A stretch of DNA of 64,000 nucleotides from Cycloclasticus sp. 46_120_T64 (GTDB taxonomy: Bacteria; Pseudomonadota; Gammaproteobacteria; Methylococcales; Cycloclasticaceae): the NCBI GenBank assembly GCA_002162695.1, contig MAAM01000005.1, positions 186,001 to 250,000 of the forward strand, given 5' to 3'. Position numbers and translations under genes: made by a program. Of this stretch, positions 1 through 64,000 are shown piece by piece. Numbering within the stretch: the stretch's first letter is position 1; each line of letters starts with the position of its first letter. The notes under the pieces were generated by a model that was not told where the DNA came from, ran no database searches, and worked only from the letters and a program-made list of their open reading frames with translations.

Positions 1-344
1 TAAATAGCGTTTCTCGAAACCTAACCCACTCTTTACCGAGAAATAATAAATATGTCTTTGCTAATAAACGAGGCAAAACATTTCAACGCATTATGAGCAC
101 GGCGTGGAAGACATCGAGACGAAAAGCCGACTTAATTCAATGTCGAGTGCATGACTTACGTCATACATTTGGGAGAAGACTTAGATCAGCAGGTGTTAGT
201 TTGGAAGATAGAGAGGATTTATTAGGTCATAAATCTAATCGAATCACTACACACTACTCAAGAGCAGAAATTAATAACTTAATTGACGCTGTTGAGAAGA
301 TTGTAGAAAACAAACCCGAACACAAGTTTTTACGTGTCATTTGA
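1..344 (+). CDS. Tyrosine recombinase/integrase, C-terminal part (5' end outside window)
   Basis: The reading frame is open from the window edge, so this is the 3' end of a longer gene. The visible ~114 residues are the C-terminal catalytic half of a phage-integrase-family tyrosine recombinase: an HDLRHTF segment (the family H-x-x-R box), then a GHKS segment (second His), then HYSRAE with the probable nucleophile Tyr. The family catalyses site-specific DNA strand exchange through a 3'-phosphotyrosine. The gene stops 33 bp from the 3' end of tRNA-Met, the usual arrangement for an island integrase beside its attachment site. The first ATG (position 93) is internal and not the start. Family assignment is firm; whether the enzyme is intact cannot be seen. 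Confidence 0.85.
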   Translation, partial: NSVSRNLTHSLPRNNKYVFANKRGKTFQRIMSTAWKTSRRKADLIQCRVHDLRHTFGRRLRSAGVSLEDREDLLGHKSNRITTHYSRAEINNLIDAVEKIVENKPEHKFLRVI

Positions 345-377
345 AAGTCGCGTAATTTGAAATGATAGGGCTCAAAG

Positions 378-454
378 TGGTAGTCATGAGTGGACTTGAA
401 CCACCGACCCCGGCATTATGAATGCCGTGCTCTAACCAGCTGAGCTACATGACC
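378..454 (-). tRNA. tRNA-Met (anticodon CAT), elongator type
   Basis: The reverse strand folds as a 77-nt cloverleaf with encoded CCA. The anticodon loop TTCATAA sits on a 5-bp stem (CGGCA/TGCCG), the D-arm reads AGCTCAGCTGGTTAGAGC, and the T-arm contains TTCAAGT. The variable segment GGGGTC and D-arm match elongator tRNA-Met better than tRNA-Ile(CAU) or initiator tRNA. Two 3'-side positions form wobble pairs (G1-U72 and G49-U65), which is slightly unusual. The 3' end faces the integrase gene, so it is the likely integration target and has been kept intact. Confidence 0.92.
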
Positions 455-481
455 ATACTTTTTGAAGGCGTGAATTTTCGT

Positions 482-514
482 GCTTTTAAGCCCTTTTGTC
501 AAGGACTTAAAAGC
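482..514. other. Hairpin between ychF and tRNA-Met
   Basis: A 9-bp perfect outer stem (482-490 with 506-514), one mismatch, and a further 4-bp inner stem (492-495 with 501-504) close on a 5-nt loop. There is no T-run on either side, so it is not a standard intrinsic terminator. It lies between ychF and tRNA-Met, which are on the same strand, and may be a processing or weak termination structure. Confidence 0.4.
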
Positions 515-541
515 ATTGATGAAGAAAAAACTGATTTTTTC

Positions 542-1633
542 TTATACGTTAAACCTAAAGTGGGTTACATCACCATCTTGCATAATGTACTCCTTACCTT
601 GAACACCCAGCTTACCCGCCTCTTTTGCGCCTTGCTCACCATTGAACTCAACAAAGTCTTCGTAAGCGGTTATTTCTGCGCGAATAAAGCCTTTTTCAAA
701 ATCAGAATGGATAACACCCGCCGCCTGCGGTGCTGTTGCGCCCTTATTCACTGTCCAAGCACGAACCTCTTTAACCCCAGCGGTGAAATACGTCTGTAGT
801 TTCAACAAGTTATAACCGGCTCTAATAACACGGTTCAAACCGGGTTCAGACAAACCCATCTCTTGCATAAACTCGACTCGTTCGTCTTCATCTAACTGGA
901 TAATTTCAGCTTCTAGCGCCGCGCAGACAGAAACAACGGCCTCACCTTGTTCTTCTGCTAATTTACTCACGAGATCTAGGTAGGGGTTGTTTTCGAAACC
1001 CTCTTCATCAACATTGGCCACGTATAACATCGGCTTCAATGTTAACAGCTGCATATCAGCTAACATTGCCAATTCATCTTCGCTTGCGCCTAAGGTTTTA
1101 AGGGTAATATCAACATCTAAATGAGCCAGCGCCTTCACCAAAAAATCTTTCCGTTTTAACTCATCTTTATTACCTGATTTAGAGGCTTTCGTTGCTTTCA
1201 ACACCGCTCGTTCAAGTGATGCCATATCAGCGAGTGCTAACTCGGTTTGAATAACTTCAATATCCGCTAGCGGGTCAATTTTCCCTGACACGTGAATAAT
1301 ATCATCGTCTTCGAAACAACGAACCACGTGAGCGATAGCGTCTGACTCACGAATATTTGCTAAAAATTGATTACCTAGGCCTTCACCCTTTGACGCACCC
1401 GCAACAAGGCCGGCAATATCAACAAACTCAAAGGTGGTGGGGATAACACGCTCAGGCTTGACGATCTCGGCTAACTTATCCAAGCGTGGGTCAGGCACAG
1501 GCACGATGCCTGTATTCGGCTCAATGGTACAAAAAGGGTAATTTTCCGCGGCAATGGTAGCCTTGGTTAATGCATTAAAAATAGTGGACTTACCCACGTT
1601 TGGTAAACCAACAATTCCGCAATTCAGCGCCAT
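542..1633 (-). CDS. ychF: Redox-regulated ATPase/GTPase YchF (Obg family)
   Basis: The 363 residues match the usual length of the universally conserved YchF P-loop NTPase, which binds ribosomes and prefers ATP to GTP. The P-loop GLPNVGKST is at about residues 8-16, followed by PFCTIEPN, the switch-like [16 protein letters not shown] region, and a C-terminal TGS-type domain ending in [11 protein letters not shown]. The adenine-specifying NVDE replaces the GTPase NKxD motif, as in the family. The start ATG has a GAGAG sequence about 8 nt upstream. The gene is divergent from leuB; the usual partner pth is not present here. No oddities in the sequence. Confidence 0.97.
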
Positions 1634-1665
1634 AACGAGCTCTCTTCAAAATGGTAAAAGAGGGG

Positions 1666-1694
1666 ATTATACGGTATCCAGCGACAATTATAAA
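1666..1694 (-). promoter_or_regulatory. Likely sigma-70 promoter of ychF
   Basis: On the minus strand a perfect TATAAT (-10) lies 17 nt after TTTATA (-35, 4 of 6 consensus bases), about 33 nt before the ychF start codon. This is a sequence match only. Confidence 0.45.
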
Positions 1695-1785
1695 AACTAT
1701 CCCAGCACTTACACCGCACGCATGGCATCCAGTGCCCGACTCAAGTAAAATGCTTGTTTTACATTAATCGAAGCAAAGGTTTTCA

Positions 1786-2892
1786 ATGAAAAATTATAAA
1801 ATTGCCGTTATGGCCGGTGACGGTATTGGCCCAGAAATTATGCAAGAAGCCATTAAGGTGCTAAAACTCGTTGAACAACGTAATGATGTTACGTTTGAAC
1901 TAATGCCCGCATTATTTGGTGCTTGCGCCTACTTTGAAACAGGTGATGCCTTCCCACAACAAACAAAAGACATTTGTGATGAAGCTGATGCGATTATTAA
2001 AGGCCCGATTGGTTTAAGCCACGAAGAATCTAAGAAAATCCCTATCGACAAGCAGCCTGAGCGTGGCGCGCTATTGCCAATGCGTCGCCGCTACAATACC
2101 TATGCAAATTACCGCCCAGTCTCATTACCACAAGGCTTAGCGCACTTCTCTCCGCTAAAGGCTGAGATCATCGGTGACGGCATTGACATTATGATGGTTC
2201 GTGAATTAGTTGGTGGCCTATATTTTGGCAACAAAGAAACCGGCATTAACGAAGACGGCTTACGTTATGTAAAAGAAACGCTGGAATACGATGAAGCGCA
2301 AATTCGTCAAATCATGCATCACGCGTTCAAACTAGCGAATAAACGTAAAAAAGTATTACACAATATCCATAAGAGCAACGTATTGAAATCTTCTGTCTTG
2401 TGGAACGAGATTATGGAAGAAGTGGCGGTTGAGTACCCTGATGTTAAGGTCATCAATATTCTTGTTGATGCGGTCGCCACGCTACTGTGCCTAAACCCAA
2501 CACAGTTCGACGTGATGGTGATGGAAAATATGTTTGGCGATATCCTAAGCGACCAAGGCGGCGGTATTCTTGGCTCACTCGGCCTAATGCCTTCTGCTTG
2601 CCTAGGCGATGAAAAAGCCTATTACGAGCCATCACACGGCTCAGCGCCGGATATTGCGGGCAAAAACATTGCTAACCCTTACTCAATGATTGGTTCAGTC
2701 GCAATGATGCTTGAATACAGTTTTGGCATGGAAGATGAGGCTAAAAATGTTTGGGCTGCTATGCAGGGCGTATTCGCTGATGGCTTCTCAACCGCCGACC
2801 TTTCAAAACCGGGCAGTGGCGTTAATATGATTAGCACCGATGCTTTTGGTGACAAGGTGGTGGAAAAACTAAAAGCGATGCCAACTGTTTAA
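1786..2892 (+). CDS. leuB: 3-isopropylmalate dehydrogenase
   Basis: LeuB oxidises and decarboxylates (2R,3S)-3-isopropylmalate to 2-oxoisocaproate with NAD+, the third step of leucine synthesis in the cytoplasm. The 368-residue product starts with AVMAGDGIGPEI, has the substrate-binding arginine region MRRRYNTYANYRP, the metal-site segment VMENMFGDILSDQ, and the NAD-binding EPSHGSAPDIAGKNIANP. Length is normal. An AAAGG ribosome site precedes the ATG. Its position is unusual: it is transcribed towards the leuC-leuD-leuA operon and separated from it by a shared terminator, whereas leuB commonly sits in leuCDB. Related dehydrogenases (tartrate or isocitrate) are possible in principle, but the leu neighbours favour LeuB. 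Confidence 0.9.
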   Translation: MKNYKIAVMAGDGIGPEIMQEAIKVLKLVEQRNDVTFELMPALFGACAYFETGDAFPQQTKDICDEADAIIKGPIGLSHEESKKIPIDKQPERGALLPMRRRYNTYANYRPVSLPQGLAHFSPLKAEIIGDGIDIMMVRELVGGLYFGNKETGINEDGLRYVKETLEYDEAQIRQIMHHAFKLANKRKKVLHNIHKSNVLKSSVLWNEIMEEVAVEYPDVKVINILVDAVATLLCLNPTQFDVMVMENMFGDILSDQGGGILGSLGLMPSACLGDEKAYYEPSHGSAPDIAGKNIANPYSMIGSVAMMLEYSFGMEDEAKNVWAAMQGVFADGFSTADLSKPGSGVNMISTDAFGDKVVEKLKAMPTV

Positions 2893-2910
2893 CACACAGC
2901 TCGCGCATAC

Positions 2911-2943
2911 AAAAAAGGCTTGCCCAGTTGGCAAGCCTTTTTT
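2911..2943. terminator. Bidirectional intrinsic terminator between leuB and leuA
   Basis: A perfect 8-bp GC-rich stem (GGCTTGCC at 2917-2924, GGCAAGCC at 2930-2937) has a 5-nt loop, with six A on the left and six T on the right, so it works on both strands. It serves convergent leuB and leuA. Confidence 0.92.
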
Positions 2944-2966
2944 ATTACTCATGAATACTTAATAAA

Positions 2967-4499
2967 CTAGCTTTTCTCGTGCAACTGCAAGTTAATCATC
3001 CGTAACGCAGCCAAAATAGAGGCAAACACCTGATTCGAGTGAACACCACGTGTTTTATGCAGTTCATCATGATGATCCCAAGTAATCACACACTCAGTTA
3101 GCGCGCTAGTATGCCCGCCTTTGGGAATCCTCACCTCATAATCCACTAACTCAGGTAGCACCGTAGCATAAGGCGCTAAAGCCTTATTTACAGCATCGAT
3201 AAAGGCGTCGAAACCACCATTACCAACACCCGAAGACGTCACCTGCTTGCCTTGTATATCAACCGATATATTAGCAATCGACGCTTCATCAATTTGACTG
3301 GTTACCGAGCAATCCAATAAACGAATATGCTTATAGTCTTCACTTTCCAGCACATCGGCGATGATAAACGGTAAATCCTCGGTCGTAATCGTTTGCTTCG
3401 AATCGCCCAAACGTACGATGCGCTCCAGTACCTTCTTCTGATTCTCTTCCGACAGGGTAATACCCAAACGCTCCAAGTTTTTACTTAACGATGCCTTACC
3501 GCTCATTTTACCCAAGGCATAACTGCGTGTTCGGGCAAACCGTTCGGGGCCTAACTTACTTTCGTAAAGACCACCTTTTTTATCACCATCGGCGTGAATA
3601 CCGGCTGTTTGAGTGAATACATCTGCGCCAATAACCGGCGCATTCGCCGATACCCATTTGCCAGAGAAATTCTCCACCATATTACTCAGGCGCATCAAAT
3701 GACTTTCATCGATGGATAAACGCATCCCCATCTTGTCACGCAAGACGACACAAACCTCAGACACCGAAGCGTTACCGGCCCGTTCACCCAAGCAATTAAC
3801 CGTGCAATGAATGGTATTAATGCCGGCGCGTACCGCCGCCATAATATTCGCCGTTGCCAAGCCGTAGTCGTTATGCGGATGAAAATCGAATTGCTGTTCG
3901 GGATAACGTGCGCACATATCACTCAAGCTATCGAACACTTCCTCAGGCGACATCACCCCGAGGGTGTCCGGCAACATAAAGTGGTCAATGCCCGCATCTT
4001 TAATGCTATCCATAAAGCCAAACACATAATCACGGCTATCAGCATAACCATTCGACCAGTCTTCAAGGTATACGTTAACCTTCAAACCACACTCTAAGGC
4101 ATAGTTTACCGTTTGCAGAACCTGCTCTACGTGCTCTTCTAGGGTTTTACCGAGCTGCTCACGACAGTGCTTTTCACTGCCCTTGGTCAACAAGTTAATC
4201 ACCCTGCCATTAGCCGCAACAATCCAATCCACGCTGCGCTTATGGTCGGCAAAACCTAAGATTTCTACCGCATTTTCAAAGCCCTCGGCTTTCGCCCATT
4301 CATTGATATTGCGAACGGCCTCTTGCTCACCGTCAGAAACGCAGGCAGAAGCAACTTCAAGCCGATCCACCCGTAGTGACTCCAACAAGGCTTTAGCTAT
4401 GCTCACCTTTTCGGCAGGCGAAAACGACACCCCTTGCGTTTGCTCACCATCACGCAAGGTGGTATCCATCACCTGAATATATCTAGCTTCGGTATCCAT
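2967..4499 (-). CDS. leuA: 2-isopropylmalate synthase-like enzyme (LeuA2/citramalate synthase family)
   Basis: A DRE-TIM metallolyase that condenses acetyl-CoA with a 2-oxoacid. MDTTLRDGEQ near residue 11 supplies the metal-binding Asp and catalytic Arg. The metal ligands HPHND lie near residue 200 and TAGIHADG near 295. A C-terminal LeuA allosteric (dimerisation) domain fills roughly residues 365-510. The N-terminal style (VDRLEVASACVSDGEQEAV) is that of the LeuA2 subgroup rather than the classical enterobacterial LeuA. Citramalate synthase cannot be excluded from sequence alone, but the operon with leuC and leuD favours 2-oxoisovalerate as substrate. The chosen ATG at 4499 has GGAA 7 nt upstream; a TTG one codon earlier is less likely. 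Confidence 0.82.
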   Translation of the reverse strand: MDTEARYIQVMDTTLRDGEQTQGVSFSPAEKVSIAKALLESLRVDRLEVASACVSDGEQEAVRNINEWAKAEGFENAVEILGFADHKRSVDWIVAANGRVINLLTKGSEKHCREQLGKTLEEHVEQVLQTVNYALECGLKVNVYLEDWSNGYADSRDYVFGFMDSIKDAGIDHFMLPDTLGVMSPEEVFDSLSDMCARYPEQQFDFHPHNDYGLATANIMAAVRAGINTIHCTVNCLGERAGNASVSEVCVVLRDKMGMRLSIDESHLMRLSNMVENFSGKWVSANAPVIGADVFTQTAGIHADGDKKGGLYESKLGPERFARTRSYALGKMSGKASLSKNLERLGITLSEENQKKVLERIVRLGDSKQTITTEDLPFIIADVLESEDYKHIRLLDCSVTSQIDEASIANISVDIQGKQVTSSGVGNGGFDAFIDAVNKALAPYATVLPELVDYEVRIPKGGHTSALTECVITWDHHDELHKTRGVHSNQVFASILAALRMINLQLHEKS

Positions 4500-4524
4500 C
4501 AATTATTTCCAAATTGCCTTTTGG

Positions 4525-5139
4525 TTATGCCCAAAGCCAAGGAAAGCGCTGCTTATGCCCTTCTTCATACTCTGAAATTTTATCAACGTGCTTCAGTGTT
4601 AAACCGATATCATCAAAACCATTCAGCAAGTTTTCTTTGCGGAATGGGTCAATTTCAAATTTAAAACCATTACCCGCCGGCGTGGTTATTTGTTGATTTT
4701 CGAGGTCAACAACAAAACTCACACCTTCGTTAGCGTCAATTTCAGCCATTAAAGCGCTTAATTGAGCCGGATCAACTTGGATCGCCAAAATGCCATTTTT
4801 AAAGCAGTTATTGAAGAAAATATCCGCATAACTGGTTGAGATAATAGTATTAAAACCATAGTCAGCAATCGCCCAAGGCGCGTGCTCTCTAGATGAACCA
4901 CAACCAAAGTTATCACCCGCCACGAGTACTTTTGCACCTTTAAAAGCCGGTTTATTAAGCTCAAAGTCTGGGTTTTCAGTAACGCCGTCGTTATTAAAAC
5001 GCCAGTCATGAAATAAATGTACACCAAACCCCGTGCGCTCAACTTTTTTCAAGAACTGCTTAGGAATAATTTGATCGGTATCCACATTATTGCGGTTCAT
5101 CGACGCGGCAATACTCTCGTGTTTTTTATATGCTTCCAT
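4525..5139 (-). CDS. leuD: 3-isopropylmalate dehydratase small subunit
   Basis: LeuD is the swivelling small subunit that, with LeuC, isomerises 2- to 3-isopropylmalate. The 204 residues show the family start NRNNVDTDQIIPKQFLK, the active-site GDNFGCGSSREHAPWA near residues 75-90, and YADIFFNNCFKNG. The gene begins 4 bp after the leuC stop, which implies translational coupling, and leuA follows after 25 bp. Nothing unusual. Confidence 0.97.
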   Translation of the reverse strand: MEAYKKHESIAASMNRNNVDTDQIIPKQFLKKVERTGFGVHLFHDWRFNNDGVTENPDFELNKPAFKGAKVLVAGDNFGCGSSREHAPWAIADYGFNTIISTSYADIFFNNCFKNGILAIQVDPAQLSALMAEIDANEGVSFVVDLENQQITTPAGNGFKFEIDPFRKENLLNGFDDIGLTLKHVDKISEYEEGHKQRFPWLWA

Positions 5140-5143
5140 TGTA

Positions 5144-6544
5144 TTAACCTATTTTGCTGATATCGACGAAATGACCTGCAGCGGCTGCAGCGGCTGCCAT
5201 TGCTGGAGAAACCAAGTGCGTACGACCGCCTTTACCTTGACGCCCCTCGAAGTTACGGTTTGATGTTGATGCACAACGTTGCCCATCTTTTAATTCATCA
5301 CCATTCATCGCCAAGCACATAGAACAGCCTGGCTCACGCCATTCCCAACCGGCGTCTTTAAAGATAACGTCAATACCTTCTTTTTCAGCTTGAAGCTTCA
5401 CGTGGAACGAACCGGGTACCGCAATCGCAGTAACCCCATCGGCTACTTTCGTGCCTTTAGCGATATTCGCAGCATCACGGAAGTCTTCAATACGGCCATT
5501 CGTACATGAACCAATAAACACATAATCAATATTAATATCGGTGATATTCATATTGGCTTCTAAGTCCATATATTTCAGCGCGCCTTCACAAGCTAGTTTT
5601 TTACCCGCGTCGGCAAAGCTTTCCGGTGCTGGCACAACGCTGTTAACACCAACAACTTGCTCAGGTGATGTACCCCAAGTGACTTGCGGTGAAATATCGC
5701 CCGCATCCAAGGTCACGATAGCGTCGAATTCAGCGCCTTCATCAGTAACCAGTGACTCCCAGTACTCGATAGCTTTATCCCAATTCGCGTCTTTAGGCGC
5801 AAACTCTTTACCGTCTAGGAATTCATAAGTTTTCGCATCAGGCGCCACCATACCGGCACGCGCACCCGCTTCAATCGCCATATTACAAACCGTCATACGG
5901 CCTTCCATTGATAAAGCTTCAATCGCCTCACCAGCGTACTCAATCACATAACCGGTACCACCCGCAGTACCCGTTTTACCAACGATCGCCAAGGCAATAT
6001 CTTTCGCCGTACAGTGCTTGGACAATTGCCCATTAACTTGTACCAACATGGTTTTAGACTTTTGCTGAGGCAAGGTTTGTGTCGCCATGACGTGCTCAAC
6101 TTCTGAAGTACCGATACCAAAGGCTAAAGCACCAAAAGCACCGTGAGTTGCCGTGTGGCTATCACCACAAACGACGACCATACCTGGGTGAACAAAACCG
6201 TGTTCAGGCACAACAATATGAATAACACCATTATCCGGGCTTTCCATATCGTATAAGTTCAGGCCGTTTTCTTCACAGTTAACCGCCATGGTTTCAATTT
6301 GTTTTTTTGCAATCGGGTCAGCAATCGGCAAATCGCGATTCTTCGTTGGCACACAATGGTCCATTGTCGCTAGAATGCTGTGTGGATTACGAACCTTTCT
6401 CTTCGACATGCGCAAGCCTTCAAATGCTTGCGGGCTAGTCACTTCGTGCATCAAGTGTCGGTCTACATATAATAGAGGAGCCTGCCCTGTCTCTTGATGG
6501 ACAAAATGGCTTTCCCATATCTTTTCATACATTGTTTTTTTCAT
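5144..6544 (-). CDS. leuC: 3-isopropylmalate dehydratase large subunit
   Basis: An aconitase-family [4Fe-4S] enzyme, catalytic partner of Leu[13 protein letters not shown] supplies the first cluster Cys and GCSMCLAMN the other two; [10 protein letters not shown] forms part of the active site. The start at 6544 ([11 protein letters not shown]) is preferred because GGAAAG lies 7 nt upstream; a longer frame to 6586 adds 14 residues with no family resemblance. The product is then 466 residues, normal for LeuC. It is first in leuC-leuD-leuA. The ~120-nt leader shows no run of Leu codons, so classical leucine attenuation is not evident. Confidence 0.97.
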
Positions 6545-6666
6545 AATTCTTTCCAAATCTTGAGCTCTACACTTGAACCTTAACACTTCAATAGAGAATT
6601 GATGGTCGACCCTCGCCGAATGAACCCTGAATTATCGCTAAATTCGTTGTTTTTTTCAAGCCGATG

Positions 6667-6694
6667 ATTTTAATAAGATAAATTGCATCATCAA
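6667..6694 (-). promoter_or_regulatory. Possible leuC operon promoter
   Basis: Minus-strand TTGATG (6694-6689) and TAAAAT (6672-6667) are 16 nt apart, about 120 nt before leuC. Sequence match only. The rest of 6545-6763 shows no other clear feature. Confidence 0.35.
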
Positions 6695-6763
6695 TAATCC
6701 ACCAAACTAACATTAGGCAATCTCACGCTAACATAACACCGCAGGCACTTTTCTTCAGGCAAT

Positions 6764-6794
6764 AAAAAAGGCTTAACAAATGTTAAGCCTTTTT
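6764..6794 (-). terminator. Intrinsic terminator after tRNA-Thr
   Basis: Perfect 8-bp stem GGCTTAAC/GTTAAGCC (6770-6777, 6782-6789), 4-nt loop, flanked by A and T runs, so potentially bidirectional. On the minus strand it directly follows tRNA-Thr and ends the birA-coaX-SPOR-tRNA transcript. Confidence 0.9.
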
Positions 6795-6799
6795 AAATA

Positions 6800-6875
6800 T
6801 GGAGCTGGTGAGAGGATTCGAACCACCGACCGGCTGATTACAAATCAGCTGCTCTACCAACTGAGCTACACCAGC
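6800..6875 (-). tRNA. tRNA-Thr (anticodon TGT)
   Basis: The reverse strand gives a 76-nt cloverleaf: acceptor GCTGGTG/CACCAGC, D-arm AGCTCAGTTGGTAGAGC, anticodon loop TTTGTAA on stem GCTGA/TCAGC, T-loop TTCGAAT, discriminator T and encoded CCA. In many gammaproteobacteria this gene belongs to a tRNA-Tyr/Gly/Thr-tuf cluster after birA-coaX; here it stands alone and is followed at once by a terminator. Confidence 0.96.
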
Positions 6876-6919
6876 GTCAGCGCGTGTATTCTAATCGAAG
6901 TAAAAATATGACGCAACGC

Positions 6920-7597
6920 CTAACAGCTAATTTTATTGATGATATTTGCCTTTCCCAGCCTAAACTCAGATAAAAGCGAACGCACCGACGCAAGATCAGC
7001 CTCTGACTTCAAACTTATCGCATAAACAAACCGCTGTTTAAGCCTCATCACCGCCTTAATGTTTTTGCCCTGTAGTTGTTTAAGCCGCCGCTCAGCACGT
7101 GACTCCTCAGCAAACAAACCCAACGATATGACGCCCTTATCAACCCCAGAGGGAACCAGCCAAAGGTCAGAAACCCCTTTCGTTTTCAAGTCTTTTACAT
7201 CCTGTAAAGATTGCTGCCAACTGTCGGCGACGGGAAGAACCAACCAAAACTCTTCAGCTACTAACAAACGACTCAGTGAGGCCGCAAGTTGCTGAGCTTG
7301 CATTGCAGACAATAACCGAGCGGCTTCTTTTTGCGAAGCAATACCATTAATAAGGAAGCAGCTATCAATGACAAGCTCCTCGACAACAGGCAAACTAACC
7401 ACCACCTCATGGGCGACCGGCTCCTCCGGCTTAGCAACAAACACCGGCTCCTCAACCTCCCGCAAACTTAGCTGCTGTAGTCCAGCAACTTCAGCTAAAA
7501 ACTTATCGGCTTCGCTTATTTCGCTTTGTTGCGAGTTCAGCCCCCAAAAGAAATAAACGACATTAACGAACACCAGCATCAAACAGAACCGCTTCAC
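6920..7597 (-). CDS. Membrane-anchored SPOR-like protein of unknown function
   Basis: The 225 residues have one N-terminal hydrophobic segment (about residues 4-20), then a Glu/Val/Pro-rich linker. The C-terminal part (about 145-220) has the two-lobed pattern of a SPOR-type fold (GVISLGLFAEESRAERRL, then a second basic lobe), which in other proteins binds denuded septal peptidoglycan. It starts with GTG overlapping the coaX stop (GTGA), so it is translationally coupled. The same kind of gene follows birA-coaX in Pseudomonas. Its role is not known; the SPOR call is a pattern judgement. Confidence 0.7.
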   Translation of the reverse strand: MKRFCLMLVFVNVVYFFWGLNSQQSEISEADKFLAEVAGLQQLSLREVEEPVFVAKPEEPVAHEVVVSLPVVEELVIDSCFLINGIASQKEAARLLSAMQAQQLAASLSRLLVAEEFWLVLPVADSWQQSLQDVKDLKTKGVSDLWLVPSGVDKGVISLGLFAEESRAERRLKQLQGKNIKAVMRLKQRFVYAISLKSEADLASVRSLLSEFRLGKANIINKISC

Positions 7598-8331
7598 TCA
7601 GCGTCCTCCACCACTAAACGCAAACCCAGAAAAACCAACTCAGGCTCTTCGTGACAAGGCCGCTGCAAACCTCTCCGCAAGCTGTGTGCATGCCCACCCG
7701 TTAACACTAGGGTGAGCTCCTGCTTGCATTCAAGTTCGACTTCAGCCACTTTTTGACAGACAAATGCTTGTAGCATTTGCTCGATACCTAACAAAACCGC
7801 CTCCGTGGTATTCTTGCCAAGCAGCTTAATTTGCGCATCGGCGGCTAGCTGAATTTTCTGCGTATTCTGTAACAAACTGCGTTTCATCAAATCCGCCCCT
7901 GGCACGATAAAGCCACCGAGGTGCTGCCCACTCGCCGTCAGAAAATCCATCGTTAACGCCGTACCACTATCAACCACGCATAACAACCCAGAATACTGCT
8001 GGTGCGCTGCAATCATCGCCAACCATCGATCAACCCCTAGCTGCGCGGGTTTTTCATACGCGTTCGTCACCCCACAGGCACTCAACTGACTCTTAACAAA
8101 CACCGGTTCGATATGAGAATTCCTCCTCGTCCACGCCTTTAGCGCCGATTCAAAATCACCACTCGCCACACTAGCAACGTAAACCCCTATAAGTGGCCGA
8201 GCAGCAACCTCGCCTAAAGCATCATCTAAGCTCACGTCATTCGTCGCAGACCCTTCAGCAAGCACTTTAGCCTGCTGACATAACTGCCATTTCAGCGCGG
8301 TATTTCCTCGGTCAATAAACAGCCTTAACAT
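7594..8331 (-). CDS. coaX: Type III pantothenate kinase
   Basis: CoaX phosphorylates pantothenate in the first step of coenzyme A synthesis. The 245 residues show the N-terminal phosphate loop FIDRGNTALKW (the family usually has D-x-GNT), GVDRWLAMIAA near residue 105, VVDSGTALTMDF near 125, GGFIVPG near 140 and LTGGHA near 215, all typical of the ASKHA-fold type III enzyme. It overlaps birA by 7 bp and the SPOR gene by 4 bp. Confidence 0.93.
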   Translation of the reverse strand: MLRLFIDRGNTALKWQLCQQAKVLAEGSATNDVSLDDALGEVAARPLIGVYVASVASGDFESALKAWTRRNSHIEPVFVKSQLSACGVTNAYEKPAQLGVDRWLAMIAAHQQYSGLLCVVDSGTALTMDFLTASGQHLGGFIVPGADLMKRSLLQNTQKIQLAADAQIKLLGKNTTEAVLLGIEQMLQAFVCQKVAEVELECKQELTLVLTGGHAHSLRRGLQRPCHEEPELVFLGLRLVVEDAE

Positions 8332-9320
8332 TCACTTAAGCGCAAGCTAACCTCACCCGACATAATTAACTGCGTTTCCCCACTGGGTTTTAACAACACC
8401 AGCTCTCCACTGGGAGAAATACCCTTCGCCACACCCTGAGTCACTTTTTCTCCGGATAGGATGCGTACGTTTTTATTTTTATAACAATCAAAGTCATTCC
8501 ATGGTTTTACATAGGGCGCTAAGCCCGTCGCTTCATAGCTGGCCAACATATCGAGCACTCGCTCGATTAGCTTAGCCGCGAGCTTATTTCTACCGATCTC
8601 CCCGCCATATGCTGTACAGATATCGACCCACGGCTGATCGATATCCGTCGATGCTTGCGAACTCATTTGGTAATTAATACCGATACCCACCACCACCGAG
8701 TAGCCGCCCTGACTTTCGCCTTGGATCTCAACCAGAATCCCTCCCAGCTTTTTCCCTTGCCACAGAATATCATTCGGCCACTTTAGGCCATGCCCACTCA
8801 AGCCCAACTCTTCCAATGCCCGACAAACCGCAACACCGCAAGCTAGACTCAAACCAGACAAAGCGGCGATGCCGCTCTTAAAACTCCAAATAAATGATGC
8901 ATAAATATTTTGCCCATACGGCGACACCCAAGCCTTACCTAAGCGTCCTCGGCCCATAGTTTGCATTTCAGCCAGACAAACCACGCCATTAGGCAAAGGT
9001 TTGAGGCTATTTTGCTGCAATAAATGATGGTTAGTGGAGGGGCAAACATCGAGTAGGTCGAGCCTGGCGACTAGCGCCCGCTTATCGGCCGAGATGTTGT
9101 TGATAATTTGCTCTGCTTCGAGCAACTCCAAGGCTTGTTTGAAGCGCGTTCCCTTACCGCTTACCGCGTGCAACTCAAAGCCCATTCGCTCCAGCGCCTT
9201 TAAGTAGTTCCAAGCCGAGGTGCGACTCACCGCAAGCTCATCGGCTAATTGTTGGGTAGAAAAAAAGCGGCCACTGGCCAGCTTCTTTATTACAATTTGA
9301 TGCTTATCTGTTAATTCCAT
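8325..9320 (-). CDS. birA: Bifunctional biotin-[acetyl-CoA-carboxylase] ligase / biotin operon repressor
   Basis: BirA makes biotinoyl-5'-AMP, attaches biotin to AccB and, in the long form, represses biotin genes. The 331 residues include an N-terminal winged helix (about 10-65, STQQLADELAVSRTSAWNYL), the adenylate loop GRGRLGKAW near 125-133, and KWPNDILW with KKLGGILVE near 190-205. A C-terminal SH3-like domain ends the protein. The HTH indicates a regulatory form, but no biotin operator or bio genes are in the window. First gene of birA-coaX-SPOR-tRNA-Thr. Confidence 0.95.
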   Translation of the reverse strand: MELTDKHQIVIKKLASGRFFSTQQLADELAVSRTSAWNYLKALERMGFELHAVSGKGTRFKQALELLEAEQIINNISADKRALVARLDLLDVCPSTNHHLLQQNSLKPLPNGVVCLAEMQTMGRGRLGKAWVSPYGQNIYASFIWSFKSGIAALSGLSLACGVAVCRALEELGLSGHGLKWPNDILWQGKKLGGILVEIQGESQGGYSVVVGIGINYQMSSQASTDIDQPWVDICTAYGGEIGRNKLAAKLIERVLDMLASYEATGLAPYVKPWNDFDCYKNKNVRILSGEKVTQGVAKGISPSGELVLLKPSGETQLIMSGEVSLRLSEC

Positions 9321-9372
9321 AAAAAAAGCATACCAGCTTCGCGCTCACGGCATAAGCTTAAAACACAGCTAT

Positions 9373-9942
9373 CTAGGACGGCGCGTTATGCTCACGAATA
9401 TCATTCATTTGTTTTTTAACCACGTGACGAATCAATAAGTCTCTATCCTCATCGTTCAAACAAACAAACTCAACCGCCGCCCGATACGCCTTAGTTTGAG
9501 GCTGACAAGAGACAACCTTTGCATAAGTCTTAATGCTCGTTAACGATGGTTGTAAGGCAAAGCGAACTTCAACAAAATCATCCGAGTTTAACGGCTCATT
9601 TACCGTAAAAGCCAAACCAGAACCGCTGATATTAACCGCCTGAGTGCTCTTCACAAACAGTTCATCAGCACCCATCATAATGTGCTGCGCTAAGAGGTCA
9701 ATTTTACTGTCGATATGCGCTAAATAACGCGCAACTTCCGGCGCTTCTTTTTCAACCCGTCTAAAATGAATCCGCGAAACCTCCCGCATTCGTTCCAGCT
9801 CATTGGCTAAAGAACCCGCCTCCCCTATCCGTAAAGTCACCGCGTCTTGCTCAACTACACTCGCGGGGACCAGGCGGTAGCTTAAGGCTACATCATCATC
9901 TATCCTAAAAAAACCTCTACGCTCTTGCTCTTCTTGGTTCAT
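9373..9942 (-). CDS. PilZ-domain protein (probable c-di-GMP effector)
   Basis: The 189-residue product begins with RRGFFRIDDD, fitting the PilZ RxxxR half, and has NISGSGLAF near residue 100, fitting the (D/N)xSxxG half. Between them lies an insertion of about 70 residues with helical, charged content. Such proteins bind c-di-GMP. The start overlaps the pomB stop (ATGA), so it is coupled to the stator genes; a role in adjusting flagellar motor function, like YcgR, is an inference from that position. Confidence 0.82.
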   Translation of the reverse strand: MNQEEQERRGFFRIDDDVALSYRLVPASVVEQDAVTLRIGEAGSLANELERMREVSRIHFRRVEKEAPEVARYLAHIDSKIDLLAQHIMMGADELFVKSTQAVNISGSGLAFTVNEPLNSDDFVEVRFALQPSLTSIKTYAKVVSCQPQTKAYRAAVEFVCLNDEDRDLLIRHVVKKQMNDIREHNAPS

Positions 9943-10868
9943 TCACCCCTCACTACGTCTAAAATTGGATCAACTGAATCTTGCGGCATCTCACCCTGAA
10001 TTAAAATAATTTCCACTCGCCTATTTTGCGCACGGTTAGCTGGCGTATCGTTGGCCACCAAAGGAACCGTATAAGCATGACCCTCAATAATCAAACGATT
10101 TTCATCCACCGAGCCATCGGTTAACAAATTCTGCGCCACCATTAGCGCCCGCGCTGCCGATAACTCCCAGTTAGATCGGTATAAACCCGCTTTAATTGGG
10201 ATATCATCGGTATGACCTGCCACCGTCACTGTTCCCTCACTGCCATTAACCACGGCCGTGATTTTTTCCATCACCGCTACAAACGCGGGGTTAAACTCGG
10301 CACTGCCCGATGGGAATGAGCCTTTTTCATGAATCCGAATAATTACCCTCGACAAATCAGTCGCTACGCTGAGCATTTTCTGCTCAACTTCTTCGACCAT
10401 GAATTCTTTAATTTCTTCAGCCAACTCTTCGGCGGCGTCAATTTTTTCCTTCTTCGCCTCAACGTATTCGGTAACGATTTGCGCTTTTTCTTCGTTATCT
10501 TTTAGCTTATCGGCCTGTTCTTTCTTTTTCTCCTTGGAATCTGAATCCGAGTCCTTTCCTAGCACTTCCTTTTCTACCTCGGTCGTTTGTTGGCGCACGT
10601 CATCAAGGATGGTACGTTCGCCCTGTGCCGGGGTAAAGTGTTCAGCCACCACACTGGTGCCTTTGACAATCTCATAAGCAATCACCTTACGTTGCACACC
10701 AAACGCATCATTAAGCGAGGCCGCCATCTTTTTAAAGCGATTCGCATCCATCGTCGCCATCGACAATAACAACACAAAAAAGCACATCAATAACGACATT
10801 AGATCAGCAAAGGTGCCCATCCATGCTGGCAGACCTTCTATACACTTAGGACATTTCTCATCACTCAT
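9939..10868 (-). CDS. pomB: Flagellar motor stator protein PomB/MotB type
   Basis: The N-terminal PAWMGTFADLMSLLMCFFVLL places the ion-conducting Asp at residue 22 in the single membrane helix, the hallmark of stator B subunits. Residues about 95-160 are a Lys/Glu-rich charged, probably coiled-coil linker. The C-terminal OmpA-type peptidoglycan-binding domain contains AGHTDDIPIK and YRSNWELSAARA. The closest recognisable type is Vibrio-like PomB (Na+ driven), but ion choice cannot be read with certainty. pomA lies 19 bp upstream. Confidence 0.93.
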   Translation of the reverse strand: MSDEKCPKCIEGLPAWMGTFADLMSLLMCFFVLLLSMATMDANRFKKMAASLNDAFGVQRKVIAYEIVKGTSVVAEHFTPAQGERTILDDVRQQTTEVEKEVLGKDSDSDSKEKKKEQADKLKDNEEKAQIVTEYVEAKKEKIDAAEELAEEIKEFMVEEVEQKMLSVATDLSRVIIRIHEKGSFPSGSAEFNPAFVAVMEKITAVVNGSEGTVTVAGHTDDIPIKAGLYRSNWELSAARALMVAQNLLTDGSVDENRLIIEGHAYTVPLVANDTPANRAQNRRVEIILIQGEMPQDSVDPILDVVRGE

Positions 10869-10887
10869 AATTGTCGCCGCTCACTAT

Positions 10888-11664
10888 TTAAGCGTCTTCA
10901 GCCTCGGCATCGCCTATCGCCGAACGCTTACTTTCTGGCAAATAGGTTTTCAACAAGGTTTCCAATACCCGCGGATTCATTCCTTCTTGGATACTTTGCA
11001 CGGTTTCCAGAATAAGCGCTTTATTGAGCCGCTCGTTATTACAAATCCCTTCTAGCTTCGCCGACATTGGCAAGGCAAATGCGTTCGCAATAACCGCACC
11101 ATACAAGGTTGTTAATAATGCCACCGCCATCGCTGGGCCAATAGATGCAGGGTCCGACATATTCGCTAACATTTGCACCAAACCAACCAAGGTACCAATC
11201 ATTCCCATCGCCGGCGCCATATCTCCGACAGCCTTCCACATATTTTGTCCCACTTCATGCCGCTCAATAGCCAAATCCATATCTCGACTTAACAGCTTAT
11301 TCACCATCGCCGCATCATGGCCATCCACACACAGGGTCAAACCACGTTTTAGGAACTCATTATCGACCTCTTGATCCTCTAGTGCCAACAAGCCATTCTT
11401 ACGCGCAATATCGGCCAATTCAACCGCTTTTTCAATCAGTTCGACGGGGTTATCATTTTTATTCATGAAGGCCTTCATCGCCACCTTAAATGAACCTAAA
11501 AACTCACCCAATGACAACTGCATCAGAGTCACCATAAAGGTGCCAACCACCACAATCAATACCGATGGCACATCGACAAACATCAGTACGTCACCACCCG
11601 TTGCGATAGCACCAATGATGACGCCTAAACCACCTAGAAATCCAACTAGTGTTGCTATATCCAA
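10888..11664 (-). CDS. pomA: Flagellar motor stator protein PomA/MotA type
   Basis: Four-helix stator subunit that contacts FliG and, with PomB, forms the ion channel. The family start DIATLVGFLGG fits a TTG codon at 11664, preceded by AAAGGAAA 7 nt upstream; a TTG at 11718 would add 18 residues absent from relatives. The conserved cytoplasmic loop includes ALEDQEVDNEFLKRGL and the last helices carry VGDMAPAMGMIGTLVGLV and AMAVALLTTLYGA. Strong resemblance to Vibrio PomA (about 253 residues) in length and sequence. No chemotaxis or other flagellar genes are nearby. Confidence 0.92.
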   Translation of the reverse strand: MDIATLVGFLGGLGVIIGAIATGGDVLMFVDVPSVLIVVVGTFMVTLMQLSLGEFLGSFKVAMKAFMNKNDNPVELIEKAVELADIARKNGLLALEDQEVDNEFLKRGLTLCVDGHDAAMVNKLLSRDMDLAIERHEVGQNMWKAVGDMAPAMGMIGTLVGLVQMLANMSDPASIGPAMAVALLTTLYGAVIANAFALPMSAKLEGICNNERLNKALILETVQSIQEGMNPRVLETLLKTYLPESKRSAIGDAEAEDA

Positions 11665-11815
11665 AACTATTTCCTTTTGTTTTTTTATTCTCTCAAGCGA
11701 GCCGCTCAACACACTCAAACTTTAGCAGAAAAAATGCTTTTTAACAGACTGAGTTAATAAATAAACCACCGCTAAGTAGCCTAGTAATCGCCCCCGTCTT
11801 ACTGCTTAGTAAGCC

Positions 11816-13066
11816 TTAAGTAAAAATACTTTGTAAGGCAAAGAAGAAAATTATTGCAAGCACACCGCCGATTGGCAAGGTAATCACCCACGACATAAAT
11901 ATTCCACGCACCACCTGCATATTCAACGATGAAATACCTCTCGCCATGCCAACCCCTAAGACTGCACCGACCATCGTATGAGTCGTCGAAATAGGCAGAC
12001 CCATGCCTGAGGCCAATACAACCGTTGAAGCCGCCGATAAGGTACAGCAGAAACCTCGACTCGGCGTTAATTCGGTGATTTTTGAACCCACCGTTTCAAT
12101 CACTTTGCGGCCATACATCGCCAAACCTAAAACGATACCCACCCCGCCAACAAATAATATCCAGATCGGTAACGGTGAATTTTGCGACAGTTCGCCCGAC
12201 ATCACGATGCTATTAATCGCCGCCAATGGGCCAATCGCATTCGCCACATCATTCGAACCATGAGCAAACGCCATCGCACAGGCGGTCAACACCATTAACG
12301 CGCCAAATATTTTTTCTACGTTGGCGTAATGAAAGTCGCGATCCGCCTTCGGATCAAATTTCACTCGACTAACGAGAAATTTACCCAATAACGTTGTCAA
12401 GGCACCACAAACTAAAGCAGCGGTCACCGATTCGCTCACCGTTAAATCTAGACCCACGTGTTTCAGGCCCTTCATTATCGTCACCAAAGCCAATACAAAA
12501 CCCACTAAAAACACATAATAAGGCACATATTTCCGAGCGTTCTCCAAGGGTTTTTCTGTATCCAAAATAACTTTTTGAATCGAACGGAATAACACATATG
12601 AAAGAACACCTGCCAGTAGCGGCGACGTAACCCAGCTCATCACAATCGTCCCTAATTTACCCCAGTACACCGCATCCATGCCAATACCAACAATCGCAAA
12701 ACCAACGATTGAACCCACAATGGAATGGGTCGTCGACACCGGCCACCCCTTAAATGAGGCAATTAACAGCCAAGTCCCCGCCGCCAGCAATGCCGCTAAC
12801 ATGCCAAAAACCAGCACCTCAGGTGTTGCCCCCAAATCGCTCACATCGACAATGCCTTTACGAATCGTCGAGGTCACCTGCCCACCGGCCAAAATAGCAC
12901 CGGCAAATTCGAATATCGCGGCAATAATAACCGCTTGTTTAATGGTAATCGCCTTTGAGCCCACCGATGTCGCCATCGCATTGGCCACGTCGTTTGCGCC
13001 AATACCCCAGGCCATAAATAAACCAAAAATAACCGCTAAAACTAAATAAGTAGTTGCGTAATCCAT
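11816..13066 (-). CDS. pit: PiT-family inorganic phosphate transporter
   Basis: A low-affinity, ion-coupled phosphate permease of the inner membrane. The 416-residue product is almost entirely hydrophobic and carries the two inverted PiT signatures: WGIGANDVANA near residue 20 and AFAHGSNDVANAIGP near 270. Between them is a hydrophilic loop around residues 170-180. It lies 13 bp after the PhoU-like partner gene in the same operon. No PhoB box was seen before the pair, in keeping with constitutive low-affinity transport; that is an inference. Confidence 0.94.
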   Translation of the reverse strand: MDYATTYLVLAVIFGLFMAWGIGANDVANAMATSVGSKAITIKQAVIIAAIFEFAGAILAGGQVTSTIRKGIVDVSDLGATPEVLVFGMLAALLAAGTWLLIASFKGWPVSTTHSIVGSIVGFAIVGIGMDAVYWGKLGTIVMSWVTSPLLAGVLSYVLFRSIQKVILDTEKPLENARKYVPYYVFLVGFVLALVTIMKGLKHVGLDLTVSESVTAALVCGALTTLLGKFLVSRVKFDPKADRDFHYANVEKIFGALMVLTACAMAFAHGSNDVANAIGPLAAINSIVMSGELSQNSPLPIWILFVGGVGIVLGLAMYGRKVIETVGSKITELTPSRGFCCTLSAASTVVLASGMGLPISTTHTMVGAVLGVGMARGISSLNMQVVRGIFMSWVITLPIGGVLAIIFFFALQSIFT

Positions 13067-13079
13067 CTTAATACCTCGC

Positions 13080-13760
13080 TTATTTAGCCAACATCAATTG
13101 AAAACGACGACCCACGCGCTCAGCATCATCTGCAATTTGCGCAATCGAGCCAATAATGCGATACATAAACATCACATCCACCGCATATAAGTCTTTTTCC
13201 ACCGCAAACAAGTCGGCGCGTAAATCCACCTGAATCCTATCGGTCGCCGACTCTAACTCGTCTAGTTCGGCGAGCATCACTTCAACCACGTGCACCGCGT
13301 GCCCTCGGAAACCTGTTTCGACTAATTCATCCAGCTCATTCACCACGCGTAAGGCCTGATGACACGTATCAACCGTCGCCTTCACTAACTCAATCGCACG
13401 TTTTGCGGCTTGTTCAGGAAACTGTAATTGTCGACCGACAACGATACCCGCAATATCACGCGCGCGGTTAGCCAATAAATCTTGAATCCGCAGTGTATCC
13501 AGCAAGTCCTGACGCTCAATCGGCATAAACAAGCCGGTTGGCAGTTGCTCACGTAAGGTGTGTTTTTTCTCATCGGCTTTCTGCTCTAGACCGGCTATTC
13601 GCTGATAATCTTCCGCTACCGCCGCAGTATCACCAGCCGCCATATGTTCAAATAAATCAATTAGTTGAGCAACACATTCATCGACTATCGTCATATGTGC
13701 TTGTAACGGTGCCACCGGTGATGTGCCGAATAAACCAGAAAGATAATTTTTAGATGCCAT
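13080..13760 (-). CDS. DUF47/TIGR00153 PhoU-like Pit accessory protein
   Basis: The 226-residue, all-helical product starts with LSGLFGTSPVAPLQAHM and carries EQKADEKKHTLREQL, the acidic/basic helix pattern of the DUF47 family (distant PhoU relatives). Members are commonly encoded with PiT transporters and are thought to modulate them. It directly precedes pit. The family call is firm; the mechanism is unknown. Confidence 0.88.
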   Translation of the reverse strand: MASKNYLSGLFGTSPVAPLQAHMTIVDECVAQLIDLFEHMAAGDTAAVAEDYQRIAGLEQKADEKKHTLREQLPTGLFMPIERQDLLDTLRIQDLLANRARDIAGIVVGRQLQFPEQAAKRAIELVKATVDTCHQALRVVNELDELVETGFRGHAVHVVEVMLAELDELESATDRIQVDLRADLFAVEKDLYAVDVMFMYRIIGSIAQIADDAERVGRRFQLMLAK

Positions 13761-13833
13761 GGTGGGAACCCTTTATTACGTTAAATTTTGCTGCATAATA
13801 ATGCCTATCGCCCAATTAACCTAATAATAGGCC

Positions 13834-13863
13834 AAAAAAAAGCCCCGACATCCTATCAGGGCC
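13834..13863 (-). terminator. Intrinsic terminator after the porin gene
   Basis: On the minus strand a stem GCCCTGAT.../...TGTCGGGGC (with G-U pairs) is followed by eight T (13841-13834), 27 bp past the porin stop. Confidence 0.8.
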
Positions 13864-13889
13864 AAAACAATAATATATTTTAGTTTTAC

Positions 13890-15074
13890 TTAGAACTTAG
13901 CTTTCAGGTCAATCTGCCATGTATCTGAATCTAAATCACCGTTCAACTTGCCAACTTCAGAATCAATATATGTTGTACCTACACTGAAACTCTTATTGAT
14001 TTTGTATGATAATTTATAACGACTACCTTCAGAATCAGTACGTCCACCGGCAAAGTCAGAATCATTAAATGCGCCGTTTACCGCATTAAGTTCTGTTTCT
14101 CGGTAATCATAACTCGCTTTCCAAGCACCCATTTTTGCCTGTACACCCAATAACCATGCCGTGTCTTGATCTTTATTCGCGCCATCAGCATCACTATTTA
14201 CAACATACTGCCCGTAAAACTTAAGCGGCAAAGGCGCTTTTACACTGATGGAACCAAACATTTCCTGTAACGAATACTTTGTTGCATCGTTTCCGCCACC
14301 GCTTGTAAAAGCAAGTGCTTTGTTTTGGTCATAATCATAAATACTTGCCCCTAACATTGCTTTGGCACCAGTAATTTTGAATTTAGCCGCTACTTGTCCA
14401 TAACGCATCGTTTGATCTTCATCAAAGCTGTAACCATCAACATCATCTAATACAAAGTGGCCAACAGAACCCATGATTTTTGCACCGCCTAAGTTTGCGG
14501 TATAACGTGCAGCAGCACCTTCTGGGTTAACATCACCATCCCACACAAGACCACCAGATACTTGCTCCCAAGGCTGTTTTATTTTACCGCCCATAAGCTC
14601 TAAATTTTCTAGCGGCTGCCAGTTAATATAAGCTCTATCGAAATAGACCGTATCGTTGGTAAAGCCATCGCCCATAGTTTTGTTTGTCGATGTAGCCCCA
14701 CCTGAAGAAGCCAATCTAACACCCGCTTGCACATTATCAGCAACCGCGCCTTCAACGGCTATACGAGCACGGTAGCGCTGACGATCTTCACGCTTAGAAG
14801 AGCCATTCGTATCATTACGAAACTCTTGGCGTAAGCGCAAGTCACCCTTAACTTTAAGTTTACCCGCCCAAGCCATTTTTTTAAGCAATGCTGACGACTC
14901 AGAAGGCTTATCAGCTTTCGCTAGTAAAGCATCATATTGACTCGTTGAAATCGAACCGTTTGCTTTAAGAATATCCAATAACTCCTTATCTGCTGCAAAA
15001 GCTGCTGGCGCAGCGACTAAAGTAGCCCCCAGTATTGTCGCTTTAATAGCCCTTGATAATTTTGTTGTTTTCAT
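13890..15074 (-). CDS. Outer-membrane porin, probably phosphate-starvation induced
   Basis: The 394 residues begin with a clear Sec signal peptide (cleavage after AAPAAFA, about residue 27). An N-terminal helical segment (ELLDILKANGSISTSQYDALL) is followed by a long alternating beta-barrel region and a terminal Phe (LKAKF), the BAM recognition end. This fits the 'putative porin' family (Porin_5-like); resemblance to OprP/OprO is only general. Three tandem PhoB sites upstream and position in the pst region suggest phosphate or phosphate-ester uptake. Substrate selectivity is not readable from sequence. Confidence 0.82.
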   Translation of the reverse strand: MKTTKLSRAIKATILGATLVAAPAAFAADKELLDILKANGSISTSQYDALLAKADKPSESSALLKKMAWAGKLKVKGDLRLRQEFRNDTNGSSKREDRQRYRARIAVEGAVADNVQAGVRLASSGGATSTNKTMGDGFTNDTVYFDRAYINWQPLENLELMGGKIKQPWEQVSGGLVWDGDVNPEGAAARYTANLGGAKIMGSVGHFVLDDVDGYSFDEDQTMRYGQVAAKFKITGAKAMLGASIYDYDQNKALAFTSGGGNDATKYSLQEMFGSISVKAPLPLKFYGQYVVNSDADGANKDQDTAWLLGVQAKMGAWKASYDYRETELNAVNGAFNDSDFAGGRTDSEGSRYKLSYKINKSFSVGTTYIDSEVGKLNGDLDSDTWQIDLKAKF

Positions 15075-15133
15075 TATTGTTCCCGGTTATTTAATAGATT
15101 AATGTTTAATTCGAAATGATTTTAAATAAGCAA

Positions 15134-15163
15134 TGTGACAAGGCCGTGACAGCCCAGTGACAT
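15134..15163 (-). promoter_or_regulatory. Triple PhoB box before the porin gene
   Basis: Three copies of the PhoB half-site core TGTCAC (read on the minus strand; GTGACA at 15135, 15146 and 15157 on the plus strand) are spaced exactly 11 bp apart, matching the Pho box arrangement. An AT-rich -10 region (TATTTAAAAT) follows, then the porin start. Confidence 0.85.
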
Positions 15164-15188
15164 TTGTTGTTTTTATCTTTTTCGCAAC

Positions 15189-15219
15189 AAAAAAGGCCAG
15201 CGATACGCTGACCTTTTTT
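15189..15219 (-). terminator. Intrinsic terminator after phoU (end of pst operon)
   Basis: An 8-bp stem (15195-15202 with 15206-15213; fully paired on the minus strand with one G-U) has a 3-nt loop and A/T runs on either side. It lies 24 bp beyond phoU. Confidence 0.88.
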
Positions 15220-15242
15220 GAAACCTAGTCGATGACAAGTAT

Positions 15243-15941
15243 TTAAAGGTGCTGCTCTAAATCCTTAAGATCAATATGCCTCACGTCTTTGCCTTTCACC
15301 AAATAAATCACGTATTCACAAATATTGCAGGAACGATCACCAATTCTTTCCAAGGCGCGTGCCGACCATAATAAATCGATCGAAGCGTGTATTTTCCGCG
15401 GGTCTTCCATCATATAGGTGATTTGCTGACGCGTGAGGTTCTCGTAATCCTTATCCACCTTACTATCTAAGCCGATCACCTCAAATGCATCCTCAACATT
15501 TTTACGGGCGAAAGCGTCTAGACTTCTGTTCAACATCTCTTTGACTCGGTTGGCCATCTGCTCGATGCAATCGAAGGTATCCGGTAGCGCTCCGCGTTTA
15601 ACTAGGTCAATCGCTTGGCGTGCAATCCGTTTTGCCTCATCTCCCATCCGTTCCAAATCATTGGTGATTTTAATAATCGCCATAATAAGCCGTAAATCAG
15701 TTGCCGTCGGCTGACGCATCACGATGATGCGATTGCACATCTCATCAATTTGCACATCTAAGGTATTAACTTTCACATCATCTTCAATCACCTTCTCTGC
15801 CAAAGCCTTGTCACAGCTGAGTAATGCCGTGACCGCACTTTCAATTTGCTGATAAACCAAGCCGCCCATTTGTAAGACGCTAGTCGTTACCTCATCAACC
15901 TCTTCATCAAACTTATGTGATATATGCTCTCCTGAACCCAT
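15243..15941 (-). CDS. phoU: Phosphate-specific transport system accessory protein PhoU
   Basis: PhoU is the cytoplasmic two-repeat helical protein that links PstSCAB to PhoR and keeps the Pho regulon off when phosphate is plentiful. The product shows the repeated E/D-x-x-x-D metal motifs (DLERMGDEAKRIAR and ALERIGDRSCNICEY) of the family. The start at 15941 is chosen because GGAGAG precedes it by 4-5 nt; the longer frame adds nine unlikely residues. The gene follows pstB by 10 bp and is the last of pstSCAB-phoU. Confidence 0.96.
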   Translation of the reverse strand: MGSGEHISHKFDEEVDEVTTSVLQMGGLVYQQIESAVTALLSCDKALAEKVIEDDVKVNTLDVQIDEMCNRIIVMRQPTATDLRLIMAIIKITNDLERMGDEAKRIARQAIDLVKRGALPDTFDCIEQMANRVKEMLNRSLDAFARKNVEDAFEVIGLDSKVDKDYENLTRQQITYMMEDPRKIHASIDLLWSARALERIGDRSCNICEYVIYLVKGKDVRHIDLKDLEQHL

Positions 15942-15951
15942 GACTCTCTCC

Positions 15952-16737
15952 TTAGCCGAAACGACCACTAATATAATCTTCTGTTTGTTTAACCGAGGGT
16001 TTCATAAAGATATTATCTGTTTGATCAAACTCAATCATTTCCCCCAAGTACATAAACCCCGTGTAATCCGAAATACGCGCCGCTTGCTGCATGTTATGGG
16101 TAACAATACAAATACTATAACTTTCACGCAACACCGAAATCATTTCCTCAATCGCCAAAGTCGAAATTGGATCTAGCGCACTGGTCGGTTCATCGAATAA
16201 AATCACTTCCGGTTTTAAAGCAATCGCCCGTGCAATACATAAACGCTGCTGCTGACCACCACTCAAACCACGTGCATCATGATTCAAACGCTCTTTCACT
16301 TCACCCCATAAGGCCGCATCACGCAGAGAATTTTCTACGATCTCATCAATATCGGCTCTTTTTTTAACCCCCGACAATTTCAAACCATAAGCGATGTTTT
16401 CATAAATGGTCATCGGGAAGGGGGTCGGTTTTTGAAAAATCATCCCGACCCGCTGCCTTAATCGAATCATCTCCGCTTCTTTTTTCAGCGATAAAATGTC
16501 GGTATAACTTTCACCATCGGGGTTGAGTAGCTGAATAGCTCCGTCATAAACGTGCCCCGGGTATAAATCATGGATACGATTCATTCCCCGCAATAAGGTC
16601 GACTTGCCACAACCACTTGGGCCAATCAGCGCCGTCACTTTATTCTTTTCGATCGGCAGAGAAATACCCTTTAACGAGGGTGCCGCCGCACCCTTATAGG
16701 TAAAACGCAGGTTTTGCACTTCCATCATATTACTCAT
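15952..16737 (-). CDS. pstB: Phosphate ABC transporter ATP-binding protein
   Basis: PstB powers high-affinity phosphate import through PstA/PstC. Walker [10 protein letters not shown] is near residue 39, the ABC signature LSGGQQQR near 153, and Walker [14 protein letters not shown] near 173, followed by the switch His in VTHNM. 261 residues is typical. The gene starts 3 bp after pstA. Confidence 0.98.
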
Positions 16738-16740
16738 TGC

Positions 16741-17550
16741 TCAACGTCTCTTGTCATTACTGGCGTATCGGCCAATTAAATTAATCACTAACACCATCGC
16801 GGTGAGTAAGAATGCCCCAGTCCAACCCAGTTGTACCATTTCCTCGTCGGGCATGGTCGCGAGGTTATAAATTGAAACGGTTAGCGACGGGAATGTCCCG
16901 GTTAAGTCGGTAGACCAAAACTCGCTCGAACCACTGGTATAAAGTAAGGGGGCGGTTTCGCCAACCACTCGTGCAAACGCCAATAAAATCCCGGTAAGAA
17001 TCCCCGCTTTCGCATAACGAATAACGATATTCATCGTGACGTGGTATTTCGACGCACCAATCGCGATACCTGCTTCACGTAATTCGACCGGTACCAATTT
17101 CAACATATCATCGGTCGTTCGCACAATAATCGGCACCATCAAAATAAACAGCGCCAATACACCAGCCCAGCCACTGGTATGCCCTGTCGGGATCACCACA
17201 ATCGCATACACGAAGGTGCCCACCACGATCGATGGTGCCGACATCATCACATCACTCAAGTCACGGATAAACTCGGTGAGTTTGGAGTCCCCCCCATATT
17301 CCTGCAAATAAACCCCGGCTAAAATCCCCACCGGGATACCTATCACCGTGGCCACCCCCGACATGATAATTTGCCCGACAATCACATTCCGTAAACCACC
17401 CTCGATCAAATCATGGGTAAACACCTGCAAACTCAAGCCCGCCAACCCTTTTGCACACAGGGTGAATAAGATCCAGCCTAAGAAGAACAACCCGATCAAC
17501 GCAGCCAGCGTTGAAAAAATCAAAAATAGACGATTCGCTATTAAACGCAT
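16741..17550 (-). CDS. pstA: Phosphate ABC transporter permease PstA
   Basis: Inner-membrane permease with about six hydrophobic helices; the EAA-like coupling loop is ELREAGIAIGASKYHVTMNIV near residue 175. The 269-residue length is normal. Its ATG overlaps the pstC stop (TAATG type), so the two are coupled. Confidence 0.96.
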   Translation of the reverse strand: MRLIANRLFLIFSTLAALIGLFFLGWILFTLCAKGLAGLSLQVFTHDLIEGGLRNVIVGQIIMSGVATVIGIPVGILAGVYLQEYGGDSKLTEFIRDLSDVMMSAPSIVVGTFVYAIVVIPTGHTSGWAGVLALFILMVPIIVRTTDDMLKLVPVELREAGIAIGASKYHVTMNIVIRYAKAGILTGILLAFARVVGETAPLLYTSGSSEFWSTDLTGTFPSLTVSIYNLATMPDEEMVQLGWTGAFLLTAMVLVINLIGRYASNDKRR

Positions 17551-18527
17551 TATTTCCGCCTCAAAAAGTAGAATTTAGCGACACCAATCACAATAAAGCT
17601 CAGGATGAATAACACCAGTGCCAAGTAAAATAAAACCGACAAACTTAAGCCACTCGATTCGGCAAAGCTATTGGCCAGCACCACCGGAATCGAATTGGTT
17701 GGGTCGGTGACCTTGCCAGCGAATTGATAAATGCCACCAATAACAAAGGCCACCGCCATGGTTTCACCCATCGCTCGGCCAAAAGATAGAATAATCGAAC
17801 CAATAATGCCGGCTTTCGCATAGGGGAACACCACGTCCTTAATCACCTCTAACTTGGTTGCTCCCATCGCATAGGCGGATTCTTTTAACATATCAGGCAC
17901 CGTACTAATCGCGTCACGACTCAGCGCCGCCATAAAGGGGATCACCATGATTGCCAGCACCAAACCCGCAACCAATAAAGATACCGTGTTGCCACCAAAA
18001 ATACTCGCGATAAATGGCCCAAAATAAAACAAGCCCCACATCCCATAAATAATACTGGGAATAGATGCCAATAACTCAATCGCTACCCCCACCGGTTTAG
18101 CAATAGAACTGCTAGCAATTTCGGCTAAGAACACCGCAATTCCCATCGCAATAGGAATTGAAAACAGCATCGCAATCAAGGTTGAGAAAATAGTTCCAAC
18201 GATCGGCACTAAGGCACCGTACACTTCTCGAGTCGTGTCGTCGCTAGCGTCCTCATCGTCCATGATGAAGTCATCCTCATCATCGATAAAATCATCATCG
18301 CCGCCATCCGTAGAATCGCTTCCTGTAAGCTCATCGCTGCTCTCAAGCTGCCCGCCTGCAGCGACTAAAGGCTCTTCAACCCCCCAGCGAGTCTCAATCA
18401 AAAAACCCACACCAAAGGCCTCAATAGCCGGTTTCGCCGACCAATATAAAACCAGCGTCGTCGCGGCCAAAATAACAAACAATAGACCTGCGCTAAGCTG
18501 AGATAATTTTTTAAAAATCAGTTCCAT
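17550..18527 (-). CDS. pstC: Phosphate ABC transporter permease PstC with acidic loop insertion
   Basis: Partner of PstA. The start at 18527 (MELIFKK) has AAGGG 7 nt upstream; the frame to 18563 has no ribosome site. After the first membrane helix (about 11-30) there is a ~50-residue insertion (about 51-101) made largely of Asp/Glu, Ser and Gly, with 20 acidic residues between 62 and 101 and repeats such as DDEDDFI. In typical PstC the segment between the helix-1 region and GALxPIxGT is only a few residues long. By topology the loop should lie in the periplasm. The rest is ordinary: EAA loop KESAYAMGATKLEVIKDV and membrane helices. The insertion does not interrupt the reading frame. Confidence 0.95.
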   Translation of the reverse strand: MELIFKKLSQLSAGLLFVILAATTLVLYWSAKPAIEAFGVGFLIETRWGVEEPLVAAGGQLESSDELTGSDSTDGGDDDFIDDEDDFIMDDEDASDDTTREVYGALVPIVGTIFSTLIAMLFSIPIAMGIAVFLAEIASSSIAKPVGVAIELLASIPSIIYGMWGLFYFGPFIASIFGGNTVSLLVAGLVLAIMVIPFMAALSRDAISTVPDMLKESAYAMGATKLEVIKDVVFPYAKAGIIGSIILSFGRAMGETMAVAFVIGGIYQFAGKVTDPTNSIPVVLANSFAESSGLSLSVLFYLALVLFILSFIVIGVAKFYFLRRK

Positions 18528-18614
18528 TACAACCCTTAATTTAATCAAAAACCCCCTCAACAAAACGTCGAGGAGGCTCTACAGTACCGTATAAAGCTAG
18601 AAGGCTTTCAAGGC

Positions 18615-19613
18615 TTATTTTAACCCTTTCTCTACCCAATAACCTTGGATCTTTTTGATGACCGCTGCCGGTAAAGAGACATAACCTACTTTTTCAATCA
18701 AGCTATTCTTCTTCGTTAATGCATAATCAAAGAACTTAATCACTTCTTTTGAATTTTCCCCGAGCTGTGGAACCAGAGCAAAGGTTGCTGTCACAATCGG
18801 GTAGCCCTTAGGTGGGTATGCGATATTGGCATAAAAATCTTTTTTCGGGTCTAGGTCAGCATAGGTTGCCGCTGCTTCAAACGAACCGGGTGTTGGTTTT
18901 ACAAAAGCCTGCTCACGGTTTTCAATAATAGCCATGTCTAAGCCATTCTTTTTTGCATCGGCATAATCAACGTAACCGATAGAAAAGGCGTTGCTCTTGA
19001 TTGCGGTAGCAACACCAAAGTTACCTTTACCCGCGATACGGTTTGTTGACGGCCAATCAACCACTTTTTTAGCACCAATCTTTTTACGCCATTCTTTATT
19101 CATTTTGCTCAAATAATAAGTAAAAGCAAAGGTAGTGCCTGATTTATCACTACGGTGAACAAAGAGGATCTTTTCATGCGGCAAAGTTATGCTCGCATTG
19201 TCCGCTTTAATTTCAGCGGCGTCCCAGTACTCAATATTACCCAACATAATGCCAGAGATCGCCTTCTCACTTAGCTTCATGCCACTAACACCTTCGACAT
19301 TATAGGCAAAAGTAATCGCACCAATCGCCGTAGGAAACATCACCAAACCTTTTTTAGCCAACACTTTTGACTTTAAAGGTTTGTCGGTTCCACCAAAATC
19401 CACGTGACCCGCTGACACTTCCTTAATACCGGAACCACTACCTGTTGGTGAATAATTCACTTGATTGCCGGTGTCTTCGTAATATGCTTTGCTCCACGCT
19501 TTATAGGCTGGGTACGCGAAACTTGAACCGGTGCCTTCAACCTTTGCTGCGTGTGCCGCAGCTCCCATAGTTAAACTAAGAACGCCTAGTGCTAATGCCT
19601 TTTTAAATTTCAT
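18615..19613 (-). CDS. pstS: Periplasmic phosphate-binding protein PstS
   Basis: Substrate-binding protein of the high-affinity Pst system. The signal peptide (MKFKKALALGVLSLTMGAAA, cleaved after AHA) is followed by the family phosphate-binding elements GTGSSFAYP, SGSGIKEV and DFGGTDKPL, then HRSDKSGTTF. The start at 19613 has GGA 8 nt upstream. First gene of pstSCAB-phoU, about 90 bp downstream of a Pho box; the gap to pstC is 87 bp. Confidence 0.97.
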   Translation of the reverse strand: MKFKKALALGVLSLTMGAAAHAAKVEGTGSSFAYPAYKAWSKAYYEDTGNQVNYSPTGSGSGIKEVSAGHVDFGGTDKPLKSKVLAKKGLVMFPTAIGAITFAYNVEGVSGMKLSEKAISGIMLGNIEYWDAAEIKADNASITLPHEKILFVHRSDKSGTTFAFTYYLSKMNKEWRKKIGAKKVVDWPSTNRIAGKGNFGVATAIKSNAFSIGYVDYADAKKNGLDMAIIENREQAFVKPTPGSFEAAATYADLDPKKDFYANIAYPPKGYPIVTATFALVPQLGENSKEVIKFFDYALTKKNSLIEKVGYVSLPAAVIKKIQGYWVEKGLK

Positions 19614-19687
19614 TTTTTTTCCAATTGTTTGAGTAACCGGTAAAGCCAAGCTCTACCATGGAAGCCAGTTTATGCTTGTTATATGGC

Positions 19688-19723
19688 ATTATAATGAATG
19701 CTATATGACAGTTGAATGACAAG
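19688..19723 (-). promoter_or_regulatory. PhoB box and -10 of the pst operon
   Basis: The minus strand reads CTTGTCATTCAACTGTCATA: two TGTCAT half-sites 11 bp apart (plus-strand ATGACA at 19705 and 19716), close to the classical Pho box, followed 11 nt later by a perfect TATAAT (19693-19688). Confidence 0.92.
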
Positions 19724-19729
19724 CCCCGA

Positions 19730-21037
19730 CTAATTCTTGCGAGCAACTCGACTGGCCGGCAAAACGCACTGAAAACGACTGCCTTCACCGACGCTGCTTT
19801 TAATCTGCAACTCACCTTCGTGCCGCTCAAGCTCGTGTTTAACAATCGCTAAGCCTAAGCCGGTACCCGCTTTATTCATCACATTATTTTCTGGCACCCG
19901 ATAAAAACGTTCGGTTAAGCGCGCCAAGTGCCTAGCCGAGATACCACGCCCTGTATCCTTAACGGCAAGCACCGCCTCCGCTCGATCATTTAACGTACAG
20001 GAGACGCGCACCTCGCCATTCGTCTCGGTGTAATGAAGCGCATTGGCAATCAAATTACGCAAAACGGTTAACAAGGAGTTTTTATTCCCCGTCAACTCCA
20101 GCTTTTCACTCAGATCAAACGCTAAGACTAGCGATTTAGCTTTCGCTAACGCTTGAAACTCGTCCTCTAGTTGCTCAAACAAATCGTGCACCTTAATAAC
20201 CGCTTTTGAGTTCTCCACCCCACCTTCATCGAGCTTACTCAGCTGCAATAACTCATCGATCATCGTTTGCATTTTAAGCACCTGCTGGTCGACCTTTTGT
20301 AGCGAATGACTGACCGGCTTATCGGCCAAGGACGTCGAGGCCAATAACATCTCCACATAACCCTTCATTACCGTTAACGGGGTTCTTAACTCGTGTGAGG
20401 CATTTGAGATAAAGTCTTTCCGTACCTGACTGGCTCGCTCCAAGCGAGTCACATCACGCACCAACAACAAACGTGCATCGTCACCGTAAGGCAGCGCCCT
20501 GACTTCGATTTTCTCAATTGCCCAGTTAGCCTCTAAGGCGGGTGACTCAACCACCACCGCGGTTTCCGCTCCAAGCTGTAATACCTTATTTAATCGCGGA
20601 TGGCGTAACAGTTGATCGATAATTTTCCCCCGGTCCGTTTTCTGCAAACCGAGCAACCCCAAAGCTCGCTCATTCACCCACTGAATTTCATTATTGGCCG
20701 ACAAGATAACCACTCCATCTGGGTAAACACCCACCAATTTTTTAAATCTCTCGCGCTGCGCTTTGGCACCATCTCGCCGCGTTAAACGTTGTTTTTTAAT
20801 GCGGAATAAGTGTTGTGCCAGCTGACCAAACAAACCCAGTTCGAACGGCACATTATCAATATCAGCCTTCTGCGCCCAATCGTATAACTGCTGCAAACGA
20901 TGAAACTGAAACAGCGTGTACAGCAACATGAAAACCAATCCGAACCAGGCGGTGTAACCCAGCAAAAAACCTAGTAGGCACGCACCAAACAAACCCGCTA
21001 AAAGCACATTACGTTCGTACTTCCAATCCATGTTCAT
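19730..21037 (-). CDS. phoR: Phosphate regulon sensor histidine kinase PhoR
   Basis: The 435 residues include two N-terminal membrane helices (about 10-45), a linker, and a PAS domain (about 100-190). The HisKA box is SHELRTPLTVMKGY near residue 215, followed by an HATPase_c with LRNLIANALHYT (N box), DTGRGIS (G1) and GTGLGLAIV (G2). PhoR phosphorylates PhoB under low phosphate and is held off by PstSCAB-PhoU. Its ATG overlaps the phoB stop (ATGA). 117 bp separate it from pstS. Confidence 0.96.
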   Translation of the reverse strand: MNMDWKYERNVLLAGLFGACLLGFLLGYTAWFGLVFMLLYTLFQFHRLQQLYDWAQKADIDNVPFELGLFGQLAQHLFRIKKQRLTRRDGAKAQRERFKKLVGVYPDGVVILSANNEIQWVNERALGLLGLQKTDRGKIIDQLLRHPRLNKVLQLGAETAVVVESPALEANWAIEKIEVRALPYGDDARLLLVRDVTRLERASQVRKDFISNASHELRTPLTVMKGYVEMLLASTSLADKPVSHSLQKVDQQVLKMQTMIDELLQLSKLDEGGVENSKAVIKVHDLFEQLEDEFQALAKAKSLVLAFDLSEKLELTGNKNSLLTVLRNLIANALHYTETNGEVRVSCTLNDRAEAVLAVKDTGRGISARHLARLTERFYRVPENNVMNKAGTGLGLAIVKHELERHEGELQIKSSVGEGSRFQCVLPASRVARKN

Positions 21038-21720
21038 ACCTTAGTGCCCACCAACTTATAACCAAAACCACGCACCGTTTGCACCAAGTCGGCACAGCCC
21101 TGAGCATCTAAAATCTTTCTTAAGCGACGGATATGCACATCCACCGTACGATCCTCTACATACACATTATCGCCCCAGACATTATCCAGCAGCTGATTAC
21201 GCGAATAGACCTTGTTCGGGTGTGAGGCAAAGAAGCTTAGCAGCTTATATTCTGTCGGACTCATCATCACATCAATGTCATTGATCGCCACCCGATGACT
21301 ATCGGGGTCGATTAACAAGGGGCCTATTTTAATCACCGAGGAAACTACCGTTGTATCAACCCGTCGCAACACCGCCCCCATACGTGCAATCAATTCACGC
21401 ACTGAAAATGGCTTGGTCATATAGTCATCGACGCCTGTTTCTAAACCAGAAATTTTGTCATCCTCAGCACTTCGTGCGGTTAACATAATAATCGGAATCC
21501 GCTTATTATCATCTTGGTTCTTTAAAAACTTAACCCAATCAGGACCACTGATTCCGGGTAACATCCAATCCAATAAAATAATATCAGGGGTTGAATCGCG
21601 TAGCGACTCCTGCGCCTTCATCACATCAATACACCAAGTCACCTTGATGCCACTTGACTGCAAGGACAGCTGTAACATTTCGCCAATGTCTTCATCGTCC
21701 TCGACCAGTAATACATTCAT
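21034..21720 (-). CDS. phoB: Phosphate regulon response regulator PhoB
   Basis: OmpR/PhoB-type regulator: receiver domain with the acidic pocket (VEDDED), phospho-acceptor Asp in LLDWMLPG and Lys in MTKPFS; C-terminal winged helix with SPTEYKLLSFFASHPNKVYSR and TVDVHIRRLRK. No start has a strong ribosome site; 21720 (MNVLLVEDD) is preferred because GGA lies 4 nt upstream and receivers usually begin there; 21729 and 21741 remain possible. The gene precedes phoR and has its own Pho box, so it is autoregulated. Confidence 0.96.
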   Translation of the reverse strand: MNVLLVEDDEDIGEMLQLSLQSSGIKVTWCIDVMKAQESLRDSTPDIILLDWMLPGISGPDWVKFLKNQDDNKRIPIIMLTARSAEDDKISGLETGVDDYMTKPFSVRELIARMGAVLRRVDTTVVSSVIKIGPLLIDPDSHRVAINDIDVMMSPTEYKLLSFFASHPNKVYSRNQLLDNVWGDNVYVEDRTVDVHIRRLRKILDAQGCADLVQTVRGFGYKLVGTKV

Positions 21721-21772
21721 TTTTTCCATAAGAACAACCATTTATAATTATTTTTCATACACTACACGGGCT

Positions 21773-21793
21773 TTGTGACGAGCTTGTGACAAC
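21773..21793 (-). promoter_or_regulatory. PhoB box before phoB
   Basis: On the minus strand TTGTCACAAGCTCGTCACA holds two half-sites 11 bp apart (plus-strand TGTGAC at 21774 and 21785), about 50 bp before phoB. This fits autoregulation. Confidence 0.82.
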
Positions 21794-21888
21794 TCAAGCA
21801 ATATCCCGCGGGGCTCACTCGCATTCAGCCGTCGAGCCCAAGCCACCGCACCTCACAACTCGTTAAGCCACTCAAGCTGTAACCGTTT

Positions 21889-21934
21889 TGTCATATTTCT
21901 GTCACAAAACTGTCACGCCAACCTTCGATACTAA
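21889..21934 (+). promoter_or_regulatory. Triple PhoB box and -10 before the EAL-CBS-GGDEF gene
   Basis: Three TGTCAT/TGTCAC half-sites begin at 21889, 21900 and 21911, exactly 11 bp apart, on the plus strand. A -10-like TACTAA at 21929-21934 follows about 12 nt later. The start codon is at 21966. The box is separate from, and divergent to, the phoB box 95 bp away. Confidence 0.87.
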
Positions 21935-21965
21935 CCTTTGCCGTAAACTTTTTATATCTATTTAC

Positions 21966-23729
21966 ATGACAAAACTAGAGCACTTACACGCACAATCATT
22001 AGATGAAATATTAGAGAACTCTCTAATTAGCCCCGTTTTTCAACCCATCGTTTCACTCAAAACTAATACAATTTATGCGTATGAAGGCTTGATTCGTGGC
22101 CCATCAAACGGCCCGCTACACTCCCCCTTCAACCTCTTTAATGCCGCCGCCAAACATGATCGTTTGGCCGAATTAGATTTATTATGCCGTAAGGTCACGA
22201 TCGAACGCTTCGCTCAACTCAAGCTAAAACCGCTGTTATTCATCAATACCGTGCCCGAAATTCTTTTACATAAAGATTACCAGCACGGCCACACTCTCGA
22301 CTATATAAAACGCGCAGGCATCGATAGTCAGCAAGTGGTTATCGAACTAACCGAACAATACCCTATTGATGATTACGGTTTGATGGCCAATGCCACCAAG
22401 CATTACCAAGAGATGGGTTTTTCGATTGCCATAGACGATCTCGGCGCAGGCTATTCTGGTTTACGAACTTGGTCAGAGATCAAGCCTGATTTTGTTAAAA
22501 TTGACCGGCATTTTTTGCATAATATTCACGAAGACAAACACAAACAGCAGTTTGTTCAATCCATTATCGACCTAGCAAAAAGCGTAAATTGCAAAGTCAT
22601 CGCTGAAGGAATCGAGCTACGCGAGGAGTATGTACTCAGCGACAAGATGGACATAGACTTCGCCCAGGGTTATTACTTTGCGAGACCGGCGGTGAAACCT
22701 AAACCTCTAATCAGCGCCGGTTTATTTTCCAAACGCAGTAAGGAGCGCCCCGTCATCTTTAATGGTATACGCACCTCCAGAACCGTTGAAAAACTGTTGC
22801 AAACATTACAAGCAATATCTATCGACACACCGTTCGACCAACTCTACGAGCGTTTCGACAACTCAAAAGAGCTTTCCTCGCTGCCGGTTACTCTGGAAGA
22901 TGGTGAGATCGCCGGGGTTATTTTTCGTAGCGATTTTTTCAGCTTATGCGCGAGCCGCTATGGCAAAGAGCTCTACCGAAAAAAAACCGCTCAACACTTC
23001 CTCGATCACAATCCGGTCACGATTGATATCAAGCTCCCCCTACACTTATTAGGCCAGGAGATAAACAAACACGATTTTCAAATCCGCAATGAAAATTTCA
23101 TTATTACCGACTGCGGAAAATACAAGGGTGTAGGCAATTATATCGACCTCTTAAAAGAGCTCACCGATATGCAAATAAGCTTTGCCAAACATATGAACCC
23201 CCTCAGTAACTTACCCGGCAATGTGCCCATTAGCCAGCAAATCGGCTCTTTTTTAAAATCTAAAGAGGATTTTGTTATTTGCTATTTCGACCTCGATCAC
23301 TTCAAACCCTATAACGATATTTATGGTTTTGGCAAAGGTGATGAAGTTATCCGCAAAGTTGCCTGCTTGCTGAGCAAGCATTCCAACAAAGACACCGATT
23401 TCATCGGTCATATCGGCGGGGATGATTTTGTGATTATATTTAGTAGCGCCGATTGGAAACAACGCTGCGAACATATATTGACTGACTTTAATGAATCTCT
23501 CAGCAAGTATTATTCACCAGAACACCTAAGGTCGGCCGGCATGAACGCATTAGACCGGCACTCAAACCCCGTCTTCTACCCTCTATTATCACTTTCCATT
23601 GGTGCGCTACGAGCATTTGATTTCGATGCCATCCACAGCGAAAGCGATATCATGGTCTACGCCAGTCGCGCCAAATCAAAGGCGAAAAAAATAGCCGGTA
23701 ATAGCCTATATCAACTAACACCGGAATAA
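21966..23729 (+). CDS. EAL-CBS-GGDEF cyclic-di-GMP turnover protein
   Basis: The product of about 587 residues has no signal or membrane segment and is predicted cytosolic. An N-terminal EAL phosphodiesterase domain (about 15-245) keeps key residues: YEGLIRG, INTVPE, ELTEQ, DDLGAG, VKIDR, AEGIE and AQGYYF. A middle region (about 270-415) resembles a CBS pair, a nucleotide-sensing module. The C-terminal GGDEF domain (about 425-585) has FDLDHFKPYNDIYGFGKGDE and GGDDF in place of GGDEF. The EAL-first order is the reverse of most hybrids. The ATG at 21966 is used because frames further upstream would run through the Pho box. Net direction (synthesis or breakdown) is not decidable; an intact EAL set suggests hydrolysis. 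Confidence 0.9.
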   Translation: MTKLEHLHAQSLDEILENSLISPVFQPIVSLKTNTIYAYEGLIRGPSNGPLHSPFNLFNAAAKHDRLAELDLLCRKVTIERFAQLKLKPLLFINTVPEILLHKDYQHGHTLDYIKRAGIDSQQVVIELTEQYPIDDYGLMANATKHYQEMGFSIAIDDLGAGYSGLRTWSEIKPDFVKIDRHFLHNIHEDKHKQQFVQSIIDLAKSVNCKVIAEGIELREEYVLSDKMDIDFAQGYYFARPAVKPKPLISAGLFSKRSKERPVIFNGIRTSRTVEKLLQTLQAISIDTPFDQLYERFDNSKELSSLPVTLEDGEIAGVIFRSDFFSLCASRYGKELYRKKTAQHFLDHNPVTIDIKLPLHLLGQEINKHDFQIRNENFIITDCGKYKGVGNYIDLLKELTDMQISFAKHMNPLSNLPGNVPISQQIGSFLKSKEDFVICYFDLDHFKPYNDIYGFGKGDEVIRKVACLLSKHSNKDTDFIGHIGGDDFVIIFSSADWKQRCEHILTDFNESLSKYYSPEHLRSAGMNALDRHSNPVFYPLLSLSIGALRAFDFDAIHSESDIMVYASRAKSKAKKIAGNSLYQLTPE

Positions 23730-23766
23730 CCCTCACCCACACTAGTTAGCCTGGGCTTTCCTTCAT

Positions 23767-23797
23767 ACTTAGCGATTGATGATATCAGTCGCTAAGT
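23767..23797. other. Hairpin between convergent genes
   Basis: A perfect 9-bp stem ACTTAGCGA/TCGCTAAGT with a 13-nt loop lies between the EAL gene and clpB. There is no T-run, so it may be only a weak or protein-assisted terminator. Confidence 0.45.
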
Positions 23798-23825
23798 ACT
23801 ATAAATTTATCGGCGCACCACAACC

Positions 23826-26450
23826 CTAATCAGCCATCAGCTCTCCGTGTTCACTAGCAGCCTTGGCAAACACCAACTCGGTCTCATCACCCTCACCGTT
23901 TAGCCCTATATCAATAACGTCACCGGGCACAAACCTACCGCTCAAGATGTCTTGCGCAAGCGTATTTTCTAAACGCTGCTGGATTGCTCTTTTCAACGGC
24001 CTAGCGCCATATACCGGATCGAAACCAGCATCACCGAGTGCATCTAACGCTTCATCCGACACCTTTAAACCAATATCACGCAGCAATAAACGCTGACGTA
24101 AAACATCCACTTGGATAGTGCTTATCGCTCTTATTTGCTCTCTACCCAAGGGGTGGAACACCACTGTTTCATCGATACGGTTAATAAACTCAGGTCGAAA
24201 GTGGGTTCCAACGACCTCCATGACCGACTCTTTCATTTGTTCATACTGCCCCGTACCTGCCATTTGCTGGATACGGTCTGACCCTAGATTGGAGGTCATA
24301 ATAATAACCGTATTTCTAAAGTCTACGGTGCGCCCCTGCCCATCTGTTAAACGGCCATCGTCCAGCACCTGCAATAAAACATTGAACACATCGGGGTGGG
24401 CTTTTTCCACTTCATCCAGCAAAATGACCGAATAGGGCCGTCGTCGTATCGCCTCGGTTAAATAGCCCCCTTCTTCATAACCGACATACCCCGGAGGCGC
24501 ACCAATTAAGCGTGCAACCGAATGTTTTTCCATGAACTCCGACATATCAATACGCACGATAGCCTCTTCGGTATCGAATAAAAAATCGGCCAGCGCCTTG
24601 CATAACTCGGTTTTACCCACCCCTGTTGGCCCTAAGAATAAGAATGAGCCATTCGGCCTATCGGGATCAGATAAACCTGCACGTGAACGACGAATCGCAT
24701 CACTCACCGCTTTAACCGCTTCATCTTGCCCAATAACCCGCTGAGACAAGCCTGCTTCCATTTGCAGCAGTTTTTCACGCTCGCCCTCGAGCATTTTAGC
24801 CACCGGGATTCCAGTCCATTTAGAAACCACCTCGGCAATTTCTTCTTCGGTTACTTTATTACGTAATAGGGTAAAAACCTGATCGTTGTTACCTTCTTCA
24901 GCCTCTTGAATGGCTTTTTCTAAGCGCGGAATTTCACCATATTGCAATTCAGACATCCGTGTTAAATCACCGGCGCGCCTTGCCGTTTCCATTTCTAGCT
25001 TTACTTGTTCCAGTGCTTCTTTATGTTGAGCACTGCCCTGCATCGCCGCTTTTTCTGCCAGCCAAACTTCTTCCAAATCAGAAAATTCCTTGCCCAGCTC
25101 GGAAATTTCAGATTCTAATAATTGCAGTCTCTTTTTAGAGGCCTCATCATATTCCTTTTTCAAAGCCTCACGTTCAATTTTCAGTTGAATCAAGCGGCGT
25201 TCCAAGCGATCCATCGACTCGGGTTTTGAATCCATTTCCATCCGAATACGACTGGCCGATTCATCAATCAAATCAATCGCCTTATCGGGTAGTTGCCGAT
25301 CGGTGATATAACGATGCGATAAAACCGCCGCCGAGACAATCGCCGGATCGGTAATATCCACACTGTGATGAACCTCGTAGCGCTCCTTTAAACCACGTAA
25401 TATCGCAATGGTGTCTTCAACCGTCGGCTCATCTACCAGCACTTTTTGGAAGCGCCGTTCCAAGGCGGCATCTTTTTCAATGTATTGCCGATACTCATCT
25501 AAGGTGGTCGCACCGACACAGTGTAATTCGCCCCGTGCTAACGCCGGCTTCAACATATTACCCGCGTCCATTGCCCCTTCGCCTTTGCCCGCACCGACCA
25601 TCGTGTGCAATTCGTCAATAAACAAAATAACCTGCCCTTCTTGTTTGGCAACGTCATTCAACACCGCTTTTAGTCTCTCTTCAAATTCTCCACGAAATTT
25701 TGCGCCAGCAATCAGCGCGGCCATGTCTAAAGAAAGTAAACGTTTTGATTTGAGGCTTTCAGGCACCTCACCATTAATAATCCGCTGCGCTAAGCCTTCG
25801 ACAATCGCCGTTTTACCGACCCCCGGCTCACCAATTAACACCGGGTTGTTTTTGGTTCTACGCTGCAAGACTTGAATCGTTCGTCGAATTTCCTCATCCC
25901 GACCGATCACTGGGTCCAACTTGCCTTGCTCGGCGCGCTCGGTCAGGTCGATACTATATTTTTCTAAGGCCTGACGGTTTTCTTCGGCATTTTGTTCATT
26001 GACCGCCTCACCACCACGTACATCATCAATCGCTTTCTCTAGTTGTTTTTTATTAGCACCGGCTGTCTGTAACGCACTACCCGCAGCCCCCTTATCGTCC
26101 AAGGCCGCTAACACGAATAATTCACTCGATATATAGGCATCCTGACGTTGCTGCGATAATTTATCGCTGACATTGAATAAACGATTTAAATCATTAGATA
26201 GTTGAACATCGGCGGCAGCGGCACCCTCAACCGTCGGTAAACGGCCTAATGTATCGCTGAGGTTTGAGCGCAATTGATTAACATTCACCGCCGCTAATTG
26301 CAGCAGGTGACGAACGCTTGAGCCTTGCTGGTCAAGCATTGCAAGAAGCAAGTGAACCGGCTCGATAAATTGATGGCCTTTACCTAAGGCTAAACTTTGT
26401 GCGTCCGCTAAAGCCGTTTGAAACTGGCTGGTAAGTTTATCCATTCGCAT
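23826..26450 (-). CDS. clpB: ATP-dependent disaggregase chaperone ClpB
   Basis: ClpB (Hsp104 family) threads aggregated proteins together with DnaK. The 874 residues contain an N-terminal Clp_N repeat domain (1-150), AAA-1 with GEPGVGKTA and ILFIDELHT, a coiled-coil middle domain (about 410-530), and AAA-2 with [21 protein letters not shown] and sensor GARPLKRAI. The pore loops ([18 protein letters not shown]) are intact. AGGAG 7 nt before the ATG fixes the start. A sigma-32 promoter lies directly upstream. Confidence 0.98.
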
Positions 26451-26484
26451 CTGTCACTCCTATTAACTGTCGTTGATAAACAAT

Positions 26485-26513
26485 TAATGGGGGGGCAGAC
26501 GAGCATTTTCAAG
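26485..26513 (-). promoter_or_regulatory. Sigma-32 (heat-shock) promoter of clpB
   Basis: The minus strand has CTTGAAA (26513-26507), a 14-nt spacer and CCCCATTA (26492-26485), a near-perfect match to the RpoH consensus CTTGAAA-N11-16-CCCCATNT, 35 nt before clpB. Confidence 0.88.
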
Positions 26514-26550
26514 CTGGGGTTTATCGGCGTTACAAATACCGATGGAGGGA

Positions 26551-27330
26551 TTAATGAATAAAACTATGCAACCAGCCAATCAACACGATGCCACATAACA
26601 TTAAGATAATTTGCTCAACCGCAGCGGCTAAGTGCACTCGCTTATGCAAGGTGGGTATTAAATCGGCGACCGCGATATAAATAAAACTCGCCGCGGCAAA
26701 GGCCAACACATAAGGTAATAAAGGTTCAAAGTCATCCAACCAGAAATAGGCAAGCAAACCGCCAACTAAGGTCGCTAGACTAGAAATTACATTATAAAGA
26801 ATCGCTTTTTTCCGGCTAAAACCACTCTGTAACAGAATCGCAAAATCACCCACTTCTTGTGGTATCTCATGCGTGGTCACCGCCAATGCGGTCACTACAC
26901 CGAGGTGAATATCGGTTAAAAAGGCCGCCGCAATCAAAATACCATCAACAAAATTATGTACGCTATCACCCACTAAAATCAGCGTGCCGGCCGATTTATG
27001 GCTATGCGCGTGCACATCAATATGCCCCTCACAGTCATCGTGGTGACAATGTCGCCACAACACCAGCTTCTCCAACACAAAGAAGAACATCAAACCGCCG
27101 AGTATCGTTAACGACAGATTATGGAAATTTTCTACCCCAACGTCTTCCAAGGCATGTGGAATCAAGCCGACAAAAGACACACTCAGCAGCGCACCTGTAG
27201 CAAAACTAACGCTAAACGGTAATGCCTTGCTGACGATTTTTTTCGGTAATAAGAGTACCAGTGATGCCGCCATCACACTCAACACGCCGCCCAATAAGGT
27301 AAATAGGATAATCCAGGTTAATGTGCTCAT
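26551..27330 (-). CDS. ZIP-family divalent metal transporter
   Basis: The 259-residue membrane protein has about eight helices and a His-rich cytoplasmic loop (CHHDDCEGHIDVHAHSHK, about residues 94-112). The metal-site helices carry HNFVDG and HEIPQEVGD, the ZIP signature for Zn2+/Fe2+ uptake-type transporters. The exact metal is unknown. In E. coli, yfiH is followed directly by clpB; here this gene sits between them, 12 bp after pgeF, as an extra member. Confidence 0.9.
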   Translation of the reverse strand: MSTLTWIILFTLLGGVLSVMAASLVLLLPKKIVSKALPFSVSFATGALLSVSFVGLIPHALEDVGVENFHNLSLTILGGLMFFFVLEKLVLWRHCHHDDCEGHIDVHAHSHKSAGTLILVGDSVHNFVDGILIAAAFLTDIHLGVVTALAVTTHEIPQEVGDFAILLQSGFSRKKAILYNVISSLATLVGGLLAYFWLDDFEPLLPYVLAFAAASFIYIAVADLIPTLHKRVHLAAAVEQIILMLCGIVLIGWLHSFIH

Positions 27331-27342
27331 GTGTTTATATAA

Positions 27343-28074
27343 TTATGCTTGAAGCCAAATTAGTGACGCCATACGGCCAGTTATCGGCTCGCGTCGGTAG
27401 GAATAAAACTGATCTGCCGCATTATACGTGCAATGCTCGCCACCATAAATTCTTTTCACTCCATTTTGAAGCAGCCTCATTCTTGCCAGAGCATATAAAT
27501 CCGTCAAATAATGCGATTCATCCACCTGCCGAAACGCTTGCTGGCTGATTGAATCCCTAGCCATAAATGCATCCCGAACTTCTGCGCCAACTTCAAATTC
27601 CCCCGGACCAATCGCCGGCCCCAACCAAGCAAGCAGCGTATCCGCCGGCGCAAGCTGGGCAACAGTTTTTTCAATGATACCGGCGAGTAGGCCACGCCAG
27701 CCCGCGTGAATGGCCGCAATCGCGGTTCCATTCTTATTACAGAGTAAAACCGGCAAACAATCTGCCGTTAGCACCGCACAAACGCGGTTAGTTGCACGAG
27801 CAATCACCGCGTCAGCTTGTGGGACGTTTGTTGCAACCCCGTCTAACTGATAAATATCGCAGCCATGTACTTGATTCAACCATACAGGATCTTCTGGCAA
27901 GCCCAGTTCACGCCTGAGTGTCGCTTTATTACTGATAACCGCCGTGGCTTGATCATCGACGTGGTTAGCCAAATTAAAGCTCGTAAAACCACCCTGACTC
28001 ACCCCGCCATCCCGACAAGTTGTAAGAGCGACAACCTGCTCTGGCACTGGCCAGTCCGCCGCAATGAAGCGCAT
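27343..28074 (-). CDS. pgeF: PgeF/YfiH family protein (laccase-domain; peptidoglycan editing/purine nucleoside phosphorylase)
   Basis: The 243-residue product has the metal-ligand motifs of the DUF152 laccase fold: NQVHG, LTADCLPVLL and IHAGWRG. E. coli PgeF (YfiH) corrects UDP-MurNAc peptide errors, and relatives show purine nucleoside phosphorylase activity. It starts 5 bp after the rluD stop, the conserved rluD-yfiH order. Confidence 0.93.
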   Translation of the reverse strand: MRFIAADWPVPEQVVALTTCRDGGVSQGGFTSFNLANHVDDQATAVISNKATLRRELGLPEDPVWLNQVHGCDIYQLDGVATNVPQADAVIARATNRVCAVLTADCLPVLLCNKNGTAIAAIHAGWRGLLAGIIEKTVAQLAPADTLLAWLGPAIGPGEFEVGAEVRDAFMARDSISQQAFRQVDESHYLTDLYALARMRLLQNGVKRIYGGEHCTYNAADQFYSYRREPITGRMASLIWLQA

Positions 28075-28079
28075 AAGGC

Positions 28080-29075
28080 TTATTTTACCGGTGTTTCAGT
28101 TGTCAGTACTTTGACTAAGTTTTTCATGTCCTCAGGCATCTCACAGTCCCAAGAAATCTCTTCTCCGCTAATCGGGTGCACGACCCCGAGTCTAGCGGCA
28201 TGCAACGCTTGCCGTCTAAACGAACGCAAGGTATCACTGAGTAACTCGCTAGCATTTGCAATCGCTCTAAAGCGACCGCCATAGACCGGGTCACCGACGA
28301 TTGCATGATTCAAGTGGCTCATATGCACCCGAATTTGATGAGTACGCCCCGTCTCCAGCTTTACTCGTAACAAGGTATGTTTAGCAAAACGTTTCGCCAC
28401 ACGGTAATGGGTAATCGCCTCTTTACCGCCACCTCGTTTTACCGCATAACGTTTACGATCTGTTGGATGTCGTGCAAGCGGCTGATCAACGGTGCCTCCA
28501 GCGGTCATATAACCACGAACCACCGCTAAATATTCACGCTCAAAGGCTCGGGCTTGTAACTGATCAACCAGTGTTTTATGCGCGGTTAAGGTTCTCGCCA
28601 CCATCAACAAACCACTCGTGTCTTTATCGATTCGATGTACCAAACCCGCGCGTGGCAAGCCTTCTAAACTCGCATCATGATGCAATAAGGCGTTTTGTAA
28701 GGTGCCGTCCCAATTGCCCGCCGCCGGGTGCACGACTAGGCCAGCCGGTTTATTAACCACCAACATCGCCTCGTCTTCATACACGATATCCAGCGCGATC
28801 GGCTCGGCTTTAACTTCCAAGCTCACATCGGCAATCGGGTTAATCCACACGGTTTCCCCACCATTCACCTTATCGCGCGGTCTAAACACCGTATCATCGA
28901 CCTTGATATTAGCGCTATTTATCCAGCTTTTTAAGCGGCTACGCGAATATTCAGGGCATAATTCAGCCAGTGCTTGGTCAAGCCTCAGGCCAGCCATTTC
29001 TTCAGGGATGGTTAATTCAATTTGTTGTTGTGTTTTCAAGTCGATAACATTGTAATAATTGATTTGCTCCGGCAT
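28080..29075 (-). CDS. rluD: 23S rRNA pseudouridine(1911/1915/1917) synthase
   Basis: RluD modifies helix 69 of 23S rRNA. An S4-like RNA-binding domain (about 25-95, RLDQALAELCPEYSRSRLKSWI) precedes the RluA-type catalytic domain, with HRIDKDTSGLLM near residue 150 providing the catalytic Asp. The 331-residue length is normal. The gene is divergent from bamD, as in E. coli. Confidence 0.96.
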   Translation of the reverse strand: MPEQINYYNVIDLKTQQQIELTIPEEMAGLRLDQALAELCPEYSRSRLKSWINSANIKVDDTVFRPRDKVNGGETVWINPIADVSLEVKAEPIALDIVYEDEAMLVVNKPAGLVVHPAAGNWDGTLQNALLHHDASLEGLPRAGLVHRIDKDTSGLLMVARTLTAHKTLVDQLQARAFEREYLAVVRGYMTAGGTVDQPLARHPTDRKRYAVKRGGGKEAITHYRVAKRFAKHTLLRVKLETGRTHQIRVHMSHLNHAIVGDPVYGGRFRAIANASELLSDTLRSFRRQALHAARLGVVHPISGEEISWDCEMPEDMKNLVKVLTTETPVK

Positions 29076-29113
29076 TATAACCGCTTAATTTATCTTAACC
29101 CGTTATTTAACCC

Positions 29114-29968
29114 ATGACTTTAATCACCCGCTTAGCCCTGAAACCTTTTTTATTGCTTATTTTCTGCCTCACACTCAACGCCTGCTCAATACTCGAGGAG
29201 ATGAGCCCTGAGAATGACCTTGATGAGCAAGCGGGTTGGTCAGCGGCTGACTTTTACCAACAGGCTAAGACCGAGTTAGACGAAGAAAACTACGGCAAAG
29301 CGATTGAGCTATATGAAGCGCTTGAGTCTCGCTACCCATTTGGCAGCTACGCACAACAAGCACAAATCGATTTAGCCTTCGCTTATTATAAAAATGATGA
29401 GCCGGAGTCGGCCATCGCCACCGCCAATCGTTTTATTCGCATTCACCCTCGTCATACCAGTGTCGATTATATTTATTATTTGAAGGGGCTGATTAACTTT
29501 AACCGCGGGATTGGTCTATTAGAGCGCTTTTTACCGACCGACAAATCCCAGCGCGACCCTGGTGCCGCCGTTGAGTCAATGGATGATTTTGCGACATTAA
29601 TTAGACGTTTCCCAAAGAGTCAGTACGTTGCCGACTCCAAGCAGCGCATCATCTCGCTACAATCCAACCTCGCTTTACACGATTTAAATGTCGCTCGTTA
29701 CTATATGAAACGAAAAGCCTATATTGCCGTGATCAATCGAGCCAAACACATTATTGAGGCCTACCCCAAAACCACCGCGGTGCCGCGCGCGCTACTGCTG
29801 ATGACCGACGCCTACCGACAAATTGGTATGAACGATTTAGCCGCCGATGCGCAGCGTATTTATAGCCTTAATTACCCGAACGGCCTACCGCCGATTGATA
29901 ACCCTAAGCTTGCCCAAGAAAAAACCACCTCAGAAAAAGTATGGCAATATCTTGAGTTGGATCAATAG
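29114..29968 (+). CDS. bamD: Outer membrane protein assembly factor BamD
   Basis: Essential lipoprotein of the BAM complex that inserts beta-barrel proteins. The signal peptide ends in a lipobox LNAC (about residue 24). Five TPR-like repeats follow, including DFYQQAKTELDEENYGKAIELYEALESRYPFG (shown here only by its ends DFYQQ and RYPFG) and SVDYIYYLKGLINF. The C-terminal ~40 residues after the last TPR are family-like. 284 residues is slightly longer than the E. coli protein (245). Divergent from rluD. Confidence 0.95.
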   Translation: MTLITRLALKPFLLLIFCLTLNACSILEEMSPENDLDEQAGWSAADFYQQAKTELDEENYGKAIELYEALESRYPFGSYAQQAQIDLAFAYYKNDEPESAIATANRFIRIHPRHTSVDYIYYLKGLINFNRGIGLLERFLPTDKSQRDPGAAVESMDDFATLIRRFPKSQYVADSKQRIISLQSNLALHDLNVARYYMKRKAYIAVINRAKHIIEAYPKTTAVPRALLLMTDAYRQIGMNDLAADAQRIYSLNYPNGLPPIDNPKLAQEKTTSEKVWQYLELDQ

Positions 29969-30009
29969 GCGTAAAACATAAACCGCCGTTGAAAGAGACT
30001 ATTTGTAAA

Positions 30010-30143
30010 CTGGGCTGAGTGAGGCACGAAGCCCAGCATTACACCAAGCTACCCCCCCCCCTGAATATTGACCGGGCTTCCTAACGTCAGCGCCAGCCTG
30101 CCGGGCAAGTACTTTTGTAGGTTTGGGGTGAGCTTGCGAAGCT
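30010..30143. repeat. REP-like palindromic fragments in the bamD-nadE gap
   Basis: The 182-bp gap between bamD and nadE has no ORF. It holds a hairpin CTGGGCT/AGCCCAG (30010-30036) containing the 13-mer GGCACGAAGCCCA, which recurs at 39884-39896. A ten-base C run lies at 30052-30061, and a hairpin GAGCTT-GCG-AAGCTC ends near 30143 after GTAGGTTTGGGGT. The pieces resemble dispersed REP-type elements of gammaproteobacteria, in eroded form. Confidence 0.5.
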
Positions 30144-30150
30144 CAATAAA

Positions 30151-31776
30151 TCACTCGTCTAAGAATATAAAACGACTGAAACCCGAGGTCATCGGGAAGC
30201 GGCGTTCACGACCAAAAGCTCGTGATGTTATCTTCACCCCAGGCGGTGACTGTCGGCGTTTATATTCATTCTGTTCGACCAGCCTCAACACCCTGTCGAC
30301 CACCGCTTTGTCATAACCCACCGCCAGTATCTCCTTCCTAGATTGATCTAGCTCGATAAAACGCTCTAAAATATCATCTAACACGGGGTACGGAGGCAAG
30401 CTATCCTCATCTTTTTGGTCGGGTGCTAACTCAGCCGATGGCGGCCGTGTAATGACCCGCTGAGGAATAACCGGCGACAACTCATTACGGTATTGAGCTA
30501 AGGCATACACCAGCATTTTTGGCACGTCTTTTATCGGTGCAAAACCACCCGCCATATCGCCATACAAGGTCGCATAACCCACGCTCATTTCACTTTTATT
30601 GCCGGTCGTGAGTAATATCTTTCTTTTTTTATTCGAAATAGCCATCAGCAACACGCCTCGGCTACGGGCTTGAATGTTTTCCTCGGTCACATCCGACGCT
30701 AAGCCTTCAAAAGCACCACTCAACATCTGCGAGAATGCATTGATCGCCGGTTCAATCGGAATCGTTGCGTGTTTAACAGCCAGTGCCTCGGCTTGTTTGA
30801 TAGCGTCTTCATTGCTCATATCGGCGGTATAACGCGATGGCATCAGTACCACTTCCACAGAATCACCGCCCAGCGCATCGGCCGCTATCGCCAATACCAG
30901 AGCCGAATCGATGCCTCCCGACAAACCCAATACCGCGCCGTTAAAACCATTTTTAATCACATAATCGCGTACCGCCAACACCAGCGCCTGATACACACTC
31001 GCTAACTCGGGTAAGAGTTTGGCCAGCTTTTCATCACTGCTCGTAGCAACGACACCCGCGTTGAACTCAACAAAGCTAATGCCTTCGACGAATTCAGCAA
31101 TATTGTGCACGATCTCACCCTGCGCATTCATCACAAAAGACGCGCCATCAAACACCAGCTCATCCTGCCCACCGACTTGATTGACGTAGGCGATTGGCAA
31201 CGCCGTTTCTGCCACTCTAGCTTGCAATACCTGCTCACGGCGCTGTGCTTTATTTAACTCAAAAGGCGAAGCGTTTAAATTAACAATCAGGCTTGCTCCC
31301 GCTTGTTTTAGCTGGCCACAAACGGCTGGCGTCCAAATATCCTCACAAATACTCAGGCCGATGGTCTCGCCGCAAAGCTCAAATACGGTGGCGTGCGTAC
31401 CGGCTTGAAAATAACGTTTTTCATCAAACACACCATAATTAGGCAGCTGTTGTTTACGGTAGTTCGCCACTAAACTGCCGCCTTGTAAGACCGCCGCACT
31501 ATTAAACAAACCGCCTTCGGCTTTTTCTGGGTAACCAATGATAATACTTAGGGACGGCTCACTATCCGCTATACGCTGCAACTCCTTCTCAACACGTTGA
31601 ATAAAGTCATCACGTAATAATAAATCTTCGGGTGGGTAGCCGGTTATCGCCAACTCAGGAAACACAATCGCGTCGGCGCTCTGCTGAGAAGCCTGTTGGC
31701 AAAACTCGATGATTCGATCGGCATTAGCGACCAAGTCGCCTACCACGGGATTAAACTGAACGAGGGCTAGTTTCAT
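30151..31776 (-). CDS. nadE: Glutamine-dependent NAD+ synthetase
   Basis: The last step of NAD synthesis. An N-terminal nitrilase-type glutaminase domain (1-~270) shows the Glu (FPELAITGYPPEDLL), Lys and Cys (SICEDIW) of the catalytic triad. The C-terminal synthetase has the ATP-pyrophosphatase P-loop LGLSGGIDSALVLAI near residue 285 and GNKSEMSVGYATLYGDMAGG. About 541 residues, normal for the two-domain form. The ATG at 31776 is preferred to the TTG at 31782. The start lies only 13 nt after the T-run of the sucCD terminator, leaving almost no independent leader. Confidence 0.96.
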   Translation of the reverse strand: MKLALVQFNPVVGDLVANADRIIEFCQQASQQSADAIVFPELAITGYPPEDLLLRDDFIQRVEKELQRIADSEPSLSIIIGYPEKAEGGLFNSAAVLQGGSLVANYRKQQLPNYGVFDEKRYFQAGTHATVFELCGETIGLSICEDIWTPAVCGQLKQAGASLIVNLNASPFELNKAQRREQVLQARVAETALPIAYVNQVGGQDELVFDGASFVMNAQGEIVHNIAEFVEGISFVEFNAGVVATSSDEKLAKLLPELASVYQALVLAVRDYVIKNGFNGAVLGLSGGIDSALVLAIAADALGGDSVEVVLMPSRYTADMSNEDAIKQAEALAVKHATIPIEPAINAFSQMLSGAFEGLASDVTEENIQARSRGVLLMAISNKKRKILLTTGNKSEMSVGYATLYGDMAGGFAPIKDVPKMLVYALAQYRNELSPVIPQRVITRPPSAELAPDQKDEDSLPPYPVLDDILERFIELDQSRKEILAVGYDKAVVDRVLRLVEQNEYKRRQSPPGVKITSRAFGRERRFPMTSGFSRFIFLDE

Positions 31777-31789
31777 AATCAACAGGCAT

Positions 31790-31816
31790 AAAAAAGGGCT
31801 GTATAGTTTACAGCCC
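31790..31816 (-). terminator. Intrinsic terminator after sucCD
   Basis: Perfect 8-bp stem GGGCTGTA/TACAGCCC (31796-31803, 31809-31816), 5-nt loop and six T on the minus strand. It sits between sucD and nadE. Confidence 0.9.
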
Positions 31817-31847
31817 TTTTAGTACTTCTTTAAATTTTAACGCTAAA

Positions 31848-32720
31848 TTAGCCCAAAATTTCTTTCATTTTTGCGCCCATTTCAGTCGGTGATTTCACAA
31901 TGTGAACACCCGCTGCTTCTAAAGCGGCAAATTTTGCTTCGGCTGTGCCTTGTCCACCAGAAACAATCGCACCAGCATGGCCCATACGTTTGCCTGGAGG
32001 CGCTGTAACACCCGCAATATAACCAACAACCGGCTTGGTAACATTATTTTTGATGTATTCAGCCGCTTCTTCTTCAGCCGTTCCACCAATTTCACCCACC
32101 ATGATAATACCTTTGGTGTTTTCATCGGCTTCAAAACGTGAAATAACGTCAATAAAGTTCATTCCGTGAATTGGATCACCACCAATACCGACACAAGTAC
32201 TTTGACCTAAGCCAGCCGTGGTAGTTTGATGAACGGCTTCATACGTTAAGGTACCTGAACGAGACACCACGCCAATACTACCGGCTTGGTGAATAAAGCC
32301 AGGCATAATGCCAATTTTGCACTCACCCGGGGTGATAACACCTGGGCAGTTAGGGCCGATTAATACAGCATTCTCATACTGTTCAAGCGAAGCCTTTACT
32401 TTCATCATGTCTAATACAGGAATACCTTCTGTAATACATACGATCACTTCAATACCTGCATCAGCCGCTTCTAAAATAGCATCGGCAGCGAACGGAGGTG
32501 GCACGTAGATCATGGTCGCAGTTGCGCCGGTATCTTTAACCGCTTCAGCTACTGTGTTGAAAACAGGCAGATCTAAATGTTTTTCACCACCACGGCCAGG
32601 CGTTACACCGCCCACCATTTTAGTGCCATAAGCAATCGCTTGCTCTGAGTGGAATGTGCCTTGTTTGCCAGTAAAACCTTGGCAAATTACTTTTGTGTCT
32701 TTATTAATTAAAATACTCAT
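31848..32720 (-). CDS. sucD: Succinyl-CoA synthetase alpha subunit
   Basis: The alpha subunit of the TCA-cycle enzyme that converts succinyl-CoA to succinate with NTP formation. CoA-binding N-terminal domain ([14 protein letters not shown]), phospho-His segment [17 protein letters not shown] near residue 245, and GIGGDP. 290 residues, normal. It follows sucC by 14 bp. Confidence 0.98.
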
Positions 32721-32734
32721 TATGACCCTCTAAA

Positions 32735-33895
32735 TTAAGATGCGGCTTTAACAGCAGCTTTAGCCGCTAGCCTTAAATCATCGGCAGCGATAATATCTAA
32801 ACCTGATTCTTTCAACAGCTCGCGCCCTTGATCGGCATTCGTACCTTCTAAACGAACCACAACAGGCACGTTTACACCCACTTCTTTAACCGCTTCAATA
32901 ATACCTTCGGCAATTAAGTTACAACGAACGATGCCACCAAAAATATTAACCAAAACCACTTTCACTTTGTCATCAGACAAAATCAGTTTAAAGGCTTCAG
33001 CAACACGCTCTGCCGTTGCACCACCGCCAACATCAAGGAAGTTTGCAGGGAAACCGCCTTCAAGTTTAACTAAGTCCATCGTCGCCATGGCCAAACCCGC
33101 ACCATTCACCATGCAACCAATGCTGCCATTTAACGTGATGTAGTTAAGTTCGTGCTGCTGCGCCAAATATTCTTTTTCATCTTCTTGTGAAGGGTCACGC
33201 ATCGCCACCATATCAGGATGACGGTAAGCCGCGTTATCATCTAAATTAACTTTTGCATCCAACGCAATTAAGTCACCATCACCATTAACAATTAATGGGT
33301 TAATTTCAACTTGGCTCGCATCTTTTGCAATAAACATAGCTAAAAGACCTGACATCACTTTAAACAACTGACCGACTTGTTTGCCTTTTAAACCCATTTT
33401 GAAAGCAATATCTCTGCTTTGGTATGGCTGTAAACCGGCAACAGGATCAACTGATGCTAATAAAATCTTCTCTGGTGTTTCTTCAGCCACTTCTTCAATA
33501 TCCATACCGCCTGCTTCAGACGCCATAAACATAATACGTTTGGTCGCACGATCAACCACTGCGCTCAAATATAGCTCACGATCAATCGGCTTAACTTCTT
33601 CAACGATTAACATTTCAATCGGCAAGCCTTCAGCATCTGTTTGCGGCGTTACTAAACGCGTGCCTAGCAATTTATTGCTGTATGCTTCAACTTCTTCAAT
33701 GCCTTTACATAACTTAACACCGCCCGCTTTACCACGGCCACCGGCGTGAACTTGAGCTTTAACCACCCAGCAATCACCGCCTAACTCTTTTGCCACATTA
33801 ACGGCCTCTGTTACCGAACGCGCAGGCTTTCCAGCCGGCACTGGCACGCCAAACTCAGCAAAAACCTGTTTTGCTTGATACTCATGTAAATTCAT
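32735..33895 (-). CDS. sucC: Succinyl-CoA synthetase beta subunit
   Basis: ATP-grasp beta subunit: [20 protein letters not shown] start, [17 protein letters not shown] nucleotide-binding segment, EINPLIV and the C-terminal flavodoxin-like domain with [16 protein letters not shown]. 386 residues, normal. The other TCA genes often linked to it (sucAB, sdh) are not in the window. Confidence 0.98.
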
Positions 33896-33985
33896 TCACT
33901 TTCCTCAGTTGTTGAACAATAGACTTAACCCGTCCATTTTAGGCGTTTTTTCTAAAAAAACTAGTCGAAGCCCTATAATAAACAA

Positions 33986-35611
33986 ATGATAACAACAAAC
34001 TCAGCCGACTCATTGGTACGCACCTGCTCTCTTGGCAATGGTTTTCAACTCCCCGCCGGACAAGCATGGAGAATGCTGAAGGTCTTTCACGCCTATCAGT
34101 TAGTACTATCTAGTGCATTCTTTGCGCTGTTTGTGAGCCATACCGGCCCGTCTATTTTTGGCCAAAGTAACCCTAGCCTATTCCATGCTGCCAGCCTTAG
34201 CTACCTAGCATTAACCGCTTTTAGCACCGTCTTTATTCGCAAACCCTATATAGCTTACGCTCGCCAAGTCCAGTTCAAAATCATTAGCGATATCGCCCTG
34301 CTAACGGTTCTGATGCACGCCAGCGGTGGCATTAGTAGTGGCCTAGGTGCTCTTCTCGCCGTCAGTGTCGCTGCCGGTGGTTTGTTAGCGGGCGGGCAAT
34401 GCACCTTACTGTTCGCGGCCATCGCCACCTTTGCCGTATTGGGCGAGCAAAGCTACGCCGACGTGCATGAGCTTTTTGACAAAACTTCCTACACTTACGC
34501 CGGTGTATTAAGCGCCTCTTTTTTCACCATCGCGATGCTTGCGTTAGTATTAGCAAAACGGGTAGAGACCTCCGAACAAATAACCCGCCAGCAAAGCCGT
34601 GAAATTAACGAGCTGACCCAGCTCAACAGCTTCATCATTAGCCAGCTGCAAGCTGGCATTATTGTCATTAACCGTGCGGGGGAAATTCGCCTGAACAATG
34701 AGGCGGCCAAGACCCTACTCGGGCAAAAGCTCCGCAACGGTCACCCCCTAGCCGAGTACTCCAGCGAGTGCTGGCAATTGTTCAAACACTGGCTCAACTC
34801 AGACGACGACCATTCTGCGAACCGCGCAGCTACTGCCAACTTACCGCAAATAAAACTCAGCTTTAGCCTACTCGACACCACGCTCGATGAAGCTTACATT
34901 ATCTTTATTGATGATTTATCCAACGTAGACCATGAAATTCAACAAGGCAAGCTCGCCTCCCTTGGCCGCTTAACCGCCAGCATCGCCCATGAGATACGTA
35001 ACCCACTCGGCGCTATTAGCCATGCGGGTGAACTACTCGCCGAATCGGACAGCATCCGTCAAGAAGACCAACGTTTGCTAGAAATAATTCACAACCATAG
35101 CGCACGTGTAAATAGTATCGTTAAAAATATTTTAGAACTCTCAAGGCACGATAAAAGCCATATTGAGCCCATAATACTCACCGATTGGCTTAAAGAATTT
35201 TCACTCGACTTCAGCGAACAGTTCGGCCTAGCTGAATCACCGCTAGATATTCAAGTCCAGGCTGATGCCTGCAATATTAATTTCGATAAAAACCACCTAA
35301 AACAAATTATCGACAACCTCTGTAGCAACGCTCTCAAATATGGCAAACAAGGAGAGTTAGCGGCAAAAATCAGCATCCAAACGGGCATTAATAACATCAA
35401 CCAGCAAACCTTTATATCCATCATCGACAACGGTACTGGCATCGATTCAACCAATGCCCAAAAAATATTCGAACCCTTTTTCACCACCTCCGCGTCAGGC
35501 ACAGGCTTAGGACTGTATATATCAAGTCAACTCGCGGTACTGAACCATGCTAAATTAAGTTACAGCAAGCACGCCAATGGCGGTAGCTGCTTCACCTTAC
35601 TTTTCACTTAA
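33986..35611 (+). CDS. pilS: Sensor histidine kinase PilS
   Basis: The 541 residues start with about six membrane helices (roughly 30-200), typical of PilS, then a PAS-like segment (about 215-310). The HisKA box SIAHEIRNPLGAISHAGELL is near residue 335 and the HATPase_c domain has DNLCSNALKYGK, DNGTGID and GTGLGLYIS. PilS controls PilR phosphorylation and so pilin transcription. pilR follows 16 bp downstream. Confidence 0.92.
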   Translation: MITTNSADSLVRTCSLGNGFQLPAGQAWRMLKVFHAYQLVLSSAFFALFVSHTGPSIFGQSNPSLFHAASLSYLALTAFSTVFIRKPYIAYARQVQFKIISDIALLTVLMHASGGISSGLGALLAVSVAAGGLLAGGQCTLLFAAIATFAVLGEQSYADVHELFDKTSYTYAGVLSASFFTIAMLALVLAKRVETSEQITRQQSREINELTQLNSFIISQLQAGIIVINRAGEIRLNNEAAKTLLGQKLRNGHPLAEYSSECWQLFKHWLNSDDDHSANRAATANLPQIKLSFSLLDTTLDEAYIIFIDDLSNVDHEIQQGKLASLGRLTASIAHEIRNPLGAISHAGELLAESDSIRQEDQRLLEIIHNHSARVNSIVKNILELSRHDKSHIEPIILTDWLKEFSLDFSEQFGLAESPLDIQVQADACNINFDKNHLKQIIDNLCSNALKYGKQGELAAKISIQTGINNINQQTFISIIDNGTGIDSTNAQKIFEPFFTTSASGTGLGLYISSQLAVLNHAKLSYSKHANGGSCFTLLFT

Positions 35612-35627
35612 TCTTTACGCTTAAATA

Positions 35628-36995
35628 ATGACCCAAGCCCTCGCATTAATTGTTGATGATGAACCCGATATTTTAGAACTATTAGGCATTACCCTGTCAC
35701 GTATGGGTATCGCTAGTCAGTCAGCCGCCGACCTAAGCCAAGCTAAACAGTTACTCAAACAACACCAATTCGACATCTGCCTCACTGACTTACAACTACC
35801 CGATGGCAACGGACTTGAGCTTGTCGAACACATCCAGAAACACAATCCCAACCTTCCGACCGCCGTCATCACCGCCTTCGGTAGCATGGATATTGCGATC
35901 AAAGCATTAAAACTAGGGGCATTTGACTTTGTATCCAAGCCGGTCAACCTAAAAAGCCTAAAAAGCCTCGTTAGCTCCGCCATTAAAATAAATGACACAC
36001 GATCTCCGGTAGACAGACGTAGCAGAGAGCAATTATTAGGCGACTCCGTTGCCATGGCCAAGGTGCGTTCAAAAATAGCCAAACTAGCTCGCAGCCAAGC
36101 GCCCATCTACATCAGCGGTGAATCCGGCACCGGCAAGGAACTGGTGGCGAAACTCATTCACCAAAAAGGCCCACGCGCACAGAAACCTTTTGTCGCCATC
36201 AACTGCGGGGCCATTCCACAAGATTTGGTCGAAAGCGAACTATTTGGCCATAAAAAAGGCAGCTTTACCGGTGCTATCAACGACAAAGCTGGTTTATTCC
36301 AAAGCGCCGACGGCGGCACCTTGTTTTTTGATGAAATAGCCGACTTACCCTTGCACATGCAAGTAAAACTACTGCGCGCCATTCAGGAGAAATCCATACG
36401 CCCGATAGGTGGCGACAAAGAAATCCCCGTGGACGTAAGAATCCTCAGCGCCACCCATAAAGACCTCGGCAAACTGGTCGAGCTCGGAACATTTCGCCAA
36501 GATTTATACTATCGCATCAATGTGATTGAACTGGCGCTACCCTCACTGTCTGAGCGCAGAGAAGATATAAATCAACTGGCCAGCCATATACTTAGCAAAC
36601 TAGGCCAGGAACAACATTGCTCCATCAACATCGATGACAATGCACTCAAATTACTCGAACAATACCCCTTCCCCGGTAATGTGCGTGAGCTCGAAAACAT
36701 ACTCGAACGCGCCTTCACTCTCTGTGACGGCGACTGCATCAAAGCAGATGATTTACAACTACGCGACATACCTTTCAGTAACGAAGACGAAAGCAAAGTA
36801 GCCGTAACCCCTCAAAAACCAAACATACAAGATACGGAAGCACCACTGGAAGACTATCTAGGCTCATTAGAAAAAGAAGCCATCAGTAAAGCTCTGGAAA
36901 AAAATCGTTGGAATAAAACAGCCACTGCCAAAGAACTGGGCATCACCTTTAGGGCGTTACGCTATCGGTTAAAAAAATTAGGCTTAGATGATTGA
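35628..36995 (+). CDS. pilR: Sigma-54-dependent response regulator PilR
   Basis: NtrC-family activator: receiver domain (DDEPD acidic pocket, phospho-Asp in CLTDLQLPDG), AAA+ domain with Walker A GESGTGKE, the sigma-54 contact loop GSFTGA, FFDEIADLPL and arginine fingers, then a Fis-type HTH (NRWNKTATAKELGITFRALRYRLKK). 455 residues, normal. It should activate the sigma-54 promoter in front of pilA just downstream. Confidence 0.96.
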   Translation: MTQALALIVDDEPDILELLGITLSRMGIASQSAADLSQAKQLLKQHQFDICLTDLQLPDGNGLELVEHIQKHNPNLPTAVITAFGSMDIAIKALKLGAFDFVSKPVNLKSLKSLVSSAIKINDTRSPVDRRSREQLLGDSVAMAKVRSKIAKLARSQAPIYISGESGTGKELVAKLIHQKGPRAQKPFVAINCGAIPQDLVESELFGHKKGSFTGAINDKAGLFQSADGGTLFFDEIADLPLHMQVKLLRAIQEKSIRPIGGDKEIPVDVRILSATHKDLGKLVELGTFRQDLYYRINVIELALPSLSERREDINQLASHILSKLGQEQHCSINIDDNALKLLEQYPFPGNVRELENILERAFTLCDGDCIKADDLQLRDIPFSNEDESKVAVTPQKPNIQDTEAPLEDYLGSLEKEAISKALEKNRWNKTATAKELGITFRALRYRLKKLGLDD

Positions 36996-37026
36996 CATAA
37001 AGTGACGCTCAGCGTCACTTTATGTC
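36994..37026. other. Perfect 15-bp inverted repeat at the end of pilR
   Basis: GACATAAAGTGACGC and its exact complement are separated by TCA, giving a 15-bp hairpin that begins inside the pilR stop codon. No T-run follows, so it could be a transcript-stabilising or rho-independent-like stop, or a protein site. Confidence 0.6.
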
Positions 37027-37115
37027 CCATTACGCATTTTCAACGCCCAACAGAAACAACAACGCAGTACTAGCAAAGCCTTTAGCTCCAAGTATTACAG
37101 ACAATAAAGCACTGA

Positions 37116-37130
37116 TGGCACACTCTGTGC
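37116..37130 (+). promoter_or_regulatory. Sigma-54 promoter of pilA
   Basis: TGGCACACTCTGTGC has the -24 GG and -12 GC with the exact spacing of the RpoN consensus (TGGCAC-N5-TTGC, one mismatch), 51 nt before the pilin start and next to pilR. Confidence 0.85.
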
Positions 37131-37181
37131 TTTATCTAATCACGAAATAAAGAATTTTATTAATCACCAAAGGATACCAAC

Positions 37182-37634
37182 ATGAAAAACTTACAAACAA
37201 TGAAACATAACGTTCAAAAGGGCTTCACCCTGATTGAATTAATGATCGTAGTCGCGATTATCGGTATTTTGGCTGCGTTGGCTATTCCGGCTTATTCCGA
37301 TTACACAATTAAAGCCAAAGTATCTGAAGCAGCCTCTATTACTGGCGCAATGAAAGCAGCCGTAGAAATCTACTGGAGTGAGAACGAAGCTCTCGCATCT
37401 GGAACAGCTGGCGCAGCTGATGGTTACACAACCCTAGGCGTTTCATCTGATTTTGCAGGAAAATACGCACAATCAGTTAAACTAAGTACGGGCGGTGTTA
37501 TCACAATCATCATTACAAACATCAATTCTAACATCAATGGCGATAACGTAACTTACACACCTGATACAGGCCAATCAAACATCATCTGGAGTGTCGGCGG
37601 AACTGTTGATGCAAAATATCGCCCTAAAACATAA
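37182..37634 (+). CDS. pilA: Type IV major pilin (PilA type), cysteine-free
   Basis: The 14-residue leader ends QKG, followed by [20 protein letters not shown] with Glu5, the type IVa prepilin cleavage/methylation site and hydrophobic helix. The start has AAGGA 7 nt upstream. Total 150 residues. The C-terminal part ends [15 protein letters not shown]; relatives usually have W-x-C and a Cys at or near the end of KYRP-type tails, closing the disulfide D-loop. Here no Cys occurs anywhere in the protein, so the D-region must be stabilised in another way. It is expected to be under PilSR/sigma-54 control. Confidence 0.95.
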
Positions 37635-37653
37635 TATCTAAAATTAGATACCG

Positions 37654-37684
37654 AAATAAGCGGCTTTATAGCCGCTTATTTTTT
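37654..37684 (+). terminator. Intrinsic terminator after pilA
   Basis: An 11-bp stem AATAAGCGGCT/AGCCGCTTATT (37655-37665, 37670-37680) with loop TTAT and a following T-run, 20 bp after the pilA stop. Confidence 0.9.
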
Positions 37685-37694
37685 GCCTAAAACT

Positions 37695-39656
37695 ATGCAA
37701 ACAAAACTAAAGCACCTAGCGTTCACCCTCTGCTTAATTAGCATCACCTTTATAGCTTACATGCCAGGCATTAGTGGCCCATTTTTATTCGATGATATAA
37801 CAAGCATTACGACCAACTCAAAACTACAAATCAACAAATTAAGCTATCAAGAGCTCTCCAACGCCACGCTTTCAGGCTACGCAGGCCCTCTAAAACGCCC
37901 CGTTGCTATGCTAAGCTTTGCACTCAATTACTATTTTTCAGCCGGCTACATTACAGCTAACTTCAAGATAACCAACATTGTTATTCACTGTATAAACGCT
38001 ATATTAGTTTACCTTTTGAGCCTCCAGCTCTTCAAACGCAATTCGATCATTAACCGCAACTCCAGCAAGCTTAGCAGCGTTTTTGGACTTGCCGCAGCGG
38101 CTAGTTTACTTTGGGCCCTACACCCTATTAACTTAACTAGCGTCCTATATATAGTTCAACGCATGACCTCGCTAAGCACACTATTTAGTCTTGGCTCTAT
38201 TATTCTTTATTTAGCAGCGCGTAACCATTGGTTACAAAAAAAAACCACTTGGCCCGCCGCTAGCTTAGTTCTGACTAGCTTGTGCTCCCTAGCTTTAGCT
38301 CTATTTAGCAAAGAAAACGCCATCCTTATCCCTCTGATAATTATATTAATTGAGCTAACCCTATATTCAGACAGCAAACCCTGGAGCTTACTCAAAACAT
38401 CATCAAAACCTCAACAACTTATCATTTGGAGCATTATCGCTGTATTTTCCATCTTGAGCCTATTAGCCTCTATTAATTACGCAGAAGGCGGCTTCAATAG
38501 TCGCCCCTTTTCCATGCTGGAACGCCTACTTACGGAGTCACGCGTTCTCTGCCTATACCTTTCCTTAATTTTAATTCCTCGCATCAACGGCTTTGGGCTA
38601 TTTCATGACGACATTGCACTTTCAAGCTCCTTATTCAGCCCTTGGACGACCCTTAGCTCCACTGCATTTATTTTGGCTCTGCTAGCAATCGCCTTTTATT
38701 ACCACAAAAAAAACCCACTCTTTTCTCTGGGTATTGGTTGGTTTTTTATTGGTCATTTACTAGAATCAACCATATTCCCTTTAGAAATAGCACACGAACA
38801 TCGAAATAACCTACCCTCTATTGGCATTCTCTTAGCCGCGCTTTCTTTACTACCAGCGATTACCGAGATCAACAAAAAAAAGCTCACACTAGCTGTTATT
38901 TTTATTGCTGTTATTTTTGGTAGCACTACATTTCTACGATCATCTCAATGGAAAAGCGCCTACTCCCAAGCCTTACATGAAGTGGTTCATCACCCAGAAT
39001 CTTCAGCCGCTCAAGTCGTTTTCTCGAATGTTGCACACAAAACAGGGCATATTAAAGCAGCAACTACCGCTATAAAAAAAGCTATACTTTTAGACCCCAA
39101 TGAAATAGCACTCTACATGTATTACCAGCATATTCTTGCATCAACTAACCAAACAATTAACGCATCAATCCAGGAAAAAACACTCCAAATCATAAAAGAC
39201 CACAGAGCAACCCCTTCTGCTCAACTCGCACTTAGCCAGCTTTCAAACTGCCTATCATTTGACTCTTGTGCGCCTTTACGCAAGAACTACCTTGCATGGA
39301 CCAATGCGCTGATTAAGAAAAAACCAAATATGGGGTACTATTATTTGTTTAAAGGTAAAGCTCACCTAGCACTTGGTGATGAAATAAAAGCACTCAACGT
39401 TTTTCAAAATGCTTTCGATATGGACAATCGGTTTTTGCACCCATTATTTGAAATGGCTGATATTTTAATTAAGCAAGCCGATGTTGAAAACTCAGCCAGA
39501 ATCATTAACTGGCTAAAAGAAGCAAACAAAAAAGCTCCTATCTCACGCGACAAAGAAATAACTCAACTACAAGAAAACTATGCATTAATGCTTAACCAGC
39601 TGTATAACAAAGAAACTAATGACTCTCAGCTACACCCAACCCCCCAACCCCCCTAA
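37695..39656 (+). CDS. Polytopic membrane protein with C-terminal TPRs; candidate pilin glycosyltransferase
   Basis: About 653 residues. The N-terminal ~420 contain roughly ten membrane helices; an early FDDITSI segment (acidic pair after helix 1) and LHPINLTSVLYIVQRMTSL resemble GT-C-fold transferases such as the TMTC-like/PMT-type proteins with TPR tails. The C-terminal ~230 are helical TPR-like repeats (YYLFKGKAHLALGDEIKALNVFQNAF, near residue 555). The ATG at 37695 is used; the frame's earlier TTG lies in the pilA terminator. It follows pilA on the same strand, the usual place of pilin glycosyltransferases (TfpO, TfpW types), hence the suggestion. Direct evidence for glycosylation is lacking. 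AT-richer than its neighbours. Confidence 0.6.
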   Translation: MQTKLKHLAFTLCLISITFIAYMPGISGPFLFDDITSITTNSKLQINKLSYQELSNATLSGYAGPLKRPVAMLSFALNYYFSAGYITANFKITNIVIHCINAILVYLLSLQLFKRNSIINRNSSKLSSVFGLAAAASLLWALHPINLTSVLYIVQRMTSLSTLFSLGSIILYLAARNHWLQKKTTWPAASLVLTSLCSLALALFSKENAILIPLIIILIELTLYSDSKPWSLLKTSSKPQQLIIWSIIAVFSILSLLASINYAEGGFNSRPFSMLERLLTESRVLCLYLSLILIPRINGFGLFHDDIALSSSLFSPWTTLSSTAFILALLAIAFYYHKKNPLFSLGIGWFFIGHLLESTIFPLEIAHEHRNNLPSIGILLAALSLLPAITEINKKKLTLAVIFIAVIFGSTTFLRSSQWKSAYSQALHEVVHHPESSAAQVVFSNVAHKTGHIKAATTAIKKAILLDPNEIALYMYYQHILASTNQTINASIQEKTLQIIKDHRATPSAQLALSQLSNCLSFDSCAPLRKNYLAWTNALIKKKPNMGYYYLFKGKAHLALGDEIKALNVFQNAFDMDNRFLHPLFEMADILIKQADVENSARIINWLKEANKKAPISRDKEITQLQENYALMLNQLYNKETNDSQLHPTPQPP

Positions 39657-39738
39657 TGTAAGCTTAAGATGGAAACTAGGGAAAATAAAAACGCTAAGTT
39701 ATAGTCAAGTCTTACGTTAACACTCTATCCATTAAACA

Positions 39739-39840
39739 AGCCCCCTTTATCGCGCTTAGGAGTCTATTTATTCTCGGCTGCACCCGAACTCACTACGTCC
39801 AAACAGTGCGGCCACCAACCCGAAAATAATCAAGGGGGCT
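39739..39840. repeat. Nested foldback element in the gap after the TPR membrane gene
   Basis: Three pairs of inverted arms are nested: AGCCCCCTT/AAGGGGGCT (39739-39747, 39832-39840, perfect), TTATTCTCGG/CCGAAAATAA (39768-39777, 39820-39829, one mismatch) and GGCTGCAC/GTGCGGCC (39776-39783, 39806-39813, one G-U). This gives a ~100-nt stem-loop without an ORF. It could be a small RNA, a MITE-like foldback or a remnant mobile-element end. The rest of the 265-bp gap 39657-39921 shows only the REP-like motif. Confidence 0.5.
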
Positions 39841-39883
39841 AAGTTCACGGGCGCGGTGTTTTTTTTGTCGGTTACGGGTGGAA

Positions 39884-39896
39884 GGCACGAAGCCCA
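39884..39896. repeat. Second copy of a REP-like 13-mer
   Basis: GGCACGAAGCCCA is identical to 30023-30035; here it is followed by ACAACCTGGGTT, giving a short imperfect palindrome. It is likely a scattered genomic repeat. Confidence 0.45.
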
Positions 39897-39921
39897 ACAA
39901 CCTGGGTTCTAAAAATAATCC

Positions 39922-41019
39922 CTAGAAAAGCGACAACATACTCTCTAACGACTTCTTAGCCATCACCTTATCATCTTCATCCACTTGAATTTGATTCACC
40001 ACATGGCCATCAACTAGGTTTTCCAGTACCCACGCCAAGTGCTGCGGGTCGGTCCTGAACATGGTGGAGCACATCGCGACGGTCGGTGACATAAACTGTA
40101 CGGTTTTATTATGATCCCGAACTTCTTCTTGTAGCCTGTTAACCAAGTTAAGCTCGGTCGCTATTAACCAAGTGGTATTAGGCAAACCATCACGCACGGT
40201 TTTAAGGATCATTTCGGTTGAACCGACATAATCGGCCTTTTCACACACCTCAAAACTCGCTTCAGGGTGAGCCACGATGATCGCATTGGGATTTTTCTTT
40301 TTGAAGTCGTCAATTTGATTTGGCTTAAACATTTGATGCACAGAACAAAAGCCTTTCCAAAGAATCATTTTGGCGCTTTTAATTTGTTCTTTTGTCAAAC
40401 CGCCCATCGGCTGCATAAAATCCCAAACAACCATTTCATCTAGCGGTATATCCATCCGATAACCGGTATTGCGCCCTAGGTGCTCATCAGGAAAGAAAAG
40501 TATTTTTTCACGCTTTTCAAAACACCACTCCAAGACTTGTTTCGCATTGGATGAGGTGCAAACAATACCCTCATGCTTGCCACAAAAAGCCTTTAAGTCA
40601 GCGGCTGAATTTATATAAGTAACCGGCGTTACTTGCTCATCGGCATTGATCACCGTATTGAGTTCTTTCCAGCTACGCTCTACATTCGCGCGATTAGCCA
40701 TATCGGCCATTGAGCAGCCCGCAGCCAAATCGGGCAGTATGGTAATTTGCTCTGGACGAGATAAAATATCGGACACTTCGGCCATAAAGTGCACCCCACA
40801 AAACACGATAAACTCGGCTTTTGAATGCGCAGCATGGTGCGATAGCTTTAAGGAATCACCGCTATAATCCGCGTGTTTGAACACTTCATTACGCTGGTAA
40901 TGATGACCTAAAATGGCGCAGCGATCGCCTAATTTTTCCTTCGCGGCAATAATTCGTTGATCGCATTCTTCGTCGGATAATAATGAGTAATCCTGTATCG
41001 CACGTATGCTAGTAGACAT
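39922..41019 (-). CDS. nadA: Quinolinate synthase
   Basis: NadA condenses iminoaspartate with dihydroxyacetone phosphate to quinolinate using an [4Fe-4S] cluster. The 365 residues show ILGHHYQRNEV, DYSGDSLKLS, FCGVHFMAE, LPDLAAGCSMAD and PHAEASFE-type HPEAS; likely cluster cysteines are in AAGCSMAD, KGFCSVH and VAMCSTMF. Nine bp after aspS on the same strand, so probably cotranscribed. Confidence 0.95.
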   Translation of the reverse strand: MSTSIRAIQDYSLLSDEECDQRIIAAKEKLGDRCAILGHHYQRNEVFKHADYSGDSLKLSHHAAHSKAEFIVFCGVHFMAEVSDILSRPEQITILPDLAAGCSMADMANRANVERSWKELNTVINADEQVTPVTYINSAADLKAFCGKHEGIVCTSSNAKQVLEWCFEKREKILFFPDEHLGRNTGYRMDIPLDEMVVWDFMQPMGGLTKEQIKSAKMILWKGFCSVHQMFKPNQIDDFKKKNPNAIIVAHPEASFEVCEKADYVGSTEMILKTVRDGLPNTTWLIATELNLVNRLQEEVRDHNKTVQFMSPTVAMCSTMFRTDPQHLAWVLENLVDGHVVNQIQVDEDDKVMAKKSLESMLSLF

Positions 41020-41027
41020 AATATTCC

Positions 41028-42815
41028 TTATTCTGACTCGGCTACAGGAGGCTTTCTTAAACGAATACCTAGCTCTTTTAGCTGTGCATCACTCACCACA
41101 GCAGGTGCAGAAGTTAATGGGCAGGCAGCTGTTTGAGTTTTTGGGAACGCCATCACGTCACGAATAGTGGAGGCACCGGCCATCAGCATCACTAAACGAT
41201 CCAAACCGAAAGCCATACCACCATGTGGAGGACAACCATACTTTAACGCGTCTAATAAGAAACCAAACTTTTCTTGTGATTCGTCGCTGTCCATACCCAA
41301 CAAATCGAACACCACTTGCTGCATATCAGTTTTATGAATACGAATTGAACCGCCACCGACTTCGGTGCCATTTAGCACTAAATCGTACGCTCTCGACAAA
41401 GCTTTCCCTGTATTGGCTTTTAGCTCATCGGCGCTGCATGATGGCGCTGTAAACGGGTGATGAATGGCAGTAAAGCGGTTTGATTTTTCATCCCAATCGA
41501 ACATCGGGAAGTCGATGACCCAAACAGGTTTCCAGTCACCTTCTAACAGACCTTGGTCTTTACCAATTTTGTCGCGTAACGCACCAATTGATTCATTAAC
41601 AACTTTTTCTTTATCCGCCCCAAAGAATACGATATCGCCTGTTTGCGCACCCGTACGCTGCAAGATGCTTTCTACGACGTCATCTGGGAGGAATTTAAGA
41701 ATCGGTGATTGCAAACCTTCAGCGCCCGCCGCACGATCATTGACCTTAATATATGCCAACCCCTTAGCGCCATAGATGCTAACAAACTTGGTGTAGCCAT
41801 CAATATCTTTACGGCTTAATTTACCCGCGCCCGGTACACGTAGCGCTGCTACACGACCATCTTCGTCGTTTGCAGGGCCAGAGAACACTTTAAATTCAAC
41901 GCCAGCCATTAAGTCGCCCACATCGGTTAATACCAATGGATTACGTAAATCGGGTCTATCCGTTCCATACAAGTCCATCGCTTCTGCGTAGGTCATTTGC
42001 GGGAACTGCTCAGGTAATTGAACGTCAATCACCTCATTAAACAAACGGCGAATCATCCCTTCCATCAGACCCATAATATCTGACTCGTCCATAAAGGAGG
42101 TTTCAATATCCAACTGGGTGAATTCAGGTTGACGATCGGCACGTAAATCTTCATCACGGAAACAACGCACAACTTGGTAGTAACGATCCATACCGGCAAT
42201 CATCAACAACTGCTTAAACAATTGTGGCGACTGGGGCAAAGCAAAGAAGCTATTTTCATGGGTACGACTAGGCACCAAATAATCACGCGCGCCTTCTGGC
42301 GTCGCCTTGGTTAAAAACGGTGTTTCAATTTCGTAGAAATTTTCATCTTCCAAGAAACGACGCAAATTCAGCGTCACATCACGGCGAAGGCGAATTTTCT
42401 CTAACATTTCAGGGCGGCGTAAATCGATATAACGGTAACGTAAACGCGTTTCTTCGTTCACTTCAATATCGCCATCAACCTGAATCGGCGTAGTTTCTGA
42501 GCTGTTAAGTACTTCTAATTCCAGCCCTAACAATTCAACCTTACCCGTTTTCATTTTGGGGTTAACCGTACCCTCAGGGCGAGGACGTACACGGCCCTTA
42601 AGTTTTAATACGTATTCACCACGCACACTTTCGGCAATCGCGAATGATTCTGCTCGATCAGGATCGAATACCACTTGCACAATACCTTCACGATCACGTA
42701 AATCAATAAAAATAACGCCGCCATGATCACGTCGTCTATGTACCCAGCCGCAAATTTCAACTTCTGTTCCTAAATGGCTTTCGTTTATATCGCCACAATA
42801 ATGACTACGCATCAT
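41028..42815 (-). CDS. aspS: Aspartyl-tRNA synthetase
   Basis: Class II synthetase: N-terminal OB-fold anticodon-binding domain ([19 protein letters not shown]), motif 2 [18 protein letters not shown] near residue 216, bacterial-type GAD insertion (about 290-420), and motif 3 [11 protein letters not shown] near 538. 595 residues, normal for bacterial AspRS. The first ATG has AGGA 9 nt upstream. It follows fmdB. The presence or absence of a Gln/Asn amidotransferase route is not visible here. Confidence 0.98.
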
Positions 42816-42872
42816 GATTTAATTCCTTACTCTAAAATGTTTGTTTTTTCGCTTGCTACAATACAGGCGTGA

Positions 42873-43109
42873 TTATGTCTTATCGCCCGTTTTGCTCGAC
42901 GAACCTTCGGCTATATTCTTCTTATTGCCACTTTTAAAATCGGTTTCATACCAGCCGTTACCCTTTAAGCGGAAACCAGCGGCAGAGATTTTTTTGATTA
43001 ACGTGTCCTTGCCGCACTCTGGGCAAGTCGTTAAAGGTGCATCGCTGATTTTCCTCAGCGCTTCACAGCAATGCTCACAGGCATCACATTGATATTCATA
43101 AATAGGCAT
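42873..43109 (-). CDS. FmdB-family zinc ribbon protein
   Basis: The 78-residue protein starts MPIYEYQCDACEHCCEALRK and has CPECGKDTLIKKIS, i.e. two C-x2-C knuckles that should bind one Zn2+; a basic, disordered tail follows. The ATG at 43109 matches the family start, whereas a longer frame to 43208 adds unlikely residues. FmdB genes often precede aspS in gammaproteobacteria. Function is unknown (putative regulatory protein). Confidence 0.92.
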   Translation of the reverse strand: MPIYEYQCDACEHCCEALRKISDAPLTTCPECGKDTLIKKISAAGFRLKGNGWYETDFKSGNKKNIAEGSSSKTGDKT

Positions 43110-43251
43110 ACGTGTCTCACTTAAAATACTAAGCACGCAACTATTTAATAGACTTGCGCGCCAAAGAACTGGGTATTTTCGGTGATTTACACCGTCTATG
43201 GCAAGCAAAGTATGTAAAATAAGCGCAATTTTAATTCAATCCCACATCGTT

Positions 43252-44283
43252 ATGAGCAAAAAAATCAGCATTATCAAACCCGATGATTGGCATTTACACC
43301 TACGTGATGGGGACGCACTCAACACCACCGTAGCCTTTAGCGCCAAACAGTTTCAACGCGCTATCGTCATGCCAAACCTAGCACAAGCGATCGTTAACAC
43401 CGAGTTAGCCCTGCAATACCGGCAGCGTATTATCAACGCTCGCCCCGAGGGAAATAATTTTCAGCCATTGATGACTATTTACCTCACCGACAATACCCGT
43501 GTTGAGGATATCCGCAGCGCTTGCGACAACGAGTTTATTTTTGCGGCCAAGTTATACCCTGCCGGCGCAACCACCAACTCATCAAACGGGGTGACCGACA
43601 TCAGCCAACTCAGCGCCGTATTAGAAGCGATGCAAGCCGGCAAACTCCCCTTACTGGTACACGCTGAGGTGACCGAACAGGAGGTTGATATTTTTGATCG
43701 TGAGGAAGTGTTCATCGACCGCTACCTAAACGAGATCCGCCAACAATTCCCTGAGCTGCGTATCGTGCTGGAACACGCCACCACCAAACAAGCCATCGAC
43801 TTCGTTGAGGCGAATGACAATACCGGCGCCACCCTAACTCCGCAGCACTTATTATATAACCGCAACGACCTGCTGGCGGGTGGCATTCGCCCACACAACT
43901 ACTGCCTGCCCATTCTCAAACGTGAAGAACACCGCCAAGCTTTACTAAAGGCGGCCACCAGCGGCAGCCCAAAGTTCTTCCTCGGCACCGATAGCGCCCC
44001 TCACGCGATTAACGCAAAAGAAGCCAATTGCGGTTGCGCTGGCTGTTTTAGCGCTCATGCCGCCATCGAACTATATTGTGAAATTTTCGAGCAAGCAGGT
44101 GCACTCAACAAGTTTGAGGCTTTTAGTAGCTTTTATGGTGCTGACTTTTATGGTCTCGAAAGAAACACCGACGTCATCACCCTAGTCAAAGAAGAATGGT
44201 CGGCCCCAGAAAGCTACCCATTTGCCGATCAGGCCATACGCCCGTTCAGACAAGACACCCCATTACAGTGGAAAATAATATAA
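43252..44283 (+). CDS. pyrC: Dihydroorotase (class II, PyrC)
   Basis: PyrC cyclises carbamoyl-aspartate to dihydroorotate in pyrimidine synthesis. DDWHLHLRDG supplies two Zn ligands, AKLYPAGATTNS the carboxylated Lys, LVHAEVTEQ and LEHATTKQ two more His ligands, and GTDSAPHA the catalytic Asp. 343 residues from the ATG at 43252, which matches the E. coli type; no strong ribosome site is seen. Single gene, convergent with mlaA. Confidence 0.96.
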   Translation: MSKKISIIKPDDWHLHLRDGDALNTTVAFSAKQFQRAIVMPNLAQAIVNTELALQYRQRIINARPEGNNFQPLMTIYLTDNTRVEDIRSACDNEFIFAAKLYPAGATTNSSNGVTDISQLSAVLEAMQAGKLPLLVHAEVTEQEVDIFDREEVFIDRYLNEIRQQFPELRIVLEHATTKQAIDFVEANDNTGATLTPQHLLYNRNDLLAGGIRPHNYCLPILKREEHRQALLKAATSGSPKFFLGTDSAPHAINAKEANCGCAGCFSAHAAIELYCEIFEQAGALNKFEAFSSFYGADFYGLERNTDVITLVKEEWSAPESYPFADQAIRPFRQDTPLQWKII

Positions 44284-44311
44284 GCAACAACCCTGCAAAA
44301 CTAGCACATAC

Positions 44312-44339
44312 AAAAAAGCCCCAATTAAGGGGCTTTTTT
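44312..44339. terminator. Bidirectional terminator between pyrC and mlaA
   Basis: Stem GCCCC/GGGGC extended by six A and six T (44312-44322, 44329-44339) with a 6-nt loop, between convergent genes. Confidence 0.9.
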
Positions 44340-44347
44340 ATTAACCG

Positions 44348-45088
44348 TTATTCGTCATCTTCATCGAAAAACTCGTCCTCGTCCATCGGCGGGTTACCAT
44401 CAAAAACCAAGTACTCTCGGCGTTGAAAGTAACCACTGCGTAAGAACTCATACGGATCGAGTGATGCCTGATCCAGAATTCGCTTAGAACTGATCAAATC
44501 AGCACGCAGATCGACCCCTTCTAGCACGATCGCCGACCACATAACATCAGAGTCATTAATTTGCGCAACGGGATCAACAAACGAGTCAGCAAACAAACCC
44601 AAAGTATCACGTAGCGTACTCGGCCCTAACAGCGGTAAGACCACATATGGCCCCGTACCGACACCATACACCCCTAGCGTTTGACCAAAGTCTTCATGAT
44701 GCTTGGGCATCCCCATATCCGTTGCTACATCCATAAAACCCAGCACACCAATCGTTGAATTAACGACCACACGCCCTAGATCGGAAAGCGCCTGATTAAA
44801 CTTCAACTGCAATACATCATTAACAACGACGACCACATCGTCGATATTACTGAAAAAATTTGTCACCCCAGTATCAACCACATCAGGAGTAACCGCTTGA
44901 TAACCTTTTGCAACCGGTTCTAATACATACTCATCGGCTTTTTCGTTAAACAAATAAACCCCGCGATTAACCGATTCAAACGGGTCATTTTCTTGCTGAG
45001 AGCTTAGTGACGCACAACCAGACAGCGTCGCAGCCGTCGCAATCGCCATACACACCAAGCCTTTTTTGATACCAACAACTAATTCCAT
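44348..45088 (-). CDS. mlaA: Outer membrane lipoprotein MlaA (VacJ)
   Basis: MlaA extracts mislocalised phospholipids from the outer leaflet. The signal peptide ends in lipobox LSGC. The family region NDPFESVNRGVYLFNEKADEYVLEP follows (long; given by its ends NDPFESVNR and YVLEP), then GPYVVLPLLGPSTLRD. The extreme C-terminus is acidic (DEDEFFDEDDE). The ATG at 45088 has GGAG 9 nt upstream. The MlaBCDEF genes are not in the window. Confidence 0.95.
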   Translation of the reverse strand: MELVVGIKKGLVCMAIATAATLSGCASLSSQQENDPFESVNRGVYLFNEKADEYVLEPVAKGYQAVTPDVVDTGVTNFFSNIDDVVVVVNDVLQLKFNQALSDLGRVVVNSTIGVLGFMDVATDMGMPKHHEDFGQTLGVYGVGTGPYVVLPLLGPSTLRDTLGLFADSFVDPVAQINDSDVMWSAIVLEGVDLRADLISSKRILDQASLDPYEFLRSGYFQRREYLVFDGNPPMDEDEFFDEDDE

Positions 45089-45186
45089 CGAGCTTATCTC
45101 CAAATAATTTAAGGCAACTTTATCAAGCCGTCTGCTGATCGTTGATTTATTATAGCCGAATAACTTTCAAACCATCACAAAATCAA

Positions 45187-45810
45187 ATGCCCAAGTCAGA
45201 CACCAACTGCATGTCCACCCGCTTTCGTAGCTACCTACCCATTATCGTTGATATTGAAACAGCTGGATTTAACGCCAACACCGATGCCTTATTAGAAATG
45301 GCGGTCGTCATTCCCGCTATGGACGAAGAAGGGCGGATCAGCATTCAATCATCTCACCGCGAACACGTCATCCCGTTTGAAGGCGCCAACCTAGAACCCG
45401 CCGCACTCAAGTTTAATGGCATTGACCCTTACCACCCATTTCGCCTAGCCATCGATGAAAAAGAGGCGCTGCGAAAACTATTCGCCCCCGTTAGAGAGGC
45501 AGTGAAGGCCCAAAATTGCACGCGCGCGATTCTCGTGGGTCACAATCCAGCCTTCGACATTGCGTTTATGAATGCCGCCGTGGAGCGCACTAAGTTCAAA
45601 CGTAACCCATTCCACCCGTTCAGCACCTTCGATACCGCCACCCTCGGCGGCCTAGCCTATGGCCAAACGGTACTCGCTAAAGCCGCTAAAGCCGCTGGCA
45701 TGACATGGGATAGCGAGCAGGCTCACTCGGCGTTATACGACGCCGAGCAAACCGCGATCTTATTTTGTAAAATCGTCAACCAGTGGGACGCCTTTACTCG
45801 GCAGGCTTAA
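45187..45810 (+). CDS. rnt: Ribonuclease T
   Basis: A DEDD-family 3' exoribonuclease that matures tRNA and 23S rRNA ends. Exo I DIETAGF, Exo II HNPAFD and Exo III HSALYD motifs are all present, with [19 protein letters not shown] as in RNase T. The ATG at 45187 (MPKSD) is chosen to fit family length; 45211 is also possible. Its 3' end overlaps grxD by 17 bp on the opposite strand. Confidence 0.93.
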
Positions 45811-46114
45811 CCGCATCCAACATGGTTTTCAGCTCGCCATTTTCAAACATTTCGATCAAGATATCGGCACCGCCAACCAATTCGCCATTCACATACAGTT
45901 GCGGAAAGGTTGGCCAGTTTGAATACACTTTAAGACCTTCTCTCACTTCGTTATCTTCAAAAATATTCACATAACCGAACTCAACTTCACAGGCTTGCAA
46001 TATTTGCACAGCTTTACTCGAAAAACCACACTGCGGGAAATAAGGTGTACCTTTCATGTACAACAAAACCGCGTGACTGTTTAATTGCTCTTCAATTCGT
46101 TCATTAACACTCAT
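45794..46114 (-). CDS. grxD: Monothiol glutaredoxin (Grx4 type)
   Basis: The 106 residues have the CGFS active site in [15 protein letters not shown] and the glutathione-binding [19 protein letters not shown]. Such proteins carry a glutathione-ligated [2Fe-2S] cluster and pass it to target proteins. Single gene, convergent with and overlapping rnt. Confidence 0.96.
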
Positions 46115-46150
46115 AACTCAACCTTCTAATAAATAAAGAGCATTATACGC

Positions 46151-47692
46151 TCATTCTTCCTCAGCCACGCCATATCCACCCCCACCCGGCGTATTGACCG
46201 TTAAAACATCACCGGCGATCACCTCAGTACTCACTTTGCCGGCCAACCGTATTCCGTTTAAGCTATTTTCACCACAGGCCGCCGCCGCACCACCAGCAAG
46301 CCCCCACGGCTGATGTATTCTGCGTTCCGTTAATAAGGTCACCGTTGCCGCTCGTAAAAACTCAATTTCCCGTACAATCCCGTCGCCACCTCGGTGACGT
46401 CCAGCGCCGCCCGAACCACGACGAACCTGATAGCGACGCAAACGCAAGGGGTAGTGCATTTCTAAGGATTCAATCGGCGTATTCAGGGTATTAGTCATAT
46501 GCGTCTGCCGCGCCGACAAACCCGGGTGCTTGAGCCCAGCCCCCATCCCACCACCAATTGTTTCGTAATAATTCCACCGGTCAGATTCCGTGTTCGCGCC
46601 CATCGCCAAGTTATTCATACTGCCATGACTCGCCGCCGGAATGCGCCCTGGCACTGCCTGCGCTAAAGCGCCCATCACCACATCAACTAAACGCGAACTG
46701 GTTTCCACGTTACCCGCCGCCACCGCAGCCGGTTTAATCGCATTCACCAAACAGCCTAATGGGGCGGTTATGTTTATTCGCTGGTACACCCCAAAACACG
46801 CCGGCGTGTTATTCGGCATCAAACACCTAAAGACGTAATACACCGCTGCTGCGACCACCGATAGAGGGCAGTTAATATTACCGGCCACTTGCGCGGAAGT
46901 GCCGGCAAAATCGGCCAACACTTCGCCATCTTGCAGTCGCAAACGCAGACGAATATTAATATCCGTCGTACCTAGACCGTCATCATCCATTTTATCGTCA
47001 AAGCAGTACTCACCATCCGGCAATTGCGTTAACAATTGCTGCATCAAGCGGTCGCCATATTCATTGAGTTGACTGAGCCCGGCCTGGTAAACACCCGCGC
47101 CGCACTCTTTAATCATCGCCAGCAAACTCTCCGCACCACGCTGATTGGCGCTCATTTGCGCATTAAAATCACCGGTCGATTCAACCGTATGTTTTAGAGC
47201 TTGCATTATTTCATCAAATTCAGCGCTGGTTTGATGAGCTCGCATAATTTTTTGTGGCTCGATCACCAGCCCCTCCTCCGCTAAACTCCGAGCTAAAGGC
47301 ATGGAACCTGGGGTGTCTGAGCCAATATCGGCATGGTGCGCACGATTAACGACAAAACCAACTAATTTATTTTGCAAGTGCACCGGACACACCACGGTGA
47401 TATCCGGCAGGTGGGTTCCGCCAAGGTACGGGTCATTAAACACCACCATGTCACCCTCACCCCAAACAAACCGCTCCACGACACCTTGCATGGCATACGC
47501 CATACTGCCCAGGTGTACCGGAATATGCGCCGCTTGCGCGCATAAACGCCCGTTCAAATCGAACACCGCACAAGAAAAATCCAAGCGATCCTTAATATTC
47601 GGTGAAAATGCCGCACGCCGTAATACCGCGCCCATTTCATCACACACCGATTCAATTCGGCTGGAAAAAATACTTAACTCGATGGCATCCAT
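46151..47692 (-). CDS. Hydantoinase B/oxoprolinase family protein (HyuB-like)
   Basis: The 513-residue product carries the hydantoinase_B pattern: RRAAFSPNIKDRLDFSCAVFD, PVHLGSM, FNDPYLGGTHLPDITV, NRAHHADIGSDTPGSM and the Gly-rich end RRGSGGAGRHRGGDGIVRE. Such subunits act with HyuA in ATP-dependent opening of hydantoins or 5-oxoproline. HyuA is not adjacent, so the partner must lie elsewhere or the gene acts with another subunit. Oxoprolinase, N-methylhydantoinase or acetone-carboxylase-like roles are all possible. Confidence 0.85.
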   Translation of the reverse strand: MDAIELSIFSSRIESVCDEMGAVLRRAAFSPNIKDRLDFSCAVFDLNGRLCAQAAHIPVHLGSMAYAMQGVVERFVWGEGDMVVFNDPYLGGTHLPDITVVCPVHLQNKLVGFVVNRAHHADIGSDTPGSMPLARSLAEEGLVIEPQKIMRAHQTSAEFDEIMQALKHTVESTGDFNAQMSANQRGAESLLAMIKECGAGVYQAGLSQLNEYGDRLMQQLLTQLPDGEYCFDDKMDDDGLGTTDINIRLRLRLQDGEVLADFAGTSAQVAGNINCPLSVVAAAVYYVFRCLMPNNTPACFGVYQRINITAPLGCLVNAIKPAAVAAGNVETSSRLVDVVMGALAQAVPGRIPAASHGSMNNLAMGANTESDRWNYYETIGGGMGAGLKHPGLSARQTHMTNTLNTPIESLEMHYPLRLRRYQVRRGSGGAGRHRGGDGIVREIEFLRAATVTLLTERRIHQPWGLAGGAAAACGENSLNGIRLAGKVSTEVIAGDVLTVNTPGGGGYGVAEEE

Positions 47693-47702
47693 AGTTGATT
47701 AG

Positions 47703-47731
47703 TTGCTGATTTAGAGAGAGCTAATTATAAT
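47703..47731 (+). promoter_or_regulatory. Sigma-70 promoter of the arg cluster
   Basis: TTGCTG (47703-47708), 17-nt spacer and perfect TATAAT (47726-47731), 74 nt before argD. Strong consensus match. Confidence 0.65.
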
Positions 47732-47747
47732 GATTAGTCCACAGAAT

Positions 47748-47774
47748 AGGCGGCCTTATATAGGCTGCCTTTTG
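47748..47774 (+). terminator. Terminator-like hairpin in the argD leader
   Basis: An 8-bp stem AGGCGGCC/GGCTGCCT (one G-U), loop TTATATA, followed by four T. It falls just after the predicted transcription start, so it would act as an attenuator or 5'-end stabiliser rather than as an operon end. Confidence 0.5.
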
Positions 47775-47804
47775 TTTTACTGAAAACTGACTAAAAGGCT
47801 CGTC

Positions 47805-48971
47805 ATGCACAAACACATAATGCCAACCTACGCATCACTACCCGTACGCTTCGTGAAAGGCAAAGGCGCTTATTTATGGGATGACGAGGGGCAACAGTAC
47901 CTCGATGCCTTAGCCGGTATCGCCGTCTGCAGTTTAGGTCATAGCCACCCAGAAGTAGCGGCCGCAATCAGCGAACAAGCTAACACCTTAACCCACACCT
48001 CGAACTTGTATTATATCGACAAGCAAGAGAAGCTCGCTAATAAGCTATGCGAACTCAGTGGTATGAATGATGTGTTTTTTGCCAATTCAGGTGCCGAAGC
48101 GAATGAAGCCGCCATTAAAATTGCCCGTCGATTTGGTCACAACAAGGGCATCGACGAACCCTTAATTATCTGCATGCACAACAGCTTCCATGGCCGTACC
48201 TTAGCCACCTTAACCGCCACCGGAAACGATAAAGTTAAAGAAGGCTTTGCGCCATTACCCGCCGGATTCATTCACGCCAACTATAACGATATTCCCGCCA
48301 TTGAATCGCTCTTCGAACAGCACAATAATATTGCCGCCATTTTGGTTGAGCCCATTCAAGGTGAAAGCGGGGTCAACATTCCCGCCGACGACTACTTAAA
48401 TAAATTACGCGATTTATCCGAGCAACATGATTGTTTATTAATGCTCGATGAAATCCAAACCGGCGTCGGCCGCACCGGCAGCTTCCTCGCCAGTCAGCAA
48501 AACGGCATTAAAGCCGATGTTGTGACCATGGCCAAAGCACTCGGCAACGGCGTACCCATTGGCGCATGCCTCAGTAGCGGCAAGGCCACCGGCTTATTAA
48601 CTGCCGGCTCACATGGCTCCACCTTTGGCGGTAACCCGCTCGCTTGCGCCGCTGCTCTGAGCGTCATCGAAGTATTACAGCGTGACCAACTCAGCCAACG
48701 CGCCTTACAACTTGGCGCAAAAATGAACGCCGGCTTTAAGCAAAAACTGCAACACTGTGAACACGTCGTCGAGGTGCGTAACAAGGGTTTAATGATCGCA
48801 ATTGAGCTCAAAACACCTTGTACTGAACTCGTCGCAAAAGCACTCGAACAAAAATTACTGATCAACGTTGCCGGCGGCAATAACGTCCGTTTATTACCCC
48901 CGCTCACCATCACCGATGCCGAAGCCACCAGCATTATTGATATCGTTAGCGACTTAATTATTGCCCATTAA
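47805..48971 (+). CDS. argD: Acetylornithine transaminase
   Basis: A class III PLP aminotransferase of arginine synthesis (N-acetylglutamate semialdehyde to N-acetylornithine; may also serve in lysine synthesis). FFANSGAEANEAAIK, HGRTLATLTATG, LLMLDEIQTGVGRTG and the PLP Lys in VTMAKALGNGVPIGA are all present. 388 residues, normal. AAAAGG 6 nt upstream of the ATG. First gene of argD-argF. Confidence 0.94.
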   Translation: MHKHIMPTYASLPVRFVKGKGAYLWDDEGQQYLDALAGIAVCSLGHSHPEVAAAISEQANTLTHTSNLYYIDKQEKLANKLCELSGMNDVFFANSGAEANEAAIKIARRFGHNKGIDEPLIICMHNSFHGRTLATLTATGNDKVKEGFAPLPAGFIHANYNDIPAIESLFEQHNNIAAILVEPIQGESGVNIPADDYLNKLRDLSEQHDCLLMLDEIQTGVGRTGSFLASQQNGIKADVVTMAKALGNGVPIGACLSSGKATGLLTAGSHGSTFGGNPLACAAALSVIEVLQRDQLSQRALQLGAKMNAGFKQKLQHCEHVVEVRNKGLMIAIELKTPCTELVAKALEQKLLINVAGGNNVRLLPPLTITDAEATSIIDIVSDLIIAH

Positions 48972-48995
48972 CCCATTCTTTCGTACAGTATTCGC

Positions 48996-49898
48996 ATGAA
49001 ACCACGTCACTTTATTACCCTTAACGACCTTAGCGCCGACGAATTACGCGCACTTATTCAACGCGCCATCGAATTAAAAAAGATGCGCGCAGCAGGTCAA
49101 ATTCACCAGCCACTTAAAAACAAGGTGCTCGGAATGATTTTTGAAAAATCGTCCACCCGCACCCGCATATCATTTGAAGCAGGCATGACTCACTTCGGTG
49201 GTAGCGCATTATTTTTATCGCCTCGCGACACCCAATTAGGTCGTGGCGAACCACTGGCCGACTCGGCTCGTGTTATATCGAGCATGGTCGATGGGATTAT
49301 GTTACGCACCAACGACCACAGCACGGTAAGCACTTTTGCTAAGCACTCCAAGGTGCCGGTTATCAACGGCCTAACCGATCGTTTCCACCCCTGTCAATTA
49401 CTCGCCGACCTACAAACCTGGTTTGAGCAACGCGGCGACATTAAGGGCAAACAAGTCTGTTGGATTGGCGATGGCAATAATATGTGCCAATCCTATATGA
49501 ATGCCGCCAAACTGCTCGACTTCCAACTGAGCATCGCCTGCCCGACCGGCTATGAACCAGAGCAACCGTTACTGGATAGCACGGCGAGCCATGTACGCTT
49601 ATTCAACGATCCAAAACTAGCCGCCCAGGGCGCCGACTTAATCGTCACCGACGTTTGGGCTAGCATGGGACAAGAACAAGAGCAGCAAGACCGCGAAAAG
49701 GCCTTCGAAGGCTTCTGCGTCGACGCGAGCATCATGGCTCTGGCCAATTCAGACGCTTTATTTATGCATTGCCTACCTGCACACCGTGGAGAGGAAGTCA
49801 GCGCTGAGGTGCTCGACGGCCAACAAAGTGTTATTTGGGATGAGGCCGAAAACCGCCTACACGCTCAAAAAGCCCTACTAGAACTTTTAATGAAATAA
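48996..49898 (+). CDS. argF: Ornithine carbamoyltransferase
   Basis: Makes citrulline from ornithine and carbamoyl phosphate. The carbamoyl-phosphate loop [12 protein letters not shown] near residue 47, [12 protein letters not shown] near 130 and the ornithine/Cys loop [14 protein letters not shown] near 258 are diagnostic. 300 residues, normal for anabolic OTCase. 24 bp after argD. Confidence 0.96.
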
Positions 49899-49934
49899 AT
49901 CAGCTCTTTTAACATCACCCTGAAAGGACCCTTC

Positions 49935-50600
49935 GTGAAAAAAATCACCTTCGCCCTCTGCATGCTCATATGCAGCTCCAGCATCGCCCAAACCGCTTAT
50001 GTCTCCGACGAGCTTGAAATCATGGTTCGCTCAGGAAAAAGCGCTAGCCACCGTATTATTGCCACCTTGAAGAGCGGAAAACGAATCACTGTACTTGAGC
50101 AAGATCAAGCTTCCGGTTATTCGAAAATCGCCTTAAGTGCAACCAAAAATGGCTGGGTACTGAGCCGATTACTGCGCAACACACCCTCGGCAAAATCTCG
50201 CCTCAATAAAGCCGAAAAAACACTCGCCGCGCTGAAAACAAAATTCAGCGCCTCCAGTGAACAGCTCAACCTACTGGGTAAACAGAAAAGCGGCTTAGAC
50301 AGCGAAACCAGCGAACTCAAAAAATCCAACAGCGAGTTATCTCGTGAATTGAGTGAGCTGCAAAAGGTATCTAGCAATGCGGTAGAAATCTTAGGCGAAC
50401 GCAATCAGTTACAGCAGCGAGTCGTGAGTATTGAACGCGAATTTGAAAGCCTCAAAAGAGAAACCGATACGTTGAAAAACAGCGAGGCTTTAGATTGGTT
50501 TTTAGCCGGCTCTGGGGTGTTATTATTTGGCATTTTCCTTGGTTTTATTCTACCCAAACTATCTTGGCGTAAAAAATCCTCATGGAACTCATCATTTTAG
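49935..50600 (+). CDS. SH3-domain membrane protein, YgiM/TIGR04211 type
   Basis: The 221 residues have a Sec signal peptide (ending SSIAQ), a bacterial SH3 domain (about 22-85; YVSDELEIMVRSGKSASHRI), a long coiled coil (about 90-190) and one C-terminal membrane helix (about 195-213) with a basic end. The family is inner-membrane anchored with the SH3 part in the periplasm and has no settled function. It starts with GTG after AAAGGA. It interrupts the arg genes argF and argE, probably a chance neighbour. Confidence 0.85.
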   Translation: MKKITFALCMLICSSSIAQTAYVSDELEIMVRSGKSASHRIIATLKSGKRITVLEQDQASGYSKIALSATKNGWVLSRLLRNTPSAKSRLNKAEKTLAALKTKFSASSEQLNLLGKQKSGLDSETSELKKSNSELSRELSELQKVSSNAVEILGERNQLQQRVVSIEREFESLKRETDTLKNSEALDWFLAGSGVLLFGIFLGFILPKLSWRKKSSWNSSF

Positions 50601-50609
50601 TTTGCCACC

Positions 50610-51773
50610 TTGATTAAGTCCTTAACCCGCCTAGAGATGATGCGTGCCTTAATTGGCACCCCGTCGGTCAGTAGCACTAATCGTCAGCACGACCAAAGTA
50701 ATTTACCGGTTATTAATTTACTGGCGGAGTGGTTAGGAAACCTAGGTTTTCAGGTTTCCATCCAGCCACTAGCAGAACAAAATGGCAAGGCCAACTTAAT
50801 CGCCACCATCGGCCCGCAACACAAAGGCGCCAACGGCTTGGTGCTGTCAGGGCACACCGACACCGTGCCATATGACGATAGCCGGTGGCAACAAGACCCC
50901 TTCAAACTGACCGAACGCGACAACAAGTTCTACGGCCTAGGCAGCACCGACATGAAGTCATTTTTTGCCTTAGCCATTGATACGGCGGCAAAATTCAAAA
51001 CCAGCGACTTTAAACGCCCGCTAACCATCCTCGCAACCGCCGATGAAGAAAGCGCGATGAGCGGCGCCCAATCGCTCAGCCGCGAACAACTACAGCACGC
51101 CCAATACGCGATCATCGGTGAACCAACCAATTTAACGCCCGTTCGTATGCATAAAGGGGTGATGATGGAATCGCTGATCGTCACTGGCCACGCTGGTCAC
51201 TCTAGCAACCCCAGCCTGGGCGCTAGCGCAACCGAGGGCATGCACCAGATTATCAACGAACTATTGAGCTGGCGGGAAGAACTACAGGCACGGCATCAAC
51301 ACCCGTCATTTGAAGTATCCTCACCGACCCTGAACATTGGCTCCATTCACGGCGGCGACAACCCCAATCGAATTTGCTCACACTGTGAAACCCAAATAGA
51401 TATCCGCCCACTACCCGGCATGGATATCGATTATTTGCGCGCCGACTTACAACAGCGTCTGTTCAAGGTACTGCCCGATGACGGTAAACTCAAACTCGCC
51501 TATCGACCGATATTTTGCGGTGTACCACCATTCGAAACCCCTGCTGACGCGGGTTTCACCCGCTTAGTCGAATCAATCAGCGGCAAACCTGCCGAGGCGG
51601 TTGCCTTTGGCACCGAAGCACCTTACTTAAACAAACTAGGTTTAGACACCATCGTCATCGGCCCAGGCAGTATCGACCAAGCCCACCAAGCCAATGAATT
51701 CATCCCCGGCGAACAAATAGAACCCTACTGTCACTTCCTGCACCGCCTGATCCAGCACATTTGCATAAATTAA
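50610..51773 (+). CDS. argE: Acetylornithine deacetylase
   Basis: M20 metallopeptidase-fold enzyme releasing ornithine from N-acetylornithine. The metal/catalytic segments are LSGHTDTVP, GLGSTDMKSF, ATADEESAM and GEPTNL; the dimerisation lid domain lies at about residues 180-290. 387 residues, normal. The TTG at 50610 fits the family N-terminus; the in-frame ATG at 50637 would drop nine residues. No strong ribosome site for either. Confidence 0.93.
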   Translation: MIKSLTRLEMMRALIGTPSVSSTNRQHDQSNLPVINLLAEWLGNLGFQVSIQPLAEQNGKANLIATIGPQHKGANGLVLSGHTDTVPYDDSRWQQDPFKLTERDNKFYGLGSTDMKSFFALAIDTAAKFKTSDFKRPLTILATADEESAMSGAQSLSREQLQHAQYAIIGEPTNLTPVRMHKGVMMESLIVTGHAGHSSNPSLGASATEGMHQIINELLSWREELQARHQHPSFEVSSPTLNIGSIHGGDNPNRICSHCETQIDIRPLPGMDIDYLRADLQQRLFKVLPDDGKLKLAYRPIFCGVPPFETPADAGFTRLVESISGKPAEAVAFGTEAPYLNKLGLDTIVIGPGSIDQAHQANEFIPGEQIEPYCHFLHRLIQHICIN

Positions 51774-51779
51774 GCCCTT

Positions 51780-51820
51780 AACGCAAAGAAACGCAAGTAA
51801 TACCATCTCTTTGCGTTTTT
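51780..51820 (+). terminator. Terminator-like hairpin between argE and argA
   Basis: A perfect 10-bp stem AACGCAAAGA/TCTTTGCGTT (51780-51789, 51808-51817) with an 18-nt loop ends in a T-run. It could end argE transcription or act as a regulatory leader for argA, which starts 26 nt later. Confidence 0.6.
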
Positions 51821-51845
51821 CGCAAGAAACCACTAAGATAGACCC

Positions 51846-53393
51846 ATGTCAAACGATGCCAAATTTATTATCGAGCAATTTGGTGGGATCAAAGCCCTCG
51901 CCAAGGCAATCAACAAAGACCCAGCCACTATTTACCGCTGGACCTATGCAAAACACAAAGGCGGCACCGGCGGGCTCATCCCGACCTCGGCTAACAATAG
52001 AATCTGCGAGGCTGCTCGCCGACTCAATATCGATATTCAGCCCCCCGCAGTCAAACAAGCACAAACCACCCCCGCCTCAATCCAAGCCAAGCAGTTTATT
52101 CATTGGTTTAGAAGCACCGCACCCTATATCCATGCCCATCGCGGCAAAACATTTGTTATTAATATCAGCGGCGAAGCGGTCGAAGACGAGCTTTTTGCCA
52201 GTCTAATTGAAGACTTTGCGCTGCTCAACAGCCTCGGAATCCGCCTGATTCTCGTTCACGGCATTCGCCCTCAACTAGAAAAAAAACTGAGCAACAACCA
52301 TCGTTCAAGCCGAGTATTCCAGCACCTCAGAGTCACCGACAAAAACACCCTGGAATTAGCCAAAGAAGCGACCGGAACCGTGCGTACCAATATCGAAGCG
52401 CAATTATCAATCAGCCTCGCTAACACGCCGATGGCCGGTGCTAGCATTCGTGTAACCTCGGGTAACTTCATTGTCGCCAAGCCATTAGGTATCATCGATG
52501 GCGTTGATTATCAATTTACCGGTGAAGTGCGCCGCGTTGACGCCGAAGCCATCGCAAGCTGTCTTGATTCCGAGCAGATTATCCTCATCTCACCCTTGGG
52601 TTATTCACCCACCGGCGAAGTATTCAACCTGCGCAGTGAAGAAATCGCTACCGCTATTGCCACCGCGATCACCGCCGACAAACTGATCTTATTAACCGAA
52701 CGAACCGAGTTACTCAGTGAGGATCAGCAGCTTATTGGCCAATTAACCACCGAGCAAGCACAGGTGATCCTTGATGCCAATGAAGACAAACTCGATGACG
52801 CCTATCTACACTTAGAAGAGGCCATTCGCGCGAGCAAATTAGGCGTACCACGCATCCACCTCATTAACCGTAAAATAAATGGCGGCCTACAACTCGAACT
52901 TTTCACCCGACAAGGCTCTGGAACACTCATCAGCATCCAACCCTTCGACGATGCAAGACCCGCAACCATTAACGATATCCACGGTATTATTGAGTTAATA
53001 CGCCCATTAGAGCAACGCGGCTTACTCAGCTACCGCGCCACCGAAACCCTCGAAATGGATATTAATAAATTCCATGTGATCGAGCAAGATGGCCTCATCA
53101 CCACTTGCGCCGCCCTGTATGAATACCCTGATGATAATATCGGTGAACTAGCGTGTGTCGCCGTGCACCCTCGTTACCGCAATGGTGAGCGCGGCGAACA
53201 CCTGTTAAACATGATGGAAAATAAGGCGCGGGAAAACGGACTAAAACGCTTATTCGTCCTGACTACACAAAGTAGCCATTGGTTTGCAGAAAAAGGCTTC
53301 AAAGCCGCCGAACTCACCGATTTACCCGCAGAGAAACAACGCCGTTACAATCAAACTCGACGCTCCAGCGTGCTGATAAAGTTACTGGATTAA
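51846..53393 (+). CDS. argA: N-acetylglutamate synthase with extra N-terminal helix-turn-helix-like domain
   Basis: ArgA acetylates glutamate, the first step of arginine synthesis. The core (about residue 82 onwards) has the amino-acid-kinase domain (AHRGKTFVINISGEAVE, SGNFIVAKPLG) and a GNAT domain (VAVHPRYRNGERGEHLL, LTTQSSHWFAEKGF), as in the 443-residue E. coli enzyme. Ahead of it are about 75 extra residues with an HTH-like pattern: FGGIKALAKAINKDPATIYRW, then GLIPTSANNRICEAARRL, similar to phage-type YdaS/'carph-isopro' DNA-binding modules. A Pro/Ala/Gln linker joins the two. No ATG, GTG or TTG codon exists at the normal ArgA start, so the fusion seems to be translated as one protein. 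Its role (DNA binding, regulation) is an inference. Confidence 0.9.
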   Translation: MSNDAKFIIEQFGGIKALAKAINKDPATIYRWTYAKHKGGTGGLIPTSANNRICEAARRLNIDIQPPAVKQAQTTPASIQAKQFIHWFRSTAPYIHAHRGKTFVINISGEAVEDELFASLIEDFALLNSLGIRLILVHGIRPQLEKKLSNNHRSSRVFQHLRVTDKNTLELAKEATGTVRTNIEAQLSISLANTPMAGASIRVTSGNFIVAKPLGIIDGVDYQFTGEVRRVDAEAIASCLDSEQIILISPLGYSPTGEVFNLRSEEIATAIATAITADKLILLTERTELLSEDQQLIGQLTTEQAQVILDANEDKLDDAYLHLEEAIRASKLGVPRIHLINRKINGGLQLELFTRQGSGTLISIQPFDDARPATINDIHGIIELIRPLEQRGLLSYRATETLEMDINKFHVIEQDGLITTCAALYEYPDDNIGELACVAVHPRYRNGERGEHLLNMMENKARENGLKRLFVLTTQSSHWFAEKGFKAAELTDLPAEKQRRYNQTRRSSVLIKLLD

Positions 53394-53536
53394 ATCCCGC
53401 AAACAGACCTCAGCGCCACCGATAACAAACGCATCGAACCCGGCATAAAACAGCGCACGTATTTTTCAGCCATTTTGACAAACAGGCGCTATACTATGGT
53501 GACGCATCCATTGCCTGTGGGCAAAAAATAATAACT

Positions 53537-54358
53537 ATGAACGTTTTTTCGTCAGAAAAAAGTAATGATACGGATATCAAGATATTACAAATATCTGACA
53601 TGCACTTGTTCGCCGCCACCGAGCAACAATTGGTTGGGGTCAATACCGAAGACAGCTTCCTAGCCGTACTCGAACTCGCACAACAAGCGAGTTGGCCACC
53701 CGACTTAATTTTTCTGACTGGCGATTTAAGCCAAGATGGTTCCGAGGCCTCTTATTTACGCCTCATCAAACACTTATCTACCCTAAATATCCCTTGTTAC
53801 GTGTTGCCCGGCAACCATGACACCCCGGAAAAGCTCGGTCATTTATTCAACACGGGCTCCGTCTTATACCAACCTTTTGTACAATATCAACAGTGGTTAT
53901 TCGCCTTTCTCGACACCGAAACAGCTGGCGAAGAGGGCGGGACTCTAAAAGAACAAGAGGTCATAAATTTACGCCAAGAAATCGATCGACACCCCGACAA
54001 ACAGGTACTTATCTGCCTACATCACCAACTCATTCCCGTAGCCAGTGAATGGCTCGATACGATGACCGTGATAAACCCTGAATCACTGCTCAAACTTATT
54101 CGCAGTACCCCAAAGGTTGCGGGGCTCATTCATGGTCACGTCCACCAAGAGTTCGAGGGTATGGTCGAAGGTAGGCCAATTTATGCCAGCCCATCCACCT
54201 GTTTTCAATTTACTCCGCTGAGTAAAGAATTTGCCATCGACAATATAGCGCCGGGGTATCGTTGGTTACGCTTAAGCCCCGATGGCTCGATCCAAACTAG
54301 CGTCATTCGTCTAGCCAGCGCTCCCGAGACCCTTGAGCAAAGCTCTAGCGGCTACTAA
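53537..54358 (+). CDS. cpdA: 3',5'-cyclic-AMP phosphodiesterase CpdA (metallophosphatase)
   Basis: Calcineurin-like class III phosphodiesterase: metal ligands in ISDMHLF, TGDLSQDG, GNHDTP, CLHHQ and HGHVHQ. 273 residues match CpdA/Icc, which lowers cAMP. The ATG at 53537 lacks a strong ribosome site. The 143-bp gap upstream (53394-53536) holds no ORF. A related nucleotidase role cannot be excluded. Confidence 0.88.
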   Translation: MNVFSSEKSNDTDIKILQISDMHLFAATEQQLVGVNTEDSFLAVLELAQQASWPPDLIFLTGDLSQDGSEASYLRLIKHLSTLNIPCYVLPGNHDTPEKLGHLFNTGSVLYQPFVQYQQWLFAFLDTETAGEEGGTLKEQEVINLRQEIDRHPDKQVLICLHHQLIPVASEWLDTMTVINPESLLKLIRSTPKVAGLIHGHVHQEFEGMVEGRPIYASPSTCFQFTPLSKEFAIDNIAPGYRWLRLSPDGSIQTSVIRLASAPETLEQSSSGY

Positions 54359-54439
54359 GGACCCCCTGATCAAGCCATGATTGTTTTAAACGGGCTGAAA
54401 TAGCCCCAAACTTTGTCAAAGATTACCGCAATAAAACAA

Positions 54440-54940
54440 CTATTCTTCGTGCAGATTTGGCGTGACCCCTGGAAACAAAGATGACCACATCTCGGTTAAC
54501 GCGCTCAAATAAACATTGCGTTTAAAGTGCACCACATCAAATGCCGGTTCCCAATAATCGGTCCAGCGCCAACTATCAAACTCGGGCACGCTGCCCGTAT
54601 CGAATGAAATCTTATTGTCATCCTCTAACAGACGTAACATAAACCAAATCTGCTTTTGACCAATACAGCTGCGGAATGCATCCTTGCGCACAAAACGTTT
54701 CGGCAAATCATAATAAACCCACTCATTCGTTCGACCAATTAACTCCACCTGCCCAATACTCAGGCCGACTTCCTCATACAGCTCTCGATACATGGCTTGT
54801 TCGGGCGTCTCACCCTCATCAATCCCACCTTGAGGAAACTGCCAACCGCTTTGGTTTGCACGCCTCGCCCAAAATAATTGATTTTGCTGATTGCATAAAA
54901 TGATACCCACATTGTGTCGATATCCATTCTCGTCGATCAT
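54440..54940 (-). CDS. rppH: RNA pyrophosphohydrolase RppH (Nudix)
   Basis: RppH removes pyrophosphate from mRNA 5' ends and so starts decay. The Nudix box GGIDEGETPEQAMYRELYEEVG spans about residues 38-59 (given here by its ends GGIDEGE and RELYEEVG). The ATG at 54940 (MIDENGYRHNVGIIL) matches the family start and has AAGGGA just upstream. 166 residues, normal. Divergent from the HAD gene, a common pairing in Pseudomonas-like genomes. Confidence 0.95.
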   Translation of the reverse strand: MIDENGYRHNVGIILCNQQNQLFWARRANQSGWQFPQGGIDEGETPEQAMYRELYEEVGLSIGQVELIGRTNEWVYYDLPKRFVRKDAFRSCIGQKQIWFMLRLLEDDNKISFDTGSVPEFDSWRWTDYWEPAFDVVHFKRNVYLSALTEMWSSLFPGVTPNLHEE

Positions 54941-55076
54941 CGTCCCTTCATTCAAATAACGTTTATTGAGCCTCATTATAGCCACGTTTTAAGGCCTAGC
55001 GAGCACCGATAACAAAATGATTGGGAATCTCTGTGTTTTATGTCAGACTTGCTTTTTTATCGCACAACCCAACCCC

Positions 55077-55730
55077 ATGAGCTTAACAATTTTTGATTTA
55101 GACAACACCCTAATTAGTGATGATAGCGATCACCTTTGGGGACAATTTTTAGTAGAACAAAAACTCGTCGATGGCGACGACTACGCACGGGCCAACAGCC
55201 AGTTTTACGATGATTATTGCCAAGGTAAACTCGACATCGACGAATACCTTAAGTTTGCGTTATCTTTTTTAGCCGAACACCCGCTAGAAAAACTACAGCA
55301 ATGGCGTCAACAATTCATCGATGAGAAGATTCGCCCCTTGGTGTTACCCGCCGCCCTACAATTGGTTGAAAAACACCGTCAGCGTGGCGATCAATTAATT
55401 GTTATCACCGCCACCAACCGTTTTGTCACCGAGCCTATTGTCGAGCTGTTTGGCATCCCTCATATGTTAGCCACCGAACCTGAATTACAAAACGGGCTTT
55501 ACACCGGACGCTATATTGAAGAACCATGTTATCAACATGGGAAAGTCACTCGCCTAAACACATGGCTCAATGAAAACCAGCAAAACTTAACCGACAGCTG
55601 TTTTTATAGCGACTCGCATAATGACATTCCACTACTCGAACGGGTCAGTCAACCGGTAGCCGTTGACCCAGACAGCCAACTCAGGCAACATGCAAACGAC
55701 AAGGGCTGGTCAATCATCAGCTTACGCTAA
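55077..55730 (+). CDS. HAD-superfamily subfamily IB phosphatase (SerB-like)
   Basis: The ~217-residue product has HAD motif I FDLDNTL (nucleophile Asp), motif II in ITATNRF, and motifs III/IV in SDSHNDIP. A helical cap follows motif I. Substrates of this subgroup include phosphoserine and histidinol phosphate; sequence alone does not decide. The ATG at 55077 matches relatives; a frame to 55017 adds a non-conserved stretch. tag follows 2 bp later. Confidence 0.88.
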   Translation: MSLTIFDLDNTLISDDSDHLWGQFLVEQKLVDGDDYARANSQFYDDYCQGKLDIDEYLKFALSFLAEHPLEKLQQWRQQFIDEKIRPLVLPAALQLVEKHRQRGDQLIVITATNRFVTEPIVELFGIPHMLATEPELQNGLYTGRYIEEPCYQHGKVTRLNTWLNENQQNLTDSCFYSDSHNDIPLLERVSQPVAVDPDSQLRQHANDKGWSIISLR

Positions 55731-55732
55731 AA

Positions 55733-56299
55733 GTGCAACCGCTCAGTCGCTGCGCCTGGCCAACTAATACACTAGACACCCAATACCATGACGAAGAATG
55801 GGGCGTTCCTCTATATGAGGACCAGCGCTTATTTGAGTTGCTTATTTTAGAAGGAGTCCAAGCCGGACTGAGCTGGTCAACCGTGCTGAAACGCCGAGCG
55901 GCATATCAAGAATTATATGATAATTTTGATCCCGCTGTTGTCGCCACTTATACTGCGCAAAAAATAGACGACTTATTAGCCAACCCTCGGTTGATACGGA
56001 ATACATTAAAAATACGGGCCAGCGTCAAAAATGCACAGGCATTTAACCGCGTACAAAAAGAGTTTGGCAGTTTTTCCAATTACCTTTGGCGTTTTGTCGA
56101 CAAGCAACCTATCATTAACCATTGGGCAAGCTCACAACAGATACCTTCTCAAACAAAGCTCTCTTCTCGCCTCAGCAGCGACCTTAAAACAAAAGGGTTT
56201 AGCTTTGTCGGGCCCACGATTTGTTATGCATTTATGCAGGCAAGCGGACTTGTTAACGACCACCTTATTAGCTGTTTTAGACACTCAGAAGTACAATAA
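55733..56299 (+). CDS. tag: DNA-3-methyladenine glycosylase I
   Basis: Tag excises 3-methyladenine from alkylated DNA. RCAWPTN near the start gives one Zn ligand, YHDEEWGVPLYEDQRLFELL the conserved core (given by its ends YHDEEWG and LFELL), and NDHLISCFRH the C-terminal His/Cys ligands. 188 residues, normal. A GTG start is used just after the HAD stop codon; cysG begins 3 bp after its stop. Confidence 0.94.
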   Translation: MQPLSRCAWPTNTLDTQYHDEEWGVPLYEDQRLFELLILEGVQAGLSWSTVLKRRAAYQELYDNFDPAVVATYTAQKIDDLLANPRLIRNTLKIRASVKNAQAFNRVQKEFGSFSNYLWRFVDKQPIINHWASSQQIPSQTKLSSRLSSDLKTKGFSFVGPTICYAFMQASGLVNDHLISCFRHSEVQ

Positions 56300-56302
56300 A
56301 CC

Positions 56303-57682
56303 ATGGACTATTTACCACTTTTTCATAAATTAACCGAGCAGGACTGCCTCGTCATTGGCGGCGGCTCCGTGGCCACCCGTAAAGTTCGCCTACTACTCGA
56401 AGCCAACGCAAGCGTCAGCGTGATGGCCATAGAGCTCAGCGAGGAACTCGCCGGGCTCGCCGCCGAGAAAAAAATAAAACATATCAAACGCCAATTCAGT
56501 GCCGGCGATAGCCAGGCATTTTGTCTCGTCGTGTCCGCCAGTGATGACGAGATGATCAACCAGCTGGCGTCTACCGATGCTCAACAGCACAACATCCCAG
56601 TCAATGTTGTCGACCAACCCGGGTTATGCAGTTTTATCTTCCCAGCGATTATTGACCGCGCGCCCATCACCATCGGTATTTCCAGCGGCGGGGTTGCTCC
56701 GGTACTCTCACGCCTGCTACGTGCCAAGCTTGAAACCTTATTACCACATCGCTTAGGCAATCTCGCTGCGCTAGCAGCAAAATTTCGCCAAACCGTTAAA
56801 GATCACTTTAGCAACCCTGAACTACGCCGCATGTTCTGGGAGCAAACCTTCAACGGCCCGATTGCCGACTTGAGCTACCAAGGCCAGCACAGCGAAGCCG
56901 AAAGCGCACTCCGTAAGCAACTCAGCAACACCGACGATAGCCCAGCCGAAGGCAAGGTTTACTTAGTCGGCGGTGGACCGGGTGACCCTGAGTTATTAAC
57001 CCTCAAAGCACTGCGTATTCTGCAACAGGCGGATGTGATAGTATACGACCGCCTAGTGTCTGCAGAGGTATTAAACCTCGCACGTCGCGATGCCGACCGT
57101 GTCTACGTCGGCAAACAACGCAGCAATCACAGCCTACCACAAGAGGACATCAACAGCCTTCTCAGCAAGCTGGCTAAACAAGGAAAACGTGTCGTGCGGC
57201 TAAAAGGCGGCGACCCCTTCATGTTTGGCCGTGGTGGCGAAGAAATTGAAACGCTCATTGATCAAAATATTGCCTTTGAGGTCGTCCCCGGTATTACCGC
57301 GGCTTCCGGTTGTGCTAGTTACTCAGGCATACCGCTGACCCACCGTGACCACGCCCAATCGTGCTTATTTGTCACCGGCCACTTAAAAAATGATACCGTC
57401 AACCTAGATTGGGACCACCTCGCCAAGCCCAACCAAACCATCGTCATTTACATGGGGCTACTCGGCTTACGACAAATTTGTGAGAAGCTGGTGCAACGTG
57501 GACTGGCTGGCGACACCCCGATAGCACTCGTGCAAAAAGGCACCACCCCCGATCACCGCGTGATCATCTCCGACTTATTAAACATTGCCGATAAAGTTGA
57601 CCAATTAAAACCCAAACCACCCACCCTGATTATCATTGGCAGCGTGGTGTCACTGCATAAAAAACTAAACTGGGTGCATTAG
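56303..57682 (+). CDS. cysG: Siroheme synthase CysG (trifunctional)
   Basis: CysG makes siroheme from uroporphyrinogen III. The N-terminal dehydrogenase/ferrochelatase module has VIGGGSVATRK and VDQPGLCSFIFPA, ISSGGVAPVLSRLLR; the C-terminal SAM methyltransferase (from about residue 215) has VGGGPGDPELLTLKAL and LKGGDPFMFGRGGEE. 459 residues, the full fused length. Siroheme serves sulfite or nitrite reductases, not seen in the window. Confidence 0.96.
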   Translation: MDYLPLFHKLTEQDCLVIGGGSVATRKVRLLLEANASVSVMAIELSEELAGLAAEKKIKHIKRQFSAGDSQAFCLVVSASDDEMINQLASTDAQQHNIPVNVVDQPGLCSFIFPAIIDRAPITIGISSGGVAPVLSRLLRAKLETLLPHRLGNLAALAAKFRQTVKDHFSNPELRRMFWEQTFNGPIADLSYQGQHSEAESALRKQLSNTDDSPAEGKVYLVGGGPGDPELLTLKALRILQQADVIVYDRLVSAEVLNLARRDADRVYVGKQRSNHSLPQEDINSLLSKLAKQGKRVVRLKGGDPFMFGRGGEEIETLIDQNIAFEVVPGITAASGCASYSGIPLTHRDHAQSCLFVTGHLKNDTVNLDWDHLAKPNQTIVIYMGLLGLRQICEKLVQRGLAGDTPIALVQKGTTPDHRVIISDLLNIADKVDQLKPKPPTLIIIGSVVSLHKKLNWVH

Positions 57683-57686
57683 CGCG

Positions 57687-58598
57687 ATGCCATTCATCCA
57701 GCTGCCCGCGTGCAATACCCACTACGAGCAACAAGGCCACGGCGACACGCCGATCGTTTTTTTGCATGGGAATTTTGGCAGCTGGCATTATTGGCAAGAT
57801 TTTTTACAACACCTACCCCAGGGTTACCGCGCTTACGCCCCAGATTTTCGCGGCTGCGGGGATAGCGAAGCACCTGCCGCCGGTTATGATATTGAAACCC
57901 TCAGCGAAGATATTCTTCAATTTGTTAACCACTTGCAACTCGATACCTTTCACCTCGTCGGACACTCCTTGGGTGGAGCCGTCGCCCAACAGCTCGCAGG
58001 CCATATACCTGAACGTATTATCAGCCTAACACTGGTCGCACCAGCCCCTGCCGGCGGCTTAATGAGAGTACAGCAACTTCCAGCAGCTGATTCTTGGTTC
58101 TCGGCAGAAAATATTTTTCAGTTCTTAGGCCAGATCAACATCAAAAGACAAATCATTAGTGCCTCGATAAAAAAATCGATGCCGGGCCTAGTCAAACGCC
58201 ACAACTACTTAAACCAAGCGGTCGACGACGCGCTAAAAATGGACCCTAAGGCATTCAGCGGTTTCTTAGCCACACTTAAGTCATGGACTGGGGCCGAGTT
58301 ATTAAAACACTTCAACTTTCCCGTACTGATCATCTACGGTGACTTAGACAGCGTGATCCCACTGCAAGCATTGAAAGACATGCAGCAAAAAATCAGTCAC
58401 TGCCGCTTACATATCATGCGCAATATTGGTCACTCACCTCAACTAGAACAGCCTAGGGAGTTTAACAAGCTACTGTCTGCATTTATCTGCGGCAACGAAA
58501 TGGAGCTGAATACGGAGCAAATCATCCATGCAAAACGGCTCGGACTACTCACCAAGCTGCAGCTCATATTTAAGCGACTTCTACACAATAACAACTAA
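57687..58598 (+). CDS. Alpha/beta-hydrolase, substrate unknown
   Basis: Classical fold: oxyanion segment LHGNFGSWHYW, nucleophile elbow GHSLGG (Ser near residue 95), acid in YGDLDSVIP and His in NIGHSPQLEQP. 303 residues with a basic C-terminal tail. It could be an esterase, haloperoxidase or lactonase-like enzyme. 4 bp after cysG and before the WD40 gene, so probably in the same transcription unit. Confidence 0.85.
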   Translation: MPFIQLPACNTHYEQQGHGDTPIVFLHGNFGSWHYWQDFLQHLPQGYRAYAPDFRGCGDSEAPAAGYDIETLSEDILQFVNHLQLDTFHLVGHSLGGAVAQQLAGHIPERIISLTLVAPAPAGGLMRVQQLPAADSWFSAENIFQFLGQINIKRQIISASIKKSMPGLVKRHNYLNQAVDDALKMDPKAFSGFLATLKSWTGAELLKHFNFPVLIIYGDLDSVIPLQALKDMQQKISHCRLHIMRNIGHSPQLEQPREFNKLLSAFICGNEMELNTEQIIHAKRLGLLTKLQLIFKRLLHNNN

Positions 58599-58607
58599 AC
58601 TTACCCC

Positions 58608-59582
58608 ATGAAATGGTTATTAAAACTCTGTTACACCATCCTGATTTGCCTGCAACTAGCGGCCTGCGGAGACTCCGAAAAAGCCAGTAAAACCTGGGTA
58701 CACGATGAAAAGGGTTTATTTACTGCCAGCTTTTCGAGTGATGCCAAATATGCTCTAGTCGCCGCGACCGGTGGCCCAGCCCGCCTAATTGACGTCGCCA
58801 GCAATAAAACCAAGCAGCAATGGCAACACACCGACAGTAACGACGGCATCATTGCCTCTGCGCTATCGGCAAACAATCAATTTGCCCTAACTGCCGAAAG
58901 AGCTTCGTTAGCACTATGGGAAATAGACAGCGGCAAAATCATTGGTTATTGGGATTTCCCTAGAATCAGCGACCTGGCGATATCCGCCGACGGCTCACAC
59001 GCTATCATCGGCATGGAAAACAACCAAGCTTACTACTTCGACCTTTATTATGGAAAGATCGTCCATACCTTTGAGCACGACGGCAGCATCAATAGCGTCG
59101 CGTTATCGGCCAACGGTCAGTACGCGATGACCGGCGGTAACGAGCACCAAGCAAAACTATGGGATTTAACCAGCGGCGAGCTAAAACAACAATGGTCGCA
59201 TACCTTTAAAATTTATCAGGTAGCCCTATCGGCGAATGGCGCATACGCCATGAGCAACGCATCCTTAGGTAAGTCACGCATTTGGAATACCAAAACAGGC
59301 AAGATGATCAGTCAATTACCAATGCGTTATATGACGGTGTCTGCCGCCAGCTTTTCACCCGACTCGAAAACCTTATTAACGGGGCGACCTAATCAACGGA
59401 TTGATTTATGGTCAGTAAAAACAGGCAAACTACTACAGACCTGGTTACCAAAAAAACGCAGTATCTGGAGACCCGATACCGCCGCGATTATCGCCTTAGA
59501 ATTTGCTGCTGATGGCCGTTCCTTTTTCAGCGAGACCTCAGGCGGCATCGCTCAGCAATGGCGCTTATCAACAAAAAAATAA
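58608..59582 (+). CDS. WD40-repeat lipoprotein
   Basis: The 324 residues have a lipoprotein signal with lipobox LAAC (about residue 20), then about six or seven beta-propeller repeats with recurring ALSANGQYAMTGG-type and AKLWDLTSG-type blades. It should be a periplasm-facing propeller anchored to a membrane. No catalytic motif; a scaffold or interaction role is likely but unproven. Confidence 0.85.
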   Translation: MKWLLKLCYTILICLQLAACGDSEKASKTWVHDEKGLFTASFSSDAKYALVAATGGPARLIDVASNKTKQQWQHTDSNDGIIASALSANNQFALTAERASLALWEIDSGKIIGYWDFPRISDLAISADGSHAIIGMENNQAYYFDLYYGKIVHTFEHDGSINSVALSANGQYAMTGGNEHQAKLWDLTSGELKQQWSHTFKIYQVALSANGAYAMSNASLGKSRIWNTKTGKMISQLPMRYMTVSAASFSPDSKTLLTGRPNQRIDLWSVKTGKLLQTWLPKKRSIWRPDTAAIIALEFAADGRSFFSETSGGIAQQWRLSTKK

Positions 59583-59665
59583 CTAACGATATAAGCGGCT
59601 GTCAGTCGGTTCAGCACGCCGCCGAAAATCTAGTCGAACAAGTACCATAAACATAAATTCAGCAC

Positions 59666-59693
59666 AAAAAAACGGGGCCAATGGCCCCGTTTT
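59666..59693. terminator. Bidirectional terminator between the WD40 and OmpA-like genes
   Basis: Stem AACGGGGCC/GGCCCCGTT (59671-59679, 59683-59691) with an A-run left and T-run right, between convergent genes. Confidence 0.88.
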
Positions 59694-59711
59694 CCTTTAT
59701 TTAGCGTGGAG

Positions 59712-60467
59712 CTATTGCTGTACGCTTAACTCAACACGACGATTCTTAGCTCGTCCTGCAGAACTCGCATTATCAGCAATCGCCTTGCTTTCGCCATAAC
59801 CCATCGTTGATAGTTTATTAGCATCACAACCATGAAGTACCATAAAGGCTTTCACCGCTTGCGCACGATTCTCAGATAAGGCTTGGTTAGATGCATCTGA
59901 ACCCTGTGAGTCAGTATGCCCAGTAATGACTAGGTTTACATCTGAATGGTATTTATGGTGAGACATCGCCAATGGCAGGAGAATTTCTTTTGCCGACGCA
60001 GTTAGCTTGGCAGACCCTGTATGGAAGTTGACCCCATCTAAAACTAAGGCGTCTACGCAGCCTAAGCTATTAACCTTTGCACCCGGCGCTGAATTCAGGC
60101 ACTGATCTTTATAATCAGCAACGCCATCAGCATCACCATCGATTGTACAACCCTTACTATCAACAACTGCTCCGGCCGGTGTTGCTGGGCACTCGTCACG
60201 ACTATCGACAATACCATCAGCATCAGTGTCTGGCTCAGCTGCAGCGACTCGCGGTGCTTCACTTCCACAAATTGCACCACCCACCGTTACCCCAACAACT
60301 GTTCCTACGGCAACTTCAGTTGCACCTTCAACAAAGGCACCCGCTGCGCCGCCTAATAAACCGCCAGCAATCGCACAGTTCTGCCAACTCTCGGTTTCAA
60401 CCGATGTACAACCCACTGACAACATCGCAACAGCAAACATTGCCGTGATTTTTTTGTAAACTCTCAT
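59712..60467 (-). CDS. OmpA-family lipoprotein with thrombospondin-3-like calcium repeats
   Basis: About 251 residues. The lipobox is LSVGC. A glycine-rich, membrane-like segment (GGLLGGAAGAFVEG..., about residues 35-70) is followed by two acidic Ca-binding repeats (DTDADGIVDSRDECP, DGDADGVADYKDQC) and a C-terminal OmpA domain with GHTDSQGSDASNQALSENRA and AKNRRVELSV, which binds peptidoglycan. The ATG at 60467 has GGAG 6-7 nt upstream. It likely links outer membrane and cell wall. Confidence 0.9.
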   Translation of the reverse strand: MRVYKKITAMFAVAMLSVGCTSVETESWQNCAIAGGLLGGAAGAFVEGATEVAVGTVVGVTVGGAICGSEAPRVAAAEPDTDADGIVDSRDECPATPAGAVVDSKGCTIDGDADGVADYKDQCLNSAPGAKVNSLGCVDALVLDGVNFHTGSAKLTASAKEILLPLAMSHHKYHSDVNLVITGHTDSQGSDASNQALSENRAQAVKAFMVLHGCDANKLSTMGYGESKAIADNASSAGRAKNRRVELSVQQ

Positions 60468-60608
60468 TTTCATCTCCATTTTTTATTAAATACGCATACC
60501 CTTAACCGCTAATTCTAGCGTATTCATTTAAAACGTCAACGAAAGCCCTTCCTCAAGCAATATTATTTAGCGTAGCGGCAAGCGAACCCGTCATTCTCAA
60601 CTGCCCCG

Positions 60609-60794
60609 TTAATCCAAGGTATTCTTTTTGAGACCACAGCGCGTGCATTGATAAACGCTAACTAAACGTCCCTGCTTCACATCAAACACTTTGTTTTTAT
60701 CAATCCGCCAACGGTGATGACCGTTTCGACAGAGCGTATTCCCGCGATGTTTCTCGGCTAAACTTTTCCTTTTAAAAGGCAGTATATCTGCCAT
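60609..60794 (-). CDS. Small zinc-ribbon-like protein, function unknown
   Basis: The 61-residue product from the ATG at 60794 (GAGAGGG 5-6 nt upstream) reads MADILPFKRKSLAEKHRGNT at its start, then CRNGHHRW and VYQCTRCGLKKNT. The cysteine pairs could bind one metal. Similar small proteins occur in Pseudomonas and marine gammaproteobacteria; no function is known. The longer frame to 60845 has no support. Confidence 0.75.
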   Translation of the reverse strand: MADILPFKRKSLAEKHRGNTLCRNGHHRWRIDKNKVFDVKQGRLVSVYQCTRCGLKKNTLD

Positions 60795-60892
60795 AAATCC
60801 CTCTCTATCTCCGGTCCATACAAATATATTTCCGCTAACGGGCACTCAATTAAATTTTAGCACTATCGTCAATACTGCTCGGCTTGAGACAT

Positions 60893-60921
60893 AAAAAAAC
60901 CCACTCAATGAGTGGGTTTTT
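60893..60921 (-). terminator. Intrinsic terminator after the acyl-CoA dehydrogenase gene
   Basis: Stem CCCACT/AGTGGG extended to CA/TG around the centre, with A- and T-runs on both sides; on the minus strand it lies 26 bp past the stop. Confidence 0.87.
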
Positions 60922-60947
60922 AAGTTAAAACGAGTTTTATGAAGCGA

Positions 60948-62717
60948 CTAAACGATCAACTCTTCCGCAGGCTCCATCACACAATCACCACCGGCCAAAA
61001 TAACCGGCACCAGACCGTGTACTTTCGGCAATAACTTAGTGGCAAAGAAACGAGCCGTGGCTAGTTTTCCTTGATAGAACACACCGTCTTTCGCCGCAGA
61101 CACTTTTGCCGCACGCAACCAGTAATAACCTAATGAGACCAAACCAAAGGCTTGCAAGTAATCAACCGCACTCGCAGCCGAGTCATTTGGGTTTGCCGCT
61201 TTCGACTCGACCAACCAATTGGTCACCTCTTCTAAATCTGCTAAGGCGACGCTTAGTGGCTCAGCAATGAAAGCCACCTCGTCGCTAGCTGATGCTAGTT
61301 CGGCTTTCACTTCAGCAAAAAAGTCACGCGGTAACTGACCATTCGCCATCGATAATTTACGGCCGATTAAATCCATCGCTTGAATGCCGTTGGTTCCTTC
61401 ATATAGACAGAATATTTTGCTATCGCGCATATTCTGTTCCATACCATTTTCGGTAATGAAACCATGCCCACCATAAACCTGAATACCCATACTGGTGACT
61501 TCTACACCGGCGTCGGTAGTAAAAGCCTTACAAACCGGTGTCATTAAATCGACTCGTGCTTTAGAGCTAGCTCGCACGGCCTCATCAGGGTGGTGCTCTG
61601 ATAAATCCACGTGTTTAGCCGTATCATAGGCCATCATCCGGCAACCTTCAGTTAACGCCTTCATGTTCAATAACATACGACGTACGTCAGGATGAACAAT
61701 AATCGTATCGCTATCGAATGATGATTCCGCTTTACGCGTTAATGGACGACCTTGTTTACGTTCTTTAGCATAGGTAATTGCATTTTGAGTCGCTCGTTCA
61801 GCAACACCTAAACCTTGTAAACCGACCATCAAACGAGCAGAGTTCATCATCACAAACATATTTTGGATGCCTTTATTGAGCTCACCCACTAAGTGCGCTT
61901 TGGCACCATTGAAGTTCAGCACACAGGTGCACGAACCGTGGATACCCATTTTTTCTTCGATGCTCGCACACTCAACGGCATTACGCTCGCCTAATGAACC
62001 GTCTTCATTAATGAGGAATTTCGGTGCAATAAACATGCTGATACCACGAATGCCCTCAGGTGCACCAGGAGTTCGCGCCAATACCAAATGCAGGATATTG
62101 TCGGTCATATCGTGTTCGCCGGCGGTGATGAAGATTTTATTACCTTCAATCAGGTAACTGCCGTCGTCTTGAGGTTCTGCCTTGGTTCTCACCTGACCCA
62201 AGTCACTACCCGCACCGGGCTCGGTCAAACACATCGTGCCACTCCAGTCACCTTGGCTTAGGTGACTCATATACTTCTCTTTCTGCTCCTGAGAACCATG
62301 TGCTCTCAACGCTTCATAAGCCCCATTACTCAAGCCAGGGTATAAAGAGAAAGCCGCATTAGCGCCCGACAACATATCCGTTACCGCCGTCGCCAACGCA
62401 TAAGGTAGGCCTTGGCCATCAAACTCAACGTCTTTATCAAGGCCAATCCAGCCACTTTCCGCATAGGCTTTATAGGCTTCTTTAAAACCAGTAGGTACGG
62501 TTACTTCGCCGTTATTTAATTGCGCGCCTTCCGCGTCACCAGACTCATTCAATACCCCAATCGTATTGTCAATTTGCTTGGCCGCTTCATCTAGCACTCC
62601 AGCAACGATATCTGCTGTTGCATCGGCAAACTTTTCAATCTCTGTTAAAGAGCCAACATTAATAATCTCGTTCAGGACGAAGTCCATATCGCGAGTCGGT
62701 GCTTTATATGAAGCCAT
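60948..62717 (-). CDS. Acyl-CoA dehydrogenase, large (~590 aa) DmdC/FadE-like type
   Basis: FAD-dependent enzyme: CLTEPGAGSDLGQVRT (FAD/substrate loop) near residue 160, RQAR-like region, QVYGGHGFITENGMEQNMRD near 425, and the catalytic Glu in YEGTNGIQAMDLIGRK near 450. 589 residues with an extended C-terminal domain as in 3-methylmercaptopropionyl-CoA dehydrogenase (DmdC) and related marine acyl-CoA dehydrogenases. Whether its substrate is methylmercaptopropionyl-CoA or a fatty acyl-CoA cannot be told. It has a TetR neighbour and an operator in its promoter. Confidence 0.88.
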   Translation of the reverse strand: MASYKAPTRDMDFVLNEIINVGSLTEIEKFADATADIVAGVLDEAAKQIDNTIGVLNESGDAEGAQLNNGEVTVPTGFKEAYKAYAESGWIGLDKDVEFDGQGLPYALATAVTDMLSGANAAFSLYPGLSNGAYEALRAHGSQEQKEKYMSHLSQGDWSGTMCLTEPGAGSDLGQVRTKAEPQDDGSYLIEGNKIFITAGEHDMTDNILHLVLARTPGAPEGIRGISMFIAPKFLINEDGSLGERNAVECASIEEKMGIHGSCTCVLNFNGAKAHLVGELNKGIQNMFVMMNSARLMVGLQGLGVAERATQNAITYAKERKQGRPLTRKAESSFDSDTIIVHPDVRRMLLNMKALTEGCRMMAYDTAKHVDLSEHHPDEAVRASSKARVDLMTPVCKAFTTDAGVEVTSMGIQVYGGHGFITENGMEQNMRDSKIFCLYEGTNGIQAMDLIGRKLSMANGQLPRDFFAEVKAELASASDEVAFIAEPLSVALADLEEVTNWLVESKAANPNDSAASAVDYLQAFGLVSLGYYWLRAAKVSAAKDGVFYQGKLATARFFATKLLPKVHGLVPVILAGGDCVMEPAEELIV

Positions 62718-62800
62718 AGTATTTCCTCGTAATTTATTTAGCGTTTAAAAAAACAAGTGGGAACTTCCGCTCTGTTTTCATCAAACTGTAACAAAAAAAT

Positions 62801-62829
62801 ATATTAAACGATCGTTCAATTTATCGCAA
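62801..62829 (-). promoter_or_regulatory. Promoter of the acyl-CoA dehydrogenase gene with overlapping TetR-type operator
   Basis: Minus-strand TTGCGA (62829-62824), 17-nt spacer and TAATAT (62806-62801). The spacer holds the 18-bp near-palindrome ATTAAACGATCGTTCAAT (62803-62820), so a repressor there would block RNA polymerase. The TetR gene ends 24 bp away. Confidence 0.75.
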
Positions 62830-62844
62830 TAAAAAAAACATCCC

Positions 62845-63459
62845 CTATTTTTTCAACTGCAAACCGATACCTTTTGCAAACACATCCCATAACGCGACCA
62901 TCGTTTCCTCGATCTCATCGGCTGGCTGCCGCCGCATTTGCAAGATGCAACCTTCCATCAACGCCCATAAAGAACGCGCAATAGGTAAGGCATCACCGTC
63001 GAAACTGAAACGTCCAATTTCACGTCCTTTTTCCAACACACTCGATAAAAACTTCTCTGACTCGCTGAAGGTACGCTCTCTAAAGTAGTTAACCACCTCT
63101 TTGTCGCTCCGCCCCATGCCGAATAAATAACCCGCCGCAAAATCTACCATTAACGGGTCCGTTAGCACGTCGCGGGTTCCGCTAAAAAATAATGACAACT
63201 GCAGCGCAGGTTTTACTTCTTGCAGCATCGGAATAAATATTTTTTTGCGCAGTAAATGACGAAACTCTTTCAGGCATTCAAAATACAGTTCTTCTTTATT
63301 TTTAAAGTGCCAATACAAAGCGCCCTTACTTAACTTTGATCTCTGCGCAATTTCTTGAATGGATACACCATCAAAACCCTTATGCCCAAATAAGGCATAC
63401 GCCGTATCAATAATATGCCGACGTGTTTGTTCTGCTGTTTTACCGGTTTGCCTAGCCAT
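62845..63459 (-). CDS. TetR/AcrR-family transcriptional regulator
   Basis: The 204 residues have an N-terminal TetR helix-turn-helix (about 10-56; GVSIQEIAQRSKLSKGALYWHFKNKEELY) and a helical ligand-binding C-terminal domain of AcrR/FadR-like type. It is upstream of, and on the same strand as, the acyl-CoA dehydrogenase gene, with an operator palindrome between them, so it probably represses that gene in response to an acyl-CoA or related metabolite. This is an inference. Confidence 0.92.
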   Translation of the reverse strand: MARQTGKTAEQTRRHIIDTAYALFGHKGFDGVSIQEIAQRSKLSKGALYWHFKNKEELYFECLKEFRHLLRKKIFIPMLQEVKPALQLSLFFSGTRDVLTDPLMVDFAAGYLFGMGRSDKEVVNYFRERTFSESEKFLSSVLEKGREIGRFSFDGDALPIARSLWALMEGCILQMRRQPADEIEETMVALWDVFAKGIGLQLKK

Positions 63460-63474
63460 AATCCCTACCCTAGC

Positions 63475-63504
63475 AAAAAAGAAGGCCGGATAACCGGCCT
63501 TCTT
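63475..63504 (-). terminator. Intrinsic terminator after the PQQ dehydrogenase gene
   Basis: A perfect 11-bp stem AAGAAGGCCGG/CCGGCCTTCTT (63479-63489, 63494-63504), loop ATAA, followed on the minus strand by T residues, 21 bp past the stop. Confidence 0.88.
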
Positions 63505-63525
63505 GACACACTATTTTGCAATAGC

Positions 63526-64000
63526 TTAGCTTTTATGAAGTTTAAACACCCATAAAGAACCACCTTGGTTCAGCGTTTTAATACGCTTTGCAACGTCGCC
63601 ACCCCAAAGAGGTACCGCACCACCCCAGCCAGAAGGAACGGCGATGTACTGTTCGCCATCCATTTCCCAAGTAACAGGAATGCCAACAATACCTGAGCCC
63701 GTTTGGAATCTCCAAAGCAACTCGCCTGTTTTAGCGTCTAAAGCGTTTAAGTAACCTTCAGGTGTTCCGAAGAAAACCAAGTTGCCACCGGTGGTTAACA
63801 CGCCACCCCATAGAGGGGCATAGTTTTTATATTCCCAAATCCATTTACCCGTTTTAGGATCAATCGCTCGTAACGCACCGATATAATCGTCATAAAGGGG
63901 TTTAATCGTGAAACCCGCTCCCATAAACGCCGCACCCTTTTTATAGGTAGCCGGCTCATTCCATAGGTTCATTCCCCATTCGTTAGCAGGCACATAGAAC
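63526..64000 (-). CDS. xoxF: PQQ-dependent methanol dehydrogenase, XoxF type, C-terminal part
   Basis: The gene runs off the window; only its last ~158 residues are visible. They show the quinoprotein beta-propeller repeats ([31 protein letters not shown]) and the XoxF ending [17 protein letters not shown]...[11 protein letters not shown], unlike MxaF. XoxF is the periplasmic, lanthanide-dependent alcohol dehydrogenase that passes electrons to XoxG cytochrome. The metal-site Asp cannot be checked because that part lies outside the window. Confidence 0.85.

Follow-up and report, generated by a model that had tools for sequence, protein, structure and literature searches.

A phage Cro-like helix-turn-helix domain fused to the N-acetylglutamate synthase of Cycloclasticus, with a predicted operator at the argA promoter

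In the window, that is, the whole 64,000-nucleotide stretch of Cycloclasticus DNA that was analysed, argA follows a frame that from pathway knowledge is presumed to be argE (Table 1). The earlier note had described an in-frame N-terminal extension on an ArgA core beginning at about residue 82, and the description holds: ArgA models cover residues 80/84 to 513 (NF003641, 611 bits against a cut-off of 344; TIGR01890, 545 bits against 203), and they are preceded by a 66-residue helix-turn-helix (HTH) domain and a variable linker, so that the frame encodes an extension followed by a complete ArgA. The structure of the Neisseria gonorrhoeae N-acetylglutamate synthase (NAGS), 2r8v, aligns with residues 83-512 (E 2.5e-86), and the amino-acid-kinase (AAK) and GNAT domains are present over the full length with scores above curated cut-offs, as in bacteria-type N-acetylglutamate synthases. 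The arginine site of NAGS has been described as the motif E-(L/I)-(F/M)-(T/S)-x-x-G-x-G-T with a key Lys and Glu (PMC4490483); ELFTxxGxGT, Lys279 and Glu351 are kept in all 16 fusion proteins of the genus. By each sequence feature tested, the protein is ArgA.

Table 1. Features of the argE-argA region in positions of the window
Feature	Position	Strand	Support or remarks
argE (presumed), gene upstream of argA	50610..51773	+	ORF
Degenerate counterpart of the possible second site, CTGTCACTTCCTGCAC, inside the argE end	51728..51743	.	6/10 positions fit
Proposed operator, TTGCGTTTTTCGCAA (TTGCG-N5-CGCAA)	51811..51825	.	16/16 fusion loci; exact in 0/15 non-fusion loci
Candidate argA promoter	51811..51839	+	-35 TTGCGT 51811-51816, 17-base spacer, -10 TAAGAT 51834-51839; ends 6 bases before ATG
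Fusion ORF (HTH + ArgA)	51846-53393	+	ATG start, 515 aa
Phage Cro/YdaS-like HTH domain, ArgA residues 1-66 (predicted)	51846..52043	+	NF046037 match, AlphaFold2 model, nearest folds
Variable linker, residues 67-81	52044..52088	+	Identity 0.15 over 16 fusions; low pLDDT
N-terminal helix region of ArgA core, residues 82-100	52089..52145	+	ArgA model matches begin; identity 0.83
Amino-acid-kinase (AAK) domain, residues 101-363	52146..52934	+	PF00696 1.4e-26 at 101-341; aligned to 2r8v
Arginine-site motif ELFTRQGSGT, residues 351-360	52896..52925	+	Fits the motif described in PMC4490483
GNAT N-acetyltransferase domain, residues ~368-513	52947..53384	+	PF00583 9.8e-9; PF13508 8.4e-8; 3e0k match 369-511

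The extension appears to be translated with the enzyme. No start codon lies in frame near 52076-52110, as the earlier note had stated, because the first 90 codons of the frame contain no ATG, GTG or TTG other than codon 1. Initiation inside the core, which would leave the HTH out of the mature enzyme, would resemble the arrangement in 12 non-fusion frames, in which the FRxxAPYI core follows the nearest in-frame start by 9-22 codons; it is nevertheless hardly credible, given the lack of any other start in the first 90 codons of the window frame, a frame that is open at all 16 fusion loci, and in-frame starts that share no position among the other 15. A chance open frame was also considered and was ruled out, the domain being conserved, scored by profiles and folded in the model.

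Residues 8-64 match the NCBIfam model NF046037, 'carph-isopro' (E 1.8e-9 for the segment alone), with 37.7 bits for the segment and 31.7 for the whole protein against a curated cut-off of 38; the fusion of a second genome (G017) scores 36.1 bits, or 38.6 together with its neighbours in the frame. The Pfam models P22_Cro (E 5e-5, 23.4 bits, gathering cut-off 30.2) and YdaS_toxin (E 1e-3, 19.2 bits, gathering cut-off 30) also match the segment below their cut-offs. On these scores the domain is a relative of the Cro, YdaS and carph-isopro families that falls below their cut-offs, and it is not filed as a member. The name 'carph-isopro' was not found in the literature searched. Relatives of the domain in named phages are annotated as Cro-like; the one in Paracoccus phage vB_PbeS_Pben1 (L139) has a CI-like repressor as its neighbour, and the one in phiLM21 a prophage repressor.

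Structure prediction of the N-terminal segment (residues 1-66), a check that had been proposed for this locus, returned an HTH fold. The AlphaFold2 model of the HTH alone, built on an alignment with 12 viral-contig relatives and a single homologue from Cycloclasticus (L031), has a mean pLDDT of 93.1 and helices at 5-12, 15-22, 26-31 and 47-60. A structural aligner used for a second look placed Cro proteins in its top four rows, namely P22 Cro (Z 6.8 over 52 residues, rmsd 2.2), N15 Cro twice (Z 6.6) and Xfaso 1 Cro (Z 6.5), followed by Aca1 (Z 5.3); the Z scores of the Cro matches, all below 8, would not alone settle the fold. The first seven rows of a Foldseek search against the PDB were likewise Cro proteins, including an engineered hybrid, with a weak best E of 0.045 and nothing below 0.001, and the HTH profile found no significant match to the PDB by sequence (best E 0.44). 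Among the nearest folds is 6on0, a Cro structure solved with operator DNA. The predicted structure has the HTH fold of phage Cro-like repressors, and the assignment of the extension to the YdaS/carph-isopro type in the earlier note is thus supported by profile matches below curated cut-offs, by the model and by the match to the Cro fold. The full-length AlphaFold2 model (14 rows) gave a poor enzyme part, with a mean pLDDT of 59.5, and therefore no domain arrangement is claimed.

The family Cycloclasticaceae was represented by 18 genomes, all of the genus Cycloclasticus, and the full HTH-ArgA fusion is found in 16 of them, the other 15 proteins being 61-76% identical to that of the window. One of the two remaining genomes (G015) holds only residues 1-48 of the fusion, at the end of a 5,254-base contig, and the other (G010, 83% complete) gave no ArgA match. 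ArgA matches were obtained for 294 of the 311 genomes of the order; among those listed, which extend to E 8.6e-143, the rows from outside the genus start at query residue 41 at the earliest. Thirteen ArgA loci from outside the genus with early-starting matches or long frames (12 fetched rows and L038) were checked: the HTH models find nothing in the 12 that show the core pattern, and in the thirteenth (L163), whose core is a variant lying some 38 residues into the frame, no HTH is apparent by eye. A class sample of 369 genomes searched with NF046037 gave no further ArgA fusion beyond two genus members among the frames fetched; seven long frames in that set were, by eye, ParB-like, transposase-like, peptidase-type or methylase-type rather than ArgA, and those left out include two of more than 950 codons (G443, G456) and one of 313 (G484). 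In a phylum sample (398 genomes, HTH profile) there were three matches, two in short frames, with the fusion in this genome only. The survey of ArgA proteins that had been called for thus found the extension in 16 of 18 Cycloclasticus genomes and saw it in none of the other order genomes listed. The distribution suggests one fusion event that was then retained across the genus; the 16 fusion genomes do not count as 16 independent events, because the fusion arose once as far as seen.

Conservation within the fusion is uneven. Mean pairwise identity over the 16 proteins is 0.80 for HTH residues 8-46 and 0.67 for residues 1-66, falls to 0.15 in the linker (residues 67-81), and is 0.83 for residues 82-100, 0.71 for the AAK domain and 0.74 for the GNAT domain. 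Median pN/pS is 0.31 in HTH residues 1-66, 0.82 in the linker, 0.22 in the AAK domain with the N-terminal helix and 0.21 in the GNAT domain. Invariant columns make up 27 of the 66 in the HTH, including PAT and YRWTY at or just after helix 3. Judged by these rates, the HTH is under purifying selection and is kept as a working part while the linker drifts; conservation of its core is close to that of the enzyme domains, unlike that of the linker.

An inverted repeat, TTGCR-N5-YGCAA, lies upstream of argA at all 16 fusion loci, exact at 14 and with one mismatch at two. Thirteen of the exact copies have a spacer of 5 and one (L016) a spacer of 6, and all 16 fit 9-10 of 10 positions; counted base by base over the 15 spacer-5 loci, with L016 left out, 7 of the 10 arm positions are invariant. 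The repeat is placed between the promoter hexamers of argA, and its left arm forms most of the -35 hexamer in the window, so that part of the conservation of this arm is possibly explained by its coincidence with the hexamer. The repeat begins at -27 in L012 and L013, as against about -35 elsewhere. The promoter was picked by our own script, and the promoter scan did not report it. Between the chosen -10 hexamer and the ATG the gap is exactly 6 bases at 8 of the 16 loci and 5-8 at 12, and because it is so short the argA message may be leaderless; leaderless messages have been described for cI and paaR2 (PMC8630535). A conserved inverted repeat that overlaps the promoter of its own gene is the arrangement of Cro-like regulators, and the repeat is accordingly termed a predicted operator. 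A short out-of-frame ORF (51811-52206) overlaps it. At 51782-51796, upstream of the predicted operator, the window has two further CGCAA half-sites 10 bases apart; this pair is not seen at the other 15 fusion loci, although two additional TTGCG, 9 bases apart, are present in L012 and in L013.

The site appears to be particular to the argA promoter of the genus. Exact copies with spacers of 4-7 are absent from the 300 bases upstream of ArgA at all 15 non-fusion loci, where the best fit within 100 bases upstream is 6-8 of 10. In 14 of the 18 genus genomes the argA promoter carries the pattern TTGCRTTWWWYGCAA; all 18 combined have it at seven other places, and its reversed control gives eight forward matches. 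Of the seven other places five are inside genes, one (L079) is just before a likely start and one (L088) is outside the listed frames. The L079 site (G009:C3:243753) is a strict operator-like site that precedes a small gene resembling, by eye, a ring-hydroxylating dioxygenase beta subunit. A looser pattern has 17 sites in this genome, a number not above that of the reversed control (14); 16 are inside open frames, and only the argA site is outside evident genes. There is no sign of a wider regulon in the form of exact sites outside evident genes elsewhere in this genome. Strict sites occur somewhere in 159 of the 311 genomes of the order, and a comparison by eye of those listed with the listed argA places showed none close to argA in genomes of other genera.

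A second inverted repeat, TTGCA-N6-YGCAA, is intact in the end of argE at 10 of the 16 fusion loci (L004, L007-L014 and L016), and the window holds a degenerate counterpart. Measured over 14 loci, with intact and non-intact sites counted together and L011 and L017 left out, the distance to the main operator is 73-74 or 82-86 bases, approximately 7 or 8 helical turns. The leucine codon within it ends in TG in 14 of 14 rows, or 14 of 15 if L015, which has TTA, is included. This bias is matched by 2 of 30 conserved leucine columns, and for codon bias the cysteine column of the site ranks first of five and the tyrosine column first of four, in a comparison that ignores the relatedness of the genomes and leaves L015 out of the codon columns. 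The second site is a lead only. The argE frame of L015 (G017) stops early, with the conserved C-terminal part read in another frame, through a frameshift or a sequencing error. At the truncated locus of G015 (L158) an intact operator stands before the HTH-argA start, but the upstream frame resembles ilvD by eye, not argE; a rearrangement or a misassembled bin are the suggested alternatives. Between argF and argE of the arginine gene cluster, the window (49935-50600) encodes a protein with, by eye, an SH3-like start and a C-terminal membrane segment.

An independent set of promoters was provided by standalone relatives of the HTH, which were drawn from viral contigs, phage and plasmid records and the class search. 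The 39 candidate loci were reduced to 28 non-redundant ones by dropping five without a model match and one with less than 100 bases upstream and by merging near-identical loci; of the later viral-contig scans, the second yielded no new contig and the third one more. All 1024 five-base half-sites with spacers of 0-12 were scanned in the 200 bases upstream of each relative. The top repeat was TTGCG-N5-CGCAA, at 4 of 28 loci and tied with TGCGA-N3 on the same axis, against a maximum of 3 that was reached once in 100 shuffles. With four-base half-sites, TGCG-N5-CGCA was found at 6 of 28, tied with GCGA-N3 at largely the same sites, against 4 or fewer in 60 shuffles. There are 6 copies of the longer form in 5,600 upstream bp and 7 in 78,559 other bp of the same loci (p 1e-4), and 10 and 9 copies, respectively, of the shorter form (p 9e-8), with p from a simple binomial that takes no account of relatedness. 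In five of the six relatives that have the repeat, it falls between the two hexamers (-35 and -10) of the best promoter-like pair, a position of the same kind as in argA. Neither form is found upstream of the other 22 relatives. Three loci (L092, L097, L139) have pairs of operator-like sites 34 bases apart, some 0.75-1.3 kb upstream of the cro-like gene, which suggests that these too are operators, probably a second operator region of these phages.

The occurrence of the same spacing in two separate promoter sets, those of the argA fusions and those of the standalone relatives, is the strongest evidence for the predicted operator. TTGCG-N5-CGCAA is proposed as the recognition sequence for a branch of phage Cro-like proteins. 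The repeats of the ydaS region of prophage CP-933P are described with another consensus, GTTTAGTAA (PMC8630535), and because of this difference the wider Cro/YdaS-like family would have no one common site. The suggestion in the earlier note that ArgA might regulate its own operon fares accordingly: the conserved repeat at the argA promoter and its enrichment before standalone relatives speak for control of argA, whereas control of argD finds no counterpart, no site being present near that gene in the window even when one mismatch is allowed.

Taken together, these observations make it quite probable that Cycloclasticus ArgA is an enzyme-regulator fusion, in which the Cro-type domain binds the promoter repeat and ArgA represses its own gene. 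The HTH, carried through a flexible linker on the N-terminal helix of N-acetylglutamate synthase, would bind TTGCG-N5-CGCAA, presumably as a pair, and on the argA promoter it would block RNA polymerase; repression is implied because the repeat sits between the promoter hexamers. A precedent is YdaS, the Cro analogue of a prophage, for which a footprint and repression have been described at its own promoter and the opposing one (PMC8630535). Arginine may modulate the binding. Bacteria-type NAGS is described as a hexamer in which arginine, bound close to the N-terminal helix, displaces that helix and the ring widens by ~10 A (PMC4490483), and such modulation is plausible because the helix that moves is the one that bears the HTH; with the HTH hanging on this helix through about 15 variable residues, arginine could change HTH pairing.

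The alternative in which the HTH binds the operator and regulates argA with no effect of arginine, as a concentration-dependent autoregulatory loop like that of phage Cro, has a real though minority chance of being correct. The domain occurs in phages as a stand-alone Cro-like protein, and tight mechanical coupling is not obvious because the 15-residue linker is poorly conserved; on the other hand, the HTH is attached to an N-terminal helix described as arginine-responsive (PMC4490483), and the residues of the arginine site are kept in 16 of 16 fusions. It is distinctly unlikely that the repeat serves a different regulator, or mainly forms part of the promoter, with the HTH as a relic or an aid to oligomerisation. 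The operator role is predicted from sequence, one arm of the repeat coincides with the -35 hexamer and most of the standalone relatives lack the repeat, all of which would suit such an explanation, but the enrichment of the same repeat with the same spacer upstream of standalone HTH relatives, the invariant HTH columns and the low HTH pN/pS weigh against it. Contact of the HTH with an RNA or protein partner instead of DNA, an option that had been raised for this locus, is now less likely and has very little probability left, since the nearest folds are Cro proteins, one of them solved with operator DNA, and since the operator evidence is found at the argA promoter itself.

The enzyme-regulator reading can be extended to an origin and a geometry, at present tentatively and with considerable doubt: a phage immunity repressor, perhaps with its operator, would have been captured before argA in a Cycloclasticus ancestor, making ArgA an arginine-gated repressor whose hexamer possibly spans two operators. 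Arginine would move the N-terminal helices of the hexamer and so set the spacing of the paired HTHs; one hexamer could hold both the promoter operator and the second site in the argE end, 73-86 bp upstream; and feedback inhibition and gene repression would share one arginine site in one protein. The arginine repressor itself was sought in the genus. PF01316 was found in none of the 18 genus genomes and PF02863 in none of 41 (18 of the genus and 23 non-genus relatives), in searches that do match in control genomes. The non-genus relatives searched seem to lack ArgR too, and because the 23 are also without PF02863 the fusion is not a simple replacement of an ArgR lost in the genus.

If the proposal is true, the first committed, allosterically inhibited biosynthetic enzyme is paired with a phage repressor domain, and an allosteric signal that already exists in the enzyme gains a second output by the added domain; the target is predicted in enough detail to be put to a simple gel shift. 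A literature search that covered listings and the starts of abstracts, with few subscription papers, brought up no paper describing N-acetylglutamate synthase with a DNA-binding domain, and the HTH-ArgA architecture may stand unremarked in annotation databases. The architecture and predicted operator fit a trigger enzyme, or enzyme-transcription factor fusion, and gene-regulating enzymes with an added DNA-binding domain are few. The DNA-binding domain of PutA, the proline dehydrogenase of Escherichia coli, is of the ribbon-helix-helix type, and that of BirA is a winged HTH. Five trigger enzymes have been named in E. coli (PMC8249747), and PutA resembles the present case in its added DNA-binding domain and in repressing the gene that encodes it from one intergenic target (PMC8249747); it differs in enzyme and pathway, and regulation by proline is reported for PutA whereas a ligand effect on the ArgA fusion is inferred. 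BirA and the group II biotin protein ligases also have an N-terminal DNA-binding domain on an enzyme and regulate pathway genes (PMC4016012), but BirA has multiple targets (PMC8249747) and its domain is not of the Cro type. ArgR exerts arginine-responsive control of arginine genes (PMC6245113), a response that the fusion may share, but it is not an enzyme, has a winged HTH and another operator, and its domains were not found in the 18 genus genomes. The N. gonorrhoeae NAGS 2r8v shares the aligned enzyme region and the arginine-site motif, but the aligned structure is without a DNA-binding domain. YdaS and the Cro proteins of P22, N15 and Xfaso 1 are alike in domain family and fold, and the autoregulation described for YdaS at promoter-overlapping repeats (PMC8630535) is paralleled by that predicted for ArgA; the ydaS repeats differ, and these regulators are free-standing small proteins, whereas in Cycloclasticus the HTH is fused to an enzyme.
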